In this document: positions 1 through 64,000 of the stretch, in pieces
How the letters are laid out: each line of letters starts with the position of its first letter
Position numbering within the stretch: the stretch's first letter is position 1
From: Desulfomonile tiedjei DSM 6799
GTDB taxonomy: Bacteria > Desulfobacterota > Desulfomonilia > Desulfomonilales > Desulfomonilaceae
Direction: 5' to 3'
Assembly: GCF_000266945.1 (NCBI RefSeq)
Contig: NC_018025.1
Coordinates: 5,088,001-5,152,000, forward strand
Length of the DNA: 64,000 nucleotides
Notes under the pieces: generated by a model
What the model saw: only the letters and a program-made list of their open reading frames with translations
What the model was told of the DNA's origin: nothing
The model's database searches: none
Program-made: the position numbers and the translations under genes

Positions 1-555
1 ACCGTTCTTTTCGGTCCATGCCTCTTTTCTAATCCCTCGCGGCAGATAACCTTCCTCCTCGGGAGGGCCTATTTCTGTCCTCTTGACCAGTTTAAGCCCA
101 AGGTCCGCCATGATTTCAACGGCCTGACGCATCCCCGCTGCTGAGGACTCGGTTCGAACGCAAAAGATGTCTCTCCCGAAGAGCTCCACTCCAGGGTTCT
201 CGGGGTACATGCCGGTAATGGCCGGAATGTTAAGGTCCGTAGTGACTGCCTTACACACCGCGCCGCACGCGGGTCCGTACCGGCCGGCATTGAATGCAGG
301 ACCGGCGACGACCAGGTCGGGATTAAAGGTGCGGATAAGATCGATCACTTCTCTGGTCGCCCGGTCGGACTGTTCTGCAAAGAAATTGTCGCCGCAGATG
401 ACTGTGCCGACGATTGACGCTTCATCACCCAAGGCCGCTTCCAGTGCCTTGCCGGGCCCCAGGGAGCCCTCTCTGATTTGCGGCGGAACATCTGCTTTGT
501 CCTCGCCGCCGATCTGCCCGAAAAATTGGTTGAGATAGTGGACTACTCTGATCAC
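1..555 (-). CDS. grdB: Glycine/sarcosine/betaine reductase component B, GrdB-type subunit (partial, 3' end outside window)
   Basis: This is the first 185 codons of a GrdB-family protein, the selenoprotein subunit of the substrate-specific component B of glycine, sarcosine or betaine reductase; the complex attacks the amine and passes a carboxymethyl group to GrdA. The frame is open from a GTG at 555 to the window edge, preceded by AAAGGAGG seven bases upstream. The N-terminus reads VIRVVHYLNQFFGQIGGE, a signature of the family, and DLVVAGPAFNAGRYGPACG follows about residue 85. The selenocysteine UGA expected in full-length GrdB would lie beyond this window, so whether this one is a selenoprotein cannot be judged here. 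It follows grdE by 13 bases, in the same operon. The substrate (glycine, sarcosine, betaine or another amine) cannot be told from this part. Confidence 0.88.
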   Translation of the reverse strand, partial: MIRVVHYLNQFFGQIGGEDKADVPPQIREGSLGPGKALEAALGDEASIVGTVICGDNFFAEQSDRATREVIDLIRTFNPDLVVAGPAFNAGRYGPACGAVCKAVTTDLNIPAITGMYPENPGVELFGRDIFCVRTESSAAGMRQAVEIMADLGLKLVKRTEIGPPEEEGYLPRGIRKEAWTEKNG

Positions 556-568
556 GTGCGCACCTCCT

Positions 569-1849
569 TTAGTAACCCTTGACTGTGAGGCGATAAGCCC
601 CCAACTGGTTAGTTGCGGTGTATAGGCGTCCCAGGGCAGTAGTGAATGCGCTTTCAGGTGGACCGGATATTCCCGCGATGGAATTACCACCAACAGTACG
701 GGTCATAGCCGGCAAAGCCACTTGAACGTCGTTATTGCCTGTTGTGACCACCGCATCCGCCTCGGGGATGCTATCGACCAAGGAAGGAAGATCGCCCTTC
801 GGACCGGCGATCTCGTTGGCAATAATCACTGTCCTGATGCCCACTTTTTCACATTCCTTGCAAGTCAACATCAAATCCGTATCTGAGTGGCCACCGCCCT
901 CTTGGGTGATGACGGCTCCGGAAGCGCCCAACTGCTTTCCCAGTTTCGCCGCGAATTTGGCAGACCGATCTTTTTCCCTGAGCGTGTTGTGTTCATTGGC
1001 GATGATGACGCCCAAGAACCTGAGGTCTTGTCCGTTACGACGAGCCAATTCCAGGACAACCGGGTTGTTTACGTGGAAATATGAGGGATTCTTTTGACAT
1101 GCAATAATATAGTTGCTGCTGACAATGGCCCCATCCAAAACCTCATTAGGATGGAGTACGGTTGGCAGAAGACTTCTAGCGTTTTCTCCATACACGAACG
1201 TATCGCGAAACAAGCCCTGAGATTGCAGATGGCAGATGTACACAACCCCCGGCAAGTCTTTCCCTTCAGACGTACGTGCGTCAGGGCCGTACAACTCTAT
1301 GTCATCGGGAGCCAGGTTTCGGGTCGGTTCCGCCAGATAGACAGCCGCTTCGAGCCCAGCCTTCCTTGCCGCCAGATCGAATTCCAGGTCAGTCATCTCC
1401 GGAAAGGCAGTACACTCCAGGACGATATTTATGGTACGTGAGAACTGGCTGTAGAGGGCGCCGGGACCGCTCATATCGATGATTCCTTCCTGAATGCCCG
1501 GCCTCTGCCCGGTCTGGATTACAGCCACTCCCTCCAGGACGTTCGTTTCGCCTATGCCCGCAGTCTCCATAGGGCCGAGGGCTCCCGGGAACGGAGTGGT
1601 TCCACCGGAAAGCTTGACGCGAGGCTGAATCGCATCCATGACATGGATGATTCGTGCGGTTTCGCCCGGTGAAACAATCTTGACGTCCACCTCGGAAAAA
1701 AGACCGTCTCGATTCAGGGCTGCCGTCATTTCCTGTTTATCGATCTCCAGAGCACCGTTGCTTATTCGAGTGACAGCCCCGAACATGGCACTGGTAATCT
1801 TGAACTTGCGCAACGCTAACTGCATGAAAGGAAATTCTTTTTGTTCCAT
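569..1849 (-). CDS. grdE: Glycine/sarcosine/betaine reductase component B, GrdE-type proprotein
   Basis: GrdE is the proprotein that is cleaved at a cysteine to give two subunits of component B, the new N-terminus carrying a pyruvoyl group that forms a Schiff base with the amine substrate. The product is about 426 residues, the usual size. ATG 1849 was chosen because GGAG lies eight bases upstream; a later ATG at 1825 would match the shortest family members. The candidate cleavage Cys is about residue 251, in SSNYIIACQKNPSYFHVNN, which matches the position and context known for the family. Downstream, EGGGHSDTDLMLTCKECE is typical of the C-terminal subunit. It sits 37 bases after the SLC13 transporter gene and 13 bases before grdB, so the three are likely co-transcribed. 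The grdA, grdC and grdD genes needed for a working reductase are not in the window. Confidence 0.87.
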   Translation of the reverse strand: MEQKEFPFMQLALRKFKITSAMFGAVTRISNGALEIDKQEMTAALNRDGLFSEVDVKIVSPGETARIIHVMDAIQPRVKLSGGTTPFPGALGPMETAGIGETNVLEGVAVIQTGQRPGIQEGIIDMSGPGALYSQFSRTINIVLECTAFPEMTDLEFDLAARKAGLEAAVYLAEPTRNLAPDDIELYGPDARTSEGKDLPGVVYICHLQSQGLFRDTFVYGENARSLLPTVLHPNEVLDGAIVSSNYIIACQKNPSYFHVNNPVVLELARRNGQDLRFLGVIIANEHNTLREKDRSAKFAAKLGKQLGASGAVITQEGGGHSDTDLMLTCKECEKVGIRTVIIANEIAGPKGDLPSLVDSIPEADAVVTTGNNDVQVALPAMTRTVGGNSIAGISGPPESAFTTALGRLYTATNQLGAYRLTVKGY

Positions 1850-1886
1850 TGGAAAATCTCCGAGACATAAACCGGGCATTTGGTGC

Positions 1887-3359
1887 TTAAACCAGTCCCA
1901 ACCAATGCCAGTAAGTGGTGCTGAAGACGACCATCAGGCCCACGGCTATCAGAACTAGAGGAACCCCTACTTTCAACATTTCGTCCGAGCTGAACGTATT
2001 TGTCGAATAGGCGACCATCGACATGGGGGTGTTGACGGGGATGATGACCGAGAACTGAATGCTGTAGTACATGATGAGAGTCAGGCCCCACACGTTCAGG
2101 CCGGGAATCGAGAGCCCTTGGGCAAATCCTATTGCTGTCGGAACTAAAGCTGCCACTGCGGCGGATCGTGCGGAAAATGCCAGCGAAAAGATGGCGAAGA
2201 ATAAGCCTCCTGCTGCAATCATCAGCAGTAACGGCCACTTGTCGACTCCCAGACTGATAATAGTGTTTTGCGCCACCCATGCGGCTGCTCCGCTTTTCAG
2301 AAGCCATATACCCAGAGAAATGGCCGCGCCGAACAGCATGAGGGTTCCCCAGTTTACCTTCCGTTCCAACTCCTTCCAGGTCGCCACGTTGATTCCTGGA
2401 AAAAAGATGGCTACCACAGCGAGAATCGCGACGGTGCTGGGATCCAACGGATGTAACACCTTGCCGGTAGCCCACAAAAATATGGTCGCGCACATGATCG
2501 CCAGGAGCTTCTTCTCCTTCGCTGAGATGCGGCCGACCTCGTCGTATCGCTTGTATATGAGTTCACATCCGCCCTCTAATTCCTCGTCGCCTACCGGGAA
2601 AAAGCGGAGGACCAGCAGAAACAACACGAAACCGACTGCCAATGAGAAGGGCATTCCGTACACAGCCCACTGTAGCCAACTGATGTCATGCTTGGTTGCG
2701 GTGGAGATGTACATGGCGGTTTGTACGGGAGGCGCACCTGAAGTAAGAATGCCCATGCCGGAGATACCAGTCCCGAACGCGACAATCAGCAGCATGGCTT
2801 TACTCAGGTTGCTCTTCAAATCAAGACGAAAAGCTTCAATGATGCCAATCGACACAGCAGTCATGAGTGCAGCGTTGGCTGCCTGGGCAGGAATAAAGAG
2901 GGTTAAGATAAAGGACATGAGCAACACACCCAAGAGCACCCTCTTCGGTTTCGCACCCATACGGCAGAGAATAAAGAAGCCTATTCTCCGGCCTAGACCT
3001 GTTATTTCGATTGCGGATGCGAGGAACAAGGCACAAGCTACCAGCACCCAGGCTTCCGAACTGAAGCCGGATAAGGCCATCTTCAGCGCTTCTTTGGTCC
3101 CGATCAATTTTCCCGGATTGGACGATGCCGGAGAAATCGCCACAAGGATCGTAAAAGACGCTATGAGGAGAAATGAACTGGCCGCATATCCTACAGCTTC
3201 GGAAACCCACAGAATCAGCATGAACACCATCACGCTGAGGAGAGCTTGCCCCACAGGAGTGAGAGTCGCTGGAAAGTGGATCGATTGGAAAAGTACCAGC
3301 GCTACGAAGGCGAGCACAATTCCTGCAATTTTGCGAATCTTACCGTCAATTGTTTTCAC
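1887..3359 (-). CDS. SLC13/DASS-family anion:sodium symporter
   Basis: This is a polytopic inner-membrane permease of the divalent anion:Na+ symporter (SLC13/CitT-like) family, which usually carries di- or tricarboxylates, sulfate or taurine-like compounds. About 490 residues with roughly a dozen hydrophobic segments, beginning IAGIVLAFVALVLFQSI and ending LVLIAVGLMVVFSTTYWHW. The start was set at GTG 3359 because AAGGAG lies five bases upstream; an in-frame start 21 codons earlier has no ribosome site. Family features include the paired re-entrant regions around FIPAQAANAALMTAVSIG and IPVNTPMSMVAYSTN, the latter being the C-terminal SNT-like motif region. As first gene of the operon with grdE and grdB it may import the amine or a co-substrate of the reductase; that is inference, as reductase operons elsewhere more often carry betaine transporters. 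Confidence 0.85.
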   Translation of the reverse strand: MKTIDGKIRKIAGIVLAFVALVLFQSIHFPATLTPVGQALLSVMVFMLILWVSEAVGYAASSFLLIASFTILVAISPASSNPGKLIGTKEALKMALSGFSSEAWVLVACALFLASAIEITGLGRRIGFFILCRMGAKPKRVLLGVLLMSFILTLFIPAQAANAALMTAVSIGIIEAFRLDLKSNLSKAMLLIVAFGTGISGMGILTSGAPPVQTAMYISTATKHDISWLQWAVYGMPFSLAVGFVLFLLVLRFFPVGDEELEGGCELIYKRYDEVGRISAKEKKLLAIMCATIFLWATGKVLHPLDPSTVAILAVVAIFFPGINVATWKELERKVNWGTLMLFGAAISLGIWLLKSGAAAWVAQNTIISLGVDKWPLLLMIAAGGLFFAIFSLAFSARSAAVAALVPTAIGFAQGLSIPGLNVWGLTLIMYYSIQFSVIIPVNTPMSMVAYSTNTFSSDEMLKVGVPLVLIAVGLMVVFSTTYWHWLGLV

Positions 3360-3592
3360 GTCGGCTCCTTGATTACAGGTAATCGTCACATTCTGAACGA
3401 GACCGGTCCGAGCATACTGCATGGCTCACAGACTCTTTCATCTGTGGAGAACCATGGACCGCAAGATTGGTTCTGTTGTATAGACAACTTGTCATCCACA
3501 TGTCAAGTCTTTTTTTACGACCTCGATCGTTCATCTGACATCACGAAAACCGCCATCGCGCTGATCCAAAGAAATTCCGATGGCCTAGTTAT

Positions 3593-5072
3593 CTATAGTT
3601 TCGCCCTTTTTGTATTCTGGACGGTTAGATGGTGAGATAATCCTTGAAAAAATAAGGCGTTCCGCACATACCCGGTTTTGTGTAAAGATTCTGGGAAGGA
3701 GGAACGCCAGTTGAAGAGATCTATACCAGATCCGTTCGGGATTGACGAGATTCATTTCAGAGCGTGTTTCAGCGCACCGAGTTTCCGTATCTTCGTTGCG
3801 CTGGTGGTCGGTTGGGTGCTCACTATGGGCAAGCACACTATCAGCCAGGTGATTCTGACCATGAGACTCCATGAATCCAAGCACTTCGCCAGCATCTACC
3901 GATTCCTCGGCAAGGGACGATGGGAGACTGACTTTGTCTCCTATTTCGTCTTCAGAATGTTGGTAGAAACGCTGATTGCAGAAGGGATCGAGATCCTTGT
4001 GGTGATTGACGACACCTTGAACAAGCACACTGGCAAGAAGATCTGTGGCGCGGGCTGGCAGCATGATGGTTCACTCCCAAAGCATACTAAGCAAAAGGGG
4101 TATGGAGTGTGCTTTGTCATCATAGGACTGGCGATTCGCCTTCCCGGCATCAGCGATCGCATGTTTTGTCTGCCATACGCTGCCCGCCTTTGGTGGCCGC
4201 CAAAGGCCAAGTTTAATCCCAAGAGCCTGCCCTACAAGACAAAACCCGAACTTGGATTGGATCTTATAAATCTGACTCATTCATGGCTCCAAGAGGGAGA
4301 AAGACTGAGAATTGTGTTCGACCTGGGATACTGCTGCGATACCATCCTCAAAGCACGACCCAAGAATGTGCACATTACAGGGAGGCTGAGAAAGGATGCA
4401 GCTTTGTTCGCTGTGCTGGAACCTGCTCCATTTACAGTGATGGGCAGACCTCGCAAGAGAGGCGCTCGACTGCCCTCCCTGGAAACGATGTTCCAGGACC
4501 CCAATCTGGGGTGGAATGAGATTAGGGTCTTCTGCTATGGAAAACAAACTAAGCTCCTGATACATCAGTTCACGGCGCTATGGTATCATAGCGCAGGGCA
4601 ACAGCCTCTTTCGATCGTGTTGTGCCATGACCCGGCCGGCCACCATGCCAATATGGTGTTTTTCGATACGGACCCTCAGGCTGCACCACAGCAGATTATC
4701 GAGCGCTACGCTGCACGCTTTAGCATTGAGATGACCAATCGAGAGACCAAGAACCTCCTGGGTGCGGCTGAACCTCAGTGTCGGAAAGAGACCTCGGTAA
4801 CCCGTGCCCCTATGTTTGCTTACTGGGCCTACTGCTTTGTAGTGCTTTGGTTCGTTGGGCAATTCGTCACTGCAAAGAACCTCGTTGCCGACCCGGCTCC
4901 CTGGTACTGCCGGAAAAAGTCGTTCACCTTTTCAGACATGCTGGCAGCAGCTCGAAGGAGTCATTTCTCGCTGAGAATTTATTCGAAAGCCAGCCGAATC
5001 AATAAGTTCGAAAAACTCAACGGCCCGCGCTCCACGCGCGGACTCGACCATGCAAGAATCGCGAAACTATAG
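3593..5072 (+). mobile_element. IS701/IS4-like insertion sequence, copy A (1480 bp)
   Basis: The ends are set by comparing the two copies in the window. The terminal inverted repeat is CTATAGTTTCGC, perfect over 12 bp at both ends, with weaker similarity beyond. Both sides carry the 7-bp target duplication TAGTTAT (3586-3592 and 5073-5079), so this copy is an intact simple insertion. It lies between the SLC13-grd operon and the ankyrin gene. I saw no sequence difference from copy B at 26955-28434, so one of them moved recently. The transposase stop codon TAG is formed by the last three bases of the right end. Confidence 0.93.
3711..5072 (+). CDS. DDE transposase of the IS701/IS4-like element (copy A)
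   Basis: A 453-residue transposase of the DDE superfamily that cuts and joins the element's ends. The start is TTG 3711, with AGGAGG eight bases upstream; an earlier in-frame TTG at 3678 lacks a ribosome site. The first acidic pair is in LVVIDDTLNKHTGKK (about residue 100), a second Asp in IVFDLGYCCD (about 205) and a Glu candidate in SIEMTNRETKN (about 350). This layout suits the IS701/DDE_5 or IS4-like groups; I cannot separate these by eye. The gene runs to the last base of the element. It is intact, with a full-length identical twin at 27073-28434, so the element is probably active or was until recently. Confidence 0.9.
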   Translation: MKRSIPDPFGIDEIHFRACFSAPSFRIFVALVVGWVLTMGKHTISQVILTMRLHESKHFASIYRFLGKGRWETDFVSYFVFRMLVETLIAEGIEILVVIDDTLNKHTGKKICGAGWQHDGSLPKHTKQKGYGVCFVIIGLAIRLPGISDRMFCLPYAARLWWPPKAKFNPKSLPYKTKPELGLDLINLTHSWLQEGERLRIVFDLGYCCDTILKARPKNVHITGRLRKDAALFAVLEPAPFTVMGRPRKRGARLPSLETMFQDPNLGWNEIRVFCYGKQTKLLIHQFTALWYHSAGQQPLSIVLCHDPAGHHANMVFFDTDPQAAPQQIIERYAARFSIEMTNRETKNLLGAAEPQCRKETSVTRAPMFAYWAYCFVVLWFVGQFVTAKNLVADPAPWYCRKKSFTFSDMLAAARRSHFSLRIYSKASRINKFEKLNGPRSTRGLDHARIAKL

Positions 5073-5878
5073 TAGTTATATCAGTTGCCAAAATTAGTGA
5101 CCGATTGAAGATTAGGAAGATTGGTAGGTGCCGTGCCTCCGTGCCGGCACATCTTAAATATGATCAATGATATCGATAGAATGGACCGGCAGGGACGCCG
5201 ATCCCTACCAATATCCTGTAATTCACACGAGGGATAAACGACAGAATTTTTGGCACTGACTATAATGTCGGCAGAATGCAGCGGGAAGGCAAGGTCAAAT
5301 ATTTTGTGTCGCATCCCCTTACGATGCCGTCACATTCACTCTCGAGCCATGCACATTGCAAGGTCTCAACTGAGCCGCGTGCCAAATGAGACCATAGACG
5401 GCGCAATCGGTGGCTCCGTAGACATCGATCCTCAGGAACGCGCCGCATCGTGAACCAGTGGGGTACGTCGAAACGACAATGGGGCCGGGAGCACAGAGGG
5501 ACTGGATTGGAGTAGGATCTATCGAGTGAGTGATGGAAAGCTGGCGAAAGTGATGGGAAGTGAAGAGATAGTCATTCAGGTTTACTGTTCCACTACGAAA
5601 TACCCCGTGACGCCGGACAGTTCGGCAGACGTTTCGAGCACATCGGAAGATCGTTTTCCGCAGTTCAACAAGTTCGCATCCTGTCGGACGTGCCAGAAAT
5701 CATGAAGGATTCAGGAAATGTCCTGAGTTCTTTTTTCGTCAGGGTTAACACGAGGTTAACATGAGTGAAGGAAAGGCTCAATATTTTAAACCTGGCACAG
5801 GAGACGAGTGAAGCCACTTTTTAGCGAGATCAGGCAAGCATTCCCACCGCGGGATATTCATTAGGGGGCTGGTGCTTC
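5073..5878. other. Intergenic region with one foldback repeat
   Basis: No convincing gene over 800 bp. It holds the right copy of the IS target duplication (5073-5079) and a foldback repeat at 5123-5215. Small open frames at 5250-5453 on both strands have no ribosome site and look random. Confidence 0.6.
5123..5215. repeat. Foldback repeat family A, copy 1
   Basis: About 93 bp starting GGTAGGTGCCGTGCCTCCG and ending GACGCCGATCCCTACC. The two ends are imperfect inverted repeats of about 27 bases (GGTAGG...TGCCGG), so the single strand can fold into one hairpin with a loop rich in A and T. Other copies are at 33001-33136, 41591-41690, 45386-45530 and 45571-45635. Confidence 0.8.
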
Positions 5879-6340
5879 TTACATCTCGGCCCCATGTTCC
5901 CGAAGAACGTCTTCTATTTCACTGTGCTGCATGCCAGTGGCCATAACCAGTGCTGTCTCGCCGTTGCAATTCTTGGCGTTCACGTCGGCGCCGTGCTCCA
6001 GAAGCAGTCTTACCGGTTCAATGCGGCCCTGAACGGTGGCACCCATGAGGGCAGTCCAGCCGTCTTGATCAACCATGTCGATGTTTGCTCCTTTGTCAAG
6101 AAGCAGCTTCATAACCTCCAGGTTTCCGCGGACTGCAGCCTCCATTAAAATAGTGGTCTTGTACTTGCCTTTCGATGCATTGATGTTTGTTCCTTCGGCG
6201 AGGAGTCGTTCCAGCGATGCAAGGTCATCTTCAGCGACAGCGATTCGCGCCGCCTCATCCTTGTCCCTTTCCTTGGCCAGTCTGTTGGCAAGGGCCAGCG
6301 CTCCACGGATTCCGGTTCGATAGATCTTCGGGTCACTCAT
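5879..6340 (-). CDS. Ankyrin-repeat protein
   Basis: A 153-residue protein made almost wholly of ankyrin repeats, a protein-protein interaction fold; the partner is unknown. ATG 6340 was chosen because AGAGGA lies eight bases upstream. After a charged N-terminus, a degenerate first repeat (DLASLERLLAEGTNINA) is followed by three clear ones: TILMEAAVRGNLEVMKLLLD, GWTALMGATVQGRIEPVRLL and GETALVMATGMQHSEIEDVL, each ending with the GANID/GADVN type turn. There is no signal peptide or membrane segment, so it is likely cytoplasmic. It appears monocistronic, with over 300 bp of empty DNA on both sides. Confidence 0.85.
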   Translation of the reverse strand: MSDPKIYRTGIRGALALANRLAKERDKDEAARIAVAEDDLASLERLLAEGTNINASKGKYKTTILMEAAVRGNLEVMKLLLDKGANIDMVDQDGWTALMGATVQGRIEPVRLLLEHGADVNAKNCNGETALVMATGMQHSEIEDVLREHGAEM

Positions 6341-6776
6341 CAAGGTTCCTCTTTCCATTCAATGCCAGAGCAGTTCGTGAGGCTTTCGAGTAGTCGTTAC
6401 GAGTCGAACAGCGATTGTCGATTTGTCAGTGATTGTCGATTTGTCGTTTCGGAAGCATAGAATCGCGCACCGGAACAACTGTCTTCCAGCTTCGCCTTGG
6501 GCCCAAAATCTGTGGAGTAAATAGGAACAACTCCTGCCTTCTCAATGACGTCCACGGCAATCTGATCCGCGATCACGGACACCGCCGGAATCAGCTAATT
6601 CTCCCTAGTCAAAGCTTATTACGCCTTGGGCCCCGCGTCAACAATGAGGAGACCGATCTGATGACGCTGCCGGGTCGAACCTCACATGCTATGCGAACCG
6701 ATAATTTCACTCCCGGAGATTTTCTGGTAGAACCAGAGGGGAGAAGCACAAATATGGTGGAGAAGAGAGGTAGACC
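6341..6776. other. Intergenic region with a possible gene remnant
   Basis: About 435 bp. A minus-strand frame around 6412-6590 reads like a protein tail (VSVIADQIAVDVIEKAGVVP) but begins right after an in-frame stop and has no ribosome site; it may be the 3' remnant of a lost gene that I do not recognise. A 15-bp direct repeat GATTGTCGATTTGTC occurs at 6413 and 6431. Confidence 0.4.
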
Positions 6777-7016
6777 ATGTCGGACGATCCCAAGACGTTT
6801 CTTACGAGCGGAAGATTTGATTACTCTCTCAACGTGGCTCAAATCAGGGCCAAGGAGGCAGCCATCTTCGATCACGATCAAGGCAATCCCTATGGTACCG
6901 GGATTCAGAAGGCTGTTGAAGAATTCCCTCGAGAGTTAGGAGATCCCAGAATCAGACTCGGGTACGAACAGGCTTACAAAGAGACATGGGAAGAGCTTGA
7001 AAAAGATGAGTCGTAA
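6777..7016 (+). CDS. Small hypothetical protein
   Basis: A 79-residue soluble acidic protein that I do not recognise. ATG 6777 has a good ribosome site (GAGAGG, six bases upstream), which is the main support. The sequence is rich in Asp, Glu and Lys with no membrane segment, signal or Cys motif; it opens MSDDPKTFLTSGRFDYSLNV and ends in a charged helix WEELEKDES. No operon partner: about 440 bp of empty DNA precede and 780 bp follow. Function unknown. Confidence 0.55.
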   Translation: MSDDPKTFLTSGRFDYSLNVAQIRAKEAAIFDHDQGNPYGTGIQKAVEEFPRELGDPRIRLGYEQAYKETWEELEKDES

Positions 7017-7796
7017 TTAGGCTGCTGATTTTGGTTTCCACAACTCTTACTACCAAGAGAAGAGTTGGGAGGATTCTAAGATGTAATGGACTGGGGTCTC
7101 CCGAGGAGGGATTTCCTTGGTCCATTTTGCGCTGCATCCTTGTTCCCAAAACTAAACAAGTACCCGGAGACGGGGGAGGAAGAGACCATCACGCCTCCGG
7201 GTTTCTCGAAAATCGCCGGAAAAAGCTATCCCCTTCTTATTCGGGCGATACATGACAATTAATAGATAGACCCCCTCTGCAGAAGTCGAGGCTCCTTTCA
7301 ACAACCGGTCCCCAATGCTGTGTGGAAACCGATCCGAGAGATCGATGCACATTGAAATTTACAGGATGCGATTTGGGAATTCTGAAGCTGTTAGCGGTTC
7401 TGTCTGTGTAGCATCATATCTAATCTCACTTTTCCATCATCACCCTGGTGTAGGCCAATTGAATCTGCAGCGTTATATTTTTCCAGGAGCTTTCATATGC
7501 ATTTGCCTTTTTTCTTGCTAACCCAATACGCACCCAAACCGGCAGTTACCGAGGCCCAGCATGTGTCCGGGCCGGAAATTCTTGTGGCCATGTTGGCGAA
7601 GTCCGATAAAAGTGCCCGGTTAAGCGAGCACTTTTATCGTTTGTTGTGGCGTTTTCGCCATGGGAGTCACTAGTTCACACCAAAGCCGCCAATTCTCCCG
7701 ACAATTTCGGGATTGTTCGTCAATCCTCCGGCAGCGGCGGAGCGCCGGGGGATGACGTATTCCGATGGCCTAGCCATGGAACACGGTTGTGAAGAT
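7017..7796. other. Intergenic region
   Basis: No supported gene in 780 bp. It holds the strong hairpin at 7604-7639 and a smaller one (TGGCGTTTTCGCCA) near 7646, both between the small plus-strand gene and the minus-strand porin gene, where transcripts from both sides should end. Confidence 0.6.
7604..7639. terminator. Bidirectional terminator-like hairpin
   Basis: CGATAAAAGTGC and GCACTTTTATCG form a perfect 12-bp stem around a 12-base loop. The A and T runs fall inside the stem arms, so each strand gives a hairpin with T residues at its 3' arm, though no long U tail follows. It lies 160 bp downstream of the porin stop. Confidence 0.55.
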
Positions 7797-9566
7797 TTAG
7801 AAGTTAATCTGCAAGGATCCGTGGAACGCGTTAATGGCATCCCGAGAATCCATCGGATTGTTCACGCTTACGGCTCCACCACGTATGCCTCGCGTCTGAT
7901 ACGCTTCCTTGAACCAGTCACCCGGCTGCCAGTAGGCATATCTGAAGTACATGTTCAAGTTTTCGAGCAGTTTCCAGTCTACGCCCAGGTTCGCTTCCCA
8001 GCCGAGATAACCGTCGCTGACATAGCCGTATGTGGTACTGGTGACACCACCGACCTGCATAGTGGAAGCTGCCCTTCCGGCATTTGCTGCAAAGGCTGCG
8101 ATATTGGCATCTCCGTTGGTAGCAGGAGTTCCATTCGAATTCTTTCCACCGAAGAGATAACCCTGTTTCTCAAGCCTGTGAGCCCACATATAGGTTCCCC
8201 AGAGATTGAGGTTCGCAGCGATAGCGTAATCTAAACGACCTGCGTAACAGAAAGCATCTGCCATCATGCCGTGGCCGTCATTGGGAACAAGCAATCCGGT
8301 GAAGGCATCGTTTCCACCGCCATACGTGGTGAACATCAGCCATTCATAGGGCTCTACAGCCTGGTAGTTGATCGGCCAACTGCCGTACGATTTTGTAGGA
8401 TTGGGATTGTTCAAAACAGGACCGGAAGCAGTCGCAGCCATCAATGTGGCTTTGGCAGGTCCGGCCATGGCACCCAATTCTACGAGCCAGTGATAGTATT
8501 CAGAATGCTTCGGCGACAGCGCGTTGTTTTGAGCAGCAGTTCCGGTGTAATTGGCGTTAACTGCGGCGGTATTCACGCTGATCGTCGTCCAGTCATATTC
8601 TGCATTGAAGAAGAATCGGCCGTTATTGTACTTGGCATAAGCGGTCCAGTTTGCCAGTCTCTGGTCATAACCTCCACGGCCGAGAGCTTTGGACCCATCG
8701 TAGAAGTTCTTGGCATGAAGGTTCTGCAATATCGGTCCGCCACCAGCTTCAAAATTACCACTCTGATACGTGAACAGATAACCCTCGAAATAGTAGGGCT
8801 TGAGGTCGCTGTCCGGTGCCGTTCCCCAATTTGCGTTCAGGGCATTGCGCGCCAACCAGACTCCAACCATGAAACGGAAGGGGCCATAGGGTACTACGAG
8901 CAGAGTTCCTTCTGACCTGGTGGAATTTGCAGTAGAAATTCCGATACCGAAGGGGAAGTCTTTGACTCCGATTGACAAAACGCACCAGGGGAACTGTATC
9001 GTGGCCCTGAACTGTTCGACGCTTATCAAGGAAGCAGTATCATACGCATTGTCAGTGGTTTGATGCATATAATAGCGCTCAAACGGCGGCACCCCGATGC
9101 CTGCGCTTGAAGTGCCGGGCACGCCAACGGCCGGTTCCGCATACTTGTTCCTGTACCCACCGATTGTCATCACACCGTGCACCCTGATTGCAGGGTTCAC
9201 TTTGATTTCAGGAAAGAGAGTCAGGCGCGAGTCATTGTATATGGCGTCAGAACCAAATTGAGAAAGCCCGCCCTGGGTAATGATCATGGGATACAAGTTG
9301 CCGGCCGTACCTCCTGCCGTAGGAGCCGGGAGGGTATGCGCGGTAGCAGCAGGATAACCGTAGATGTTTGGACCTGCAAATCCGACTTCGCCACCTCCTA
9401 TGGCTGGGTTGGTGTCGTATCCGAACAGGTCGTGCTGGCCTGTACGTCCTAAATATCGGAAGCGGAATTCGTACTCACCTTTCATACTGAATTCCCACGC
9501 GATCGCTGGCGCGGTGACTGCCATTATCAGCAGCCCCACAAAGAGAATCGCCAAAAACTTTCTCAT
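7797..9566 (-). CDS. Outer-membrane porin-like beta-barrel protein
   Basis: A 589-residue exported protein. ATG 9566 has GGAGG seven bases upstream. The N-terminus MRKFLAILFVGLLIMAVTAP is a Sec signal peptide, cut after AIA. The mature part is low in charge, rich in Gly, Tyr, Asn and Trp, with alternating aromatic strands (for example WEFSMKGEYEFRFRYLGRTG and NLNMYFRYAYWQPGDWF), and ends in Phe (SLQINF), the usual C-terminal signal for the outer-membrane assembly machinery. These features suggest a large beta barrel that lets solutes through the outer membrane, as in the big porins of sulfate reducers; I cannot name the substrate. A sigma-54-type promoter lies 190 bp upstream (9755-9773), and the next gene upstream encodes a sigma-54 activator, so expression is probably switched by that regulator. 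Confidence 0.82.
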   Translation of the reverse strand: MRKFLAILFVGLLIMAVTAPAIAWEFSMKGEYEFRFRYLGRTGQHDLFGYDTNPAIGGGEVGFAGPNIYGYPAATAHTLPAPTAGGTAGNLYPMIITQGGLSQFGSDAIYNDSRLTLFPEIKVNPAIRVHGVMTIGGYRNKYAEPAVGVPGTSSAGIGVPPFERYYMHQTTDNAYDTASLISVEQFRATIQFPWCVLSIGVKDFPFGIGISTANSTRSEGTLLVVPYGPFRFMVGVWLARNALNANWGTAPDSDLKPYYFEGYLFTYQSGNFEAGGGPILQNLHAKNFYDGSKALGRGGYDQRLANWTAYAKYNNGRFFFNAEYDWTTISVNTAAVNANYTGTAAQNNALSPKHSEYYHWLVELGAMAGPAKATLMAATASGPVLNNPNPTKSYGSWPINYQAVEPYEWLMFTTYGGGNDAFTGLLVPNDGHGMMADAFCYAGRLDYAIAANLNLWGTYMWAHRLEKQGYLFGGKNSNGTPATNGDANIAAFAANAGRAASTMQVGGVTSTTYGYVSDGYLGWEANLGVDWKLLENLNMYFRYAYWQPGDWFKEAYQTRGIRGGAVSVNNPMDSRDAINAFHGSLQINF

Positions 9567-9736
9567 ATGTTTTCCTCCAATCACATCAAATACGCCTATC
9601 GGCAGTCAACAGACAGCCACACAATGCACTCCGGGGCATCTCCATCTTCCGAATTCGCTCAGCCAATCGGATTTCGGCACTGAACGATTCGGGCAGAACG
9701 AAAGAAGCCCACTTCTATCAAGCGATAGTGAGATAC

Positions 9737-9757
9737 CAAGTGTGTCAAGTACACTTG
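9737..9757. promoter_or_regulatory. Possible activator-binding inverted repeat by the porin promoter
   Basis: CAAGTGT and ACACTTG form a perfect 7-bp inverted repeat with a 7-base spacer. It abuts and slightly overlaps the sigma-54-type site at 9755-9773, on its downstream side for porin transcription. A role as operator is inference. Confidence 0.4.
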
Positions 9758-9773
9758 GCACAAAACGTGCCAA
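9755..9773 (-). promoter_or_regulatory. Sigma-54-type promoter, palindromic, upstream of porin gene
   Basis: On the minus strand the bases read TTGGCACGTTTTGTGCCAA. Against the sigma-54 consensus TGGCACG-N4-TTGCA, the -24 element matches fully and the -12 element has GTGC in place of TTGC; the GG-to-GC distance is the required 10 bases. Transcription toward the porin would start near 9746, giving a leader of about 180 bases. Because the site is a palindrome it also fits the plus strand, and a plain repressor site is possible. Confidence 0.6.
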
Positions 9774-9969
9774 ACACTGTGTCTTGGGAAAAGCGCTTTG
9801 TGACTGAAAATTCTCTCTAGAGGAAGAGTGCTGATTGGAATTCCATGGAGAAATTTAGGAGCCTAATCGGCGCATCAAGAACTGCCTGAACGTAACTGAG
9901 CGCTTTAATTATGGTTATTGAGGCGTCGATTAGGCGCAAGGGCACAATTATCTGCGCCGACACGGCGCA

Positions 9970-12558
9970 TCAAGTGAGCTTGAATGTATCAAGCTGCCGT
10001 CTCAACATATGGCGTGAGATGCCCAACAGGCGACATGCTTCACTTTTACTACCGCCGGAACTGGCCAGAGCTTCCAGGAGGAGGTTCCGTTTCAGCCCGG
10101 CGACTACATCCACATACGATGGACGGGGAGGAAAATGGACGATCCAATATTTAGAAGTGGGAACGGCAGCTTCCGATTCCAAGAAATCGAACTGAAGCTG
10201 CGGACCCGGCGATACAATGAGTGCTCTTTCGAGAACATTGCGAAGCTCCCGAATATTTCCCGGCCATTTGTACCCGCAGAGCTTTGCCAATTCCTCAGGT
10301 GGAACGGTGGGTCTCGTGGGGAGCTTGAGTTTTTGCCCCAATTCAGAGATGATCTGTTCGGCCAGTGCGGGCAAATCTTCTATCCTGTCAACCAGTGACG
10401 GCACCCGTAAAGACAGAACGTTTAACCTGTAGAACAGGTCACGACGGAAGCGTTTTTTCAAAACCTCCTTTTTCAAATTCCTGTTTGTAGCCGCAAGCAA
10501 TCTTGCGTTCACTTTTACCGGTTTCTCTCCACCGACTCTGGTAAACGATCGATTATCAAGAAAGGTCAGCAGCTTTGCCTGAAGATGCGTGGGCAGCTCT
10601 CCGATTTCGTTCAGCAGGAGCGTCCCTCCTTCTGCAAGCTCCAGGAGACCTTTCTTTCTTTTATTCGCTCCCGTAAAGGCCCCTGGTTCATGACCGAAAA
10701 GTTCCGATTCCGCGAGTTCGGGAGGAATGGCCGCGCAATTAAGGGTGTAAAAGGGGCCGTTTGCGCGGGCGGAATTGTCATGGATAAAACGCGCCAAATA
10801 GTCTTTGCCTGCTCCACTCTCACCGGTGATCAAGACGATGATATCTGTCATTGCGGCTACGCGGGCTTCTTCCACAACCGCACGCATAACAGGTGAAAGG
10901 CTGTCCTGGATTGAGGACTCGGAAGCATGAGCAGCCCGTTCCGTGATTCTGCGGAAAATGCCGCAAATTCCAGCAATCCGGCCGTCTTTGTCTCTAATTG
11001 GAGCGCGAATTTCCAGGAATCTCATAGGGAGGTTGTTTATTGGTCTCGTATGCTCCATCTCTACAGATTCCCCCGATAACACACGTGTATCCAATTCGTG
11101 AAGACGATCGGCAGCTTCTTGACCGAAAAGATCCTTGTCTTGAAGCTTTATAATCTCCGAGGCCGGCAGGTTCAGAAGTTTTTCCATGGAAGGATTGACA
11201 ATCACGTATTTTAGGCTCTCATCCTTTATGAACACACAATCTGTGGAGGTCCTGATAATTGCACTGAACTGCTCTTCAAATCGTTGCAATGCTTCTTGGG
11301 CTCGTCTCCGTTCGGCTACTTCCACACGAAGTTCCCTGTTTGCCCAAGCTAATTCCTTCGTATTTTCTGCGATGCGTAGCTCCTGTTCGGTCAGGATTTT
11401 CCGTGCTTCCTCCTCTGCACGTTTCCGCTCGGTTATGTCGACTATCACTGCAACCGCAGCCTCAACTCGGGAATCCGGATCGCGTATTGGGGTACACGTC
11501 ACATCTCCCCAAAAAACGGAACCATCTTTTCTCATGTAGCGCTTTTCCAAACGATAAAAGTCAATCTCTCCGCGAATGAGAGATTGCAGCTTCTCGTTTG
11601 AGGCATCAAAATCCTCGTGAGAAGATACGTCCTTGGGAGTAAGACATTTGGCTTCTTCGGCGGAGTATCCGAACATTCTTTCAAAGGCCGCATTTACGTA
11701 CATGATGGACTTGGTATCGCTGAGCATGGTGACAGCTTGCCCCAGGTTATCTATGGCAGCCCGAAAGTTTGCTTCGCTCTCACGCAGTTCTCGTTGTGCC
11801 TGCGTCCGTTCGCTCATCTCTGCGATAATGCCTACCGCTGCTCCCACGCGTCCGCCGAGACTGCGCATGCGGGTGATACTGAGATCACCCCAGAATAAAC
11901 TACCGTCCTTTCGAGCAAATAGCTTTTTCATGCGAAAAGAACCGGCATCTCCACAGAGAACCGCCTTGAATTTCTCTTCGAAGATATGGGAATACTCAGG
12001 ATGCATCATGTCCCGGCACCTTAAGAACAGAGCTTCCTCAGCACTATAACCGAACATCTGTTCCCACGCTGCGTCAACTTGCGTGAGGCCTCCACTGTCA
12101 TTCACGACGAATATGCCGTGAATGACTTTGCGAAGAGTTGTCCGGATGGCTTCACTTTCTGCATATTCCTCTTCTCTCCGGTTCATATTTTCACTATCAC
12201 GAGCGATTGTCAAAAGAGCTTTTCTCCCGTCCACCCAGTCGATCTCCAGCTCTTGAGCCACGATTGAACGACCCGTTTGAACGATCTCACATTCCAAATC
12301 ATGGACAAGCGACTCCACTGCTTCGTGTGGTAGTTCATTCGATAAGCCATTCATCCCCGAACTAGCACCAAGACAGCGGTTATGGCCGTTATCTTTAATT
12401 CTTTCCTGCTCGCCAAGCACTTCTTCGGCCTGCACATTGGCAAAGAGGATTTCATCACTAAGCTTATCGGTCACCCATACTGCGGCATCGATATTCTGTA
12501 GGACACCAATCAAAAGCTGGTGTGTATTACTCCCAGTCTGTCGACAGACTCTATCCAT
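9970..12558 (-). CDS. Sigma-54-dependent activator with multiple PAS domains
   Basis: An 862-residue enhancer-binding protein that opens promoters held by sigma-54 RNA polymerase. Four PAS-type sensor regions lie at about 10-110, 135-255, 260-380 and 428-545, with a coiled coil at about 385-425. The AAA+ domain has Walker A GESGAGKD (about 580), the sigma-54 contact loop GAFTGA (about 626) and Walker B GGTLLLNEIGEL. The C-terminus (about 820-862) is a Fis-type helix-turn-helix, SKSEACRLLGISRHMLRRQL. ATG 12558 has GAGG eight bases upstream. No receiver domain is present, so the signal is probably sensed directly through PAS, perhaps by a bound cofactor such as heme or flavin; that is inference. 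Its closest downstream gene is the porin, 400 bp away, with a sigma-54-type promoter between, which makes the porin the likely target. Confidence 0.92.
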   Translation of the reverse strand: MDRVCRQTGSNTHQLLIGVLQNIDAAVWVTDKLSDEILFANVQAEEVLGEQERIKDNGHNRCLGASSGMNGLSNELPHEAVESLVHDLECEIVQTGRSIVAQELEIDWVDGRKALLTIARDSENMNRREEEYAESEAIRTTLRKVIHGIFVVNDSGGLTQVDAAWEQMFGYSAEEALFLRCRDMMHPEYSHIFEEKFKAVLCGDAGSFRMKKLFARKDGSLFWGDLSITRMRSLGGRVGAAVGIIAEMSERTQAQRELRESEANFRAAIDNLGQAVTMLSDTKSIMYVNAAFERMFGYSAEEAKCLTPKDVSSHEDFDASNEKLQSLIRGEIDFYRLEKRYMRKDGSVFWGDVTCTPIRDPDSRVEAAVAVIVDITERKRAEEEARKILTEQELRIAENTKELAWANRELRVEVAERRRAQEALQRFEEQFSAIIRTSTDCVFIKDESLKYVIVNPSMEKLLNLPASEIIKLQDKDLFGQEAADRLHELDTRVLSGESVEMEHTRPINNLPMRFLEIRAPIRDKDGRIAGICGIFRRITERAAHASESSIQDSLSPVMRAVVEEARVAAMTDIIVLITGESGAGKDYLARFIHDNSARANGPFYTLNCAAIPPELAESELFGHEPGAFTGANKRKKGLLELAEGGTLLLNEIGELPTHLQAKLLTFLDNRSFTRVGGEKPVKVNARLLAATNRNLKKEVLKKRFRRDLFYRLNVLSLRVPSLVDRIEDLPALAEQIISELGQKLKLPTRPTVPPEELAKLCGYKWPGNIRELRNVLERALIVSPGPQLQFDFLESEAAVPTSKYWIVHFPPRPSYVDVVAGLKRNLLLEALASSGGSKSEACRLLGISRHMLRRQLDTFKLT

Positions 12559-13850
12559 TTCCGGTCCCTCTATCTATGACCGTTTCGAAGAAAAAGGCAT
12601 CGAAACGGATTGAAATATCCGATTGAATTTTCGACGAAAAAGACTTCTGATGTCGAGCTATTCACAGTCTCAAAAATGGTCCCAAACGATGACATTGCCC
12701 TATACCGGATGCCTTTCGGTAACCCGATGATATGTAAAGCCGCTCCATATTTCCCATTTTCCTTCCGAAAATAGGATGATGAGCCTTGTTCTTTGGATAA
12801 AGGCTTCAGCGACATTACAGTATTGTAAAATACCAGCATCAGATGTTACTTCTTTGAACGCACATTGGTATTATATCTTCTCAGGTTTTGTTTCCGCATC
12901 TCCAAGTTCCCAGCCTGTCCGGAGGCTCATAAGGGAAACAGAACCGGCAAGCCGCCGGAAAAACGGAGATTCGCAAAGCAAGTCTGAGGTCGGCATCTTG
13001 GGCTAGCAGTTGTCTGCCGCAATCAGGAGATCGCTACAGAGGAGCAATTGCTCCATGCGCGGGGTGCAAGGCAAATTAAAGTAGGGTCCGTTTCGAGATA
13101 TTCTCTCAACGCAACCTGTGCTGAAGTCAACTTGCAGTCTATGTTATGAAGCTGTCTCCTTGCAGACGATAGCTTCATATATTTCATAAATCCTCTGATG
13201 TCTTCACCTTGAAAAGTCGTCCCTCGTTGATTCGACTTTTAAGACTGTCTGCCATTGTCAAACTTGCCGCTTCCGATATATTGAATGATGATCGCTCTGC
13301 ATGAATACCAAAAGAGGCGCTGTAGTCGAAATCGACAAAGCTTCAAGCATAGACATGCTGAAGCTGAAGCCTCTTCATACGGTTCCGGAAACGCTCTGGA
13401 ACTCGCGGTTCACGAGGGGTATCATCATGAAAACCTTATCCGCTTTTCAGCGGGATACCTCCAAACTTTAAAGAAAGTCTAACCTGACGTCATAGTCAAG
13501 ACGCCATTATCTCATTGAACTGTATAGTACAATAATTTGCTGTCAAGTGGTTTTTGTGAATCTTTAACTTGATCGCGTAGCATTTTGACAGGCTGGTTCG
13601 GCAATAGTACAGCCTGGAAGCTGTGAATTCAACGTGTGGTCCAGAAAAAATAAGCTCTGTACTATGTGCCAATCTTCGCTGACAATCTCTGCCTCGCGAT
13701 TGTCTTCTTTGGCCGTCGGGACCGAAGATCGGAAAACGATGAGCGCCTGTGGTGCAGGGAAAGATTTGTAGAAAGTCTTTCCCTGCAAGTCTCCCTATAT
13801 CATGACTTCGCCGGACATCTGCCGACTTTCGCATGTCCTCTGTTCAGTGC
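12559..13850. other. Long intergenic region
   Basis: About 1.3 kb in which I find no supported gene. Open frames at 12570-12839, 13285-13482 and 13496-13834 lack ribosome sites and recognisable sequence. Structures seen: an inverted repeat ATGAAGCT/AGCTTCAT near 13146-13178 and the hairpin at 13753-13787. Confidence 0.5.
13753..13787. terminator. Hairpin downstream of ackA
   Basis: TGCAGGGAAAGA and TCTTTCCCTGCA form a perfect 12-bp stem with an 11-base loop, 64 bp past the ackA stop. No U-rich tail follows on the minus strand, so it may end or stabilise the pta-ackA transcript without being a classical terminator. Confidence 0.5.
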
Positions 13851-15071
13851 TCAAATTCCCGAATCTTGTCGAGCCTGAATGAGTTCCAGGGTTTGGATGG
13901 CGATTTCCAGTTCCTCATTGGTTGGAATCACGAGCAGCTTCACGCGCGATTCGTCGGAGTTAATTGAGAACGGTTCTCGTCCGCGGTGTTGGTTCAACCC
14001 TTCATCAACGACGATCCCCAGGGAATCCAAACTTTCACAGCAGCGGCCTCGAACGGTTGGTGAATTTTCGCCTATTCCGCCGGTGAACACAATTGCATCC
14101 ACGCGGCCCAGCACTGCGAAATAGGCGCCTATGTACTTTTTGATACGATAACAAAACATGTCCAGGGCAAGGGTCCCGAACGAGTCGCCTGATTCGGCCA
14201 GTCGGACCACCTCCCGCATGTCATTGGAGCCACAAATTCCCTGCAATCCACTCGCTTTTTCGAACAATGTTCCGATTTCTTCATATGTTTTCCCTGTGAC
14301 ACGAACAAGATAGCCCTGGAGCGCCGGATCGATATCGCCGCATCGCGTGCCCATGATGAGACCCTCCAGAGGAGTCATTCCCATGGAAGTATCAATGCTC
14401 CTGCCTTGCCGTATTGCAGTGGCACTGGCTCCATTTCCCAGGTGGAGAGAGATCAGGTTGACAGAATCCAGGGGCAGGTGAAGCCGTTTCGCCGCCTGCT
14501 TGGCCACGTATTGATGTGATGTCCCGTGGAATCCGTACCTGCGCACTCGATAATCCGTGTACATCTCATTGGGGAGCGCATAACGGAAGGCATACGACGG
14601 CATGCTCTGGTGGAATGCAGTGTCGAAAATAGCGACCTGAGGCACCGACTGAAACTGTTCCAGAGCCAATTCAACTCCGATCAGATTGGCCGGATTGTGC
14701 AGCGGTGCCAGTGGAATCATAGCTTTTATGGTTGAGATCACCTCTTTATCGATCAAAGTGGGCAAGCGGAAAGCTTCCCCTCCGTGCACAATCCTGTGTC
14801 CCACGCCGGATAGGTCGCTGAGATCCCATCCTTTGGTCGGGTGTGCCAGGAATTCCATGATAAGGTGAAAGCCTGCCGCATGATCGTGGACAGGCTGGCT
14901 ATGGGTGAACTCGGCGAACTCTCCATTTCCGTTGTTCTTGCGGTGCTTCAATGTGCTCCCTGTCCGACCGATTTCTTCCAGGATGCCTGCAACAAGCACT
15001 GACTGATTATTCATGTCAAACAACTGATATTTAATGGAAGAACTTCCTGAATTGATCACAAGAATCTTCAT
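13851..15071 (-). CDS. ackA: Acetate kinase
   Basis: Makes ATP and acetate from acetyl phosphate and ADP, or the reverse during acetate activation; cytoplasmic. The product is 406 residues, the normal length. ATG 15071 was chosen because CAGGAG lies five bases upstream; a longer frame to 15143 would run back into pta. Family motifs are MKILVINSGSSSIKYQLF at the N-terminus (the first ASKHA phosphate site), VGHRIVHGGEAF, YGFHGTSHQYV, LISLHLGNGASATAI and VFTGGIGENSPTVRG. The start overlaps the pta stop in ATGA (15068-15071), so the two genes are translationally coupled. Confidence 0.97.
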   Translation of the reverse strand: MKILVINSGSSSIKYQLFDMNNQSVLVAGILEEIGRTGSTLKHRKNNGNGEFAEFTHSQPVHDHAAGFHLIMEFLAHPTKGWDLSDLSGVGHRIVHGGEAFRLPTLIDKEVISTIKAMIPLAPLHNPANLIGVELALEQFQSVPQVAIFDTAFHQSMPSYAFRYALPNEMYTDYRVRRYGFHGTSHQYVAKQAAKRLHLPLDSVNLISLHLGNGASATAIRQGRSIDTSMGMTPLEGLIMGTRCGDIDPALQGYLVRVTGKTYEEIGTLFEKASGLQGICGSNDMREVVRLAESGDSFGTLALDMFCYRIKKYIGAYFAVLGRVDAIVFTGGIGENSPTVRGRCCESLDSLGIVVDEGLNQHRGREPFSINSDESRVKLLVIPTNEELEIAIQTLELIQARQDSGI

Positions 15072-17152
15072 TCCGGCTCCTGCATGGTTTGCGCTTGAAT
15101 AGCCGTGATTGCCACGGTGTTGACAATATCCGTTACGGTACACCCTCTGCTCAAGTCGTTTACAGGCTTGTTAAGACCTTGAAGGACTGGGCCTATGGCT
15201 ACGGCATTGGCAGAACGTTGAACCGCTTTATATGTAGTGTTTCCAGCGTTGAGGTCCGGGAAGATGAACACTGTGGCGTTTCCGGCCACTTCGCTCCCCG
15301 GTAATTTTGTGCGGGCCACCTCCAAATCGATGGCTGCATCGTATTGGATCGGCCCTTCAATCTTGATATCGGGCCGCCGCCTTTTCGCGATAAGGGTTCC
15401 TTCCCTCACTTTGTCCACATCCACCCCTTTTCCGGACTCTCCCGTAGAGTAGGACAACATTGCGACATACGGTTCGATGCCGAACACCTGAGCAGTTTCG
15501 GCTGAACTGATCGCAATGTCCGCCAATTGTTCCGGAGTTGGATCCGCGTTGACCGCGCAATCTCCGAAAACGAGCACCCGATCGGCCAGACACATCAAGA
15601 ACACACTCGAGACAATTGAAAATCCGGGTCGGGACCGGATGATTTCAAAGGCCGGCCTGATGGTGTTTGAGGTCGTGTGAATCGCTCCGGATACCATTCC
15701 ATCAGCGTGCCCATGGTAGACCATCAGCGTGCCGAAGTACGTGTTGTCTGCCACAGCGTCGAATGCCATTCCTCGGGAAACACCCTTGTGTTTTCGCAAT
15801 TCGTAGTAGGTCTGTGCGAACGTCTCCCGCAGAGGAGAATCCAAAGGATTAACGATATTTACTCCTTCGGCTTCTATTCCAAGCAAACCGATTCTCTGAC
15901 GGAGCCTCTCGGGGTCGCCCAGAAGGGTGATTTTAACCACATCGCGGAGTAACAGAATTTCGGCCGCCCTCAAGATTCGCTCTTCCGACCCTTCGGGCAG
16001 TACGATATGTCGGCGTGTTGACCGAGCGCGCTGGATGAGCTCGTATTCAAACATTAATGGGGTGACATGGCGCGAGCGCGGCAAAGTCAGACTTCCCTGT
16101 AACGAGTCGAACCGTACGCTCGCCTCGACGATTCCAAGCGCAGCGGCGATCTTGCGCTGATCTTCGGGAACCAATGAACTCTTCAGCGAGCTCACCTTGG
16201 CCGCGGTTGTGTACGTGTCTGTTTTTACGGATAAAATAGGTATCGGGAGTCTTCCAAGACCTTGTATGAGACGCTGCACCTGGGGAGCAGGTTTGAAGCC
16301 TCCTGTGAGGATTAAGCCCGCTATGTGCGGATACAATCGTGAAGCTTCCACTGCAAGACTACCAAGAATTATCTCTGCTCGATCTCCCGGTGTAATGATG
16401 AGATCTCCTTCTTCAATCCGGTCCAGGAGATGAGGCAATTCCATGGCAGCGACTTTGAATTGGTTAACCGTGTGGCTCAGGCTGCCAGTATCGCCCTGCA
16501 AATGTTCAGCATTCAAAGCGCGAGCGACTTCTCCGACCGTAAGTTTGTCCAGAATCGGATGTTCAGGGATCACGTGTGATGGTAGAGTGGCCGGTAAAGC
16601 TCTCCGCAACTCTTCCGTGACTCCAGCGCTCTGTCGGTGATCCACGCGATTTGCGATTATCGTCAAAATGTCGCATTTTTGCTGTTCGAGAGTGTCCATC
16701 ACTACTTTTGCGAAATCGCCGATCTGACGGGGAGTCCTTCCCATACCATTTATTACGGCGACAACAGGGCTACCCAGGTTGTATGCTATTTCCGCGTTGA
16801 ATCGTAATTCCATTGGAAAAGATGCTCCGCCGAACCCCGTGCCGACGCAGATCATTATCTCACATTGCTCTTCCAGAGCCTTGTACTTGTCGAGAATGAG
16901 CTTATATGATTTTTCCCGATCTTCTATCGTTTGTTCGTATGTACAGCCATACATCGTGAAATACGGAAACCGGGAGCCATAACGACTCAGGATCAGATGT
17001 ATCAGGCGATCCGGCTCCTCTTCGGACTTGATGACCGGCCTGAAGAAGCCCACGGTGCGGCCCTGGTTCACGAGCCATTCCATGAGTCCGAGAAGAACCA
17101 CGGATTTGCCGCTTTGAGCTTCCACTCCGGTTATATAAATGCTTTGTGTCAT
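15068..17152 (-). CDS. pta: Phosphate acetyltransferase, long form
   Basis: Interconverts acetyl-CoA plus phosphate with acetyl phosphate plus CoA, feeding the next gene, ackA. The 694-residue length matches the long (class II) form with three parts: an N-terminal P-loop region related to dethiobiotin synthetase (GVEAQSGKSVVLLG, about residues 9-22), a middle DRTGG-like region (about 210-320) and a C-terminal catalytic PTA domain (about 370-690) with SYSTGESGKGVDVDKVREGT and FPDLNAGNTTYKAVQR. ATG 17152 has AAAGG close upstream. First gene of the pta-ackA operon; a divergent CoA-transferase gene starts 586 bp away, so the three may form one acetyl-CoA/acetate control region. Confidence 0.96.
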   Translation of the reverse strand: MTQSIYITGVEAQSGKSVVLLGLMEWLVNQGRTVGFFRPVIKSEEEPDRLIHLILSRYGSRFPYFTMYGCTYEQTIEDREKSYKLILDKYKALEEQCEIMICVGTGFGGASFPMELRFNAEIAYNLGSPVVAVINGMGRTPRQIGDFAKVVMDTLEQQKCDILTIIANRVDHRQSAGVTEELRRALPATLPSHVIPEHPILDKLTVGEVARALNAEHLQGDTGSLSHTVNQFKVAAMELPHLLDRIEEGDLIITPGDRAEIILGSLAVEASRLYPHIAGLILTGGFKPAPQVQRLIQGLGRLPIPILSVKTDTYTTAAKVSSLKSSLVPEDQRKIAAALGIVEASVRFDSLQGSLTLPRSRHVTPLMFEYELIQRARSTRRHIVLPEGSEERILRAAEILLLRDVVKITLLGDPERLRQRIGLLGIEAEGVNIVNPLDSPLRETFAQTYYELRKHKGVSRGMAFDAVADNTYFGTLMVYHGHADGMVSGAIHTTSNTIRPAFEIIRSRPGFSIVSSVFLMCLADRVLVFGDCAVNADPTPEQLADIAISSAETAQVFGIEPYVAMLSYSTGESGKGVDVDKVREGTLIAKRRRPDIKIEGPIQYDAAIDLEVARTKLPGSEVAGNATVFIFPDLNAGNTTYKAVQRSANAVAIGPVLQGLNKPVNDLSRGCTVTDIVNTVAITAIQAQTMQEPE

Positions 17153-17737
17153 ACCTTTCTCCGCAATATGTTAAAATCTCCGTTGTACCAAGTTTCAGTC
17201 TCAGCACGTTCTTAGTGACAACAAGATCACATGTTAAAGATACACCATGAATTTCTGGTAAGGTGAAAATTTCTTCCAGAATAAATTGGGCCTAGGATGA
17301 TCCCGTTAACGCTCCTTAAAAGGATATAGACTGCGTGCTGCCAACGGCAACGATGGCGGCGCGTATCGGAGACAAGGCAGCGAGGGTCGAGAGAAGCAAA
17401 CCTTGATTGATATTCTTTTTGAAGATCCGAGCTTCGCAGAATAAGGCCTGATACCATTTCGCAGTTATGCATATAAGATGGCGTAGGCTGAGGTGTTCTG
17501 AGCGGAGTGATTAGACGGCCTTGCGTAGTCCGGAGCGAAGGATACCTCCAGCCTCCCGGATTGTGAAAAGAAACCGAATCGGTATGAGTTGGTTGACCGC
17601 TATACCCCACTCAGAATATCATCACAATTATCAGAAACCTGGAAATTGCGTCATGTTAAGAAATCGCATCGGAGGTTTCGGTGGTATTCCAAGAGTGAAA
17701 TAGAGATGGGCCCACAGGAGTCGAGGAGACAATCGTT
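17153..17737. other. Intergenic region between divergent pta and CoA-transferase genes
   Basis: 585 bp that must hold promoters for both genes. I see no confident -35/-10 or sigma-54 pair. The open frame 17227-17610 on the minus strand has low-complexity, Arg- and Thr-rich content and no ribosome site, and is not claimed. Confidence 0.5.
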
Positions 17738-19645
17738 ATGGAATTGTGGAAAGAGAAGTATTCTTCAAAAATAGTCGATGCAAAGGAAGCCGTTTCCCAC
17801 TTGAAAAACGGTGACCGGGTATACTTGGGCAGCTTGTGTTCGGAACCGGGGATGATCATTGATGCTCTGCGATCTTCGCACCTGGACGATATCGAAATCA
17901 TCCAATTCATGCACGGTCGTCGGGCAGAGTCTCTTACAAAAGCACAGCCGACCAGATTCAGAATGAAGAGCTTTTTTATAGGAGGCGATCTAGCGGAACC
18001 GTCTGTAAGCGACTATGTGCCATTATATCACTCTCAAATACCCGGATTTTTTCGGAATCGCCGAATTCCCATCGATGTCGCGATTGTTCAGGTCTCCAGC
18101 CCTGACAGGTTCGGGCGCTTCAGTTTGGGTCTTTCGGTGGATGTTACTCTTGCCGCTCTGGAATCCGCTCGCGTGGTGATCGCTCAGGTCAATCCCAGGA
18201 TACCCCGCACCCGTGGGGACACGGTAATTGTGGGCGATCGTATCGACTTCATTGTTGTTGCAGAAGACGACCTTTTTGAATTCTCTCAGGATGTATTCAG
18301 CGATTCTGCAAGCGTAATAGGTCGCTATTGCGCCGAATTGGTGGAAGACGGTGCAATACTGCAATTTGGATTCGCAGGTGCACCCAGGGGACTCACGAAC
18401 CACTTGAAAGATCGTCGTAATCTGGGGGTGCATTCGGAAATCTATACAGACGGATTCATGGAACTTACCGAGGCAGGGGTAATTACCAATGAAACCAAGA
18501 AACTCTATCGTGGCAAGTCTCTCGCTACGTGTTGTATTGGAAGCAGCAAGTTGTACGACTTTATTCATGATAACGATTTAGTGGAGCTGTATCCTTCCGA
18601 CATGATCCTGAGACCGGGCTTCATAGGACTAAACGACCGCGTGACAGCAATCAACCTTGCCGTGGAAATAGATTTGCGCGGCCAGATTAGACAAGGGCGT
18701 TCAGCAGCCAACTATATTAAGGGATCGGGTGGAGATCGAGACTTTATGAGGGGAGCTAACCTCTCTAACGGAGGAAGATCCATAATCTGTCTTCGCTCCA
18801 TTTCTCCGGAAAGCGGCAAATCATCACTGGTTCCTGCGTTCGAACCGAGATCTGCGGTTCTTATGAACACGGGAGAAGCGAATTTTATCGTCACTGAGTA
18901 CGGAACAGCATACCTGGGTGGCAAATCGATTCGAGAAAGGGCATTGGCAATCATTGAAATAGCGCATCCGGATCACCGCGATCACCTCATGGAAGAAGCA
19001 CGAAAATTGGGGTATGTAGGAAAAAACCAATTCCCGTTTCGCACGGTTTCTCACGAATTGCGAGAACGGGTGCGCATGGACCGAACATTTAAAGGAGATC
19101 TTGTGGGTCGGGTTCGGGTAATCAAGCCTACCGACGAATCCATGATGAGAGATCTTTTTTATCATCTTTCTGAGAGAGCCGTATATTTCAGATACTTCGG
19201 CCGTAGGAAAAGCATGCCTCATGACAACCTTCAGAAGTATGTCAATTTAAGAGATGAAGACGGTCTTTCCATTGTGGTTACCATCGGTCCTCGAGAGGAC
19301 AGACGAATTATCGCAGAGGCGCGATATATGTTTGAAAAAGATAACCCATTTCCTGAAGTGGCGTTCATGGTCGACGAGAAATATCATGGCAGAGGCATTG
19401 CCACTTTTCTCTTGAACTATCTTACCGAAATTGCTCAAGAGCGTGGGGTCCCTGGATTCAAAGCGGATGTTCTGGTGTCCAACCTTCCGATGCAGGACAT
19501 ATTCAATAGAGTTCCCTATGTTACTGAGAAAACTGCTGATATCGGTATATTAAGTTACAAATGGAGATTCGATCAGTTGAAGAAACCGGAGAATACAGAT
19601 ACCCACGGCTCTGTCCCGGTCATCCCAAGCGGCGACGACAATTAA
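17738..19645 (+). CDS. Acetyl-CoA hydrolase/CoA-transferase fused to a GNAT acetyltransferase domain
   Basis: The first 440 residues match the class I CoA-transferase family of acetyl-CoA hydrolases and 4-hydroxybutyrate CoA-transferases, which move CoA between acids through a glutamyl-CoA thioester. The catalytic Glu is E234 in LGVHSEIYTDGFMELTEAG, with the glycine-rich DGAILQFGFAGAPRGL just before it and the C-terminal domain motif TEYGTAYLGGKSIRERA near 390. From about residue 463 a GNAT domain follows (VRVIKPTDESMMRDLFYHLS) with the acetyl-CoA loop in FMVDEKYHGRGIATFLLNYL. So a CoA-ester enzyme and a probable acetyl-CoA-dependent acetyltransferase are on one chain. Divergent from pta-ackA, it probably acts on acetyl-CoA or a related acyl-CoA; the GNAT part may acetylate the enzyme itself or a metabolic partner, which is inference. 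Confidence 0.9.
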   Translation: MELWKEKYSSKIVDAKEAVSHLKNGDRVYLGSLCSEPGMIIDALRSSHLDDIEIIQFMHGRRAESLTKAQPTRFRMKSFFIGGDLAEPSVSDYVPLYHSQIPGFFRNRRIPIDVAIVQVSSPDRFGRFSLGLSVDVTLAALESARVVIAQVNPRIPRTRGDTVIVGDRIDFIVVAEDDLFEFSQDVFSDSASVIGRYCAELVEDGAILQFGFAGAPRGLTNHLKDRRNLGVHSEIYTDGFMELTEAGVITNETKKLYRGKSLATCCIGSSKLYDFIHDNDLVELYPSDMILRPGFIGLNDRVTAINLAVEIDLRGQIRQGRSAANYIKGSGGDRDFMRGANLSNGGRSIICLRSISPESGKSSLVPAFEPRSAVLMNTGEANFIVTEYGTAYLGGKSIRERALAIIEIAHPDHRDHLMEEARKLGYVGKNQFPFRTVSHELRERVRMDRTFKGDLVGRVRVIKPTDESMMRDLFYHLSERAVYFRYFGRRKSMPHDNLQKYVNLRDEDGLSIVVTIGPREDRRIIAEARYMFEKDNPFPEVAFMVDEKYHGRGIATFLLNYLTEIAQERGVPGFKADVLVSNLPMQDIFNRVPYVTEKTADIGILSYKWRFDQLKKPENTDTHGSVPVIPSGDDN

Positions 19646-19777
19646 GACGTAGCCTTATATTCCGACGATTCTTGTGCGATTCGCCATTTTCGTGGAATCG
19701 AATTCGGAAACATTGCATCTTATGGTGTGGAGATAGTACGTCTCCGTCGATCATAGAGACTGAGAAAGACCAATACA

Positions 19778-19945
19778 ATGCTAGGTTTAGCCATAACACT
19801 GTTAATTATAGCTTTGATTGCTGGATTCCTCGGCTTCCTGGGAATTGCGGGAGCCGCTGTAGCCGGAATTGCTAAAGTCGTGTTTCTGGTTTTTCTCATA
19901 CTGTTTGTAGTATCACTTGTTTTTGGAGGACGCGCAGTCCTCTGA
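19778..19945 (+). CDS. DUF1328-type small membrane protein
   Basis: A 55-residue very hydrophobic protein of the YtjA/DUF1328 type, found across proteobacteria with no established biochemical role. It reads [20 protein letters not shown] and continues with the hallmark [20 protein letters not shown], ending in GGRAVL: two transmembrane helices joined by a Gly-Ala-rich turn. The start ATG 19778 has a weak ribosome site (GAGAAAG, 11 bases upstream). A perfect 10-bp hairpin follows seven bases after the stop, so it likely forms its own short transcript or ends that of the CoA-transferase gene. Confidence 0.85.
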
Positions 19946-19952
19946 AATAGCA

Positions 19953-19985
19953 TTCCAAGCCTTGAGAATTCCTCGAGGCTTGGAA
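19953..19985 (+). terminator. Hairpin after the DUF1328 gene
   Basis: TTCCAAGCCT and AGGCTTGGAA pair perfectly over 10 bp, extended inside by GAG/CTC around an AATTC loop. No U-run follows. It sits seven bases after the stop codon. Confidence 0.6.
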
Positions 19986-20129
19986 ATGAACCATGTGTGA
20001 ATCGGATTTATTCCATATTCTATTTTGTTAGGACCACCAATTGCAAATACCACTGTAATTCCCCACCTCATATATCATTTTGTAAGATGAAAGAAGTGAT
20101 TATGTTTTTCTTGAGAAAAAGAAGAAAGG

Positions 20130-20696
20130 ATGGAAATTAACATGGCAACTTCCACTGATATTGAATCATCTCAAAATATTCATCACAATATAGATATGCA
20201 CGCGGCAATGGAGATTTACAGGGAAAAAGCAAAGCTGACTGCGCCTCATAAAATGCTTGCTTCTCTGGCGGGAAGCTGGACTACGAAAACCACAGCATGG
20301 ATGGGACCCGACCAGCCTGCTATGGAAAGCACAGGAACCTGCGAGCAGAAGATGCTCCTTGGCGGACGTTACTTGCAGCAGGAGTATACCGGAGAGATGA
20401 TGGGCGATACATTCACAGGGATAAACCTCATAGGCTATGACAATCATACGAAAAAGTATGTGTCTACCTGGATCGATTCCATGAGCACCGGTATCTACTA
20501 TTTTGAAGGTACGGCCAGTGAAGACGGTAAAATCATAACTCAGGAAAGCTCCCTTGACGATCCGGTCAGAGGTCCTATTGTGTGGCGCAGTGTGACCACC
20601 ATCGTGGATGAGAATAACATGAAATACGAAATGTACATCACACCCAAAGGAGGCACCGAAGAGAAAGTGATGGTAATGACCGTCACCCGGAAATAG
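20130..20696 (+). CDS. DUF1579-family protein
   Basis: A 188-residue soluble protein of the DUF1579 family (a lipocalin-like beta fold is likely; function not established). Family pattern: after a helical N-terminus (HAAMEIYREKAKLTAPHKML) comes LASLAGSWTTKTTAWMGP, then LLGGRYLQQEYTGEMMGDTF and YDNHTKKYVSTWIDSMSTGI, ending in VMVMTVTRK. No signal peptide, so cytoplasmic. ATG 20130 is used, but ATG 20142 (MATSTDIE) is also possible, as AAAGGA lies 11 bases before it. Convergent with the Trp-rich protein gene, with a hairpin between. Confidence 0.75.
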   Translation: MEINMATSTDIESSQNIHHNIDMHAAMEIYREKAKLTAPHKMLASLAGSWTTKTTAWMGPDQPAMESTGTCEQKMLLGGRYLQQEYTGEMMGDTFTGINLIGYDNHTKKYVSTWIDSMSTGIYYFEGTASEDGKIITQESSLDDPVRGPIVWRSVTTIVDENNMKYEMYITPKGGTEEKVMVMTVTRK

Positions 20697-20735
20697 CGAG
20701 GGCTTGCAAGAACGGGAGTCGTTGCGGCTTGATGG

Positions 20736-20763
20736 GCAGGACCGGCGCTGAGGCCGGTTCTGC
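20736..20763. terminator. Terminator-like hairpin between convergent genes
   Basis: GCAGGACCGGC and GCCGGTTCTGC pair over 11 bases with a single internal G-T mismatch and a 6-base loop. It stands 40 bp after the DUF1579 stop and 34 bp past the end of the convergent gene, so it could serve both. Confidence 0.55.
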
Positions 20764-20797
20764 GATACTTAAATACTTCCGTGACCGTGAGATGTAC

Positions 20798-22051
20798 CTA
20801 TTCGGGATAGTACGGAAGTGGTGGGTTCGAGTGATCTTTCCAATGAAAATCAAAACCCGTATTGGGGAGAATTTCCACTGTGAAATTCGTCGGTCCGGCC
20901 TGCTGGTAAATCTCGACGCCTATACTTGAAGGATGAGCTTCGTAGTAATAGGAATTATCGCTATTCTTATAGTAATCATACGGCGGACTGACGGCCGCTT
21001 GTTGCGTATCGCAACCTAAACCGTAAACGCCCAGAGCGTTCTGGTTGCCTGTTGCATTCAAGACCTCTATGGTTGTGCCGGTGGTCGGGGTTATGCGCAT
21101 CCCGCCATTATATCCGTTGACCAGGCTGAGATTGTAGACATCCCTCGCATGGGGTTGCGTGCCATCATTGGCGTGTAAAGTCCATTCAAATCGAGTTTGG
21201 ACATGGTCGTCCAAGACTTGTCCTTGAGGCGCAAATTCTATGGAAGAGCCACTGAGCCTGTGGACATGGTGAAAAGTTATGGTTGCAGAGGCATTTGCAC
21301 CCAGGTTTTGGTAGATCCAAGTATCGGGATCGGCTTGCTGGGTAAAACCTGAAAAGGCCGTCGTATCATACTCTACCCAATTCAAGTGAGCAAACTTGAG
21401 ATAAACATCAATTGTTTCGCCAAAATGATTTGTTACGGTAAAAGTTTGATCGTATGTTATTTCCCAGGCTTGAGTGGAGGGATTTGTCCAATACCAATCT
21501 CCTTGGATGTGATCCCAATACCAGTATTCGTTTGGATCTATAACCCAATAATTGTTGGATCCATCAAAATTGCAGTAGTACACAAATGACCCATTCCAAT
21601 CATTGTAGTAGTACTTGTGCAGATTCGGATCGAATCGCCATGTAAACATTGCTTCCCATTGGCCACCGGGCTGGAACTGATGAATGTCATCAAACCAAAT
21701 CCATGTACCGGTATCGATCCGCTGCATATAATATTCATGCTGCCCGTGGTACCATTGGTTCAACCCTGCCTGTGAGTCCGAAAACCACCACTGGGTCTGT
21801 TCGTTCCACCACCAGTTCGTGTTTTGGTTAAACCACCAGCCTTGACCGTCATCGTTGTACCACCAGCCGTTATCGACATAGACCCAGCCGAGATTATCGA
21901 CCTGTTCAGCTTGGGCTTGTTGTTCCTGCACATCAGGCGCATCCGCTACTGCTCCATCAAGGACAATTCTGTCCTCCAACTGCTCCAGGAGCATGCGCCT
22001 GTCCACGGCAAAAGCATTCGTAACTGAGCTGGAATTCTCTGAACAAAACAT
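20798..22051 (-). CDS. Tryptophan-rich LEPR-type protein with thaumatin-like C-terminal region
   Basis: A 417-residue protein of unknown role. ATG 22051 has AGGAGG five bases upstream. Residues 21-34, LLEQLEDRIVLDGA, match the LEPR-XLL motif usually seen near the N-terminus of very large bacterial surface proteins. Residues about 58-200 are strikingly aromatic: about 22 Trp plus many Tyr, in units such as WWYNDDGQGWWFNQNTNWWW, resembling the aromatic cell-wall or sugar-binding repeats of choline-binding type proteins, though not the same. The second half (about 205-417) ends like a beta-sandwich; YNLSLVNGYNGGMRI near residue 305 resembles the thaumatin-like signature YDVSLVDGFN. No classical signal peptide is visible. 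An outer-surface or carbohydrate-binding role is inference. Confidence 0.75.
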   Translation of the reverse strand: MFCSENSSSVTNAFAVDRRMLLEQLEDRIVLDGAVADAPDVQEQQAQAEQVDNLGWVYVDNGWWYNDDGQGWWFNQNTNWWWNEQTQWWFSDSQAGLNQWYHGQHEYYMQRIDTGTWIWFDDIHQFQPGGQWEAMFTWRFDPNLHKYYYNDWNGSFVYYCNFDGSNNYWVIDPNEYWYWDHIQGDWYWTNPSTQAWEITYDQTFTVTNHFGETIDVYLKFAHLNWVEYDTTAFSGFTQQADPDTWIYQNLGANASATITFHHVHRLSGSSIEFAPQGQVLDDHVQTRFEWTLHANDGTQPHARDVYNLSLVNGYNGGMRITPTTGTTIEVLNATGNQNALGVYGLGCDTQQAAVSPPYDYYKNSDNSYYYEAHPSSIGVEIYQQAGPTNFTVEILPNTGFDFHWKDHSNPPLPYYPE

Positions 22052-22312
22052 TTCAGCCTCCTGGACAAACAAATAGAATTATAGGAGAAAGGGGTTTAGG
22101 AACTGCAGGTCTATTTAAAATCGTATGTTATGGCTTGATTGCTGTCAATCAAAAGTTCATATGCCGTGCACTTTGCGGGCGCAGGTCTCTTTGCCCAACG
22201 GGGAGGAGTGGAAGTCCGTTTTCTACATTTTTTTGAAGACCCTCTTTTGAAAATTCGTTAAATGTGACACATTCTAGCGCCCGGACTTCAGGCACTTTAA
22301 GGAGGAGCAAAC

Positions 22313-23461
22313 ATGAAGCACTTCTTCTGGATATTCACACTGCTTATCATCTTTTGGAGCCCGATGCGCGGTGAGGCTGCCGAACAACCTATCAAAGTGG
22401 CACTGCTTTTCAATCTTACCGGAGACATGGCATCCATTGACGCTCCAGGTTTCAGGGGCGCACAGCTTGCAGCCATTCGGATCAATGCTGCCGGGGGGCT
22501 GCTCGGAAGAAAACTGAAATTGATCGTCATCGATTCGCGTTCCGACCCCACAGCGGCAGCGGAAGGAGCGTTTGAAGCATTAGAACAAGGAATTGTTGCA
22601 GGTATCGGATACGGTGACACCACGTACGTGCTGGCAGCAGGCCCTGAGTTTGCTAAACGCGGAATTCCCTTCATCACTTCCGGTGCAACCGATCCGAATC
22701 TTCCCCGGGATGTCGGTCCCAGTCTCTTGATGACTGCGTACGGTGATGATGAGCAAGCCGCAGCTATGGCCGATTTTGCCGTGAAATATCTGAAAGCGAA
22801 GCGCTTCGTCCTGTGGACCGATGTATCGACTGATTTCACCCGTGATCTCGCCGAATATTTCAAAGAGAGCCTCGCAAGAACGGGTGGTCAGTTGATTGCA
22901 CAAGATGTGTTCAAAGCCGGCACAAAAGACTTTGCCCCGCACGTAAAACGCCTGAAGGCCCTCAATGCCGTACCAGATGCAATATTTGTCTCCGCGGCTC
23001 CAGGCGAAGCAGCCACAGCAGTGGCACAAATAAGACAATCCGGAGTGACGGCTCCCATACTGAGTGGAGACGGATTTGACAGCGATCTTGTAAAGCAGTT
23101 GCCCTCGCCTAAGATTGCAAATGGGATTTACTTTTCGACGCATTCATACAGGGGGCAAAACAGACCTGAAGTGCTGGCTTTTATTGAAGAATATAAGAAA
23201 GAGTACGGGATGAAACCGGAAAACGCCTTTGCCGCGTTGGGCTTTGATGCTTTGAATCTCCTCGCGGATGCGATAAAGCGGGCAAATTCAGTTTCTCTGG
23301 ATCCACTTCTGAAAGCCCTGTACGAGACTCGCACTTTCCCGGGGGTGACAGGAGAAATTTCCTATGCCCGGCCGAACCGCGCGCCGATCAAACCAATTTC
23401 CATAATAGGCATAAAGAATGGTGAATACTCGGTTATAGAGACGTGGAAAGCTGGACATTGA
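22313..23461 (+). CDS. ABC-transporter solute-binding protein, branched-chain amino acid (Peripla_BP_6) type
   Basis: A 382-residue periplasmic binding protein of the Leu/Ile/Val (LivJ/K-like) family. A textbook ribosome site AAGGAGG lies seven bases before ATG 22313. The signal peptide MKHFFWIFTLLIIFW is cut after GEA, then the mature domain opens IKVALLFNLTGDMASIDAPG, the family's first strand and binding loop. Other marks are GAQLAAIRINAAGGLLGRKL, ITSGATDPNLP and LKALNAVPDAIFVSA. No permease or ATPase gene is near, so it is an orphan binding protein or works with components elsewhere. It lies only 22 bp before the ThiC-family gene, suggesting co-transcription and perhaps a ligand related to that enzyme; that is inference. 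Confidence 0.9.
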   Translation: MKHFFWIFTLLIIFWSPMRGEAAEQPIKVALLFNLTGDMASIDAPGFRGAQLAAIRINAAGGLLGRKLKLIVIDSRSDPTAAAEGAFEALEQGIVAGIGYGDTTYVLAAGPEFAKRGIPFITSGATDPNLPRDVGPSLLMTAYGDDEQAAAMADFAVKYLKAKRFVLWTDVSTDFTRDLAEYFKESLARTGGQLIAQDVFKAGTKDFAPHVKRLKALNAVPDAIFVSAAPGEAATAVAQIRQSGVTAPILSGDGFDSDLVKQLPSPKIANGIYFSTHSYRGQNRPEVLAFIEEYKKEYGMKPENAFAALGFDALNLLADAIKRANSVSLDPLLKALYETRTFPGVTGEISYARPNRAPIKPISIIGIKNGEYSVIETWKAGH

Positions 23462-23483
23462 TGCGTTTGTGTCCGCAGTTTGA

Positions 23484-24857
23484 ATGATGGACAAGTATTC
23501 GCGTACTTTCTATAATGACGACGCTGCGATCCTCGGAGAAAACGATCGCACAAAGACAGTCTTGACAGTTGTTGAGAACGGGTTGAAAAGCCCGAAAGAT
23601 ATGGAGTTTGCATTGAAGGAATTGTTGAAGCAAATAGCGCTCGAAGAAGCCACAGACCCGGAAGCCCTTTACCATGATTTTGAACATGGCCGACTGGCGG
23701 TCTTTAAGGCTCCTCCATCGGGAAAATCCGTTGCAGTAGGAGAAAAGCTCAAGGTCAAGGTGAATGCCAATATCGGAACGTCAAGCGACCTGCACGACGA
23801 GGATTTTGAACTCAGGAAACTCGAAGCTTCTATAAAAGCCGGCACCGATGCCGTGATGGACCTCTCCACCGGCGGTGACTTACGAAGCGTTCGGCGCAAG
23901 ATCATTTCCGAATCGTCTGTCCCGGTTGGGTCTGTACCCATCTACGAAGCCATAGTCCAGTCACTGCGCCTGAGGCAAGGGGCCGAAAAGATGGAGCCCA
24001 AAGAAATGCTCGACGCCATACGGCTCCACGGTGAGGACGGGATCAGTTTCGTTACCGTTCATTGCGGAGTGACGCTGAAAGCACTGGAGCATCTGACGGC
24101 AAAGCCCAGAGTGTGCGGTATCGTGAGCAGAGGCGGCAGCTTTCTTGCCCGCTGGATGAGGGCCAACAAAGCGGAAAATCCGCTCTATGAACAGTATGAC
24201 GAAGTTCTGGACATCTGCAAACAGTACAACATGGTGATCAGCCTTGGCGACGGCCTGAGACCCGGTGCAATCGCGGATTCTCTGGATGCAGCACAAGTCG
24301 AGGAACTCATCACGCTGGGAGACCTGTGCCGAAGAGCCAGAGCAAAAGGTGTACAGGCAATCATCGAAGGCCCCGGCCACGTGCCTCTGGATCAGGTAGC
24401 CTCTCAGATGCAGCTTCAGAAAAAGCTCTGTGATGACGCTCCGTTCTATGTGCTGGGTCCTCTCGTGACTGATATTGCTCCGGGATTGGATCACATCACG
24501 TCTGCAATCGGCGGAGCGGTAGCTGCTGCAAACGGCGCTGATTTCCTGTGCTATGTCACGCCGTCCGAACACCTGGGCCTGCCGTCCGTGGAAGACGTGA
24601 GAATGGGAGTGCTTGCCGCCAGAGTTGCCGGGCACGCTGCGGACCTGGTCAGGAAACGTCCTGGAGCATGGCAATGGGACGAACAGATGAGCCGTGCCAG
24701 GAAGGACCGAAACTGGCCGGATCAGATCAGGCTGGCACTCGACCCGGAGCTGGCCAAGGAAATACGGGCCCGAACTTGCAGAGAAAACCATGAGACATGC
24801 ACAATGTGCGGAGATCTCTGCGCTTACAAGGCCGACACGGAACTTGATATGCTGTGA
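23484..24857 (+). CDS. ThiC-family radical SAM enzyme (phosphomethylpyrimidine or 5-hydroxybenzimidazole synthase)
   Basis: A 457-residue member of the ThiC superfamily, which rearranges aminoimidazole ribotide to HMP-phosphate (thiamine pathway) or, in the BzaA/B/F paralogs, to 5-hydroxybenzimidazole for cobamides. Seen: VNANIGTSSDLHDEDFELRK, DLSTGGDLRSVRRKII, SRGGSFLARWMRAN, IEGPGHVPLDQVASQMQLQK and TSAIGGAVAAANGADFLCYV, all core family blocks. The C-terminal cluster motif is CTMCGDLC at residues 439-446, spaced C-x2-C-x3-C, whereas the E. coli-type ThiC has C-x2-C-x4-C. There is no TPP riboswitch before the gene. It is therefore either the short anaerobe-type ThiC or a BzaF-like paralog; I cannot settle this by eye. 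The ribosome site is weak. Upstream partner is the solute-binding protein, downstream a DJ-1/PfpI protein. Confidence 0.88.
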   Translation: MMDKYSRTFYNDDAAILGENDRTKTVLTVVENGLKSPKDMEFALKELLKQIALEEATDPEALYHDFEHGRLAVFKAPPSGKSVAVGEKLKVKVNANIGTSSDLHDEDFELRKLEASIKAGTDAVMDLSTGGDLRSVRRKIISESSVPVGSVPIYEAIVQSLRLRQGAEKMEPKEMLDAIRLHGEDGISFVTVHCGVTLKALEHLTAKPRVCGIVSRGGSFLARWMRANKAENPLYEQYDEVLDICKQYNMVISLGDGLRPGAIADSLDAAQVEELITLGDLCRRARAKGVQAIIEGPGHVPLDQVASQMQLQKKLCDDAPFYVLGPLVTDIAPGLDHITSAIGGAVAAANGADFLCYVTPSEHLGLPSVEDVRMGVLAARVAGHAADLVRKRPGAWQWDEQMSRARKDRNWPDQIRLALDPELAKEIRARTCRENHETCTMCGDLCAYKADTELDML

Positions 24858-25207
24858 GTTCGCCGGTTCTCAACGGCATAGCCACGCTTGACCGGTGAGC
24901 GCAGCGAACCGCATGGTGAAACGATTCTCAGCGCCAGACTGCGCAGCCCGTGGAGGAATGCTGTGACCGGCAGGAACCGCGTGGTTCGTGTAACTTTACG
25001 GCCTGAACAGAAGCACCACCACTGCCTCGGTCATCTCAGCAAATTGAAAAGCCTTATCGCGATTGCTACGGTTCGCTTCGTTCCCCGCATCCTACGCGAG
25101 CTGAAGCTTACAGAGGAACAACGTTTTCCCTTGCCGCTTATGGGGGCACCTGCTAAGAGCATGAATGCGGTTTACACACAGAGTCACCTCCATGTCGAGA
25201 CAAAGTC
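24858..25207 (+). other. Gap between the ThiC-family and DJ-1/PfpI genes
   Basis: 350 bp without a supported gene. The open frame at 24888-25211 is Arg- and His-rich, has no ribosome site and overlaps the next start, so it is not claimed. Confidence 0.5.
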
Positions 25208-25789
25208 ATGAAGAGAGTCTTGCTGTTGTTGTGCAAAGGCTTTGAGATCTACGAAGCCGCAGCATTCTACGATGTATTAGGCTGGTCCGGGGCCTATGGT
25301 TCGGAACAGGTTGCCGTTGTGACGGTAGGCTTGCGAAAAGAAGTCCAAGGCTCGTTTGGGATAAGGGTAATCCCGGACCGGCTTTTGTCGGAAGCACATC
25401 CCGAAGACTTTGAAGCGCTGGCTGTGCCAGGCGGGTTTGAGACACACGGCTACTACGAGGAAGCATATTCCGAACCGGTGGCTGACCTTATTCGTCGTTT
25501 TTTCGCTATGGAGAAGCCGATCGCATCAATATGCGTGGGCGCTCTTCCTCTCGCGAACAGTGGAATACTCAAAGGGCGGCAAGCGACCACATATCATCTG
25601 CTCGAAGGGATACGGCGCAAACAATTGGCCAGTTTTGGGGCGCATGTCATTGACAAACCGATTGTGTGGGACGAGAACGTTATTACTTCCACGTCACCGG
25701 CAACGGCGATGGAAGTGGCGTTTGCACTCCTGGCGAGAATAACGAGTAAGGAGAATTCGGATCAAATACGGTTAAAGATGGGTTTTTAA
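25208..25789 (+). CDS. DJ-1/PfpI-family protein
   Basis: A 193-residue protein of the DJ-1/ThiJ/PfpI superfamily, whose members are cysteine-dependent glyoxalases, deglycase-like proteins or chaperones. Family features: MKRVLLLLCKGFEIYEAAAF at the N-terminus with the conserved Glu of the active site, FEALAVPGGFETHGYY in the middle, and the nucleophile elbow IASICVGALPLANSGILKG with Cys about residue 102. After it come ATTYHLL and ENVITSTSPATAMEVAFALL. Cytoplasmic. It lies 350 bp after the ThiC-family gene; historical naming as ThiJ does not prove a thiamine role. Confidence 0.88.
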   Translation: MKRVLLLLCKGFEIYEAAAFYDVLGWSGAYGSEQVAVVTVGLRKEVQGSFGIRVIPDRLLSEAHPEDFEALAVPGGFETHGYYEEAYSEPVADLIRRFFAMEKPIASICVGALPLANSGILKGRQATTYHLLEGIRRKQLASFGAHVIDKPIVWDENVITSTSPATAMEVAFALLARITSKENSDQIRLKMGF

Positions 25790-25958
25790 GCATAGCAGGC
25801 TGGCGCGACGCAATGCATTTCTTCAATTCCATATTAGAAAGTTGATTTATCGAGGGAGGCGAGCCTCGCTATCAGGAGCCGCGTCGCATGAGGGTGAACA
25901 ACGGGGACCGCATCGATCGAGTCATTTTCCTGCTCTCATAACCTTAGCGAACCAAACC

Positions 25959-26546
25959 CTAGTGAGCGTAGTAAGGGTTCGCCTCGATTAACAAGAAAAG
26001 AAGTCCGATAAATCCAAATAAGAAACTCGCCACATTTGCGGTAAGCACCATCAGTATTGTGCGCTTCGTTGTCACTGGGTTATCGATCACCTTATTTCTG
26101 TGCATCCGCCTAAATATCGAAGCCATCATGCTAAACTCTACCGTCGCGACGACAAATTCCATGACACATATTGCGATCCATGCTGAACTATTATCGGAAC
26201 CGTACAAGTTGGCAAAAAAGACTGCGTCCATTTGAGACACAGGATTTGTGATCGCGTTTACGAACAAAACCCAGCCTACAAGTTCTTTTCCTGCTTTTCC
26301 GGACCACCCGAAAAAGGCCCAGATGACCAGGTATTCAATGATCACTGTGCACAAAAAATTCCCAACCAGCAACTCCAGCCGATTATTATTCCAAGAATGA
26401 TTCAGTTGGTCCAAAGGCAGCGGAACATCATTGGCGTGACTCAATCCAATTGAGCCTCCCAAGACGATCCAGAGACACAAAAGCGCTGGAGACAAAGGAA
26501 TCAGACGCAATATCATATACCTAGGATGAACAAAATAGTCTGACAT
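25959..26546 (-). CDS. Hypothetical membrane protein
   Basis: A 195-residue protein with about four hydrophobic segments (ALLCLWIVLGGSIGL, ELLVGNFLCTVIIEYLVIWA, AWIAICVMEFVVATVEFSMM and a C-terminal VLTANVASFLFGFIGLLFLL), so probably an inner-membrane protein. I do not recognise the family. It overlaps nothing and starts 6 bp after the stop of the truncated gene upstream, so the two were probably co-transcribed before the IS arrived; the operon's original promoter has been cut off by IS copy B. Confidence 0.7.
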   Translation of the reverse strand: MSDYFVHPRYMILRLIPLSPALLCLWIVLGGSIGLSHANDVPLPLDQLNHSWNNNRLELLVGNFLCTVIIEYLVIWAFFGWSGKAGKELVGWVLFVNAITNPVSQMDAVFFANLYGSDNSSAWIAICVMEFVVATVEFSMMASIFRRMHRNKVIDNPVTTKRTILMVLTANVASFLFGFIGLLFLLIEANPYYAH

Positions 26547-26552
26547 TTTTCT

Positions 26553-26954
26553 CTAATCCAAATAGTTTAAGCAGTCACTACAGACCAATTTACCTTTACG
26601 ATAAGTAGCAGTAAAAGAGCAATGGCCTAGGCTATTATCGAGCTTGCTCGAGACTATTTCTTTCTCTTGCATCTCATTGATGACGACCAGTCTGAGTTCA
26701 ACCTTTCTTCGGGGAGCCCGGAACTCTGCAGAGATACTTCCACCATGCGGATCAAGATAAGGCTTGTCCAGATTCGAGTATGTTCTGATGACGAATTCAG
26801 GTCGGTCCCATATAACCTGATCGTCTACCGTGACTTTTTCAAATCGAACATCCGAGCCTGACATGTTGGAAATAGACACCTGGCTCGTCGTCAACAAATA
26901 GTAGATGAAGCATGCCGGTGGCACTAAAATACTAAAAACAATTACCCAAAATAG
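26553..26954 (-). pseudogene. Hypothetical membrane-anchored protein, 5' end cut off by IS copy B
   Basis: The frame is open from the IS boundary to the stop at 26553 and begins inside a hydrophobic helix (LFWVIVFSILVPPACFIYYL), followed by a soluble domain with GSDVRFEKVTVDDQVIWDRP and a CSDCLNYLD tail holding a CxxC. No start codon with a ribosome site lies between the IS and this helix, and the reading continues into the IS, so the true N-terminus is missing. A restart at GTG 26924 could still give a shorter product. Family not recognised. Confidence 0.6.
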
Positions 26955-28434
26955 CTATAGTTTCGCCCTTTTTGTATTCTGGACGGTTAGATGGTGAGAT
27001 AATCCTTGAAAAAATAAGGCGTTCCGCACATACCCGGTTTTGTGTAAAGATTCTGGGAAGGAGGAACGCCAGTTGAAGAGATCTATACCAGATCCGTTCG
27101 GGATTGACGAGATTCATTTCAGAGCGTGTTTCAGCGCACCGAGTTTCCGTATCTTCGTTGCGCTGGTGGTCGGTTGGGTGCTCACTATGGGCAAGCACAC
27201 TATCAGCCAGGTGATTCTGACCATGAGACTCCATGAATCCAAGCACTTCGCCAGCATCTACCGATTCCTCGGCAAGGGACGATGGGAGACTGACTTTGTC
27301 TCCTATTTCGTCTTCAGAATGTTGGTAGAAACGCTGATTGCAGAAGGGATCGAGATCCTTGTGGTGATTGACGACACCTTGAACAAGCACACTGGCAAGA
27401 AGATCTGTGGCGCGGGCTGGCAGCATGATGGTTCACTCCCAAAGCATACTAAGCAAAAGGGGTATGGAGTGTGCTTTGTCATCATAGGACTGGCGATTCG
27501 CCTTCCCGGCATCAGCGATCGCATGTTTTGTCTGCCATACGCTGCCCGCCTTTGGTGGCCGCCAAAGGCCAAGTTTAATCCCAAGAGCCTGCCCTACAAG
27601 ACAAAACCCGAACTTGGATTGGATCTTATAAATCTGACTCATTCATGGCTCCAAGAGGGAGAAAGACTGAGAATTGTGTTCGACCTGGGATACTGCTGCG
27701 ATACCATCCTCAAAGCACGACCCAAGAATGTGCACATTACAGGGAGGCTGAGAAAGGATGCAGCTTTGTTCGCTGTGCTGGAACCTGCTCCATTTACAGT
27801 GATGGGCAGACCTCGCAAGAGAGGCGCTCGACTGCCCTCCCTGGAAACGATGTTCCAGGACCCCAATCTGGGGTGGAATGAGATTAGGGTCTTCTGCTAT
27901 GGAAAACAAACTAAGCTCCTGATACATCAGTTCACGGCGCTATGGTATCATAGCGCAGGGCAACAGCCTCTTTCGATCGTGTTGTGCCATGACCCGGCCG
28001 GCCACCATGCCAATATGGTGTTTTTCGATACGGACCCTCAGGCTGCACCACAGCAGATTATCGAGCGCTACGCTGCACGCTTTAGCATTGAGATGACCAA
28101 TCGAGAGACCAAGAACCTCCTGGGTGCGGCTGAACCTCAGTGTCGGAAAGAGACCTCGGTAACCCGTGCCCCTATGTTTGCTTACTGGGCCTACTGCTTT
28201 GTAGTGCTTTGGTTCGTTGGGCAATTCGTCACTGCAAAGAACCTCGTTGCCGACCCGGCTCCCTGGTACTGCCGGAAAAAGTCGTTCACCTTTTCAGACA
28301 TGCTGGCAGCAGCTCGAAGGAGTCATTTCTCGCTGAGAATTTATTCGAAAGCCAGCCGAATCAATAAGTTCGAAAAACTCAACGGCCCGCGCTCCACGCG
28401 CGGACTCGACCATGCAAGAATCGCGAAACTATAG
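26955..28434 (+). mobile_element. IS701/IS4-like insertion sequence, copy B (1480 bp), without target duplication
   Basis: Same length, ends (CTATAGTTTCGC) and transposase as copy A. The 7 bases outside the left end are AAAATAG and outside the right end GTCTTGA, so there is no target duplication although copy A made one of 7 bp. Each flank is a broken gene, and the two do not look like parts of one gene. This points to recombination or deletion at the element after insertion. Confidence 0.92.
27073..28434 (+). CDS. DDE transposase of the IS701/IS4-like element (copy B)
   Basis: 453 residues, identical in translation to the protein at 3711-5072, with the same TTG start and AGGAGG site and the same stop inside the terminal inverted repeat. 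Intact, so this copy could still supply transposase for either element. Its presence in the same orientation as copy A, 22 kb away, makes deletion of the DNA between them by homologous recombination possible. Confidence 0.9.
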   Translation: MKRSIPDPFGIDEIHFRACFSAPSFRIFVALVVGWVLTMGKHTISQVILTMRLHESKHFASIYRFLGKGRWETDFVSYFVFRMLVETLIAEGIEILVVIDDTLNKHTGKKICGAGWQHDGSLPKHTKQKGYGVCFVIIGLAIRLPGISDRMFCLPYAARLWWPPKAKFNPKSLPYKTKPELGLDLINLTHSWLQEGERLRIVFDLGYCCDTILKARPKNVHITGRLRKDAALFAVLEPAPFTVMGRPRKRGARLPSLETMFQDPNLGWNEIRVFCYGKQTKLLIHQFTALWYHSAGQQPLSIVLCHDPAGHHANMVFFDTDPQAAPQQIIERYAARFSIEMTNRETKNLLGAAEPQCRKETSVTRAPMFAYWAYCFVVLWFVGQFVTAKNLVADPAPWYCRKKSFTFSDMLAAARRSHFSLRIYSKASRINKFEKLNGPRSTRGLDHARIAKL

Positions 28435-28649
28435 GTCTTGACCCTGTAGAGAGAAGCCGGATCGAGATCACGATCTCTTACCAGTTCATCCACAATAATC
28501 TTCCTTTTGTCGGGGGTTCGAAGAGTTATTTCGTAGTATCCTTCCCGGGCTTTTTCCTGAGAGGCTTGCTGAGCTGAGGCAGGAAACGCGGTGACAAGAC
28601 CGAGAACAACAGTGATGAACAAAACGACCTGAACATTACGCATCATCAT
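28435..28649 (-). pseudogene. Secreted protein gene cut off at its 3' end by IS copy B
   Basis: The gene starts at ATG 28649 with AAGGAG five bases upstream and encodes a signal peptide (MMMRNVQVVLFITVVLGLVT, cut after ASA) and then about 45 residues of a mature protein (GYYEITLRTPDKRKIIVDEL) before the IS interrupts it at Thr71. The frame runs on into the IS and stops at 28341. The missing part is not on the other side of the IS. Family not recognised. Confidence 0.7.
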
Positions 28650-28960
28650 ATTCTCTCCTTCCGAGCTTCGTCGGTGAGAAAATGAAAAATCAGATTTCAA
28701 ACACTGATACTTGGTTTGAATAGCTGGATTATACATGATAGGTGATGAAAAAGCAATTAATATCAATCTCACTATTGCCTCATGCTGACCAATATTCGAT
28801 AAATCCTTCATTGTATTCCTGGGTCTCATGCAACCGCTTTTTATGTAAAGGGAAACGACACTGTAATCATACGAAGTGCTGAGAAAGCCATTTTTTTGTA
28901 TACTCTGCAACAAATTGTCACGTCTTTCGTGGACCTCAATTCTCGAGTGCGGTTAAATTA

Positions 28961-28989
28961 TTGACAAAACGGATCATTTTCGATATAAT
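28961..28989 (+). promoter_or_regulatory. Consensus sigma-70 promoter
   Basis: TTGACA (28961-28966) and TATAAT (28984-28989) are both perfect and 17 bp apart. Transcription would start near 28996, giving a leader of about 28 bases to the TPR gene start at 29024. Such an exact match suggests strong, constitutive expression. Confidence 0.88.
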
Positions 28990-29023
28990 CCGTTTATTCG
29001 TGTACCAAATAAAGGGGAAAACT

Positions 29024-31018
29024 ATGAGAGCAAAGATCGCTGTTCTGGCGTGCTTCATGGTCTTTTTCTATGCCTGGCCTCTTCAGGCGGATGACAAGAA
29101 TGTGCAACAACTTCTTTGGGATGCTTTCAGAGCTGAAAAGAATAGCCCTACTTCGGCGAAAACTATCGAAAAGTTCCAGCAGGTTCTCAAAGCAGATCCG
29201 GACAATTATTATGCGCTCCTGAAGATCGGTATCTCTAAGGCGAATGATCCCAATCAGTTTGTGGAAGCTGTAGATTATTTCCTCAGAGCCGCTCTTTCCA
29301 AACCGGACAGTCCTGAAGCGTATCAACATCTCGCGCAGCTCTACTACAAGACAGGCTATATCAGGGAAGGGGACAGATTTCTCAATATGTCCCGTAATCT
29401 GAGCGGCCAGGATTTTTACGATTCCATACGACTGCTGGGCTGGAGGTACGAGGATACAGGCAACTACTCTGCCGCGGTTCGGACGTATGCCAACGCGGCA
29501 TTGCCTCCAAACTCGAAATTCCGCGGAAATCCGTACCTATTACAGCGGCTGTATGCATCGGCCTTGTCTTCCGAGGCTCCCTACGATTGGGCAGAACCGG
29601 TGTTCAAGCTTATGCAGGGGGAGAATTCGGGACAGGCCGTAATTCGGACGCTTCAAGCCAAGATGAATCAGAATCCCGAATTTCTGCTTTCGTCTTCTCG
29701 AACTACCTCAGGAGCAAATACAGAGCTTCGTGGCGCCATCCTGGACGAATTGCGGAGCGTAGTAGGCATGACGGAGCGGATTCCTGAAACTCCCGAGCTG
29801 TCAAACGTGGTCTATAAGTCTTTTTCTTGTAATCCTGGAGACTTGAAGATCAAGGCACCATCCGATCCGTACGCAGCCTTTGCTGGGGCATCGATCGATT
29901 CCCCTGAATCTCGGAGGAGAGTTGTCGCCGAGTTGCATCGACTTCGTGACGAAGCTCTGAAGGATCTGGAAAAAGACACGCTCCTCGAGGATAAGGCTGA
30001 ACGGTTGTTTCTGTTTCTCAAGCGAAATGTTCTGAAGGAGTACAACCTATTCGAGGGATATACCGCAAAAGATGTCGTGGAGCACAAAAGGTTCATTTCT
30101 CTCACCGGCACGATTCTCTATGTTCTCATAGCCCGTGACGCAAACCTGCCGGTCTTTGCGGTGCTTGAACCCGGACATGCTTATCCGGTCCTCGATCTGG
30201 GCAAGGAGCGCAGAACGAGAATCGAGTTGACTGCTGAGGCCAATGAAGGTTTCGGCCCGGATGCAGAGCAGTTGGCGAAACTTCCGGTACGCGACAAGGA
30301 GTTTCGAGTCGGCTCTTTCCAGGGTCTTGGAGAAGTCAGCGATCCGATGAACCTGATAGCCGTTTTGTACAATGTTTCTGCTGACTTTAATCTTTATAGA
30401 TTTGTCCTGAATGACAACGAAGCTCTTTTCAGGCAAGCTATGAAAATGGATTACAATCTGGATTATCCCAGGCAGACTGAACGCATTAGCGCTATGAAAA
30501 CCTCCGGATTGGGCAATGGTGATCTGAAATCCTTCTGGTGGCTCGTAAGGACAATGGCTGCTTCGGATAATCGATTCAGACAAGAATTGATCGAACGGTT
30601 CAACCGGAGTATCGAGTTGATGAAACAGGGAAACCAAATATTTCCTTTAGATCTCGAGCTCAGAGAGCAAATGTTCACACTTATAATCCAGGCCGCCGCG
30701 TACGAAGCGCTTCCCGCCGAAGTGGGACTGGCTGAAAGAGCTCAGCGAAAACTCGCCGGTTTCGCCTCTTCTGAAGACGACACCGGTTCGACAAGTGCTC
30801 TTCTTGATGAGGAGCGGACGAGATGGCCGCAAGAAAAACGATATTGGCTGAAGGCGGTTGAAAGAATTGCATCTGCAGTACGTGAGAATCCTTGCGATGA
30901 AAAACTCGTTGGGATTCTGTCCATTCTGCGCACGAGAATAAGATCTGTTGCCGAGAAAGTGGACGATATAGCGGCTGAAGACGAATTGAATATGATAACC
31001 GCCGGGTTGACGAGATAG
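29024..31018 (+). CDS. Exported TPR protein with SirB1/transglutaminase-like region
   Basis: A 664-residue exported protein. ATG 29024 follows AAAGGGGAAAACT, while earlier starts in the frame would overlap the promoter. The signal peptide MRAKIAVLACFMVFFYAWPL is cut near LQA. Residues about 25-200 hold TPR-like helical pairs (TIEKFQQVLKADPDNYYALL, AVDYFLRAALSKPDSPEAYQ). From about 335 a stretch resembles the SirB1/transglutaminase-like fold: ISLTGTILYVLIARDANLPV then AVLEPGHAYPVLDLG, but a Thr or Gly stands where the catalytic Cys would be, so activity is doubtful. The C-terminal 200 residues are helical. Expressed from a perfect promoter just upstream. Role unknown; probably a periplasmic scaffold. 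Confidence 0.78.
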   Translation: MRAKIAVLACFMVFFYAWPLQADDKNVQQLLWDAFRAEKNSPTSAKTIEKFQQVLKADPDNYYALLKIGISKANDPNQFVEAVDYFLRAALSKPDSPEAYQHLAQLYYKTGYIREGDRFLNMSRNLSGQDFYDSIRLLGWRYEDTGNYSAAVRTYANAALPPNSKFRGNPYLLQRLYASALSSEAPYDWAEPVFKLMQGENSGQAVIRTLQAKMNQNPEFLLSSSRTTSGANTELRGAILDELRSVVGMTERIPETPELSNVVYKSFSCNPGDLKIKAPSDPYAAFAGASIDSPESRRRVVAELHRLRDEALKDLEKDTLLEDKAERLFLFLKRNVLKEYNLFEGYTAKDVVEHKRFISLTGTILYVLIARDANLPVFAVLEPGHAYPVLDLGKERRTRIELTAEANEGFGPDAEQLAKLPVRDKEFRVGSFQGLGEVSDPMNLIAVLYNVSADFNLYRFVLNDNEALFRQAMKMDYNLDYPRQTERISAMKTSGLGNGDLKSFWWLVRTMAASDNRFRQELIERFNRSIELMKQGNQIFPLDLELREQMFTLIIQAAAYEALPAEVGLAERAQRKLAGFASSEDDTGSTSALLDEERTRWPQEKRYWLKAVERIASAVRENPCDEKLVGILSILRTRIRSVAEKVDDIAAEDELNMITAGLTR

Positions 31019-31130
31019 GCTTGTCTGTACTACGTTGACGGGGTTCCGGGCTTCCGGGTCCCGTCGACAACCATCCCTTCCAAGAAAACCTTCTGTTACC
31101 CTTCTTTAAGCAGCATGCTATAATTCATTC

Positions 31131-31622
31131 ATGAGCACTGCAGGGGATTTCGATCACATTCTCATCAGAGAGGCAAGCGTTCTGGTACGCGTTCCCGAAG
31201 GAATCAGGGAACTCAATGATGACATCGTGCCGGAATACTTCGACGTGCGCACCGGGGTACCCCTTAAGAACATCTACCCGGAACTTCAGACAATAGAGCT
31301 TCATCGAGGATACTTATTATCGCCCGAAGACGCGCAGGGAATACTGAGATGTGGTTTGCCCGGATTGGAGCCCAAAGTCATCAGTATCTTGGATGTGAAG
31401 CAAAGGAGACTCGATTCGGTTGTTGCTGATTCGGTTCTCGATCAGCTGAAGGTTCTTACGGAATTATTTGGAGAATTCCTCCGGGCCGCGGAAGATGCTT
31501 CCCAGGAAGAGCGGTACTGGTTATCGCAACAGGTCCTGGGGCTCCTAAGAAAGTTTTCAGGCCGCGAACTTCAGGAACTCCAGGAAACAGTGGAGTGGTT
31601 CAGGAATCGTTCGAAAAAATAG
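31131..31622 (+). CDS. Hypothetical protein
   Basis: A 163-residue soluble protein that I do not recognise, with no signal peptide. N-terminal half is beta-rich (ILIREASVLVRVPEGIRELN), the C-terminal half a long charged helix pair (LDQLKVLTELFGEFLRAAED, LQELQETVEWFRNRSKK). A TATAAT box lies only 7 bp before ATG 31131, so either the message is nearly leaderless or the true start is a little downstream. Lies between two TPR protein genes in the same direction, 112 bp after the first and 97 bp before the second. Confidence 0.65.
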   Translation: MSTAGDFDHILIREASVLVRVPEGIRELNDDIVPEYFDVRTGVPLKNIYPELQTIELHRGYLLSPEDAQGILRCGLPGLEPKVISILDVKQRRLDSVVADSVLDQLKVLTELFGEFLRAAEDASQEERYWLSQQVLGLLRKFSGRELQELQETVEWFRNRSKK

Positions 31623-31719
31623 AGAATAACAATTTGACAAATGCGGCTGAACATCCTTATGTTTCGAGTATTCAGACGATGATCCGGAGTTTTTTTCGTC
31701 ATTTGCGGGGTATGCCTTT

Positions 31720-32805
31720 ATGCGGTACATTGCCATTCTTATTTTCTGCGTGACTCTCCTGGTATCGGGAGCACCGGCCGGAGGTGCTGAATCTCAAGTT
31801 CTGCGCTTGTACGAAAAAGGAAACTCCCTTATGAAGGAAGGCAATTTCAAGGAGGCGGTTCAGGCCTATTCAAGTGCTTTAAACCTGTTGGAGCCTGATG
31901 GGAAGAACGCACATGTGGTCATTCTGGCGCGGGCCCGTGCATATCATGATTCCGGGGAACTGGAGAGGGCCTTCAAAGATGTGAGCACGATAGTGAAATC
32001 GGACACGGTCGATGCAGAAACCCTGACATCGACTCTCCATCTCAGGGCGCGGTTACATCTCCAGCAAGGACGCGATCAACAGGCTCTTTCGGACATGACC
32101 AGCGCCATAAAGATCTCGCACGAAAACCAATCACTGCGATCGTTGTCTTTTGCCCATCGTGGGATTATTTTCCTTAACCTCAACCGATACGAGAATGCAC
32201 TGAGCGATTTCAACAAAGCCATCGAATTGGATCCAAATTCCGGATACGCTTATGCAGGCAGAGGCCTGGCATATCTCCGACTGGACAAAATAGATGCGGC
32301 TCGTCGCAATGCCGAAATAGCGCTGAGCAAGCACCCTGACGACAAAACGAAGAAACTTGCAGCCAAGATTACCAACGAGCTTTCCGTGTCGTCATCAGGG
32401 CCGCTCAGTCTTGCGGTTCCTATAGGGGACGACGGTCATATTTTCGTGCTACTCAAATTCAGCAAGAACGGTCCGCCGCACAGGTTTCTTCTTGATACCG
32501 GTGCAACGTTTTCCCTGATAAGCCGAGAGCTTCTGACTCAAATTCAGCAAGAAACGGAAGTGAAATCTGCCGGCAAAGCACGAGTAAAGACTGCTGATGG
32601 TTCGGAGCACATGGTGACGCGATACAAAGTCAAAAATGCATTTCTTTTCAATTTACCGCTCGGGGAAGTGGAAGTTCACGTATTTGATAAGAATGCAGGC
32701 GTCATCACCAATCTTCTCGGAATGCACAGCATTAAAAATATTTCTGTCTCCATTGATGCTCAGAGCAAGAAGGCTCACATCACAAGAAAGCAATCGCTGG
32801 ATTAA
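31720..32805 (+). CDS. Exported TPR protein with retropepsin-like aspartic protease domain
   Basis: A 361-residue exported protein. The signal peptide (MRYIAILIFCVTLLVSGAPA) is followed by TPR repeats over about 28-220, the clearest being FAHRGIIFLNLNRYENALSD and YAYAGRGLAYLRLDKIDAAR. Residues about 230-355 form a retropepsin-like (gag-asp) domain: the catalytic motif FLLDTGATFSLISRELL near 257 and the second loop VITNLLGMHSIKNISVSID, where LLG plays the role of the conserved ILG. Such single-domain proteases act as dimers. Likely periplasmic, cutting an unknown substrate brought in by the TPR part. GGGG lies just before the ATG. Confidence 0.82.
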   Translation: MRYIAILIFCVTLLVSGAPAGGAESQVLRLYEKGNSLMKEGNFKEAVQAYSSALNLLEPDGKNAHVVILARARAYHDSGELERAFKDVSTIVKSDTVDAETLTSTLHLRARLHLQQGRDQQALSDMTSAIKISHENQSLRSLSFAHRGIIFLNLNRYENALSDFNKAIELDPNSGYAYAGRGLAYLRLDKIDAARRNAEIALSKHPDDKTKKLAAKITNELSVSSSGPLSLAVPIGDDGHIFVLLKFSKNGPPHRFLLDTGATFSLISRELLTQIQQETEVKSAGKARVKTADGSEHMVTRYKVKNAFLFNLPLGEVEVHVFDKNAGVITNLLGMHSIKNISVSIDAQSKKAHITRKQSLD

Positions 32806-33000
32806 TACCATTTTGCGTTCAAGATGCTTACCACTGACCTAGCTTCGCAGGTCAGGTCCGTGCTTCCGCCTCTCAGTTAAGAACATCTTGAATGCAAGTC
32901 CGTATAACTGTGCTCGCGCTCGAAGGGGGTTCAAACGGAAACAGCCGCACGCTTCTTCAACAGAGCGATGCGGCTGAAAGTAGAACCGTAATGAATATGT

Positions 33001-33136
33001 TATAGCAAATGTCAGAATTCTTGCCCGATTGCGAAAAGCGCTTCTCGAAAATCGGTGGGTGCCGTGCCTCCGTGCCGGCACATTTTTACACAACAAATCG
33101 ACTAGTTAGGCCCGGCAGGGACGCCAGGCCCCACCG
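33001..33136. repeat. Foldback repeat family A, copy 2 (extended)
   Basis: Contains GTGGGTGCCGTGCCTCCG and GGCAGGGACGCC as in the other copies. Its left extension (33001-33055, with AATGTCAGAATTCTTG) is also found in front of copy 4 at 45386, so the duplicated unit there is about 135 bp. It lies in the 600-bp gap after the TPR-protease gene. Confidence 0.78.
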
Positions 33137-33235
33137 TTCCCTATGAAGGATAGGGGTGTTCAAAACGTCAGGAATTATGTCAACAGCTATAGAAGAGACT
33201 ATGCAACCATTCAGTTACGCATGAGAGGAGGTTTC

Positions 33236-33422
33236 TTCAGCCCCGAAGGGTCTTCCCAACAGTAGCCGTGGGTGCAAACCCACGGAAGCGATACGGCAAG
33301 TCCTATGTCTTCAGGACCCTGAAAGGGGTCAACCAATAACATTTGGGAATCATTGCCTGTTGGTCGACCCTTTCAGGGTCTTTGAACCATGCTTATGGAC
33401 ATGGCGCTGTCCACGGGTTGAC
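33236..33422. repeat. Repeat family B: hairpin-rich block at the left of IS1182 copy 1
   Basis: A run of short palindromes: CCCCGAAGGG-type, CCGTGGGTGCAAACCCACGG near 33266-33285, GACCCTGAAAGGGGTC near 33315, and GACCCTTTCAGGGTC near 33366, ending CCACGGGTTGAC right at the IS. The same building blocks recur at 43474-43659 and 49453-49635. No open frame of note. Confidence 0.7.
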
Positions 33423-35103
33423 GAAACTGTCTCAAAACTCCATTTTGGGCTCGCGATTTGCCAAGAGATGTACTAGAAAGGAGAGGAATTCAACAACCAC
33501 GAGGCTGTCATGGGCAAACAGATCCGGGCCGATTACGAACAGATCTTGATGTTTCCGCCGTCAGTGGAAGACTGGGTGGCTAAGGATCACCCGGCGCGCT
33601 TTATCCGAGATTTCGTGGATTCCTTGGATCTGTCCGAGTTGGGAATCGAGGTTCCCGACAGCGATACAGGACGTCCTCCGTATGCGCCAGATCTTCTGTT
33701 GAAGGTGTGGCTTTTCGGATACTTCAATCGGATCAGGAGTACCCGTAAGCTTGAAAAGGGTTGCCTTGAGAATATGGGGCTGATTTGGCTGACGGGGATG
33801 AATGCTCCGGATCATAATTCCTTATGGCGATTCTTCAAGGCGAACAAGAAATCATTGAGGCATCTGTTCAGACAGTCGATTCGTGTTGCTCTGAAGGCCG
33901 ATCTGATCGGTCTAGCTCTTCATGCCGTGGACGGGACCAAGATCCAAGCCGTCTCATCCAACGACAAGGCTCGGGGTCGTGAGCACCTGGAGAGGTTTCT
34001 GGAAAGTGTTTCGGAGAGATTGGACCGCACGATTGCCGATGCGATGACTGAGATAGAGAGAGCCGAGCGGGAAGAGACCGGTGAGTATCGCCTTCCGCAG
34101 TCCATGCAAGACGGATTGAAACGGAAACAGCGGATACAAGAGGCTCTGAAGGAGTTGGATGAATCGGACAAGAAGTCAGTTCACCCTTCGGAACCGGAAG
34201 CTCGCTTTATGAAGAATCGCCGGACCAAAGACTTGTCGTACAACGCTCAGGCGGTTGCCGACCAAAAGAGCGGCCTTATCGTGGCCGCAGATGTGGTCAC
34301 GGATGGGGCCGACAACGGGCAATTGGTCCCCATGCTCGACAAGGTGAAAGAGAATCTGGGCGCTGTGGCAGAGGAAAATGTGGCGGACGGGGGATATTTT
34401 TCCTCAGGGCAGATAGGTCTGGCCCATGAGCGAGAATACGGCATTCTTATCGGGAAATCGTCAGGGGAAATTGTTTCCGAGAGAGGTGCGGATGAGGATC
34501 TCTATCACCGATCCCGGTTCGTCTTTGATCAGGAGCGTGATTGCTTCATATGCCCTGAAGGGCGCTTGTTGCCTTTTCATCAGCGGAAAATTAACGGCAA
34601 GAACCACAATGAGGTTCGCAGGTATCACTGCAAGGATTTTCTAACGTGTCCCAATCGCTGGAAATGCTCCAAGAGCAAGAACGGACGCCTCATAGACCTC
34701 AGCGTTTACGAGGCGGCCCTAGAACGACACCGCAGCAAGAGGGAAAAACCAGAGAACAAAGAGCGCCTGAAGACTCGAAAGAAGATTATCGAGCCACCGT
34801 TTGCCTGGATCAAGAGCGCATTAAGCTTTCGGCGATGGACCGTGGCCGGAATCGACAACGTAAAGGCCCAGTGGGACCTTATTTGCACGACCATAAATCT
34901 CAGGAAGCTCTACCACCATTGGGTATCCGGCGAGGTGGCATTCACGTAAGCAGCCGGAGGGAGACCATGACCTTATAACGGACAGTACACTCGGATCGAA
35001 CCTCGCCTGATCTTCACTTGACGGGACTGCTTTTTTCCCAGAAGCAGGTCCTCCCGTCCGGCTTGCGTGATTCGCCGCAGTGCGCAGGTTTTGAGACGCT
35101 TTC
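33423..35103 (+). mobile_element. IS1182-family insertion sequence, copy 1 (1681 bp)
   Basis: Ends set by comparison with copy 2: left GAAACTGTCTCAAAAC, right (inverted) GAAAGCGTCTCAAAAC. The 4 bp TGAC are duplicated on both sides (33419-33422, 35104-35107), as expected for a simple insertion. It went into a family B repeat, next to CCACGGGT. One transposase gene fills it. Confidence 0.92.
33510..34949 (+). CDS. IS1182-family transposase (copy 1)
   Basis: A 479-residue DDE transposase. N-terminal domain marks are DHPARFIRDFVDSLDLSELG and DLLLKVWLFGYFNRIRSTRK; the catalytic core has the first Asp at about 141 in LHAVDGTKIQAVSSNDKARG, a second in NVADGGYFSSGQI, and a zinc-like Cys cluster (CHC...CPNRWKCSKSK) near 375-390, followed by KKIIEPPFAWIKSALSFRRW with the third acidic residue. 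A ribosome site (GAAAGGAGAGG) lies some 30 bases upstream of the ATG, rather far. It is intact. Compared with copy 2 I see one silent difference (base 33755 A; the matching base 43141 reads G in sense). Confidence 0.93.
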   Translation: MGKQIRADYEQILMFPPSVEDWVAKDHPARFIRDFVDSLDLSELGIEVPDSDTGRPPYAPDLLLKVWLFGYFNRIRSTRKLEKGCLENMGLIWLTGMNAPDHNSLWRFFKANKKSLRHLFRQSIRVALKADLIGLALHAVDGTKIQAVSSNDKARGREHLERFLESVSERLDRTIADAMTEIERAEREETGEYRLPQSMQDGLKRKQRIQEALKELDESDKKSVHPSEPEARFMKNRRTKDLSYNAQAVADQKSGLIVAADVVTDGADNGQLVPMLDKVKENLGAVAEENVADGGYFSSGQIGLAHEREYGILIGKSSGEIVSERGADEDLYHRSRFVFDQERDCFICPEGRLLPFHQRKINGKNHNEVRRYHCKDFLTCPNRWKCSKSKNGRLIDLSVYEAALERHRSKREKPENKERLKTRKKIIEPPFAWIKSALSFRRWTVAGIDNVKAQWDLICTTINLRKLYHHWVSGEVAFT

Positions 35104-35333
35104 TGACACCCGTGGCTACAATCGGGGCGCCCTTCCAGGGCGTGCCAGGTTATGACTAGATGGTTACATGGCTGTTGCTTTTTATCCACTTTACAAGAGG
35201 AAGAACCAGGGATTTTGGTCTAAATCCCTGAAACCAACCCGGATCCCAATTTAGAAAAGGGGAACGTTGGCTGCCAGCTTGATTGTCGCAAATGACCATT
35301 CAAGCAGCCGTGAGGCGATTACGACCATTGCCA

Positions 35334-37385
35334 TCAATGCAAAATTCTTTCCCGCGGCTGACGCTTCTCAGGACGCTGCTTTCCGAATGCTGCTCCAAAA
35401 GTGAGCTGATGCTGTTCCAGCGCACGAATCTGATCCCGTAATTCGGCAGCCTTCTCAAACTCCAGGTCCCGAGCTGCAGCGAACATCCGATCCGTCAGTT
35501 GTTTGATCAGACCGGGAATCTCGTCCGGAGCCACGTCGGGTAGATCGGGTTTCTTCTCAACTTCCACCGTGACGTAATCCTGTTCCGCGAGAGAAGAGAG
35601 GATGTCGGTGATGTTCTTACGAACCGTTTCCGGCGTTATGTCGTTTTCGACATTGTATTCCTGCTGGAGACGCCGTCTTCGCGTGGTCTCCTCCGTAGAC
35701 TTGCGGATGGATTCAGTCATGTGGTCTGCATACAGAATCACCGTGCCTTCCACATTACGAGCAGCCCTACCGGAAGTCTGGATCAGCGAACGCTCCGACC
35801 GCAAGAACCCTTCCTTGTCTGCATCCAGAATAGCAACGAGAGCCACTTCAGGAATATCCAGACCTTCTCGCAGAAGATTGATTCCCACCAGCACGTCGAA
35901 TTTCCCCAAGCGCAGATCGCGAATGATTTCCATGCGTTCTATGGTGTGGATTTCAGAATGCAGGTACTTCACCCGAATTCCCAGGCCTGCATAGTATTCG
36001 GTAAGGTCTTCCGCCATCTTCTTTGTGAGCGTGGTGACCAGCACTCTATGACCCTGATCGATACGTTTGCGGATTTCACCTAAAAGATCGTCCACCTGAT
36101 TGGAAGCGGGCCGCAGTTCAATCATCGGGTCGGTCAGGCCGGTGGGACGAATGATCTGCTCTATTACCCGGTCTTTGCTCCTCTCCAGTTCATATGGGCC
36201 GGGAGTTGCCGAGACGTAAATGGCTTGATTCACGTGAGATTCAAACTCTTCAAACTGCAACGGCCGATTATCCAGCGCACTGGGAAGCCGAAATCCATAA
36301 TCGACCAGGTTCTGTTTTCTGGCTCGATCTCCTCTGAACATGCCGCCCAATTGAGGTATGCTGACATGGGATTCATCGATCATAAACAGGGAATCTTTGG
36401 GAAAATATTCCAGGAGCGTAGGCGGAGGCTCGCCAGCATTGCGGCCGGTGAGATATCGGGAATAGTTCTCGATACCGCTGCAGTAGCCCATTTCCCTGAG
36501 CATCTCCACATCGAATTTGGTTCTTTCCTCTATGCGCTGAGCCTCTATGAAACGATTCTGGTCGCGAAAGAACTCCACCCGCTCTTTCATTTCCTCAAGA
36601 ATGGCATTTACAGACGAAAGCAGTCTGGATCTTTCCGTCACGTAATGGCTTGCCGGATAAATCGCAACCTTTTCGAGCGAGCGAATCACTTTTCCCCTGA
36701 GTGGGTCAATCTCATAGAGTGACTCGACTGTATCGCCAAAGAATTCTATCCGGAGCGCAACCGATTCTTCGTAAGCAGGAAATACTTCAACAACATCGCC
36801 TCGGACTCGAAAGGTTCCCCGGTGGAAGTCTATGTCATTCCTCTCGTACTGGATTTCCACGAGCTTCCGTAACACTGAATCCCTATCGGCGTCCTCTTTA
36901 TCAATGAGGTGCACGAGCATGTTTTGATACGATTCCGGAGATCCGAGACCATAAATACACGAAACCGACGCTACGATTATGACATCCTGCCGTTCCAGAA
37001 GAGATCTTGTCGCAGAATGTCTCATTTTGTCTATCGTTTCGTTGATGCTTGAGTCTTTTTCAATGTACGTGTCAGACTGCGGTATATAGGCTTCCGGCTG
37101 GTAATAGTCATAATAGGATACAAAGTACTCTACCGCATTCTCAGGGAATAATCCTTTGAATTCGGCGAATAATTGAGCAGCCAGCGTCTTGTTCGGGGCA
37201 AGCACGAGCGTGGGTTTTTGCACTCTTTCAATGACATTGGCCATGGTATACGTCTTCCCCGAGCCAGTCACACCCAACAAAACCTGATGCTTCAACCCGT
37301 TCTCCACACCAGTCGCTAAAGCATCTATGGCTTGAGGTTGATCGCCCTTGGGTACGTAATCGGAATATATCTGAAACGGCCGCAT
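35334..37385 (-). CDS. uvrB: UvrABC excinuclease subunit B
   Basis: The DNA damage-verifying helicase of nucleotide excision repair, which receives damaged DNA from UvrA and recruits UvrC. 683 residues from ATG 37385, chosen because GAGG lies nine bases upstream; a TTG nine codons earlier has no site. Motifs: Walker [16 protein letters not shown] near residue 40, the beta-hairpin region [26 protein letters not shown] motif ([20 protein letters not shown]), helicase motif [11 protein letters not shown], and the C-terminal UVR domain [20 protein letters not shown]. The neighbours do not belong to the same pathway, and a large foldback repeat (37425-37585) stands in its 5' region. Confidence 0.97.
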
Positions 37386-37424
37386 GTATCTGTTCCTCAA
37401 CTTCGTATTCAAGGCAGTAATATC

Positions 37425-37585
37425 GGGGAAACCCTTCTTGTAAGAAGTGTTTCCCCGAACCCCATCCCAAGAACTTTCAATATTTGGCTACATCCTTGTT
37501 TGCTTCGCAAACTAACGATGCAGCCGAAATGTTGAAAATTTCTTGGAAGAGCTTGGGAAACCTCTTCTACAAAGAAAGTTCCTCC
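37425..37585. repeat. 161-bp foldback (near-palindromic) element upstream of uvrB
   Basis: The whole stretch is one imperfect inverted repeat centred on base 37505: the left arm runs GGGGAAACCCTTCTTG... ...CCAAGAAC...TTTCAA...CATCC...TGTTTG, the loop is CTTCG, and the right arm mirrors it, CAAAC...GATG...TTGAAA...TTCTTGG...GGGAAACC...GGAGG at the far end. In addition the left end itself is a 32-bp palindrome (37425-37456). Part of the same end sequence recurs at 61041-61067. It begins 40 bp before the uvrB start codon, so it lies in or near the uvrB leader. Confidence 0.82.
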
Positions 37586-37620
37586 AACACTACTACTTAA
37601 ATGCGAACATATGACGTTCT

Positions 37621-38142
37621 TCATTTTAAAGATGGTTTAAGGATCTTAAGGGAATTATGGATTTTCCGTATTACTTTTTCCAGGTTCTTGAATCCCTCGG
37701 TTCGATCCGAAATCACCATCTGGAGCACTCGTTCCTCAGCAATGTAATACTGTACAAGCTGGACAAGCTGTAGACCGCGATGATCTTTATAAAGAAAAAT
37801 AGTGTAGCCTTGAGTTCCGTCAAGTCCCTTAATTTTACCCTCTTCGAGAACCGAGCTATTCTTCATCTCCTGTTTCAGCTTTCGGAAGAGGTCTGCAATC
37901 GTTTCTGCCGTAACAGGACCTTTCTTTTGGCGCTCCTGGATGAAAACGCTTATTCTTAAGGTGGCTCCTGGGTGAAAGATCTTGATCTCGTTCTCTCCGG
38001 CAGTTTTCAGGGTCATGGATGTCGGGTAATCGAACGTGAATCTCCCCGCCGGATCGGCATATTTCGAAAAACCGTCTTGCCCGGATGCAGTTCCCGAAAG
38101 CACTATCGAGAGGATGATTATGAGAAACGTTGCTCGCGTCAT
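37621..38142 (-). CDS. Hypothetical exported protein
   Basis: A 173-residue exported protein, family not recognised. The start at ATG 38142 overlaps the stop of the gene before it by one base (TGATG), so translation is coupled; the frame's earlier GTG would lie inside that gene. Signal peptide MTRATFLIIILSIVLSGTAS, then a single domain with YADPAGRFTFDYPTSMTL, which looks like the PsbP/DUF1795-type N-terminal beta strand, LRISVFIQERQKKGPVTAET and GTQGYTIFLYKDHRGLQLVQ. Likely periplasmic. The short form of the PsbP-like fold is my best guess. Confidence 0.7.
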   Translation of the reverse strand: MTRATFLIIILSIVLSGTASGQDGFSKYADPAGRFTFDYPTSMTLKTAGENEIKIFHPGATLRISVFIQERQKKGPVTAETIADLFRKLKQEMKNSSVLEEGKIKGLDGTQGYTIFLYKDHRGLQLVQLVQYYIAEERVLQMVISDRTEGFKNLEKVIRKIHNSLKILKPSLK

Positions 38143-39035
38143 CACTCCTCGCGACTCCACCCGCGTTTACGACGTGTCGATTTTTCTTCCTTTTCATCAG
38201 CAGGAGGACGCTTTAGGTCCGACAATGCCTGCCCAAGGGTTCGTGCCAATTCGTACGTTGCGATTTGCAGGCCGTTGATTATTCTCGACCTGAACCACCG
38301 ATCCGGTTCGGATTCGCGGAATACTGCCAGATTTTCCAATTCCTTGTCGCTCAAGTGCCTGAATGTGTAGGCGATGGTTGTGATTGCCGTTTCCCCTATT
38401 CTGCTCTTTTCAAAGCCGAGCCCTTTTTCCACCATACCGATTTTTTCGTGTAATCGGTCGTCGTTTGCTGCATTTTCAGGGTCCGATCCGGAGAGCAGTC
38501 CTTTAATGACACTTTTTACGAGAACTTGATTGTTGCCATAAACATCTTCTGCCACAACGATTCTTCTCATAAGCTCTAAACGTTCGTCATCCTGTGATGC
38601 AGCCATCTTTCGGCTTTCTCGAATATTCTTCAGCAGAGCGGGATCCAGAGCGTTTTCCTGGGCGCGTGCAACTTTTTTTCCCAGAGACGATTCATAAAAT
38701 TCTACTACTTTTCCGAGATATTCCTGTTTCAACTCATCTCGGATAGAAGAGCGCAAGATTTTCAGCAGGGTATCTTGGGCGGAATTCTTCTTAAGCAACG
38801 CTTCGGTTTCGTTCCTCGATCTGGAGTCCGGAAACACATCGGAGGGAACCGAGGCCAAGACAGATTTCGGCAAGGCGTCGAGCTGACCTGATATACCGGA
38901 AATTCTGAGTGCTTGATCGATCAGACTGTCTGTGCGATCGGCGAATGTCGCCTGAGAGGTAAACAAGACCAGAAAAAGCGTCAATACAACTGATGCGCAG
39001 CTTGATCGTCGAGGTATCGTGTTGATGTCCTGCAA
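38142..39035 (-). CDS. Hypothetical exported helical protein
   Basis: A 297-residue exported protein, mainly helical. The start is TTG 39035 with AAAGGTG eight bases upstream; no ATG fits before the signal peptide (SCASVVLTLFLVLFTSQATF). The mature part opens DSLIDQALRISGISGQLDAL and has LKQEYLGKVVEFYESSLGKK, a pattern seen in DUF2059-like proteins, and ends in a basic tail STRRKRGWSREE. One-base overlap with the next gene and a 13-bp gap after the thioesterase gene make a three-gene operon. Function unknown. Confidence 0.72.
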   Translation of the reverse strand: MQDINTIPRRSSCASVVLTLFLVLFTSQATFADRTDSLIDQALRISGISGQLDALPKSVLASVPSDVFPDSRSRNETEALLKKNSAQDTLLKILRSSIRDELKQEYLGKVVEFYESSLGKKVARAQENALDPALLKNIRESRKMAASQDDERLELMRRIVVAEDVYGNNQVLVKSVIKGLLSGSDPENAANDDRLHEKIGMVEKGLGFEKSRIGETAITTIAYTFRHLSDKELENLAVFRESEPDRWFRSRIINGLQIATYELARTLGQALSDLKRPPADEKEEKSTRRKRGWSREE

Positions 39036-39048
39036 TTGGGTTACACCT

Positions 39049-39483
39049 TTAAAGCGAATGGAATTCCGAAGGAATCTGTTTCAGTTCCCCTTCCGGACTG
39101 ACGGCCACCAGAGTAACCGTTGCTGTAATAAGATAATCCCGAGGCTCGCCTTGACGGGTTATTATCTGTTTGACAACAATTCTGAACCGCGTCGTGCTTT
39201 CAATCCAGGTCCGTACGACCAGGGAATCCCCCAGTTTTGCGGGAGCATGGAATACAATCTCGACCTTGTGCACCATGAACAGGTACCCGTTATTGTGGTA
39301 CTCCGCGACGCTCGACAAACGCTTTTCAACGTATTCCGTACGGGCTCGTTCCAGGAATTTTAAGTAATTGGCATGATATACTACTCCCATGCAGTCTGTA
39401 TCCTCGTAGTACACCTTGCATTCGAAGAGCAGCTCTACCGGACGTGTCGGTCTGGTTGCCGACTTGGATTCCACAGGCTCCAA
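39049..39483 (-). CDS. YbgC/FadM-type acyl-CoA thioesterase
   Basis: A 144-residue hot-dog fold thioesterase that hydrolyses acyl-CoA; members of the YbgC group act on short-chain or aromatic acyl-CoAs. The active-site pattern is VYYEDTDCMGVVYHANYLKF with the catalytic Asp of the DTD motif about residue 30, followed by LERARTEYVEKRL and FMVHKVEIVFHAPAKLGDSL. Start TTG 39483 with AAAGGA seven bases upstream. A fragment of a second copy, with the same start and ribosome site, lies at 41356-41439. First gene of an operon with two exported proteins. Confidence 0.9.
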   Translation of the reverse strand: MEPVESKSATRPTRPVELLFECKVYYEDTDCMGVVYHANYLKFLERARTEYVEKRLSSVAEYHNNGYLFMVHKVEIVFHAPAKLGDSLVVRTWIESTTRFRIVVKQIITRQGEPRDYLITATVTLVAVSPEGELKQIPSEFHSL

Positions 39484-39615
39484 GGTCGTGTCCTTTCAGA
39501 AGATATTTCTGAAACGCGTTGAAACGCCTTCGGCGGCAGGATAGCAAAGAAATGCATATTCTTCTAGCCAGCCGTCTCTGGTAGTGTAGGAAAAAGGAAT
39601 CGCAGAGGATGTGGG

Positions 39616-39792
39616 ATGCAAAAGATTGAAATGGCCGGATTCATAATAGCGCCAGTAGTTGGGCTGTCCGGTGTCTTAGTAATTGCTGCAGCAATTCTGT
39701 TGCAGGCGACCGGGGCTCTCGCATTACATACAGTCAGTCTCAATCCTGAAAAATCCGGTAGAATGACGGAAAGCCACTTTCAACGCCAATAG
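39616..39792 (+). CDS. Possible small membrane protein
   Basis: A 58-residue frame with one hydrophobic segment, MAGFIIAPVVGLSGVLVIAA extended by AILLQATGALAL. AGAGGA lies nine bases before the ATG. It overlaps the 3' end of the minus-strand gene 39780-40139 by 13 bases. Too short to be sure; supported only by the ribosome site and the clear membrane segment. Confidence 0.3.
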   Translation: MQKIEMAGFIIAPVVGLSGVLVIAAAILLQATGALALHTVSLNPEKSGRMTESHFQRQ

Positions 39793-40139
39793 TGTTGCAT
39801 GGATCGAAAGACGAATATGATACCTATTCCGAACGCCAAGAACCACCAGTATGTACGTCGAGAACGTGGTGAAGGCGAAGCGTAAAATCTGGAGATGCTG
39901 ATCCATATGAGCCCGATACCACAAACTGCGTCTGTTATGGGAGTAACCCATCCGGGTACTCTGAGTTTCGTCAAATCAAGGAAGCCTTCCGCTATCAAAT
40001 TAGCACCGAATCCAAAGCACATGATCATACCAAATAAGGGATCGCCCTCCTTTACCCAGAAGAACATACCCAAGATAACGCAAAGTGCTCCGGCAAATAG
40101 ACAGGTTAACGCGTTGAGATGGTTTAACAGGAGATCCAT
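39780..40139 (-). CDS. Hypothetical small membrane protein
   Basis: 119 residues from ATG 40139, which has GGAG eight bases upstream; three or four hydrophobic helices (LTCLFAGALCVILGMFFWV, MIMCFGFGANLIAEGFLDL, VTPITDAVCGIGLIWISISR, WWFLAFGIGIIFVFRSM). Family not recognised. It stands alone in a repeat-rich stretch: a duplicated ~165-bp segment lies just upstream (40317-40480). Confidence 0.65.
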   Translation of the reverse strand: MDLLLNHLNALTCLFAGALCVILGMFFWVKEGDPLFGMIMCFGFGANLIAEGFLDLTKLRVPGWVTPITDAVCGIGLIWISISRFYASPSPRSRRTYWWFLAFGIGIIFVFRSMQHYWR

Positions 40140-40316
40140 GCTCTTTGCTCCTCGGATTCCATACAACGAAATCAGACTTGGCTCGAAAGAACCTAACAGT
40201 AGATGGGATATTATGGAAGTTTTTTCAATTCAGTATTTTTGATCTTTTTCTGATCAGTGTTGTGCCTCTCCATATATTGCATTTTGTCTGGGCGTCTGAT
40301 TTCACTACAGATGGCT

Positions 40317-40480
40317 CAATGACCACAAAAAGAAGAAGCAGCGCCCTGCTTCCTCTTTCTTTCTTGTACCCATATTGGCCCATCGGGAGGGAAAATAGAT
40401 GGAACTTTAGGAAACTAGATGAATCTTGAGATTACAACTTTTCCTGGCAGTTTTCAATTGTTGTAATCACTTCCCACTCA
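40317..40480. repeat. Duplicated intergenic segment, copy 1
   Basis: Aligns with 41162-41321 in the same orientation: both share AATGACCACAAAAA, CTTCCTCTTT, GCCCATCGGGAGGGAAAATA, GAAACTTGAGATTACAAC-like and CAATCACTTCCC blocks, with scattered differences and small gaps. In each case it ends a short way from a minus-strand gene or gene fragment. Confidence 0.72.
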
Positions 40481-40503
40481 CGTACCATCTTGCCGAAACC
40501 ATC

Positions 40504-40947
40504 TTAAATGGCTACGTCTGATTCGTCTTTGGTGCGTAGTTTCTTCATAGCCTTAAACCAATCCGAGGAGGCCCGCTGACACAGGAGTACTGCAGCCCCG
40601 CTTTGAAGACCTATTTGGACAATTTCAACATAGTCCAAGTAAGCACCAACTGGGCCAAATGAATCTGAATGTCCGGAAGGCGGAGTCAAGCGTAAGACGG
40701 AAAGGAGCGTACCTAAAACAACTACGATCAGGAAAAGAATTCGTGCCCAATTTCGCCCTCTAGCAATCATGTAGCATATTAGCGCCATCACTGTGAGCAA
40801 TGTTACCGTTATAGGCCATGAGGGGCTCATCCTGATTGTTGAGCACAGGGTCAAAAAGACTACCATAGAAAGCCATATACTCAAGCAGAGCATATAAACC
40901 GCGATTGTGATCGTCCATGGCCTCTTAAGCATTGCGTCTTCTTTCAT
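40504..40947 (-). CDS. Hypothetical membrane protein
   Basis: 147 residues from ATG 40947 (AGAGGA six bases upstream; the frame extends 40 codons further without a better site). Four hydrophobic helices: TITIAVYMLCLSIWLSMVVF, ITVTLLTVMALICYMIA, ILFLIVVVLGTLLSVLRL and VEIVQIGLQSGAAVLLC. The pattern of helix spacing with ARGRNWARILFLI between helices 2 and 3 resembles small four-helix proteins sometimes annotated as DUF-type membrane proteins; no function known. Lies between the two copies of the duplicated segment. Confidence 0.65.
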   Translation of the reverse strand: MKEDAMLKRPWTITIAVYMLCLSIWLSMVVFLTLCSTIRMSPSWPITVTLLTVMALICYMIARGRNWARILFLIVVVLGTLLSVLRLTPPSGHSDSFGPVGAYLDYVEIVQIGLQSGAAVLLCQRASSDWFKAMKKLRTKDESDVAI

Positions 40948-41161
40948 GCAGCATCCTCTGTCAGAACGTCTTTTCACTATTTGACGTGCTGCGATATACC
41001 ACTTCAGGCTCGTCGTGATGTGCAGTTCTTCTCTGAGTTTGCTGTGAATCTGTTCAAGCTTCTCCAAAAGTCTTATTGGTGAACATCTTTAGAGTCAAGG
41101 AAGTTTTGAGGAGTGGGGCAGCGAAGCCAAACTGTGGGTCTGCTCTCCCGAAAAACTCGTC

Positions 41162-41321
41162 GAATGACCACAAAAAAGGATGCAGCTCCCCGCTTCCTCT
41201 TTTTTTCTTGTGCCCAAATTGTGCCCATCGGGAGGGAAAATAGGTCAAACTTTAAGAAACCAGATGAAACTTGAGATTACAACCTTCCTTACTGGTTTCC
41301 GATGGTTGCAATCACTTCCCC
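41162..41321. repeat. Duplicated intergenic segment, copy 2
   Basis: Counterpart of 40317-40480. It is followed at 41356 by the thioesterase gene fragment, so the duplication and the fragment may have arisen in one event. Confidence 0.7.
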
Positions 41322-41355
41322 TGTGATAAATTGAGATTATCGAAATGTCCAGAAT

Positions 41356-41439
41356 GTCCTCGTAGTACACCTTGCATTCGAAGAGAGGCTCTACCGGACG
41401 TGAAACCGCTTTGGCCGACGTGGTTTCTTTCGTGTCCAA
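41356..41439 (-). pseudogene. 5' fragment of a second YbgC-type thioesterase gene
   Basis: Starting from a TTG at 41439, 28 codons match the start of the thioesterase at 39049-39483: both contain RPVEPLFECKVYYED or RPVELLFECKVYYED, and the bases before the start (GAAAGGAC) are shared too. After the Asp just before the active-site motif the similarity ends and the frame runs into unrelated sequence. The rest of the gene is gone. Confidence 0.7.
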
Positions 41440-41590
41440 GGTTCGGGTCCTTTCGAATGACTTCCGGGTCGAACAGTGACGGACAGCATAACGGATTCCG
41501 CGTCAACAGAAAACCCCTCGCTTGCAGAAGCCAATTTGAGGACATGTCATTACCAGGGGCGAACCAATATCCGTTTGAGCGTAGGAGTAT

Positions 41591-41690
41591 TGGTAGGTAC
41601 CGTGCCTCCGTGCCGGCACACCTTAAATGTACTCAATGATATCAAGATAATGGACCGACAGAGACGCCGGTCCCCACTAATATCTTATGG
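41591..41690. repeat. Foldback repeat family A, copy 3
   Basis: Begins GGTAGGTACCGTGCCTCCG and ends GACGCCGGTCCCCACT; closest in its centre to copy 1 (ATGATATC block). Lies in the 330-bp gap left of IS1182 copy 2. Confidence 0.78.
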
Positions 41691-41792
41691 ATTATGCCCT
41701 TAGCTCCGCCAATTACCAGCATCGCATTGGGGCGCCACTCATCAAGGTTCAAAAGTCCCGAAGGGACGGACCGTGGGTAGCCACGGGTTGAC

Positions 41793-43473
41793 GAAAGCGT
41801 CTCAAAACCTGCGCACTGCGGCGAATCACGCAAGCCGGACGGGAGGACCTGCTTCTGGGAAAAAAGCAGTCCCGTCAAGTGAAGATCAGGCGAGGTTCGA
41901 TCCGAGTGTACTGTCCGTTATAAGGTCATGGTCTCCCTCCGGCTGCTTACGTGAATGCCACCTCGCCGGATACCCAATGGTGGTAGAGCTTCCTGAGATT
42001 TATGGTCGTGCAAATAAGGTCCCACTGGGCCTTTACGTTGTCGATTCCGGCCACGGTCCATCGCCGAAAGCTTAATGCGCTCTTGATCCAGGCAAACGGT
42101 GGCTCGATAATCTTCTTTCGAGTCTTCAGGCGCTCTTTGTTCTCTGGTTTTTCCCTCTTGCTGCGGTGTCGTTCTAGGGCCGCCTCGTAAACGCTGAGGT
42201 CTATGAGGCGTCCGTTCTTGCTCTTGGAGCATTTCCAGCGATTGGGACACGTTAGAAAATCCTTGCAGTGATACCTGCGAACCTCATTGTGGTTCTTGCC
42301 GTTAATTTTCCGCTGATGAAAAGGCAACAAGCGCCCTTCAGGGCATATGAAGCAATCACGCTCCTGATCAAAGACGAACCGGGATCGGTGATAGAGATCC
42401 TCATCCGCACCTCTCTCGGAAACAATTTCCCCTGACGATTTCCCGATAAGAATGCCGTATTCTCGCTCATGGGCCAGACCTATCTGCCCTGAGGAAAAAT
42501 ATCCCCCGTCCGCCACATTTTCCTCTGCCACAGCGCCCAGATTCTCTTTCACCTTGTCGAGCATGGGGACCAATTGCCCGTTGTCGGCCCCATCCGTGAC
42601 CACATCTGCGGCCACGATAAGGCCGCTCTTTTGGTCGGCAACCGCCTGAGCGTTGTACGACAAGTCTTTGGTCCGGCGATTCTTCATAAAGCGAGCTTCC
42701 GGTTCCGAAGGGTGAACTGACTTCTTGTCCGATTCATCCAACTCCTTCAGAGCCTCTTGTATCCGCTGTTTCCGTTTCAATCCGTCTTGCATGGACTGCG
42801 GAAGGCGATACTCACCGGTCTCTTCCCGCTCGGCTCTCTCTATCTCAGTCATCGCATCGGCAATCGTGCGGTCCAATCTCTCCGAAACACTTTCCAGAAA
42901 CCTCTCCAGGTGCTCACGACCCCGAGCCTTGTCGTTGGATGAGACGGCTTGGATCTTGGTCCCGTCCACGGCATGAAGAGCTAGACCGATCAGATCGGCC
43001 TTCAGAGCAACACGAATCGACTGTCTGAACAGATGCCTCAATGATTTCTTGTTCGCCTTGAAGAATCGCCATAAGGAATTATGATCCGGAGCATTCATCC
43101 CCGTCAGCCAAATCAGCCCCATATTCTCAAGGCAACCCTTCTCAAGCTTACGGGTACTCCTGATCCGATTGAAGTATCCGAAAAGCCACACCTTCAACAG
43201 AAGATCTGGCGCATACGGAGGACGTCCTGTATCGCTGTCGGGAACCTCGATTCCCAACTCGGACAGATCCAAGGAATCCACGAAATCTCGGATAAAGCGC
43301 GCCGGGTGATCCTTAGCCACCCAGTCTTCCACTGACGGCGGAAACATCAAGATCTGTTCGTAATCGGCCCGGATCTGTTTGCCCATGACAGCCTCGTGGT
43401 TGTTGAATTCCTCTCCTTTCTAGTACATCTCTTGGCAAATCGCGAGCCCAAAATGGAGTTTTGAGACAGTTTC
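41793..43473 (-). mobile_element. IS1182-family insertion sequence, copy 2 (1681 bp), no target duplication
   Basis: Same length and ends as copy 1 but in the opposite orientation. The 4 bases outside are TGAC (41789-41792) on the left and GCAA (43474-43477) on the right, so there is no target duplication. Its left outside sequence, CCACGGGTTGAC, equals that of copy 1; its right outside sequence is the same family B block, in the same join (CCCGTGGGTTTGC when read outward), as at the MITE 49636. Confidence 0.92.
41947..43386 (-). CDS. IS1182-family transposase (copy 2)
   Basis: 479 residues, same protein as at 33510-34949, with one silent base difference in the DNA. Intact. With copy 1 it forms a pair of 1.68-kb inverted repeats around 6.7 kb that includes uvrB, so homologous recombination could invert that segment. 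Confidence 0.93.
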   Translation of the reverse strand: MGKQIRADYEQILMFPPSVEDWVAKDHPARFIRDFVDSLDLSELGIEVPDSDTGRPPYAPDLLLKVWLFGYFNRIRSTRKLEKGCLENMGLIWLTGMNAPDHNSLWRFFKANKKSLRHLFRQSIRVALKADLIGLALHAVDGTKIQAVSSNDKARGREHLERFLESVSERLDRTIADAMTEIERAEREETGEYRLPQSMQDGLKRKQRIQEALKELDESDKKSVHPSEPEARFMKNRRTKDLSYNAQAVADQKSGLIVAADVVTDGADNGQLVPMLDKVKENLGAVAEENVADGGYFSSGQIGLAHEREYGILIGKSSGEIVSERGADEDLYHRSRFVFDQERDCFICPEGRLLPFHQRKINGKNHNEVRRYHCKDFLTCPNRWKCSKSKNGRLIDLSVYEAALERHRSKREKPENKERLKTRKKIIEPPFAWIKSALSFRRWTVAGIDNVKAQWDLICTTINLRKLYHHWVSGEVAFT

Positions 43474-43659
43474 GCAAACCCGTGGGCAGCGGCGTCACAG
43501 TATAAAGGCTTGGACCCTGAAAGGGTCAATCATTCGGTTCATCTGAGTTCAAGGTTGAACGATGGTAGACCCCGCCAGGGTCCTCACTGCTCGGTTTGGC
43601 TACAATTCTTTCCATGGGTTGCACCCATGGCTACGATTTGGATCGCCCCGTTGGGGCTC
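43474..43659. repeat. Repeat family B block beside IS1182 copy 2
   Basis: 186 bp that aligns, reversed, with 49453-49635 at high identity, including CCATGGGTTGCACCCATGG (a perfect palindrome arm pair), GGACCCTGAAAGGGTC-type and GCCCCGTTGGGGC hairpins. No gene. Confidence 0.8.
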
Positions 43660-43840
43660 CGACTGGCACGTCTCAGCCACATAAGCGCCAATAGCGGAGC
43701 CAAAGGAACAATCCAACATCTTATATTGGAGCGTGGTATAAACACCCGAATTTTTGACAATCGCCTGAAATCAGCCTCTTGAATCAGGAGATTGTCCCGC
43801 TAGACGCAGAATCGCTGCATGCCTTGTGATGAACCGCGTG

Positions 43841-45190
43841 TCAATCGGATGAATCCGGTTTTTCGGATTCGTTCTCTTCCGAATCCAGATATCCGGACTT
43901 TTCCATCCATTCCTTTATGGTCTGTTCGTATCCTCTTCCTGTTGGGTGATAGAAACGTGTCTCCCGGATTTCTTCAGGAAGATACTCCTGATCCACCTTT
44001 GCGTCGGGAAAATCGTGGGCGTACTTGTAACCTTTTCCGTATCCGATTTTCTTCATGAATCGGGTGGGAGCATTCCTGAGGTGCAAAGGCACGGGCAAAT
44101 GGCCTGTTGCTGCAATCTCTTCCTTCACCGCAATATACGCGGCTTCAAGCGCATTCGACTTGGGTGACGTCGCGAGAAACACTACAACCTGCGCCAAAGC
44201 CAAAGCGCATTCAGGCAGACCTATGTACTGACAGGCCTGATATGCTGCAACTGCCTGCTCCAGAGCACGTGGAGAGGCAAGGCCCACATCCTCGCTGGCA
44301 AACCTGACCAGTCGCCGCGCTACGTACAGCGGGTCTTCTCCTGCTTCGATCATCCGACCCATCCAGTACAGCCCGGCATCGGGATCGCTGTCTCGCAACG
44401 ATTTATGGAGTGCGCTGATAAGATTGTAATGCTCTTCGCCGGTCTTGTCGTACAGCAGGCTTCTCTTTTGAGCCAGTTCTCTCACCAGATCGATGGAAAT
44501 CACTCCATCATGATGCTTTTGAGCTTCCAGGGCTGCGGGTTCGAGCAGGTTCAACGCAGCTCGTGCATCACCTCCGGAGATAACCGCTATGAAATGCTCT
44601 GCATCTTCATTCAGCTTCACCTGCAAATTGCCTAAACCCTGTTCTGTATCCGTCAGACCGCGGCGAATAATCGCGCGGATATGTTCATCGGAAAGCGATT
44701 CCAAGATGAATACCCGAAGTCGTGAGAGCAACGCGGAGTTTACCTCGAAGCTCGGATTTTCCGTGGTTGCTCCGATCAGGATCAGCGTACCTCGTTCTAC
44801 GTGAGGAAGAAGATAATCCTGCTGGGACTTGTTGAATCGATGGATTTCGTCCAGGAAGAGAATGGTTCGGGTGCCTCCGTACTTGAGATCGTCCCGAGCT
44901 CGTGCAGCGATTTCCTTTATTTCCTTCACCCCAGCGGTAACAGCGGAGAAAGGTACGAATTTCGATCCCGTTGCCTCCGCGATAATGGTTGCCAGCGTTG
45001 TCTTACCTGTTCCGGGAGGTCCCCAGAACAACATGGAAAACAGCCGGTCATCACGAATGGCATTCCTCAGGATCTTGCCGGGGCCGACAATGCCTTCCTG
45101 GCCTACGAAATCGTCCAGATTTCGCGGTCTCATTCTATCAGCCAAAGGTCTGTCCGGACCCGTAACCAAAATGTTTTCGAACATATCCAT
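43841..45190 (-). CDS. rarA: Replication-associated recombination protein A (RarA/MgsA, AAA+ ATPase)
   Basis: A clamp-loader-like AAA+ ATPase that acts at stalled replication forks. 449 residues from ATG 45190, the start that gives the family N-terminus (PLADRMRPRNLDDFVGQEGI); the ribosome site is weak. Walker A GPPGTGKTTLATIIAEATGS, Walker B TILFLDEIHRFNKSQQDYLL, sensor 1 LILIGATTENPSFEVNSALL with the arginine-finger SRLRVF. The C-terminal tetramerisation part has SDPDAGLYWMGRMIEAGEDP and ends ...FYHPTGRGYEQTIKEWM. No operon partner; family A repeats lie just upstream. Confidence 0.96.
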   Translation of the reverse strand: MDMFENILVTGPDRPLADRMRPRNLDDFVGQEGIVGPGKILRNAIRDDRLFSMLFWGPPGTGKTTLATIIAEATGSKFVPFSAVTAGVKEIKEIAARARDDLKYGGTRTILFLDEIHRFNKSQQDYLLPHVERGTLILIGATTENPSFEVNSALLSRLRVFILESLSDEHIRAIIRRGLTDTEQGLGNLQVKLNEDAEHFIAVISGGDARAALNLLEPAALEAQKHHDGVISIDLVRELAQKRSLLYDKTGEEHYNLISALHKSLRDSDPDAGLYWMGRMIEAGEDPLYVARRLVRFASEDVGLASPRALEQAVAAYQACQYIGLPECALALAQVVVFLATSPKSNALEAAYIAVKEEIAATGHLPVPLHLRNAPTRFMKKIGYGKGYKYAHDFPDAKVDQEYLPEEIRETRFYHPTGRGYEQTIKEWMEKSGYLDSEENESEKPDSSD

Positions 45191-45385
45191 ACTGCTGAAC
45201 CTAACGCTAAGCGTGTCGATTATCAAGAGCACATTCGCTTCATATTCGATTTTGTTGATTTGTCATGCGAAAACAACCAGTTGTCTTTCGATTTTCCCGG
45301 AAATCGGGTTTGAGTGAGAAATGAAAAATTTCCGTTGGCGAACTACGCGCTCAAGAATAAAGCGATTGCCAAAGATTCTGACGTT

Positions 45386-45530
45386 TATAGTAAATGTCAG
45401 AATTCTTGTCCGATTGCAGAAAGCGATTCTCGAAAATCGGTGGGTGCCGTGCCTCCGTGCCGGCACATTTTTCAAAATAAATCAACCAGTTTGGCCGGCA
45501 GAGACGCCGGGCCCTACCGGTCCTTATAAA
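45386..45530. repeat. Foldback repeat family A, copy 4 (extended)
   Basis: Nearly the same as copy 2, including the 55-bp left extension (AATGTCAGAATTCTTG, TCTCGAAAATCGGTGGGTGC). The inner arms are GTGCCGTGCCTCCGTGCCGG and GGCCGGCAGAGACGCCGGGC. Confidence 0.78.
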
Positions 45531-45570
45531 AGGTAGGTTGTAGGTCGGTAGGACGATGAGAAATCTGTGC

Positions 45571-45635
45571 CTCTATTGATATCATTGATCATATTGAAGA
45601 TGTGCCGGCACGGAGGCCGGCACCCATCAATACTC
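45571..45635. repeat. Foldback repeat family A, copy 5 (partial, reverse orientation)
   Basis: Reads TGTGCCGGCACGGAGGCCGG followed by CACCCATCAA, the complement of the others' left half, with the TTGATATCATTGATCATATT centre. The other arm is missing. With copy 4 it makes an inverted pair 40 bp apart. Confidence 0.7.
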
Positions 45636-45797
45636 TGACCCTCAAGTAGACATCATTTTTGGAGGTTCCTAAATTCCTTCAGATGTCTGTAACAAGAAAT
45701 CCACAGTGATATTAGGTACTCTACCATTTCTCTGGATTTTATGGCTGATCCGTGGTACTTAGTTCTGTCCAAATACTCGAAATCTGTCGAGGCTTGC

Positions 45798-46634
45798 ATG
45801 CAACGAATCGGGTTCGTGTTGAAACGCGGAGATCAGGAAGCGATTCGACTCGGTGAAAAGATCAAGGATTTTGTGGTGAAATCCGGCAAAGAGGTGCTGC
45901 TTGAATCTACGCTCACCGCATTGGCCGACAAATGGGGTGGCCGAGCCACAGACCGCCTCACGGACGAAGCAGATATTTTGATAGTGCTTGGAGGAGACGG
46001 CACGATACTTCGGGCCGCGTCTCTGTTGAACGATACTTCCATGCCCGTGCTTGGGGTGAATCTCGGAAGAGTTGGATTTATGGCAGAGCTTTCACCGGAC
46101 GATGCTATTTCCGAGCTTGAGTCCGTAATGAAAGGAACTGCGGAATATGCGACCAGAATGCTTCTGGAGATCACGTGGGAAGAATCAAGCCGGATGCGTG
46201 TTCTCAACGATGCAGTAATCCACTGGGGCGCAATTGCCCGGTTAATCGATTTGGGACTAAGAATAGGATCCTCCAGCGAAATAGAACTCAGGGCCGACGG
46301 GCTGATCGTGTCCACTCCAACGGGTTCCAGCGCTTACTCGTATGCAGCGCACGGTCCTTTGATTCATCCCGATGTGGAAGGTATTCTCCTCACACCGATC
46401 TGTCCCTATGTGGGACTAAGGCGTCCCCTGTTGCTTCCTCCGAACGTGGAAATCGAAGTAATACTCAAGAAAGGGCCGTCTCTCACGATGACTCTCGACG
46501 GTCACACAACCATTAACCTTGAGGAAGGTCAGTCGATTCGTATTGCAAAGGCGCCGATTCCTTTTACTATGGTAAAGTGCAGGACCAGGGATTACTTTGA
46601 ACTTTTAAAGCAAAAAAAACTTGGCCTGGTGTGA
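45798..46634 (+). CDS. nadK: NAD kinase
   Basis: Phosphorylates NAD to NADP with ATP (or polyphosphate in some bacteria). 278 residues from ATG 45798, which has GAGG five bases upstream and gives the usual start MQRIGFVLKR; a 19-codon longer frame has no site. Motifs: GGDGTILRAASLL at about 65-77, VLGVNLGRVGFMAEL, NDAVIHWGAIARLIDLGLRI and the nucleotide site STPTGSSAYSYAAHGPLIHP. The GGDGT Asp and the TPTGS loop are intact. Followed by recN, 96 bp on, in the same direction. Confidence 0.95.
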   Translation: MQRIGFVLKRGDQEAIRLGEKIKDFVVKSGKEVLLESTLTALADKWGGRATDRLTDEADILIVLGGDGTILRAASLLNDTSMPVLGVNLGRVGFMAELSPDDAISELESVMKGTAEYATRMLLEITWEESSRMRVLNDAVIHWGAIARLIDLGLRIGSSSEIELRADGLIVSTPTGSSAYSYAAHGPLIHPDVEGILLTPICPYVGLRRPLLLPPNVEIEVILKKGPSLTMTLDGHTTINLEEGQSIRIAKAPIPFTMVKCRTRDYFELLKQKKLGLV

Positions 46635-46730
46635 GCTTTCACGTATACGATCCTGGAGCAAAAGGACGTTATTCGCAGCAATCCTCACGTCCGCAAACAC
46701 GTCGCATGATTGTGAAAAACCGCTTCCTGA

Positions 46731-48404
46731 ATGCTGAGATATCTGAAAATAGCGAATCTTGCCATTATCGATAACGTCGAAATCGAATTCGGCGATGGAT
46801 TCAATGTACTCACAGGAGAGACAGGGGCTGGAAAATCTATCCTGATCGGAGCGCTCAATCTGCTGCTGGGAAGCCGCGGGTCCGCGGAACTCATCAGGAC
46901 AGGCGAAGAAGAAGCTCACGTCGAAGGATTATTCGAGATTTCTCCGACATCATTGCCTGATAGTCTGAAGGAAGCAATCGGATCCGGTGAATTTGTGCTT
47001 TCCAGGAAAATTGCCCGGTCCGGTCGTTCCAGATGCTGGATTAATGGAAATCTTGCCAGTGTCGGCATGCTTCAGAGTATCGGCTCTTCTCTTGTCAGCA
47101 TATTCGGACAACACGATCACCGCGTGCTTCTCGATCCGGATGAGCATATCGACATTCTCGACCGATATGGAGCGCTGGACAAGCAGGTCGGAGAAGTTGC
47201 CGACCTGTACTCGAGATGGAAAAAAGCGGAAAAGGATCTGGATGCAGCACTCGGGCGCCTGGAAGAGTTAAAACGTGAATCCCGCGAAAATGCAGATTCC
47301 ATAAAGGAGTTATCAGAGGCCGGTCTCAAAGCCGGTGAGGAAGAAGAACTGACGCAAGAACGGGACACTCTGAAAAAAGCGGTTCAAATTCGAGAAAAGG
47401 CCTTCGAGGCATACCAGGTTTTGTACGGAAAATCCGGAAGCATAATCGAGAACCTTTCCGACGTGAAGCGGGCAACGGATTACCTTGCGTCCACAAGCCA
47501 AAAATTTGAAGCTCTCCGGGAGAATTTTCAAGATGCCGTGTACCGGCTGGACGACGTTGCCCTGGAGCTTCGTGACATAGCAAAGAACTTCTCTGCCGAC
47601 CCGGCTCGCCTGGAAGCCATAGAAGAAAGATTGGTTGCCCTGAGACGTCTGAAAAGGAAGTACGGCAGAGATATCCCCGGTCTCGTTGCTCTGTTGGATT
47701 CCCTTTCACAAGAGGAAGGAAATCTCCTGGATGCCCAGAATCTGGTGAACAAAACCAGGGCGGCTGCCACTCAATTCCATGAAGATTATCTCAAGGCTGG
47801 AGAAAATCTTTCCATATCCCGCAAAGAGGCGGCATCTCAGCTCGAAAAGGCTATGGGACAGGAATTGAGTGAACTTGCAATGCGGGAGGCGGTCTTTTCG
47901 GTCGAGTTTCAACCTCTGGAACGCGACCGGTCTTCACAAAAAGGTCTCGAAAGCGTAGAATTTTTCCTCGCATCCAATCCGGGGGAAGCTGCACGGCCCC
48001 TTGCGCGGATTGCCTCGGGAGGCGAGCTTTCGCGTATCATGCTGGCTCTTAAAGCTCTGCAGGCAGATGGACAGGGTGCATCGACAGTGATATTCGATGA
48101 AGTGGACGCGGGTATTGGTGGTAATACCGCGTTTGCTGTCGGCTCCAGATTGGCGCGAGTGGCCCGGCGGCAGCAAGTGCTCTGTGTGACTCACCTGCAT
48201 CAAATAGCCGCTCTAGCGAATCATCATTTTGCAGTACAGAAGCACGTGAGTGAAGGACGAACCCAGATTGACGTAAAGAGCCTCGATTCCGAAGCCAGAC
48301 CTGCGGAACTGGCGAGAATGTTGGGCGCCGGTTACGATCCCGAATCTGTAAAAGAGCACATAAAGAAACTCATGGAATTTCGCAGCATGGAGAACTCGCA
48401 GTGA
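46731..48404 (+). CDS. recN: DNA repair protein RecN
   Basis: An SMC-like ATPase that gathers DNA ends in double-strand break repair. 557 residues, the usual length. N-terminal Walker A GETGAGKSILIG (29-40), then SFG-like loop SIFGQHDHRVLLDPDEHIDI, two coiled-coil arms (about 155-350), and the C-terminal signature IASGGELSRIMLALKALQAD followed by Walker B VIFDEVDAGIGGNTAFAVG and LCVTHLHQIAALANHH. The ribosome site is poor. The stop overlaps the next start in GTGA. Clusters of nadK and recN are common in bacteria. Confidence 0.96.
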   Translation: MLRYLKIANLAIIDNVEIEFGDGFNVLTGETGAGKSILIGALNLLLGSRGSAELIRTGEEEAHVEGLFEISPTSLPDSLKEAIGSGEFVLSRKIARSGRSRCWINGNLASVGMLQSIGSSLVSIFGQHDHRVLLDPDEHIDILDRYGALDKQVGEVADLYSRWKKAEKDLDAALGRLEELKRESRENADSIKELSEAGLKAGEEEELTQERDTLKKAVQIREKAFEAYQVLYGKSGSIIENLSDVKRATDYLASTSQKFEALRENFQDAVYRLDDVALELRDIAKNFSADPARLEAIEERLVALRRLKRKYGRDIPGLVALLDSLSQEEGNLLDAQNLVNKTRAAATQFHEDYLKAGENLSISRKEAASQLEKAMGQELSELAMREAVFSVEFQPLERDRSSQKGLESVEFFLASNPGEAARPLARIASGGELSRIMLALKALQADGQGASTVIFDEVDAGIGGNTAFAVGSRLARVARRQQVLCVTHLHQIAALANHHFAVQKHVSEGRTQIDVKSLDSEARPAELARMLGAGYDPESVKEHIKKLMEFRSMENSQ

Positions 48405-48856
48405 TTCGAAAAGCCCAGCTTTCGGACATGAAAATCATACACCAGCTTATCATGGAGCAGGCCAAATTCGGCCACATTCTGGCACGAGCTATCAGCGATC
48501 TCTACTCGCAGGTGAGGGATTTTTCAGTATTAGTCGATGATGCGACAGGAGAAATACTCGGGTGCGGTTCGCTGCATATTGTGTGGGAAGATCTTGCGGA
48601 AATACGGTCTCTTGCGGTAAAATCATCACACCAAAGTCGAGGACTTGGTACACTTTTAATCGATTTTCTTCTTAAGGAGGCGAATGAATTAGGCATTCGC
48701 CGCGTATTCGTCCTGACATATAGGATTACGCTCTTCGAGAAGCTCGGCTTTTCGGTTATGGATAAGAGTCAGCTTCCTCACAAAATCTGGGCCGACTGCA
48801 TCAAATGCACCAAATTCCCGGAATGTGATGAAGTAGCGCTGGTGAAAATTCAATGA
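48401..48856 (+). CDS. GNAT acetyltransferase, short N-acetylglutamate synthase-like
   Basis: A 151-residue GNAT enzyme. GTG 48401 overlaps recN's stop by 4 bases. The acetyl-CoA loop is LAVKSSHQSRGLGTLLIDFL near 68-87. The C-terminal tail HKIWADCIKCTKFPECDEVA, with three Cys, is typical of the short ArgA-like N-acetylglutamate synthases of deltaproteobacteria and some Gram-positives, which start arginine synthesis without the amino-acid kinase domain. No other arg genes are nearby, so the substrate is inferred. It overlaps the next gene by 4 bases. Confidence 0.82.
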   Translation: MIRKAQLSDMKIIHQLIMEQAKFGHILARAISDLYSQVRDFSVLVDDATGEILGCGSLHIVWEDLAEIRSLAVKSSHQSRGLGTLLIDFLLKEANELGIRRVFVLTYRITLFEKLGFSVMDKSQLPHKIWADCIKCTKFPECDEVALVKIQ

Positions 48857-49404
48857 TAGCAAGATGGGCAACAGGAACCGCATTCCGGAGACGGCGGCAA
48901 TTCGACGAATCGATAATGCTGCTCTCATCATGGAGATTCATCACTAGGCTTACGGTATTGATGATTTGCATGGTTTGGCTTGGAGGTTGTGGAGTCATAA
49001 ATGTCGGAAAGTGGAAGGGAATTGAGAGTACCGCGAAAGATGAGAATTACTATTTGTTGAAAGATGCATTTCTCACCGCCGGTTCGGCAGCTCTTCCCAA
49101 AGATAGCTTCGATCACACCATGAATGATATGGTGACTCTCATATTCATCCCCAAAAATGAAAAGAATGAATACGTTGCCGAGACCCGATGGATCGATCCT
49201 AACGATCAGGAATACCGAGTGATTCGCACTGCCTTTGATGTCAAAAGGGAGGGGAGGGAAGGCCTAGACAGGCGTAAAGACGGCACTCCCCGCATGCACG
49301 CCATGCCCACCAGAGAGCTCGCGGGCCATAAGAAAGGTTTGTGGAAAGTAGCTTTGTATCTTGATGATAAATTGGCTCGACGACTCTCCTTTTCCATTCG
49401 TTAG
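48853..49404 (+). CDS. Lipoprotein of unknown function
   Basis: A 183-residue lipoprotein. The ATG at 48853 overlaps the upstream stop (ATGA), so translation is probably coupled. After an unusually long basic N-terminus (RRRRQF) comes the hydrophobic stretch RLTVLMICMVWLGGCGVINV with lipobox LGGC; a shorter start at ATG 48919 would give a more normal signal peptide. The rest is polar, with DDKLARRLSFSIR at the end and a middle ETRWIDPNDQEYRVIRTAFD. Family not recognised. Last gene of the nadK-recN group, followed by 700 bp of repeats. Confidence 0.72.
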   Translation: MIARWATGTAFRRRRQFDESIMLLSSWRFITRLTVLMICMVWLGGCGVINVGKWKGIESTAKDENYYLLKDAFLTAGSAALPKDSFDHTMNDMVTLIFIPKNEKNEYVAETRWIDPNDQEYRVIRTAFDVKREGREGLDRRKDGTPRMHAMPTRELAGHKKGLWKVALYLDDKLARRLSFSIR

Positions 49405-49452
49405 CCAAATTCGATGAACGTGCTGCAATAATGCTACGACTAATCGCTCAGG

Positions 49453-49635
49453 GAGCCCCAACGGGGCGATCCAAAATGGTAGCCATGGGTGCAACCCATG
49501 GAAAGAATTATAGCCAAACCGAGTAGTGAGGACCCTGGCAGGGTCCACCATCGTTTGACTAACTCGGATGAACCCAATGATGGACCTTTCAGGGTCCAAG
49601 CCTCTATAATGTGGCGCCGCTGCCCACGGGTTTGC
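49453..49635. repeat. Repeat family B block beside the MITE
   Basis: Aligns with the reverse complement of 43474-43659 at high identity over about 185 bp. Hairpin units: GAGCCCCAACGGGGC, CCATGGGTGCAACCCATGG (49484-49502) and GACCCTGGCAGGGTC. Ends CCCACGGGTTTGC at the MITE. Confidence 0.8.
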
Positions 49636-49841
49636 GAAAGTGTCTCAAAACCGTATTGACGCTCAGAATCGTGCCACGCTGACACCCGGCGCTGAAGCAC
49701 CGGGCTATTTTCTATCGCCCCTTCGAGGCTCAGGAAGCTGACGTCCCAAAGGGACGTAGGATAATAGCCCGGTAATTCATTGCCGGGAAGAAGGATGTCG
49801 TGCCACGATTTGGGGTAAGTTTCGACTATTGAGACAGTCTC
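49636..49841. mobile_element. 206-bp MITE with IS1182-like ends
   Basis: Left end GAAAGTGTCTCAAAAC, right end (inverted) GAGACTGTCTCAATAG; the IS1182 copies in this window end GAAACTGTCTCAAAAC and GAAAGCGTCTCAAAAC. A 4-bp duplication TTGC stands on both sides (49632-49635 and 49842-49845), the same size as the TGAC of IS1182 copy 1. The inside has no gene and folds: CCGGGCTATT/AATAGCCCGG and ACGTCCC/GGGACGT pairs. Best read as a non-autonomous element moved by the IS1182-type transposase. Confidence 0.8.
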
Positions 49842-50139
49842 TTGCACTCGTGGCTACTCATGGTCCGTCCCTTCGGGACTTTGGAGCTTTGAGCCAAGTG
49901 GAGCCCTGACGGAAAGCTGGCAAATTAGCTGAGCTAAGGTCATACTCCATTCCTCAATATGGCTGTGAATAATTGTCTGGTTTATTGCTTTTTTTACAGG
50001 GGCTGGCCGCAATAAACCTTGCGGCAAACAGGAGCACGCAAGCGGCTCACAGTTTTGTTTGCATCCGTACTCCGGCTTGCAAGAGAACACAGGAATTGGT
50101 AAGATATAATCCAAAATGAAGTTTAACTCCGGAGGCTTG

Positions 50140-51927
50140 GTGAAAATTACCCGAAACAATATGAAGCTAGTACTGCTTGGACTTATTTGTTTGAGCATTT
50201 GTTTTGCGCAGCCGGTCTTCGGAGATCAGCTCTATGCGCCTGAATACCTGTGGGCAAAGGGTATCGATTCAAAAACGGAGGCCGTGGAAATCGTCGATAC
50301 TCATTTGGGAATCCCGTACAGAGACGACGGTGCACTGGACGACAAGGGTTATTTCACCTCATTCGACCGCCCGGATCGCTTCTTTAATACGCCCGGACTG
50401 AACTGTAGCGGTCTTGTGGTATCTGCGGCCCGTTTTCTCTTTGATAAGAATTTTACCCTGGCAGAGGTTACCCGTGATCGGCAAGGCAACAGCGGTAATA
50501 ATTCCCCAATGGGAAAAGATTGGGATTTTGGCTGGGATTTGATTCTCAATCTGAGTGACGGCAGGCAACCTAAAGTCATAATGCCTGACGGAAAGGATTA
50601 TCCGCTTGAAGGCGCCGATGGCATGAATCTCAGGGGATTCGATCTCCAGGACACTTCAGCCTGGAGAAGAGTAATCAGCCAGATGCAGCCCGGTCATGTT
50701 TACTTCGGAACCATCAGCAGAGCCGGGAATGAAAGACCGTACAAAATACTGCATTATCATGTCGTGATGATGATCCCGGATAGCAAAGGCGCAGTATGGC
50801 TGTATCATGCGACTCGCAGGAGCAGCGTTCATAAGATGAACGTCAATACCACCCAGGGACTGAATCGTTTCATGAGCCAATTCAGAGGCTCCCGGGGCGA
50901 TGAAAAGATGATTCTCGTCGTCTCCGCGGTTCTGCCCACCATAGGTCAGGAAACGGTCGCAGATGTTCCCACGCCTGTTGCGGGAGAAACAGGTGCTGCT
51001 CAACAGCGTCAGCCTGGGACTGCAACGGCCAAATTGGAACCGTCGGACACGAACCATGACGCCGCTCCGACATCCGAAGAAGAGGAACAGGCGCCACCAC
51101 CTCCCCCGCGAGAACCTGAGAAGAAGGGACCGGAGATCGTCATTAATCATCTGGCAGGCAAAGTATTCAAAGCATTTCCTGACCTCAATGGTTCTATTCC
51201 AAAATTTGCGGATGATGCAAAGCAGGCGTTGAGCTTTCGTTTTCAAAATCACGGAAACGCCGCCAGGAAAATTGAAATTATCCTGCAAGGCCCCCGCGGA
51301 AACTCTCAGTATTCTGGCAGCTTGGAAAATAATGCAGACGAACTGAACGTCGTGTACCCCAGAGATTTCACGAATGCGGAACCCTCTACCAGCCAGGGAG
51401 AGTACCTGGTAAATGTGAAAATCGATGGCGTCCAGTGGCTGGCCAACGCTTTTGAAGTCGCAATGCCGAGAGAGGCTCAGCCTAAAATAACCAGCGTGAA
51501 GGTCCCGAACACCGTAGAAGCAGGAAAGACTTTCACAGTTCGCATTGACGCTCAGAATATGGGTGCCGAATCCGATTATGGAGGCATAACCGTTTCGTGC
51601 CCGAATCCCGCGGGACTCAAGATCGTCTCGGCAAAACCGGGAAAAGTCTTTTCTCAGGGGAGTACAGTCCTCTCGGTTATGAGCGATAAAATCAGGACCA
51701 AGGTTCCCATGGCGGAACGATGGATCGAGCTCTGGGGCGAGAACAAGCCCTATGACATGACTGTGCAAATTCAAGCCGGCAAGCCCGGGACCTATCCGTT
51801 GTATGTTCGCTGCGCTCTCAGGGGTGTGAATGTGAAGAGCAGCGTCATCCTGATGGACCCCGGTTCGTCCGACACTGCGGATCAGCAAGGATTTCCGGTA
51901 AAGGTTTATAATATCACCGTTCGTTGA
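50140..51927 (+). CDS. Exported NlpC/P60-like hydrolase with C-terminal Ig-like (CARDB-type) part
   Basis: A 595-residue exported protein. GTG 50140 has GGAGG four bases upstream; ATG 50116 before it and ATG 50161 after it are alternatives. Signal peptide LVLLGLICLSICFAQPVFG. Residues about 35-270 resemble an NlpC/P60-type cysteine peptidase or amidase: the nucleophile candidate Cys89 in PGLNCSGLVVSAARFLFD and His about 205-207 in LHYHVVMMIP. A low-complexity linker rich in Pro and Glu (EEEEQAPPPPPREPEKK) follows at about 310-330, then two beta-sandwich regions; EAGKTFTVRIDAQNMGAESD is like CARDB repeats. It may cut peptidoglycan stem peptides or another periplasmic amide. Followed by three more envelope hydrolase genes. 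Confidence 0.75.
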   Translation: MKITRNNMKLVLLGLICLSICFAQPVFGDQLYAPEYLWAKGIDSKTEAVEIVDTHLGIPYRDDGALDDKGYFTSFDRPDRFFNTPGLNCSGLVVSAARFLFDKNFTLAEVTRDRQGNSGNNSPMGKDWDFGWDLILNLSDGRQPKVIMPDGKDYPLEGADGMNLRGFDLQDTSAWRRVISQMQPGHVYFGTISRAGNERPYKILHYHVVMMIPDSKGAVWLYHATRRSSVHKMNVNTTQGLNRFMSQFRGSRGDEKMILVVSAVLPTIGQETVADVPTPVAGETGAAQQRQPGTATAKLEPSDTNHDAAPTSEEEEQAPPPPPREPEKKGPEIVINHLAGKVFKAFPDLNGSIPKFADDAKQALSFRFQNHGNAARKIEIILQGPRGNSQYSGSLENNADELNVVYPRDFTNAEPSTSQGEYLVNVKIDGVQWLANAFEVAMPREAQPKITSVKVPNTVEAGKTFTVRIDAQNMGAESDYGGITVSCPNPAGLKIVSAKPGKVFSQGSTVLSVMSDKIRTKVPMAERWIELWGENKPYDMTVQIQAGKPGTYPLYVRCALRGVNVKSSVILMDPGSSDTADQQGFPVKVYNITVR

Positions 51928-51964
51928 GTTGGAAGCTGGGAGACGGCTCGAGCTGGAGGTTTTG

Positions 51965-53071
51965 ATGAAAAAAACCGGAATTGTAACCGGAATTATTCTA
52001 TTCATTCTTGGTATGGCTGCGTTGTCCTATGCGGCCCCGAAAGAAGAGCCTTGGTCGGAAATAGAAGCACGGACGAAGTTTCTTCGGACAAAGCACTATA
52101 TCGAGACCATTCGAGTCCATTCCGAAGTATTCAAGAGCGCCAAAGCTAAAGGTGGGGTCGATGTTCCGGGGCCGTTTCCGGTACACGTCATACTACCTGA
52201 GGACTACGAACAGAACGTGAATCGTCGCTACGGAGTAGTCTATCTCCTGGGCGGAAAATCGGGATGGGATAACGGTCCTGAACTCGGAGGCGCCACATAT
52301 TGGTCTGTCTGGTGCAAAACGCCTCTTACCATGGATAATCTGAAATCCGGAATGCTCACTCCTGCGAGCTTTCAGGATAATATTTCCGATCAGGAGCTCC
52401 AGGTTTTTAATCAGTGGTTACGGCAAGACCCATATGATGACGTAATAGCAGTGGCAGTCTGGAATCCAGGCGGCGGGAACACCAGCCGCTACGAAGATTA
52501 CCTTTTGGGTGAAGTCATTCCTTTCATAGACGCCCATTACCGCACAGTGCCCAATCGTCTGTTCAGGGGAATTGACGGGGCATGCGCCGGCGCAGCACAA
52601 GCCATTATGATTTCCGCGCGCCGACCTGACGTATTCGCGTATGCCGGCGGCCAGCAAACAGATCTGGGAAGCTATCCCATGACTCCTGACGTCTGGCGCA
52701 GCAATCTTGCAAAAATAAAGAAAGCGGGAGGAATCGCGTACAACATCAACACCAATGTGAAGGACGGCTGTAACTCGTACAGTAATCATGGTCGTTTGTA
52801 CGAATTAGTGCAGGACATGCGTTCTTCAGGATTTCCCGTTGATGTGAATATATTTCAGAGTTGCGGTCACGGGTATTGTGCATACCGGTACCCCAACGGT
52901 CATCAGGCCTTGTATTGGTTTTCAAAGCAGTTCAAGAAGAACTTCGCTGCTCTCGGAATCAACCAGAATCAGGCTAAATCGAAAACAAACCCTCAGGTGT
53001 CCCCGGAGGGGGACAAGGTTCAATCTCGTTCCTCCTCGGAGCAGCAAAAAGACCTGCCCGGTTTGTGGTAA
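51965..53071 (+). CDS. Exported alpha/beta-hydrolase (esterase D-like) with Cys nucleophile candidate
   Basis: A 368-residue exported protein. ATG 51965 has GGAGG five bases upstream. Signal peptide MKKTGIVTGIILFILGMAAL. The core resembles esterase D/tributyrin-type hydrolases: PFPVHVILPEDYEQNVNRRY, VVYLLGGKSGWDN and YLLGEVIPFIDAHYRTVPN. At the nucleophile elbow the sequence is GIDGACAGAAQA, so Cys207 stands where Ser is expected (G-x-S-x-G); the next gene has GVDGVSMGG at that place. A likely catalytic His is in SCGHGYCAYRYPNGHQALYW. Cys nucleophiles exist in dienelactone hydrolase, so it may be active, or it may be a binding protein. Extra Ser/Lys-rich C-terminal tail. Confidence 0.78.
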   Translation: MKKTGIVTGIILFILGMAALSYAAPKEEPWSEIEARTKFLRTKHYIETIRVHSEVFKSAKAKGGVDVPGPFPVHVILPEDYEQNVNRRYGVVYLLGGKSGWDNGPELGGATYWSVWCKTPLTMDNLKSGMLTPASFQDNISDQELQVFNQWLRQDPYDDVIAVAVWNPGGGNTSRYEDYLLGEVIPFIDAHYRTVPNRLFRGIDGACAGAAQAIMISARRPDVFAYAGGQQTDLGSYPMTPDVWRSNLAKIKKAGGIAYNINTNVKDGCNSYSNHGRLYELVQDMRSSGFPVDVNIFQSCGHGYCAYRYPNGHQALYWFSKQFKKNFAALGINQNQAKSKTNPQVSPEGDKVQSRSSSEQQKDLPGLW

Positions 53072-53199
53072 AACGAGATTGGAGAAACTCAGTCGTTTCT
53101 TGTACAGAGATGACTGCTTTGCAGGAATCATGGTGGGACAAAGCAACGGCTCCGCGTTGCTGATGTTTTCTGCGCTGATTCCCGAACAGGGGGCTCCAA

Positions 53200-54288
53200 T
53201 TGATACAGACACATTTGAGAAACAAGGCGTCATTCTTGACCGCTCGCGTCCTCATTGTGGTGGCGATTCTCGCTATGATCGCACTGGGGGCGTGTTCCTC
53301 CCAGGAAAAGGCTGCTCCCGTTTCCGAATCCCGGCAGGTTCAATCCGAGATCGAAAAGCCGAAACCGGCCCCAGCGCCAGCCGAGCCCCAAAAGACCGTC
53401 GAACCCGAGATTGACAGGAAAATTGACGACATCAAAACGGAACCGGCATCGACTGCCGATGGCGTTGCGGTTACCGAGAAGATCCAGGGATACAAGACTC
53501 CGGCAGAGTACTTCATCCTTCAGTCCAAACGTATTCCATCAAATGTCACTGCAGTGAGTTTGCCATTAGACTATTTTGAACACCCGGACAAGAGTTATCC
53601 GCTGGTAATCGTTTTCGGCGGCGCGACTGAATGTGCCTTGGCTCCGAAACAGGGGTCTCTCGCGTGGCTCCATTATTACAAAACCGACGATGCAGTTGTT
53701 GCATTGGCAGGAAAATCTCTGGAAACGGCTCATTTCAGGGGCCTGGTTACGCCGGCTCATTTGAAGGATTTCAATCTCAAGTTGCGAGCAAAGCCTTATC
53801 AGGGAGTAATTCTCGCGTGTCCCGCGTCACCTCCTCTCGCCAGGCTGACCGGACCTGAGATTCCCGAGTACGAAGCGTTTGTCATGGCCGAGTTAATTCC
53901 CGCTTTGAAAAAGCATTACCGTGTGAAACCGGAGTTGATCGGTGTTGATGGCGTTTCCATGGGCGGATCGCGTTCCATGTATTACGGATTCAAGTACCCG
54001 GAGGTATTCTCCAGTATTGGATCGGTTCAGGGAGCATTCGGTCCGTACATGGATATTTACCGGGATCTGGTAACCTGGAATGCCGAGCATTTGAAACACA
54101 GACAAATACAGCTTGTCACTAGCGATAAGGACGTAATGGCCGCGTCTGTCCAGAAATTGCACCAATTACTGGTTTCCAAGAGAATTCCCCATGCGTACCT
54201 GATCCTTTCAGGACCGCACGATTATATTTTCAACCAGGGACCTGGAGCGATTTCGCTTCTTACATTCCACGATCAGGTGCTCAGGTGA
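53200..54288 (+). CDS. Lipoprotein alpha/beta-hydrolase (esterase-like)
   Basis: A 362-residue lipoprotein. The only starts that keep the signal are TTG 53200 (used) and TTG 53215; the ribosome site is weak. Signal RVLIVVAILAMIALGACSSQ with lipobox LGAC. A Pro/Glu/Lys-rich linker (PKPAPAPAEPQKTVEPEIDR) reaches to about residue 90. The hydrolase domain has YPLVIVFGGATECALAP, YEAFVMAELIPALKKHYRVK, nucleophile Ser253 in IGVDGVSMGGSRSMYYGFKY, and a C-terminal His in LILSGPHDYIFNQGPG. It is the Ser-containing relative of the previous gene. Probably anchored in a membrane of the envelope, acting on an unknown ester. Confidence 0.8.
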   Translation: MIQTHLRNKASFLTARVLIVVAILAMIALGACSSQEKAAPVSESRQVQSEIEKPKPAPAPAEPQKTVEPEIDRKIDDIKTEPASTADGVAVTEKIQGYKTPAEYFILQSKRIPSNVTAVSLPLDYFEHPDKSYPLVIVFGGATECALAPKQGSLAWLHYYKTDDAVVALAGKSLETAHFRGLVTPAHLKDFNLKLRAKPYQGVILACPASPPLARLTGPEIPEYEAFVMAELIPALKKHYRVKPELIGVDGVSMGGSRSMYYGFKYPEVFSSIGSVQGAFGPYMDIYRDLVTWNAEHLKHRQIQLVTSDKDVMAASVQKLHQLLVSKRIPHAYLILSGPHDYIFNQGPGAISLLTFHDQVLR

Positions 54289-54298
54289 GGTATTCTTT

Positions 54299-55369
54299 TT
54301 GAGAGCCGCCCCATGTCAAACGCTTGATCCTGTGGGATTCCGCGATCTCGAGGTCTTGCTGAATCGCGGCTGCGAACAATCACTATTTACTGCTGGGGCA
54401 TTATCGGTTTCCCGTTCAGGAAAGACAATTCATGAACAATATTGTGGAAACCTGGGAAATTCGACAACCCCGAGTGTCGGACCGGATAGTCTCTTTGACT
54501 TGGCCTCTCTCACCAAAATCCTCGCAGTCACTCCTGCCTGGATGCTCATGGAGCAGCGGGAACCAGGTGTAATCGACAGCAGTATCTCACGTTGGTTAGC
54601 CGACGTACCCCTCGACAAATCGGAGATAACTCCGAGACATCTCCTGGCTCACTGTTCCGGCCTTCCGGCATGGAGACCGTATTATTTGCACGGTTCCAAT
54701 TCCCGTAGTGAAATGCTCGACCGGATCTTTTCCGAGCCTTTGGAATACGCGACCGGAACGCTGTCAATCTATTCCGATCTCGGGTTTATGCTGCTCGCTT
54801 TCATCGTCGAAAAACAATTCGGCCAGGATTTCAACGCCTTTGTCGCAGAAAACCTGTATGAGCCCATGGGACTGAATGACGATCTCATTTTTCTGCCCGG
54901 TGCGAACAACAGCCGTGCTGTATGGACCAGGTACAGCGATCCTCCCGGATTGGTTCACGATCTCAATGCGAGGTCGCTGGGCGGAGTTTCAGGTCATGCG
55001 GGATTGTTCGGAACTCTGAAAGGTGTGACATCGCTTGCATCCGAGTTTCTGCATTCCCTAAAGACTCCTGAAGGCCTGTTTCGAAGCGACACCATCCATA
55101 AGTTTTGCCAGCCGGCCGGATTGGTAGAAGGCTCTTCTCGTGCGCTTGGCTTCGATACTCCTTCTCTTGAAGGCTCGTCCAGTGGAGAGAAATTCTCTCG
55201 TTTCAGCATAGGTCATACGGGTTTCACAGGCGTTTCTCTGTGGATTGATATTCCCAGGGAAATAATTGGCGTACTCCTCACGAACCGGGTCTTTATGGGG
55301 GAATCCGACCTCCGCATCAAACAATTCCGCCCTCTCGTTTACAATACCATTATTGAAATGCTGGAATGA
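54299..55369 (+). CDS. Serine hydrolase of the beta-lactamase/penicillin-binding superfamily
   Basis: A 356-residue protein of the class C beta-lactamase-like (EstB/AmpH) group. Start TTG 54299 with GAGG eight bases upstream. The catalytic motifs are SLTK (about 69, in LFDLASLTKILAVTPAWML), YSD (in LSIYSDLGFMLLAFIVEK, in place of YxN) and HTG (IGHTGFTGVSLWIDIPRE, in place of KTG). HLLAHCSGLPAWRPYY and LYEPMGLNDDLIFLPG are typical of the family. No signal peptide is visible, which is unusual beside three exported hydrolases. Starts 10 bp after the previous stop, so same operon. Could cut peptidoglycan or esters. Confidence 0.87.
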   Translation: MRAAPCQTLDPVGFRDLEVLLNRGCEQSLFTAGALSVSRSGKTIHEQYCGNLGNSTTPSVGPDSLFDLASLTKILAVTPAWMLMEQREPGVIDSSISRWLADVPLDKSEITPRHLLAHCSGLPAWRPYYLHGSNSRSEMLDRIFSEPLEYATGTLSIYSDLGFMLLAFIVEKQFGQDFNAFVAENLYEPMGLNDDLIFLPGANNSRAVWTRYSDPPGLVHDLNARSLGGVSGHAGLFGTLKGVTSLASEFLHSLKTPEGLFRSDTIHKFCQPAGLVEGSSRALGFDTPSLEGSSSGEKFSRFSIGHTGFTGVSLWIDIPREIIGVLLTNRVFMGESDLRIKQFRPLVYNTIIEMLE

Positions 55370-55487
55370 CGATCACATTCGGTTCTGCAATTCCGCATTC
55401 CCGAACAACAAACAAGACTATAGGTGCTCTGCGATCTTCTACGGCCGAATGAAAGGATTATTCTTTGAGAATCAGCGAGGTTTTACC

Positions 55488-55787
55488 ATGATACACATAG
55501 ATGTGCCTAAAGAGAAGCTCACGGCATTCTGCCGTAAACGTCATATTCGTTGGATGGCCTGCTTTGGTTCAGCAGTTCGGGACGATTTTGGACCAGATAG
55601 CGATGTGGATGTTCTCGTGGAGTTCGCACCGGACCATACCCCTGGATGGGAAATAGTTGACATAGAGGAAGATTTATCAGCGCTGCTGGGCGGCAGGAAA
55701 GTGGACCTCATCAATCCCAAGTACCTCAACCGACGGTTAAGAGATCGGGTCCTGGCCGAAGCGGAGGTCCTCTATGCAGAGGGATGA
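55488..55787 (+). CDS. MNT-type minimal nucleotidyltransferase (antitoxin-like), copy 1
   Basis: A 99-residue nucleotidyltransferase of the MNT group, which in type VII toxin-antitoxin pairs AMPylates and silences the HEPN RNase. ATG 55488 has GAGG seven bases upstream. Motif GSAVRDDFGPDSDVDVLVEF: Gly-Ser at about 27-28 and the metal Asp pair (DVD, about 38-40). A HEPN partner normally overlaps the 3' end; here only 11 codons of one remain (55774-55809). So this appears to be an orphan antitoxin of a decayed pair. Confidence 0.85.
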   Translation: MIHIDVPKEKLTAFCRKRHIRWMACFGSAVRDDFGPDSDVDVLVEFAPDHTPGWEIVDIEEDLSALLGGRKVDLINPKYLNRRLRDRVLAEAEVLYAEG

Positions 55788-55809
55788 GATAAGTCTGCAT
55801 CGTGACTGA
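55774..55809 (+). pseudogene. Remnant of a HEPN (DUF86) toxin gene start
   Basis: ATG 55774 overlaps the MNT stop, the normal arrangement for MNT-HEPN pairs, and reads MQRDEISLHRD, like the start of DUF86 proteins, before a TGA. The rest of the gene is not found downstream. Confidence 0.4.
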
Positions 55810-55949
55810 TACAGACCTCGCTGAAATATATGTTCGCTGAAGCGGCAAGATCGTCATATAATTCCGGTTCAACTGCGTCGATTATGGAAAACTAAATTGT
55901 TGGCGTTGCTCTGCCCCTAATTTAGGGACATGCAAAGAAAGATTGAAGA

Positions 55950-56555
55950 ATGGCCATACAATTTGAATTCTTACCGGCAGGCTACGTGGACCAGCACTTC
56001 CAGAAAGACGAAGCCGGTCGAATCGTATTTTTTCCGTGGCTTGCTTGGGGCAGGGGCCGTATGTTACCGGACCAATCTTCAGAAAGTGATTTAAAGAGGC
56101 TCCTGAAGTTCCATAGTTCTATAGGTATTTTGGGTGCCATCATAGTGTACCCTCTTCTCGGAGTACTGTGGATGCTCTTTGCTATGATACTATCGACGTT
56201 ATGGTATCACTTGAGACTGAGAGCGCTTATCAGCGGACTACCATTCAGCGAAGCTAAGTTTAAAAGGTTAAGCTTTCGAGAAAAACTTTCCTGGTACAAC
56301 AAGCCGTTCAGCAAATTCACATTATGGCTGGTACTGGTTTTTTCAATGTTCTCCTTGTCAGCAGGGGTTTTTGGTTTACTCGATTCGTTAGATGTAATTG
56401 CCCCACCACCGATGAGTCCACGGACCAAAGAGACTCCAATAATTCCAATATTGTTGATACTCTTTTTTGGGGCAACAGCTACTTTGTCAGCCCATCGTCT
56501 AGCTCGCAAATACTGGTTGCAAGCCAGGACCCAAGGTGACGATGGAGATTGGTGA
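55950..56555 (+). CDS. Hypothetical membrane protein
   Basis: A 201-residue protein with about three to four hydrophobic segments (IGILGAIIVYPLLGVLWMLF, FTLWLVLVFSMFSLSAGVFG, PIIPILLILFFGATATLSAH). The N-terminal 35 residues, with YVDQHFQKDEAGRIVFFPWL, precede the membrane. I do not recognise the family. A possible ribosome site (AAAGA) lies about 9 bases before the ATG. It is set between the two MNT genes in the same direction, with 160 bp before and 28 bp after, so part of the accessory island. Confidence 0.65.
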   Translation: MAIQFEFLPAGYVDQHFQKDEAGRIVFFPWLAWGRGRMLPDQSSESDLKRLLKFHSSIGILGAIIVYPLLGVLWMLFAMILSTLWYHLRLRALISGLPFSEAKFKRLSFREKLSWYNKPFSKFTLWLVLVFSMFSLSAGVFGLLDSLDVIAPPPMSPRTKETPIIPILLILFFGATATLSAHRLARKYWLQARTQGDDGDW

Positions 56556-56582
56556 GAGAAATTGGCATAAAGGTTGTCGATC

Positions 56583-56873
56583 ATGGAAATTGAACAATTG
56601 ATCAAAGAAAAACGAGAAGAGATATTGCAGATCGCTCACCGACATGGGGCCAAGAATATACGTCTGTTCGGCTCCGTAGCTCGTGGAGAAACGAGGGAAA
56701 CCAGCGACATCGATATTCTTGTTGAAGTTGGCGAAAACCCTTCCCCCTGGTTCCCAGGAGGGCTCATAGCCGATCTCGAAGAATTACTGGGACGGCGGGT
56801 CCATGTTGTCACGGTTGGGGCTTTGCATTCGTATATTCGGGACCGAGTATTGCAGGAGGCGGTTCCCTTATGA
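56583..56873 (+). CDS. MNT-type minimal nucleotidyltransferase (antitoxin-like), copy 2
   Basis: A 96-residue MNT protein, only distantly like copy 1. ATG 56583 follows AAAGG nine bases upstream; a TTG three codons earlier is less likely. Motif NIRLFGSVARGETRETSDID: GS at 30-31 and Asp pair at 42 and 44, then ILVEVGENPSPWFPGGLIAD, where MNT proteins often read FDLIGL. Its stop overlaps the start of a truncated HEPN gene by 3 bases, so the pair was once complete. Confidence 0.85.
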   Translation: MEIEQLIKEKREEILQIAHRHGAKNIRLFGSVARGETRETSDIDILVEVGENPSPWFPGGLIADLEELLGRRVHVVTVGALHSYIRDRVLQEAVPL

Positions 56874-57031
56874 AGGATGATCGGCTATATTTCGTACACA
56901 TCCTGGAGTGCATCGATCACATTTTGCAGTTCACCATTGACGGCACGAATTCTTTCCTGGCTGATCGCAAAACGCAGGTCAGTGGCACCCAGGCTCTGAT
57001 ACCTAAAGGACGGGACAATACATGGAAATAG
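56870..57031 (+). pseudogene. Truncated HEPN (DUF86) toxin gene
   Basis: 53 codons beginning MKDDRLYFVHILECIDHILQ, the typical N-terminal helix of DUF86 HEPN RNases, and FLADRKTQVSGTQALIPKGR. Full-length members are about 110-115 residues and carry the RxxxH active site in the second half, which is missing here. The end overlaps the HicB-like gene start by 10 bases, so a deletion probably joined the two. Confidence 0.75.
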
Positions 57032-57201
57032 CTTTTAACGTGATTGTCGAACGCGATGAAGAAGGATTCTATGTGGCCACAGTTCCAGAGCTTCGAGGCT
57101 GTCATACACAGGCTAAATCATTGGATACCCTCATGGAAAGAATCAGGGAAGCCATTGATTTGTGCCTTGATGAAGCTCACGTTGCCAGCCTCGAGAATTG
57201 A
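57022..57201 (+). CDS. Short HicB-like antitoxin
   Basis: A 59-residue protein with the HicB-type beta-beta-beta-alpha fold: MEIAFNVIVERDEEGFYVAT, VPELRGCHTQAKSLDTLMER and IREAIDLCLDEA. It matches the single-domain HicB group whose DNA-binding tail is absent. No HicA toxin (small dsRNA-binding RNase) is next to it on either side: upstream is the truncated HEPN gene, downstream 190 bp without a gene. AAAGGA lies 11 bases before the ATG. Confidence 0.8.
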   Translation: MEIAFNVIVERDEEGFYVATVPELRGCHTQAKSLDTLMERIREAIDLCLDEAHVASLEN

Positions 57202-57275
57202 TAACAGAAGTTGTTGTGTACTCACAAACGCGAGACTCATAAACGCATGATGATTCTTCAAAATAGTACTTTTTC

Positions 57276-57325
57276 TTGACTGGCGCGCGAGGAGCGCGTA
57301 TGTTTTCCTTATGTAGGACAACATA
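57276..57325 (+). promoter_or_regulatory. Promoter with overlapping palindromic operator for the DUF6932 module
   Basis: TTGACT (57276-57281) and TATGTT (57299-57304) are 17 bp apart and match sigma-70 elements. The -10 box is the left arm of a 27-bp imperfect palindrome, TATGTTTTCC-TTATGTA-GGACAACATA (57299-57325), 9 of 10 positions paired. A repressor bound there would block the promoter, as is common for toxin-antitoxin and defence modules. The regulated gene starts at 57395. Confidence 0.6.
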
Positions 57326-57394
57326 GAAAAGTGGGGACATAAACAAAGCTTATGTGATAAGATTTCGGGATTAGCTTAGTGGAGGACAAGTTGG

Positions 57395-57970
57395 ATGTTG
57401 TTTCTCCCTCGTGTAATTCCTGATTTCAACGGTGACGGTTACCTTCCTGAAGGAATTTATCCATGTGGTGACAACGGGTTATTTTTCCACTTTGTTGAGT
57501 CTTTTCCAGAAGCCATTACACGTGAGATGATTTTTGATGGTTTCACGAGGTGGAGGGTAGAAATTCGGCCATTAATAAAGGCTATTAGGCAATGGGTAGA
57601 CGGTTCATTCGTCACTAACAAAATGAATCCACATGACGTGGACGTTGTTAGCTTTTGTGATACGGATTATTACAATAGCCTTACCAAAGACGATCAGGAT
57701 GAAATTGATCGTCTGCTAGACGGACAACGTTCTACTCAGTCCGAGTATGCCACACACTCAATCCTGATTCTCAGTGCGCCTTTGGGTCATCCTGAACATC
57801 GGGATTCAGAAATATTTCGTAACCACTACAGAAAGTGGTTGGCTAAGACATATGTTGAAGATCCCGTCACTGGATACAGAGTTGAAACGAATCAACGGAA
57901 AGGCTTTCTGGAAATGACTTTGGGTGAGGAATGGGCTGCACCTATCATTTCGACAGAAAGGATCGAGTAA
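57395..57970 (+). CDS. DUF6932-type nucleotidyltransferase-like protein
   Basis: A 191-residue protein of the DUF6932 kind, distantly related to minimal nucleotidyltransferases. ATG 57395 has GGAGG nine bases upstream. The family start LPEGIYPCGDNGLF is followed by WVDGSFVTNKMNPHDVDVVS, which holds a GS motif (70-71) and an Asp pair (81, 83) in the layout of the pol-beta active site. After it, YATHSILILSAPLGHPEHRD and YRKWLAKTY. So it may transfer nucleotides to a protein or RNA, as MNT antitoxins do; this is inference. Its stop overlaps the next start in TAATG, so it is tightly coupled to an unknown protein. Confidence 0.8.
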   Translation: MLFLPRVIPDFNGDGYLPEGIYPCGDNGLFFHFVESFPEAITREMIFDGFTRWRVEIRPLIKAIRQWVDGSFVTNKMNPHDVDVVSFCDTDYYNSLTKDDQDEIDRLLDGQRSTQSEYATHSILILSAPLGHPEHRDSEIFRNHYRKWLAKTYVEDPVTGYRVETNQRKGFLEMTLGEEWAAPIISTERIE

Positions 57971-58971
57971 TGTCTATCGAAATTGGACATGGCGATCAAC
58001 TGGCTCCTCGGCTCCCGCACGAGATCATGGAAGAATTACGTGATCTTAAGAAGATAGAGGACGTCCTTGCTGAGCAAACAGAAGATACTGCTTCGCATCG
58101 GTTTAGATTGCGTTCTGTAAACAAAATGCGATTAGCCTTACAAGAAGAACTGCATGCCGCTCAATTATTGGGCTCTGATAATGATTTTGAACTCTCTTTA
58201 GAAGGGGAACCGGTTCAAGATCATATGATAGCTGCAAATTTTCTTGGTAGATTTTTGGCAGATTTACAAGAACTTGCAGATCGCGTTACTTTTGCGGCTG
58301 GGGCGACATCGAGAATTAGTGAAGAATTACCAGAAAGTAGCTTGTTAGACAGTAGAATTATGATCACTGGATGGCGTGCTTCGTCATTCACTGTTCAGTT
58401 CAAACTAGTTCCACAAAGACAAACTGATGACCTCTTAGTATCTGAGCGACATAAGATTGCTCTTAGAGATTTGCGGGGACTATTTGATGATGCCACACCT
58501 GATGAAGAGCTCACCGATTTAATTACGCGGTCTGCATCAAGAACCGCTTATCGAAGACTCCTCCGCAACGTTGCCAATGGAGGAGCCACTGTAAAATTGA
58601 GGACAAAGGTTGACCCGTATCCCACCAGACTCAGCGCGGAAAAGGCAGCAGAGCGCACCAGATGGATGGACGTCGCGGAAAAGGAAACAAAGCAGATTCT
58701 AAGAGTGGCTGGCATCCTTGTTGCCGGAAACATAGACGCTCATACCTTTAGGATTAGAACCAAAGAAATCACATATTGGGGTCCAATTGCGCCAGATGCC
58801 CAGCAACAGATACAACAAATTGCTCTGGGGAGTAATGTCAATGCCATGATCAAGCAAATCACAAAATATAAGAGTAAGGTTGACCACAAACCCAGCGTAA
58901 ACTGGACGTTAGAAACTATTTCTGAGGCTCCGAAAGAGAGCAGCGAAGAAACCATCAACTTGTTTGAATGA
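57970..58971 (+). CDS. Unknown 333-residue partner of the DUF6932 protein
   Basis: I do not recognise a family. The ATG at 57970 overlaps the upstream stop by one base. The first 130 residues are helical (PHEIMEELRDLKKIEDVLAE, FLGRFLADLQELADRVTFAA); residues about 130-170 are beta-rich with MITGWRASSFTVQFKLVPQR; the middle is helical and Arg-rich (SASRTAYRRLLRNVANGGAT); and near 250 comes LRVAGILVAGNIDAHTFRIR then EITYWGPIAPDAQQQIQQIA, a small beta-barrel-like unit often seen in C-terminal domains of island proteins. No signal peptide. It would be the effector or toxin if the module acts as a toxin-antitoxin or defence pair; inference only. Confidence 0.7.
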   Translation: MSIEIGHGDQLAPRLPHEIMEELRDLKKIEDVLAEQTEDTASHRFRLRSVNKMRLALQEELHAAQLLGSDNDFELSLEGEPVQDHMIAANFLGRFLADLQELADRVTFAAGATSRISEELPESSLLDSRIMITGWRASSFTVQFKLVPQRQTDDLLVSERHKIALRDLRGLFDDATPDEELTDLITRSASRTAYRRLLRNVANGGATVKLRTKVDPYPTRLSAEKAAERTRWMDVAEKETKQILRVAGILVAGNIDAHTFRIRTKEITYWGPIAPDAQQQIQQIALGSNVNAMIKQITKYKSKVDHKPSVNWTLETISEAPKESSEETINLFE

Positions 58972-59132
58972 TTGCTTGTCTAATTCCTTTATCTCCAATC
59001 TGATCCGTATCCCCCATGCTTATCCTCTCTGGATTCCTATTAGTCCGTCCTCAAGGATAATCTCGTTTCTGGTGACGAGTACTTTCCACCTAAAAGGTCA
59101 TGCCAGAGGAGTACACCTCTCCCGCTTTATTT

Positions 59133-60050
59133 CTACTGTTCCTTGATGTCTGCGATAGAAATGTGAGTGCCGTTTCGATCGAGAAATCCTTCTCTCACAA
59201 GCGCATCAACTATACCTTTCACTCTTTCAGGCGGTTCGTTCAAAGCACTGCATAGATCCTGCTCGGAAAGCTGTCGAGCTTTCACTAAAAGCTTCAGAAT
59301 GTTACCTCGAATCTGCCGATCCGAACCTTGGAAGGAGGATTGTACGGAATAATGGGCGCTCCGGCGATTCGGATTCGATACAGTTTGCTTGAGCATAACT
59401 CCGTAATCCATGAGCGCATAGTACCATTCCCGAATTTTGCATGTGTCCAAGGTGAGTTCAATGAGGGGAAGGATCTGGGTGTCTCTTACAGATTCGCATT
59501 TCGGAAAAAAGGAATGAATAAACACTCTTCTGATATTGGTTTCAATGAACACGACCGGTTTTCGGAATGCAAATGCTGCTATGGCTCCAGCCGTCGCAGC
59601 GCCAATACCGGGAAATGTCTTTAGGGTATCCTGACAGGCCGGGAGTGTTCCCGAGAAATCCTCAATCACTTTCCAGGCAGTCTGTTGCAGAGCTTTAGCC
59701 CGCCGGTTGTATCCCAGACCTTGCCATAGTTCCAGCACTCGACTGAAGTGAGCTTCAGCCAATGAAGCAAAATCCGGAAAAGCAGAGATAAAATGTTCGT
59801 ACTTGCCCAGGACCCGTTCGACCTGAGTTTGCTGCAGCATGATTTCAGAGACAAGAATCCTGTACGGATCGTCAGTTTTCCGCCAGGGCAATTCCCGACC
59901 GTGCTCCCGGAAGTGGATCCATATGTTTTCCCGAAACAGGTGAATCGCCCGAGAGTCAAGCTCAGGATGATTGGAATCCGCGTATGAGACATTTCGGGAA
60001 ATGCCTTCAGGGATGGAAGGATTATTCTTGGTAGTGTTGAATCGAGGCAC
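59133..60050 (-). CDS. MutY-like A/G-mismatch adenine glycosylase without Fe-S cluster
   Basis: A 305-residue HhH-GPD glycosylase. GTG 60050 overlaps the lipoprotein stop by one base. After a ~30-residue leader, the catalytic domain has RELPWRKTDDPYRILVSEIM with the general acid Glu69 (SEIMLQQTQVERV), GYNRRAKALQQ, and the helix-hairpin-helix FPGIGAATAGAIAAFAF. The usual catalytic Asp (in MutY, VxDGNVxRV) is replaced by Glu170 in VFIETNIRRVFIH. The Fe-S cluster Cys of MutY, expected after LMDYGVMLKQ, are absent, and the C-terminal MutT-like domain is replaced by a short winged-helix-like part (EQDLCSALNEPPERVKGIVD). So a reduced relative of MutY; the target base is not certain. Confidence 0.82.
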   Translation of the reverse strand: MPRFNTTKNNPSIPEGISRNVSYADSNHPELDSRAIHLFRENIWIHFREHGRELPWRKTDDPYRILVSEIMLQQTQVERVLGKYEHFISAFPDFASLAEAHFSRVLELWQGLGYNRRAKALQQTAWKVIEDFSGTLPACQDTLKTFPGIGAATAGAIAAFAFRKPVVFIETNIRRVFIHSFFPKCESVRDTQILPLIELTLDTCKIREWYYALMDYGVMLKQTVSNPNRRSAHYSVQSSFQGSDRQIRGNILKLLVKARQLSEQDLCSALNEPPERVKGIVDALVREGFLDRNGTHISIADIKEQ

Positions 60051-60313
60051 TATTCTTCTTCAATGATAAACGTCCCGGCAATTATGATCGCCTTGCCGTC
60101 ATGTATGAACCGAGCGGATCCACCTTCGACCTCTACTTTATACCTTCCGGACCATGATTTAATCTGCTTCCCATCTGCCGCATACAGCGTAATGGTCCGT
60201 TTCAGCCCGACCAGGTCAGATTTCCAGTGACTGTAATCCTGCCGCTGCCGTTCCGTACAGCCCGAGAAGAGCGCTGCACATATAAAAAGCCCCATAATCA
60301 GAAATCTCTTCAT
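60050..60313 (-). CDS. Small lipoprotein
   Basis: An 87-residue lipoprotein: MKRFLIMGLFICAALFSGCT, lipobox FSGC, then a single small beta domain (LKRTITLYAADGKQIKSWSG, SARFIHDGKAIIIAGTFIIE). ATG 60313 is used; a GTG two codons earlier with GAGG four bases upstream is possible. Its pattern of Trp, Gly and alternating strands resembles small OB-like lipoproteins; function unknown. Overlaps the glycosylase start by one base. Confidence 0.72.
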   Translation of the reverse strand: MKRFLIMGLFICAALFSGCTERQRQDYSHWKSDLVGLKRTITLYAADGKQIKSWSGRYKVEVEGGSARFIHDGKAIIIAGTFIIEEE

Positions 60314-60392
60314 GAGCACAAAACCTCACGCGAAAGTATATTTCTGAGTATGGGGCAATAATAGCCCGGATACAAGTTTCTAAAACAGTGGA

Positions 60393-60941
60393 TCAATCGC
60401 TCAGCACGTCCGCGACCGCAAGGAAGAGATCCGATTCCCGGACCACCCCAATCAACTTTTTATCTTCGTATACAGGCAATACTGTGATTCTATTCTGGTA
60501 CATAAGCTTTATGGCATCCATGAGATCCGCATCCGCCTGAATCGTGCCCCGTACTTTGAGCATGATATCCTTTACTTTCGTTTCGGCATTCCGGATCACT
60601 CGAGCCCTGAAACTTGCACGAGCTTCGTCCAAATCGAGCGCATCCGCTTGAGCGAAAGCAATGGATATTTCCGCAGACTCCAATCGAGTTGCGATGCCTC
60701 CCGCCAACTCGGGGACAAGCGCTTCTATGATGCTCTTGAAGCTGAGGATGCCGACCAATTCTTCGGATTTGTTCAAAACAAGGATATTTCGGTGCCCAGC
60801 TTGCGTACATTTTCCTTCTTCAATCTGACAGTAGAGTTTTCTCAGCTTAGGCACTGCTTGTCTCAATGAATCGTCAACATAGGTACTCGCATATTCGCTC
60901 AAAGGAACCAAAAGGTCCCTCACCTTTTTTGCAATTGGCAT
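60393..60941 (-). CDS. CBS-domain-pair protein
   Basis: A 182-residue protein made of two CBS motifs that together bind an adenosine nucleotide. AAAGGAG stands before ATG 60941. First motif: residues about 8-75 with VRDLLVPLSEYASTYVDDSL and NILVLNKSEELVGILSFKSI; second: about 122-182 with VKDIMLKVRGTIQADADLMD and ITVLPVYEDKKLIGVVRESD. Between them is a ~45-residue insertion with AFAQADALDLDEARASFRAR. Cytoplasmic. Probably senses energy charge for an unknown partner; no partner in the neighbourhood. Confidence 0.87.
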   Translation of the reverse strand: MPIAKKVRDLLVPLSEYASTYVDDSLRQAVPKLRKLYCQIEEGKCTQAGHRNILVLNKSEELVGILSFKSIIEALVPELAGGIATRLESAEISIAFAQADALDLDEARASFRARVIRNAETKVKDIMLKVRGTIQADADLMDAIKLMYQNRITVLPVYEDKKLIGVVRESDLFLAVADVLSD

Positions 60942-61040
60942 GGAAGTCTCCTTTCAATCCGCAAGTCCAAATGCATCGCCACAATCTTCATCCAAATCGA
61001 AAGTACTCATACCGACTCGCAAATCAAAGCAGTAATACGT

Positions 61041-61067
61041 GGGGAACCCTGTAAGAAGTGTTTCTCC
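61041..61067. repeat. Single end of the uvrB-type foldback element
   Basis: GGGGAACCCTGTAAGAAGTG followed by TTTCTCC resembles the 32-bp palindromic end at 37425-37456; CAGTAAT a few bases before it is shared as well. The rest of that element is not present. Confidence 0.55.
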
Positions 61068-61095
61068 GAGCATCTTATGCTTTGAAAGCGCAATA

Positions 61096-61524
61096 TCAGT
61101 GGCCTCCCGAGCCCAGAATCCCGCTCGCGGCGGAGGCTAGAATCAGAGCTTCGACGAGCGCAAAGACTGCGTACAATTTATCGTCATTTCTCCAAAGAAC
61201 CGGCACTATGGCTAAAAAACAGATAATAGTGACACCGGCAAGCAGTGCGATTCCGATGAAATTCAAGTAATCCCCGTACGCTATTAAGGAAAGCCATGTC
61301 CAACCGTCTTTCAGTCCGAAGTGATGCAGGTAATCATGAACGTTCATATTCCAATATTTGGTGACTTCATATGCCGGCACATAGGGCTTTAAAAAGCCAA
61401 ATACATAAAGACAGTACGTGAAAATTACCAGCAGAAGACCAAAGAACATGCCTTTTTCCAGAATCCCGGCGTACACGAGCTGTTCTTGTCGCGGTTGCAA
61501 GGATTTTTCAAGATGATCGGTCAT
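61096..61524 (-). CDS. Membrane protein next to the TSUP exporter
   Basis: A 142-residue protein with three hydrophobic helices (GMFFGLLLVIFTYCLYVFGF, YLNFIGIALLAGVTIICFLA and LYAVFALVEALILASAASGI) and a soluble loop VTKYWNMNVHDYLHHFGLKD between the first two. GGAGG lies seven bases before ATG 61524. It starts 47 bp after the end of the exporter gene. It is placed like the small DUF1634-type proteins beside such exporters, but the sequence is not clearly of that family. Likely a partner of the exporter. Confidence 0.72.
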   Translation of the reverse strand: MTDHLEKSLQPRQEQLVYAGILEKGMFFGLLLVIFTYCLYVFGFLKPYVPAYEVTKYWNMNVHDYLHHFGLKDGWTWLSLIAYGDYLNFIGIALLAGVTIICFLAIVPVLWRNDDKLYAVFALVEALILASAASGILGSGGH

Positions 61525-61571
61525 ATATTTGCCTCCAAATGTAACCGTATTTGAGCAGACTCACGCCCTGG

Positions 61572-62525
61572 TCAGCCGAATATTCCTTTTTGCAGAGCTT
61601 TCAATCCTGCGAAACCCAGCATAGCTATAACGATCCACCGAACCACAGTGGGTTTTGCCACTTTCAGGAGTCTCACGCCGACAAACGATCCGAGCATGAT
61701 TCCCACGAGAGAAGGAACTACTATCAATGGAATGACACATCCGTTGTTCAGATAGATCCATGCCGCGGAGGTATCTGTTATGGAAAGCAGGAACTTGCTC
61801 GTAGCCACACTGATCTTCAGTGGTGCTCCCATAAGGAGGTTTAGTACAGGAACGTTTGCCCAGCCTGCTCCGAGACCGAACATACCGGCCATGACTCCAA
61901 TTGCGATGAATAGGAGCAGCCCTTGCCAGGTGCGGTGAATCTTCCACTGGACAATTTGCCCTGTGGTTGCCTCCTGGTATACCCCACTAATGTGCAGCGC
62001 GGCTGAAATCCAGTCAGCCTGCGGTACGTCCGGCAATTCGGATTTCTTTGCAGTCAACATCAATGCGCAAATGCCGAGGATTGTCACCCCCAACGCTATT
62101 TGAACAATCTTTGTCGGCAGAGCCAACCCGATCATTGCACCGATAATGGAAAAGGCTGAAGCAATGAGAGCCACTGGCATGGCAAGCCTCAGGCTGGCAA
62201 GATTCATCTTCAATAGTCCCGGGCCGGCTGCCAAAGCTCCTGCTAGAGCGACCAACAGACCCGCTCCTCTCACGAAATCCAGGTGAAATGGAAAAAATCC
62301 GCTGATAATAGGAACGAAGAGGACTCCTCCTCCAACTCCGCCGAGCACCGCCGCTACCCCCATTACAAAGGTAACGACTAACAGAAGTACCGGCCAAATC
62401 CACCATCCGTACTCCGATCCGCCTGGATCCATCGGCGATGTCTGCGCACATGCCCACTGTCCCAGGAAAAGGACCGATACCATGACCGCCGCAACGATCA
62501 GGAAATGCCTTCCACGTTTTGTCAT
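61572..62525 (-). CDS. TauE/SafE (TSUP) family exporter
   Basis: A 317-residue inner-membrane protein of the TSUP family, which moves sulfite, sulfoacetate or similar organosulfur anions. AGGAG six bases before ATG 62525. An N-terminal segment (HFLIVAAVMVSVLFLGQWAC) is followed by a short periplasmic loop and the two TSUP halves: VMGVAAVLGGVGGGVLFVPI and GVMAGMFGLGAGWANVPVLN, each with the family's Gly-rich G-xGGG-x2-P loop. About eight helices. Regulation is not visible. With the next gene (61096-61524) it probably forms one transport operon. Confidence 0.88.
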   Translation of the reverse strand: MTKRGRHFLIVAAVMVSVLFLGQWACAQTSPMDPGGSEYGWWIWPVLLLVVTFVMGVAAVLGGVGGGVLFVPIISGFFPFHLDFVRGAGLLVALAGALAAGPGLLKMNLASLRLAMPVALIASAFSIIGAMIGLALPTKIVQIALGVTILGICALMLTAKKSELPDVPQADWISAALHISGVYQEATTGQIVQWKIHRTWQGLLLFIAIGVMAGMFGLGAGWANVPVLNLLMGAPLKISVATSKFLLSITDTSAAWIYLNNGCVIPLIVVPSLVGIMLGSFVGVRLLKVAKPTVVRWIVIAMLGFAGLKALQKGIFG

Positions 62526-62859
62526 TTGAAGCTCCTGCCCTCATGCACGAGTAATCTTTAAAAGTCCCGAACATCTAGCCTGATCTATAAAGCTGCCGTT
62601 TAAGGCAAAAGTTCACCCGTTGGCCGTCGGAAAACGGTCGAGCACCCTTCCGACGTCATCAATGGACCCAATCCGATTCAGATCGGGTCAAGTTCCCCCA
62701 GATCTCACTCCAATTTTTCGGACGAGAGAACACTGCACTGAAAATCAAGCTACCCCGGAAAAGTCTTGATCAGCATTCCCGGCAGAATCTCGATCGGTAA
62801 TGCAGCTTGTGGAAGCGCAGCCCTCCTTCTATTACAAGAGTGAGTACCTCAATATCCGT
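62526..62859. other. Intergenic region
   Basis: About 330 bp. Contains the ribosome site of the exporter gene and a GC-rich inverted stretch near 62655-62690 (GATTCAGATCGGG is nearly repeated in reverse). No gene supported. Confidence 0.5.
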
Positions 62860-63288
62860 CTACCAGCCTCTTGCCGCCACAATCTTATCGATCTCGGCGC
62901 GGCGAATACGTTCTTCCTGTTCGGATTTTCGGGCGTACGCCCTGAGAATCTTGGAAACCAAGTCCGCGGTTTCCGTGGGCTTCATCAAATAGTCGTAAGC
63001 TCCCAGCTTCAAGCCGTCTATCGCTGTTTCTATGGTTCCATGACCGGTTAACATGATGACTTCGATCAAAGGATATTTTTGCTTGATCTCCTTTAGCGTT
63101 TCGATACCGTCCTTGCCCGGCATAAGCACGTCGAGAATCACTACATCCGCTTTTTCTTCGGAGATTCGCTCGAGACATTCATCGCCGGAATATGCTCGCG
63201 ATACCTTGAGTCCCCGGGTTTCCATTCGTTCCGCCAGTGTCTCTACGAATTCTTTTTCATCATCGACAAGGAGCACTTTCACGTCCAT
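62860..63288 (-). CDS. Response regulator (receiver domain only), 1
   Basis: A 142-residue CheY-like receiver with no output domain. GGGAGG nine bases before ATG 63288. The acid pocket is VDDE (8-11), phosphoacceptor Asp53 in VVILDVLMPGKDGIETL, Thr/Lys switch in IMLTGHGTIETA and LMKPTE. The receiver resembles those of NtrC-type proteins; a ~20-residue helical tail ends in RGW. It starts 21 bp after the second receiver gene, so both are co-transcribed. Confidence 0.92.
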   Translation of the reverse strand: MDVKVLLVDDEKEFVETLAERMETRGLKVSRAYSGDECLERISEEKADVVILDVLMPGKDGIETLKEIKQKYPLIEVIMLTGHGTIETAIDGLKLGAYDYLMKPTETADLVSKILRAYARKSEQEERIRRAEIDKIVAARGW

Positions 63289-63309
63289 GATAAGTGGCCT
63301 CCCTTCTCA

Positions 63310-63762
63310 TCATTTGTTCTTTTCGTCTATGATTTCCCTGGCTGTCTGAAACTCACCTTCTTCAGCAAATGCAGCAGCCGCCATAGTGTCTTCCAATTTT
63401 TTCTTGTATGCCTGGCGGAGCGTTTTTACGAGCCTCTCCATGTCCACGGGTTTCTGAAGATACGCAAAAGCGCCAAGCCGCTTCGCCTCTGCTTCATCTT
63501 TCTCGGAACCGTGACCTGTGAGAACGACGACCTGGACTTGCGGATATGCTTGTCTTACGCGCCGTAGCACCTCCATTCCGTCTATGCCGGGCATTTTAAG
63601 GTCGAGCACCATGACATCGGGAACATCTTCCTGCACTCGCTGGAGCGCCTGCTCTCCACTCAGAGCGAGATCCGGCGAAAGATCTCGCATTTTCATTCGT
63701 TCAGCGAGGGTAGTGACGAAATCTTCCTCGTCATCGACCATAAGCACCTTGAATTCTTGCAT
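63310..63762 (-). CDS. Response regulator (receiver domain only), 2
   Basis: A 150-residue receiver, about 40 percent like the next gene by eye. ATG 63762 has GGAGG five bases upstream. VDDEEDFVTTLAERMKMRDL, Asp54 in VMVLDLKMPGIDGMEVLRRV, VVVLTGHGSEKDE and YLQKPVDMERLVKTL. A ~25-residue Ala/Glu-rich tail follows. No histidine kinase is in the window; the partner is probably upstream, beyond the right edge. Confidence 0.92.
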   Translation of the reverse strand: MQEFKVLMVDDEEDFVTTLAERMKMRDLSPDLALSGEQALQRVQEDVPDVMVLDLKMPGIDGMEVLRRVRQAYPQVQVVVLTGHGSEKDEAEAKRLGAFAYLQKPVDMERLVKTLRQAYKKKLEDTMAAAAFAEEGEFQTAREIIDEKNK

Positions 63763-64000
63763 TGTATCCTCCAGCTTCGGCTGTTTCCGCAGCTTTGTCG
63801 AATCAAACGGGCTGCTTCGGATAAAACAGATACCCTTCGAACAGGATTTCCCGTACGCACCCCGAAACAAACTTGTTGATAGCGAAATCTATGTGGACAA
63901 GCAGCAAGAGTATGTTTGTCACATAGTAACAGTCAGATATTTGAGTCGGACTCCCGAAAGCCCTACTGCTTCCACAAACGATTCTTGATAGTGGGCAATT
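63763..64000. other. Right edge of the window
   Basis: 238 bp upstream of the receiver genes. A minus-strand frame entering from the edge (AHYQESFVEAVGLSGVRLKY then a stop at about 63920) could be the C-terminus of the next gene, but it is too short to judge. Confidence 0.4.

Follow-up and report, generated by a model that had tools for sequence, protein, structure and literature searches.

A divergent relative of the candidate PDC-M63AB gene pair beside toxin-antitoxin relics

The locus and its surroundings

The window, a stretch of 64,000 nucleotides (G000:C1:5088001-5152000), was taken from the 6.53-Mb genome, in two contigs, of Desulfomonile tiedjei DSM 6799. It carries two co-directional genes, A and then B, whose frames are both intact and which share a single base in the sequence TAATG, the junction that the original prediction had described. 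The features of the pair are these:

57276-57304, + strand: sigma-70-like promoter TTGACT-17-TATGTT, identified from the letters themselves; likeness to the consensus does not prove that it works
57299-57325, no strand: imperfect 27-bp inverted repeat over the -10 box, with 11-nt arms that are complementary at 10 of 11 positions and a 5-nt loop
57395-57970, + strand: gene A, predicted DUF6932 / PDC-M63A-like nucleotidyltransferase of pol-beta fold, 191 aa (PF22014, PDC-M63A, AlphaFold2)
57599-57643, + strand: putative catalytic motif of gene A, residues 69-83, DGSFVTNKMNPHDVD, with D69, G70, P79, D81 and D83 invariant in 70 relatives
57755-57757, + strand: codon of H121 of gene A, in the column of the third catalytic Asp (alignment of 70 relatives)
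57970-58971, + strand: gene B, PDC-M63B-like partner, 333 aa (partner profile, 56.2 bits; AlphaFold2)
58015-58170, + strand: predicted N-terminal helical hairpin of gene B, residues 16-67 (AlphaFold2 secondary structure)
58183-58677, + strand: predicted alpha/beta core of gene B, residues 72-236, common to PDC-M32A and PD-T4-10B (profile-profile comparison with controls)
58684-58932, + strand: predicted C-terminal OB fold of gene B, residues 239-321 (VIA-align against the ssDNA-binding protein Rim1)

The promoter is as had been proposed, with TTGACT at 57276-57281, a 17-nt spacer, and TATGTT at 57299-57304. The palindrome said to cover its -10 box is also present, but it stands out little: Markov shuffling of the 196 intergenic nucleotides gave an equally good inverted repeat 7 times in 400, 14 of 326 tiles cut from the window carry one as well, and no inverted repeat of that length lies upstream of the nearest relative (L076). 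For these reasons we regard the palindrome as weakly unusual and suggestive only. Autoregulation through it, which the original prediction had also put forward, is unsupported, given these weak statistics and a search that found no DNA-binding HTH family in either protein.

Two MNT-type nucleotidyltransferase genes that match PADLOC PDC-S09 lie upstream (55464-55784 and 56574-56873). Each is followed by a short, truncated frame resembling the start of a HEPN/DUF86 protein, giving loci at 55464-55800 and 56574-57031; the truncated frames read MQRDEISLHRD-stop and MKDDRLYFVHILECIDHILQF...-stop. Both MNT loci read as relics of type VII toxin-antitoxin loci. A HicB-like antitoxin gene (57022-57198; HicB_lk_antitox, 32.1 bits) starts inside the HEPN remnant and has no adjoining HicA, and on the other side of the pair, on the opposite strand, is a gene for a MutY-like glycosylase. 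The toxin-antitoxin island in which the pair had been placed therefore exists, but mostly as relics, namely the two truncated MNT-HEPN loci and a HicB without HicA.

Two protein families inherited together

Gene A is a DUF6932 protein, as it had been called, scoring 94.9 bits against Pfam PF22014, and it matches the PADLOC candidate model PDC-M63A at 63.9 bits (E 3.7e-18). The pol-beta-type motif reported for it can be read in the translation as GSF...DVD. Among the 70 aligned relatives R43 is invariant along with D69, G70, P79, D81 and D83, and W67, S71, T74, K76, K169 and G170 are nearly so. Foldseek found no significant match in the PDB for the AlphaFold2 model (pLDDT 92.9), although the best rows were mostly pol-beta-type enzymes; VIA-align placed nucleotidyltransferases in its top rows (AadA, Z 5.5 with rmsd 3.9 over 116; 2rff, Z 5.5; MNT antitoxins, Z about 4.2), and the DUF6932 family profile made weak contact with CD-NTases in the PDB (E 0.28). 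Our fold call combines the motif with VIA-align scores of up to 5.5 and nucleotidyltransferases on top, the Z values being middling by themselves. We predict that gene A encodes a pol-beta nucleotidyltransferase with a conserved metal-binding motif; it has the predicted fold and first motif (GS..D.D) of such enzymes and two of their three catalytic carboxylates, D81 and D83, with H121 in place of the third.

The column of that third carboxylate holds Asp in 64 of the 70 relatives, His in five (the window gene, L076, L057, L090 and L094) and Glu in one. Gene A of the window thus appears to be a recurrent His variant, the activity of which is uncertain. With its third Asp lost, and with truncated HEPN beginnings and a HicB lacking its HicA as neighbours, the unit might itself be a decaying relic. 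We consider this very improbable: both frames are intact and their overlap is exact, every other motif residue is present, and the recurrence of His, including in the nearest relative, makes it look like a variant that has been kept.

Gene B used alone as a query gave no match among 297 genomes of the phylum or in the GTDB species contigs, IMG/VR, phages and plasmids, nor did it match Pfam, NCBIfam, PHROGs, PADLOC or the PDB; with the PADLOC models, which include PDC-M63B, no family appeared up to E 10. Two candidate matches were taken as chance, one to Stealth_CR3 (16 bits, below the cut-off of 24.2) and one to ErpA.

The family was reached only through the neighbours of DUF6932. Most DUF6932 genes in phage and plasmid records have a partner of about 300 aa immediately 3', and those in enterobacterial prophages match the PADLOC PDC-M63B models; in IMG/VR, a DUF6932 alignment used as the query picked out 60 loci, and almost every one of them includes a partner of 270-357 aa. 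A profile was built from 41 distinct partners beside DUF6932 in viral contigs, leaving out gene B of the window, and it matched gene B at 56.2 bits (E 1.8e-15 at a Z of 10,000 sequences) from residue 18 to 318, which is model 9-308 of 309. Because a profile made without gene B matches it nearly end to end, gene B is, on sequence grounds, a diverged member of the PDC-M63B family. The claim that it belongs to no known family does not hold, although only a family profile makes the membership visible. Its identity is about 9-19% to full-length members and 33% to the truncated L076. PADLOC model PDLC04747 is matched by 38 of the 47 members of the B-family alignment (A4). Across the B family only G138, S139 and G248 are more than 90% conserved, and no conserved catalytic set was found. 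The centre of gene B that had been described as Arg-rich does contain nine Arg in residues 181-240, a mild excess.

A scan of one genome per species added 59 DUF6932 loci; the loci were found by a motif pattern and so do not amount to an unbiased census. The original prediction had staked itself on the two genes co-occurring across genomes, and they do: after de-replication there are 88 loci, drawn from many phyla, and at 48 of them a B-family partner lies directly 3' of DUF6932, 33 of these 48 with a 4-nt gene overlap. By the virus-only profile such partners occur in Proteobacteria, Firmicutes, Chloroflexi, Planctomycetes, Nitrospirae, some Bacteroidota and the archaeon Ca. Methanoplasma. At 31 loci, nearly all in Bacteroidota, the partner is instead a small protein predicted to form a hairpin, and at the remaining nine it is something else or cut off. 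In an independent sample of 294 genomes from the phylum of the window, 6 have a B-family match; four, the window included, have DUF6932 directly upstream, and in the other two a B-like protein without the N-terminal hairpin is followed by an overlapping PIN-domain gene. Distances among A proteins and among B proteins are correlated (Mantel r 0.93, reached in 0 of 2000 permutations), a value inflated by shared species history. The A and B families are inherited together, in the same order and with an overlapping or near-overlapping junction. The distribution of the pair is patchy and mobile (3 of 42 genomes of the class).

In the Bacteroidota loci (L077-L131) DUF6932 is followed by a predicted helical-hairpin protein of 66-105 aa, apparently a second, undescribed type of DUF6932 pair. 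Comparison of these small hairpins with the N-terminus of gene B gave a probability of 38%, which does not establish homology. XRE and/or ImmA-IrrE proteins are partners at L010, L072, L078 and L132, and a Klebsiella plasmid gene (L012, 3992-5170) has DUF6932 fused to an alpha/beta-hydrolase-like domain.

In four lambdoid prophage loci (mEpX1, PhiR30_1, vB_EhrS_59 and a Klebsiella element) the pair directly follows a cI-type repressor gene in the same direction. This is the slot that rexAB occupies in lambda; the likeness is one of position, and the rexAB proteins differ from the pair in size and order. The two E. coli types of the pair have near-identical copies in 18 and 96 genomes respectively, out of 5,426 complete ones of that species.

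The pair of the window shares with PDC-M63AB its two protein families, their order and the overlap of the genes, gene A matching PDC-M63A itself and gene B the PDC-M63B-type partner profile (56 bits). It differs in the His at the third catalytic Asp, in an overlap of 1 nt instead of 4 nt, in a chromosomal position beside toxin-antitoxin relics, where PDC-M63AB lies in the immunity region of prophages, and in a gene B too diverged for any PADLOC model (up to E 10). Judged by these profile matches the pair is a divergent relative of PDC-M63, one that PADLOC would not report by its own models. When PDC-M63AB was deleted in E. coli NILS69, no defence was seen against the phages tried, a set that its authors note was limited (PMC12409345).

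Predicted structure of gene B and kin of its core

The AlphaFold2 model of gene B (pLDDT 87.9, pTM 0.68) begins with a helical hairpin, continues with an alpha/beta core and ends in an OB fold. The hairpin is missing from the B-like core proteins that adjoin PIN genes, and we propose that gene A may dock on it. Rim1 aligns with the OB fold at Z 9.6 (VIA-align, rmsd 2.1 over 77 residues), and the folds nearest to this domain are those of SSB, PriB and RuvA.

The core leads to other defence catalogue entries. When the gene B model was compared with viral models by Foldseek, the best match was a phage protein named 'DUF6575 domain-containing protein' (E 9.8e-14); a DUF6575 protein matches PADLOC PD-T4-10_B at 96 bits, whereas gene B does not match DUF6575 (PF20215) itself. 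Full-length PD-T4-10B gave nothing against the B family, but the B-family core aligned with the core of five PD-T4-10B-like proteins at an hhalign score of 40.8 and 89% probability, compared with at most 16.2 in 100 column shuffles, 14.9 for the reversed profile and 19.8 for DUF6932. The core boundaries were picked after the predicted structure had been seen, which makes this comparison less independent than the partner-profile match. PDC-M32A was matched to the core of gene B by profile-profile comparison with 97% probability over 251 columns. In PDC-M32AB, another PADLOC candidate, the protein with this core is encoded first, has no N-terminal hairpin and has a partner other than DUF6932.

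Two loci, L141 (347-1764) and L142 (533-1851), have a PDC-M63B/PDC-M32A-like core protein whose gene overlaps a downstream PIN-domain (VapC-like) gene. The pairing with PIN is seen at these two only, since the PDC-M32B-like genes beside five plasmid-borne cores gave no PIN match. The PD-T4-10_B model PDLC04024 also matches, with its C-terminal part, frames of 195-231 aa that lack DUF6575 (L143-L145), so it seems to cover two different protein types.

An OB fold nearest to SSB, PriB and RuvA would suit a pair that is no toxin-antitoxin unit, and instead processes nucleic acids or regulates in some non-lethal way, for example a nucleotidyltransferase that works on the ends of RNA or DNA under the guidance of its OB-fold partner and useful to prophages otherwise. 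Some prophage genes that follow cI have other roles, and the sole published deletion gave no defence phenotype. We nevertheless hold this to be quite unlikely in view of the homology of the core to PD-T4-10B, the association of related cores with PIN genes and the mobile, patchy distribution of the pair.

Polarity and proposed function

The toxin-antitoxin-like or anti-phage role in the original prediction is supported by the core homology to PD-T4-10B, the cores that overlap PIN genes, and the prophage slot after cI. Our preferred reading, held tentatively and at somewhat less than an even chance, is that the pair, as a divergent PDC-M63AB relative, forms a toxin-antitoxin-like unit triggered by phage, in which gene A would be the effector and gene B would dock and sense. 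Gene B would hold gene A through its N-terminal hairpin, while its OB fold and fast-evolving core would detect infection; the gene junction would keep both proteins at matching levels. If gene B were lost, or were bound by a product of the phage, gene A would be set free, and this enzyme would then attach a nucleotide to some target in the cell and halt growth, as in abortive infection.

We infer an effector role for gene A from its constancy: it stays conserved while its partners differ widely, down to those of 66-105 aa. Its motif is invariant in the 70 relatives, in contrast to the B family, in which no catalytic set is conserved. An antitoxin role for gene B is suggested by the two hairpin-less core proteins that overlap a downstream PIN-domain gene, and an anti-phage role by the four lambdoid loci as well as by the core. 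Several findings weigh against the preferred reading: the His at residue 121 leaves the activity of the window's gene A in doubt, the NILS69 deletion changed no tested phage infection, homology between the small Bacteroidota hairpins and the N-terminus of gene B is not shown, and PD-T4-10 has the opposite polarity.

PD-T4-10 is an abortive-infection defence against T-even phages in which PD-T4-10B is toxic alone and is neutralised by PD-T4-10A (Vassallo et al. 2022; PMC9519451). It too consists of two overlapping genes, and the second encodes the alpha/beta core found in gene B. By this analogy, which comes close to the original prediction, gene B would be the toxin and gene A its antitoxin, acting by nucleotidylation, as MntA does on HEPN toxins, or by binding, until phage infection relieved the inhibition. 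The MNT antitoxins among the nearest folds of gene A would agree with such a polarity. In many toxin-antitoxin operons the first gene is the antitoxin. The analogy weakens in that PD-T4-10A is unrelated to gene A (hhalign probability 0.2%) and in that PD-T4-10B has extra domains, a DUF6575 N-terminal part and a DUF7226-like C-terminus, that could carry the toxicity, whereas gene B has no DUF6575 and ends in an OB fold. Gene B also lacks conserved catalytic residues, the Bacteroidota partner is merely a small hairpin protein, and in the PIN loci the core is paired with a known toxin type. On balance we find gene B as the toxin somewhat unlikely.

The MNT-HEPN systems (type VII toxin-antitoxin) likewise join a pol-beta nucleotidyltransferase to a second protein, and MNT structures align with gene A at Z about 4. 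The pair differs from them in gene B, which has no HEPN match and is predicted to fold as an alpha/beta core and an OB fold, and in the DUF6932 family's own residues, the invariant R43 and the nearly invariant K169. Nucleotide transfer by gene A onto gene B, the control suggested in the original prediction, is possible.

A wider proposal can be made, which we rate as unlikely: one fast-evolving core, that of PDC-M63B, PDC-M32A and PD-T4-10B, may be a general infection-sensing module. It would control effectors that are unrelated to one another, among them PIN nucleases and the nucleotidyltransferase of the DUF6932 family, by way of docking segments that can be exchanged, the N-terminal helical hairpin being one. 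On this view DUF6932 proteins would make up a nucleotidyltransferase toxin class of a new kind.

The pair had been offered as undescribed. That is true of gene B inasmuch as no library matches it, but the family is already a PADLOC phage-defence candidate, PDC-M63. The module is real and widespread, and its copy in the window is a variant of PDC-M63AB, new and far diverged, and no new kind of system. DUF6932 is mentioned nowhere in the open-access literature that we searched, and we found no publication in open-access text on the link of the partner core to PD-T4-10B and the PIN-associated proteins, which is our most useful result. Catalogue models miss diverged members such as gene B of the window. 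The range of DUF6932 and its partner extends from archaea to prophages of E. coli, and the core link joins three separate entries of the defence catalogues into one testable superfamily.
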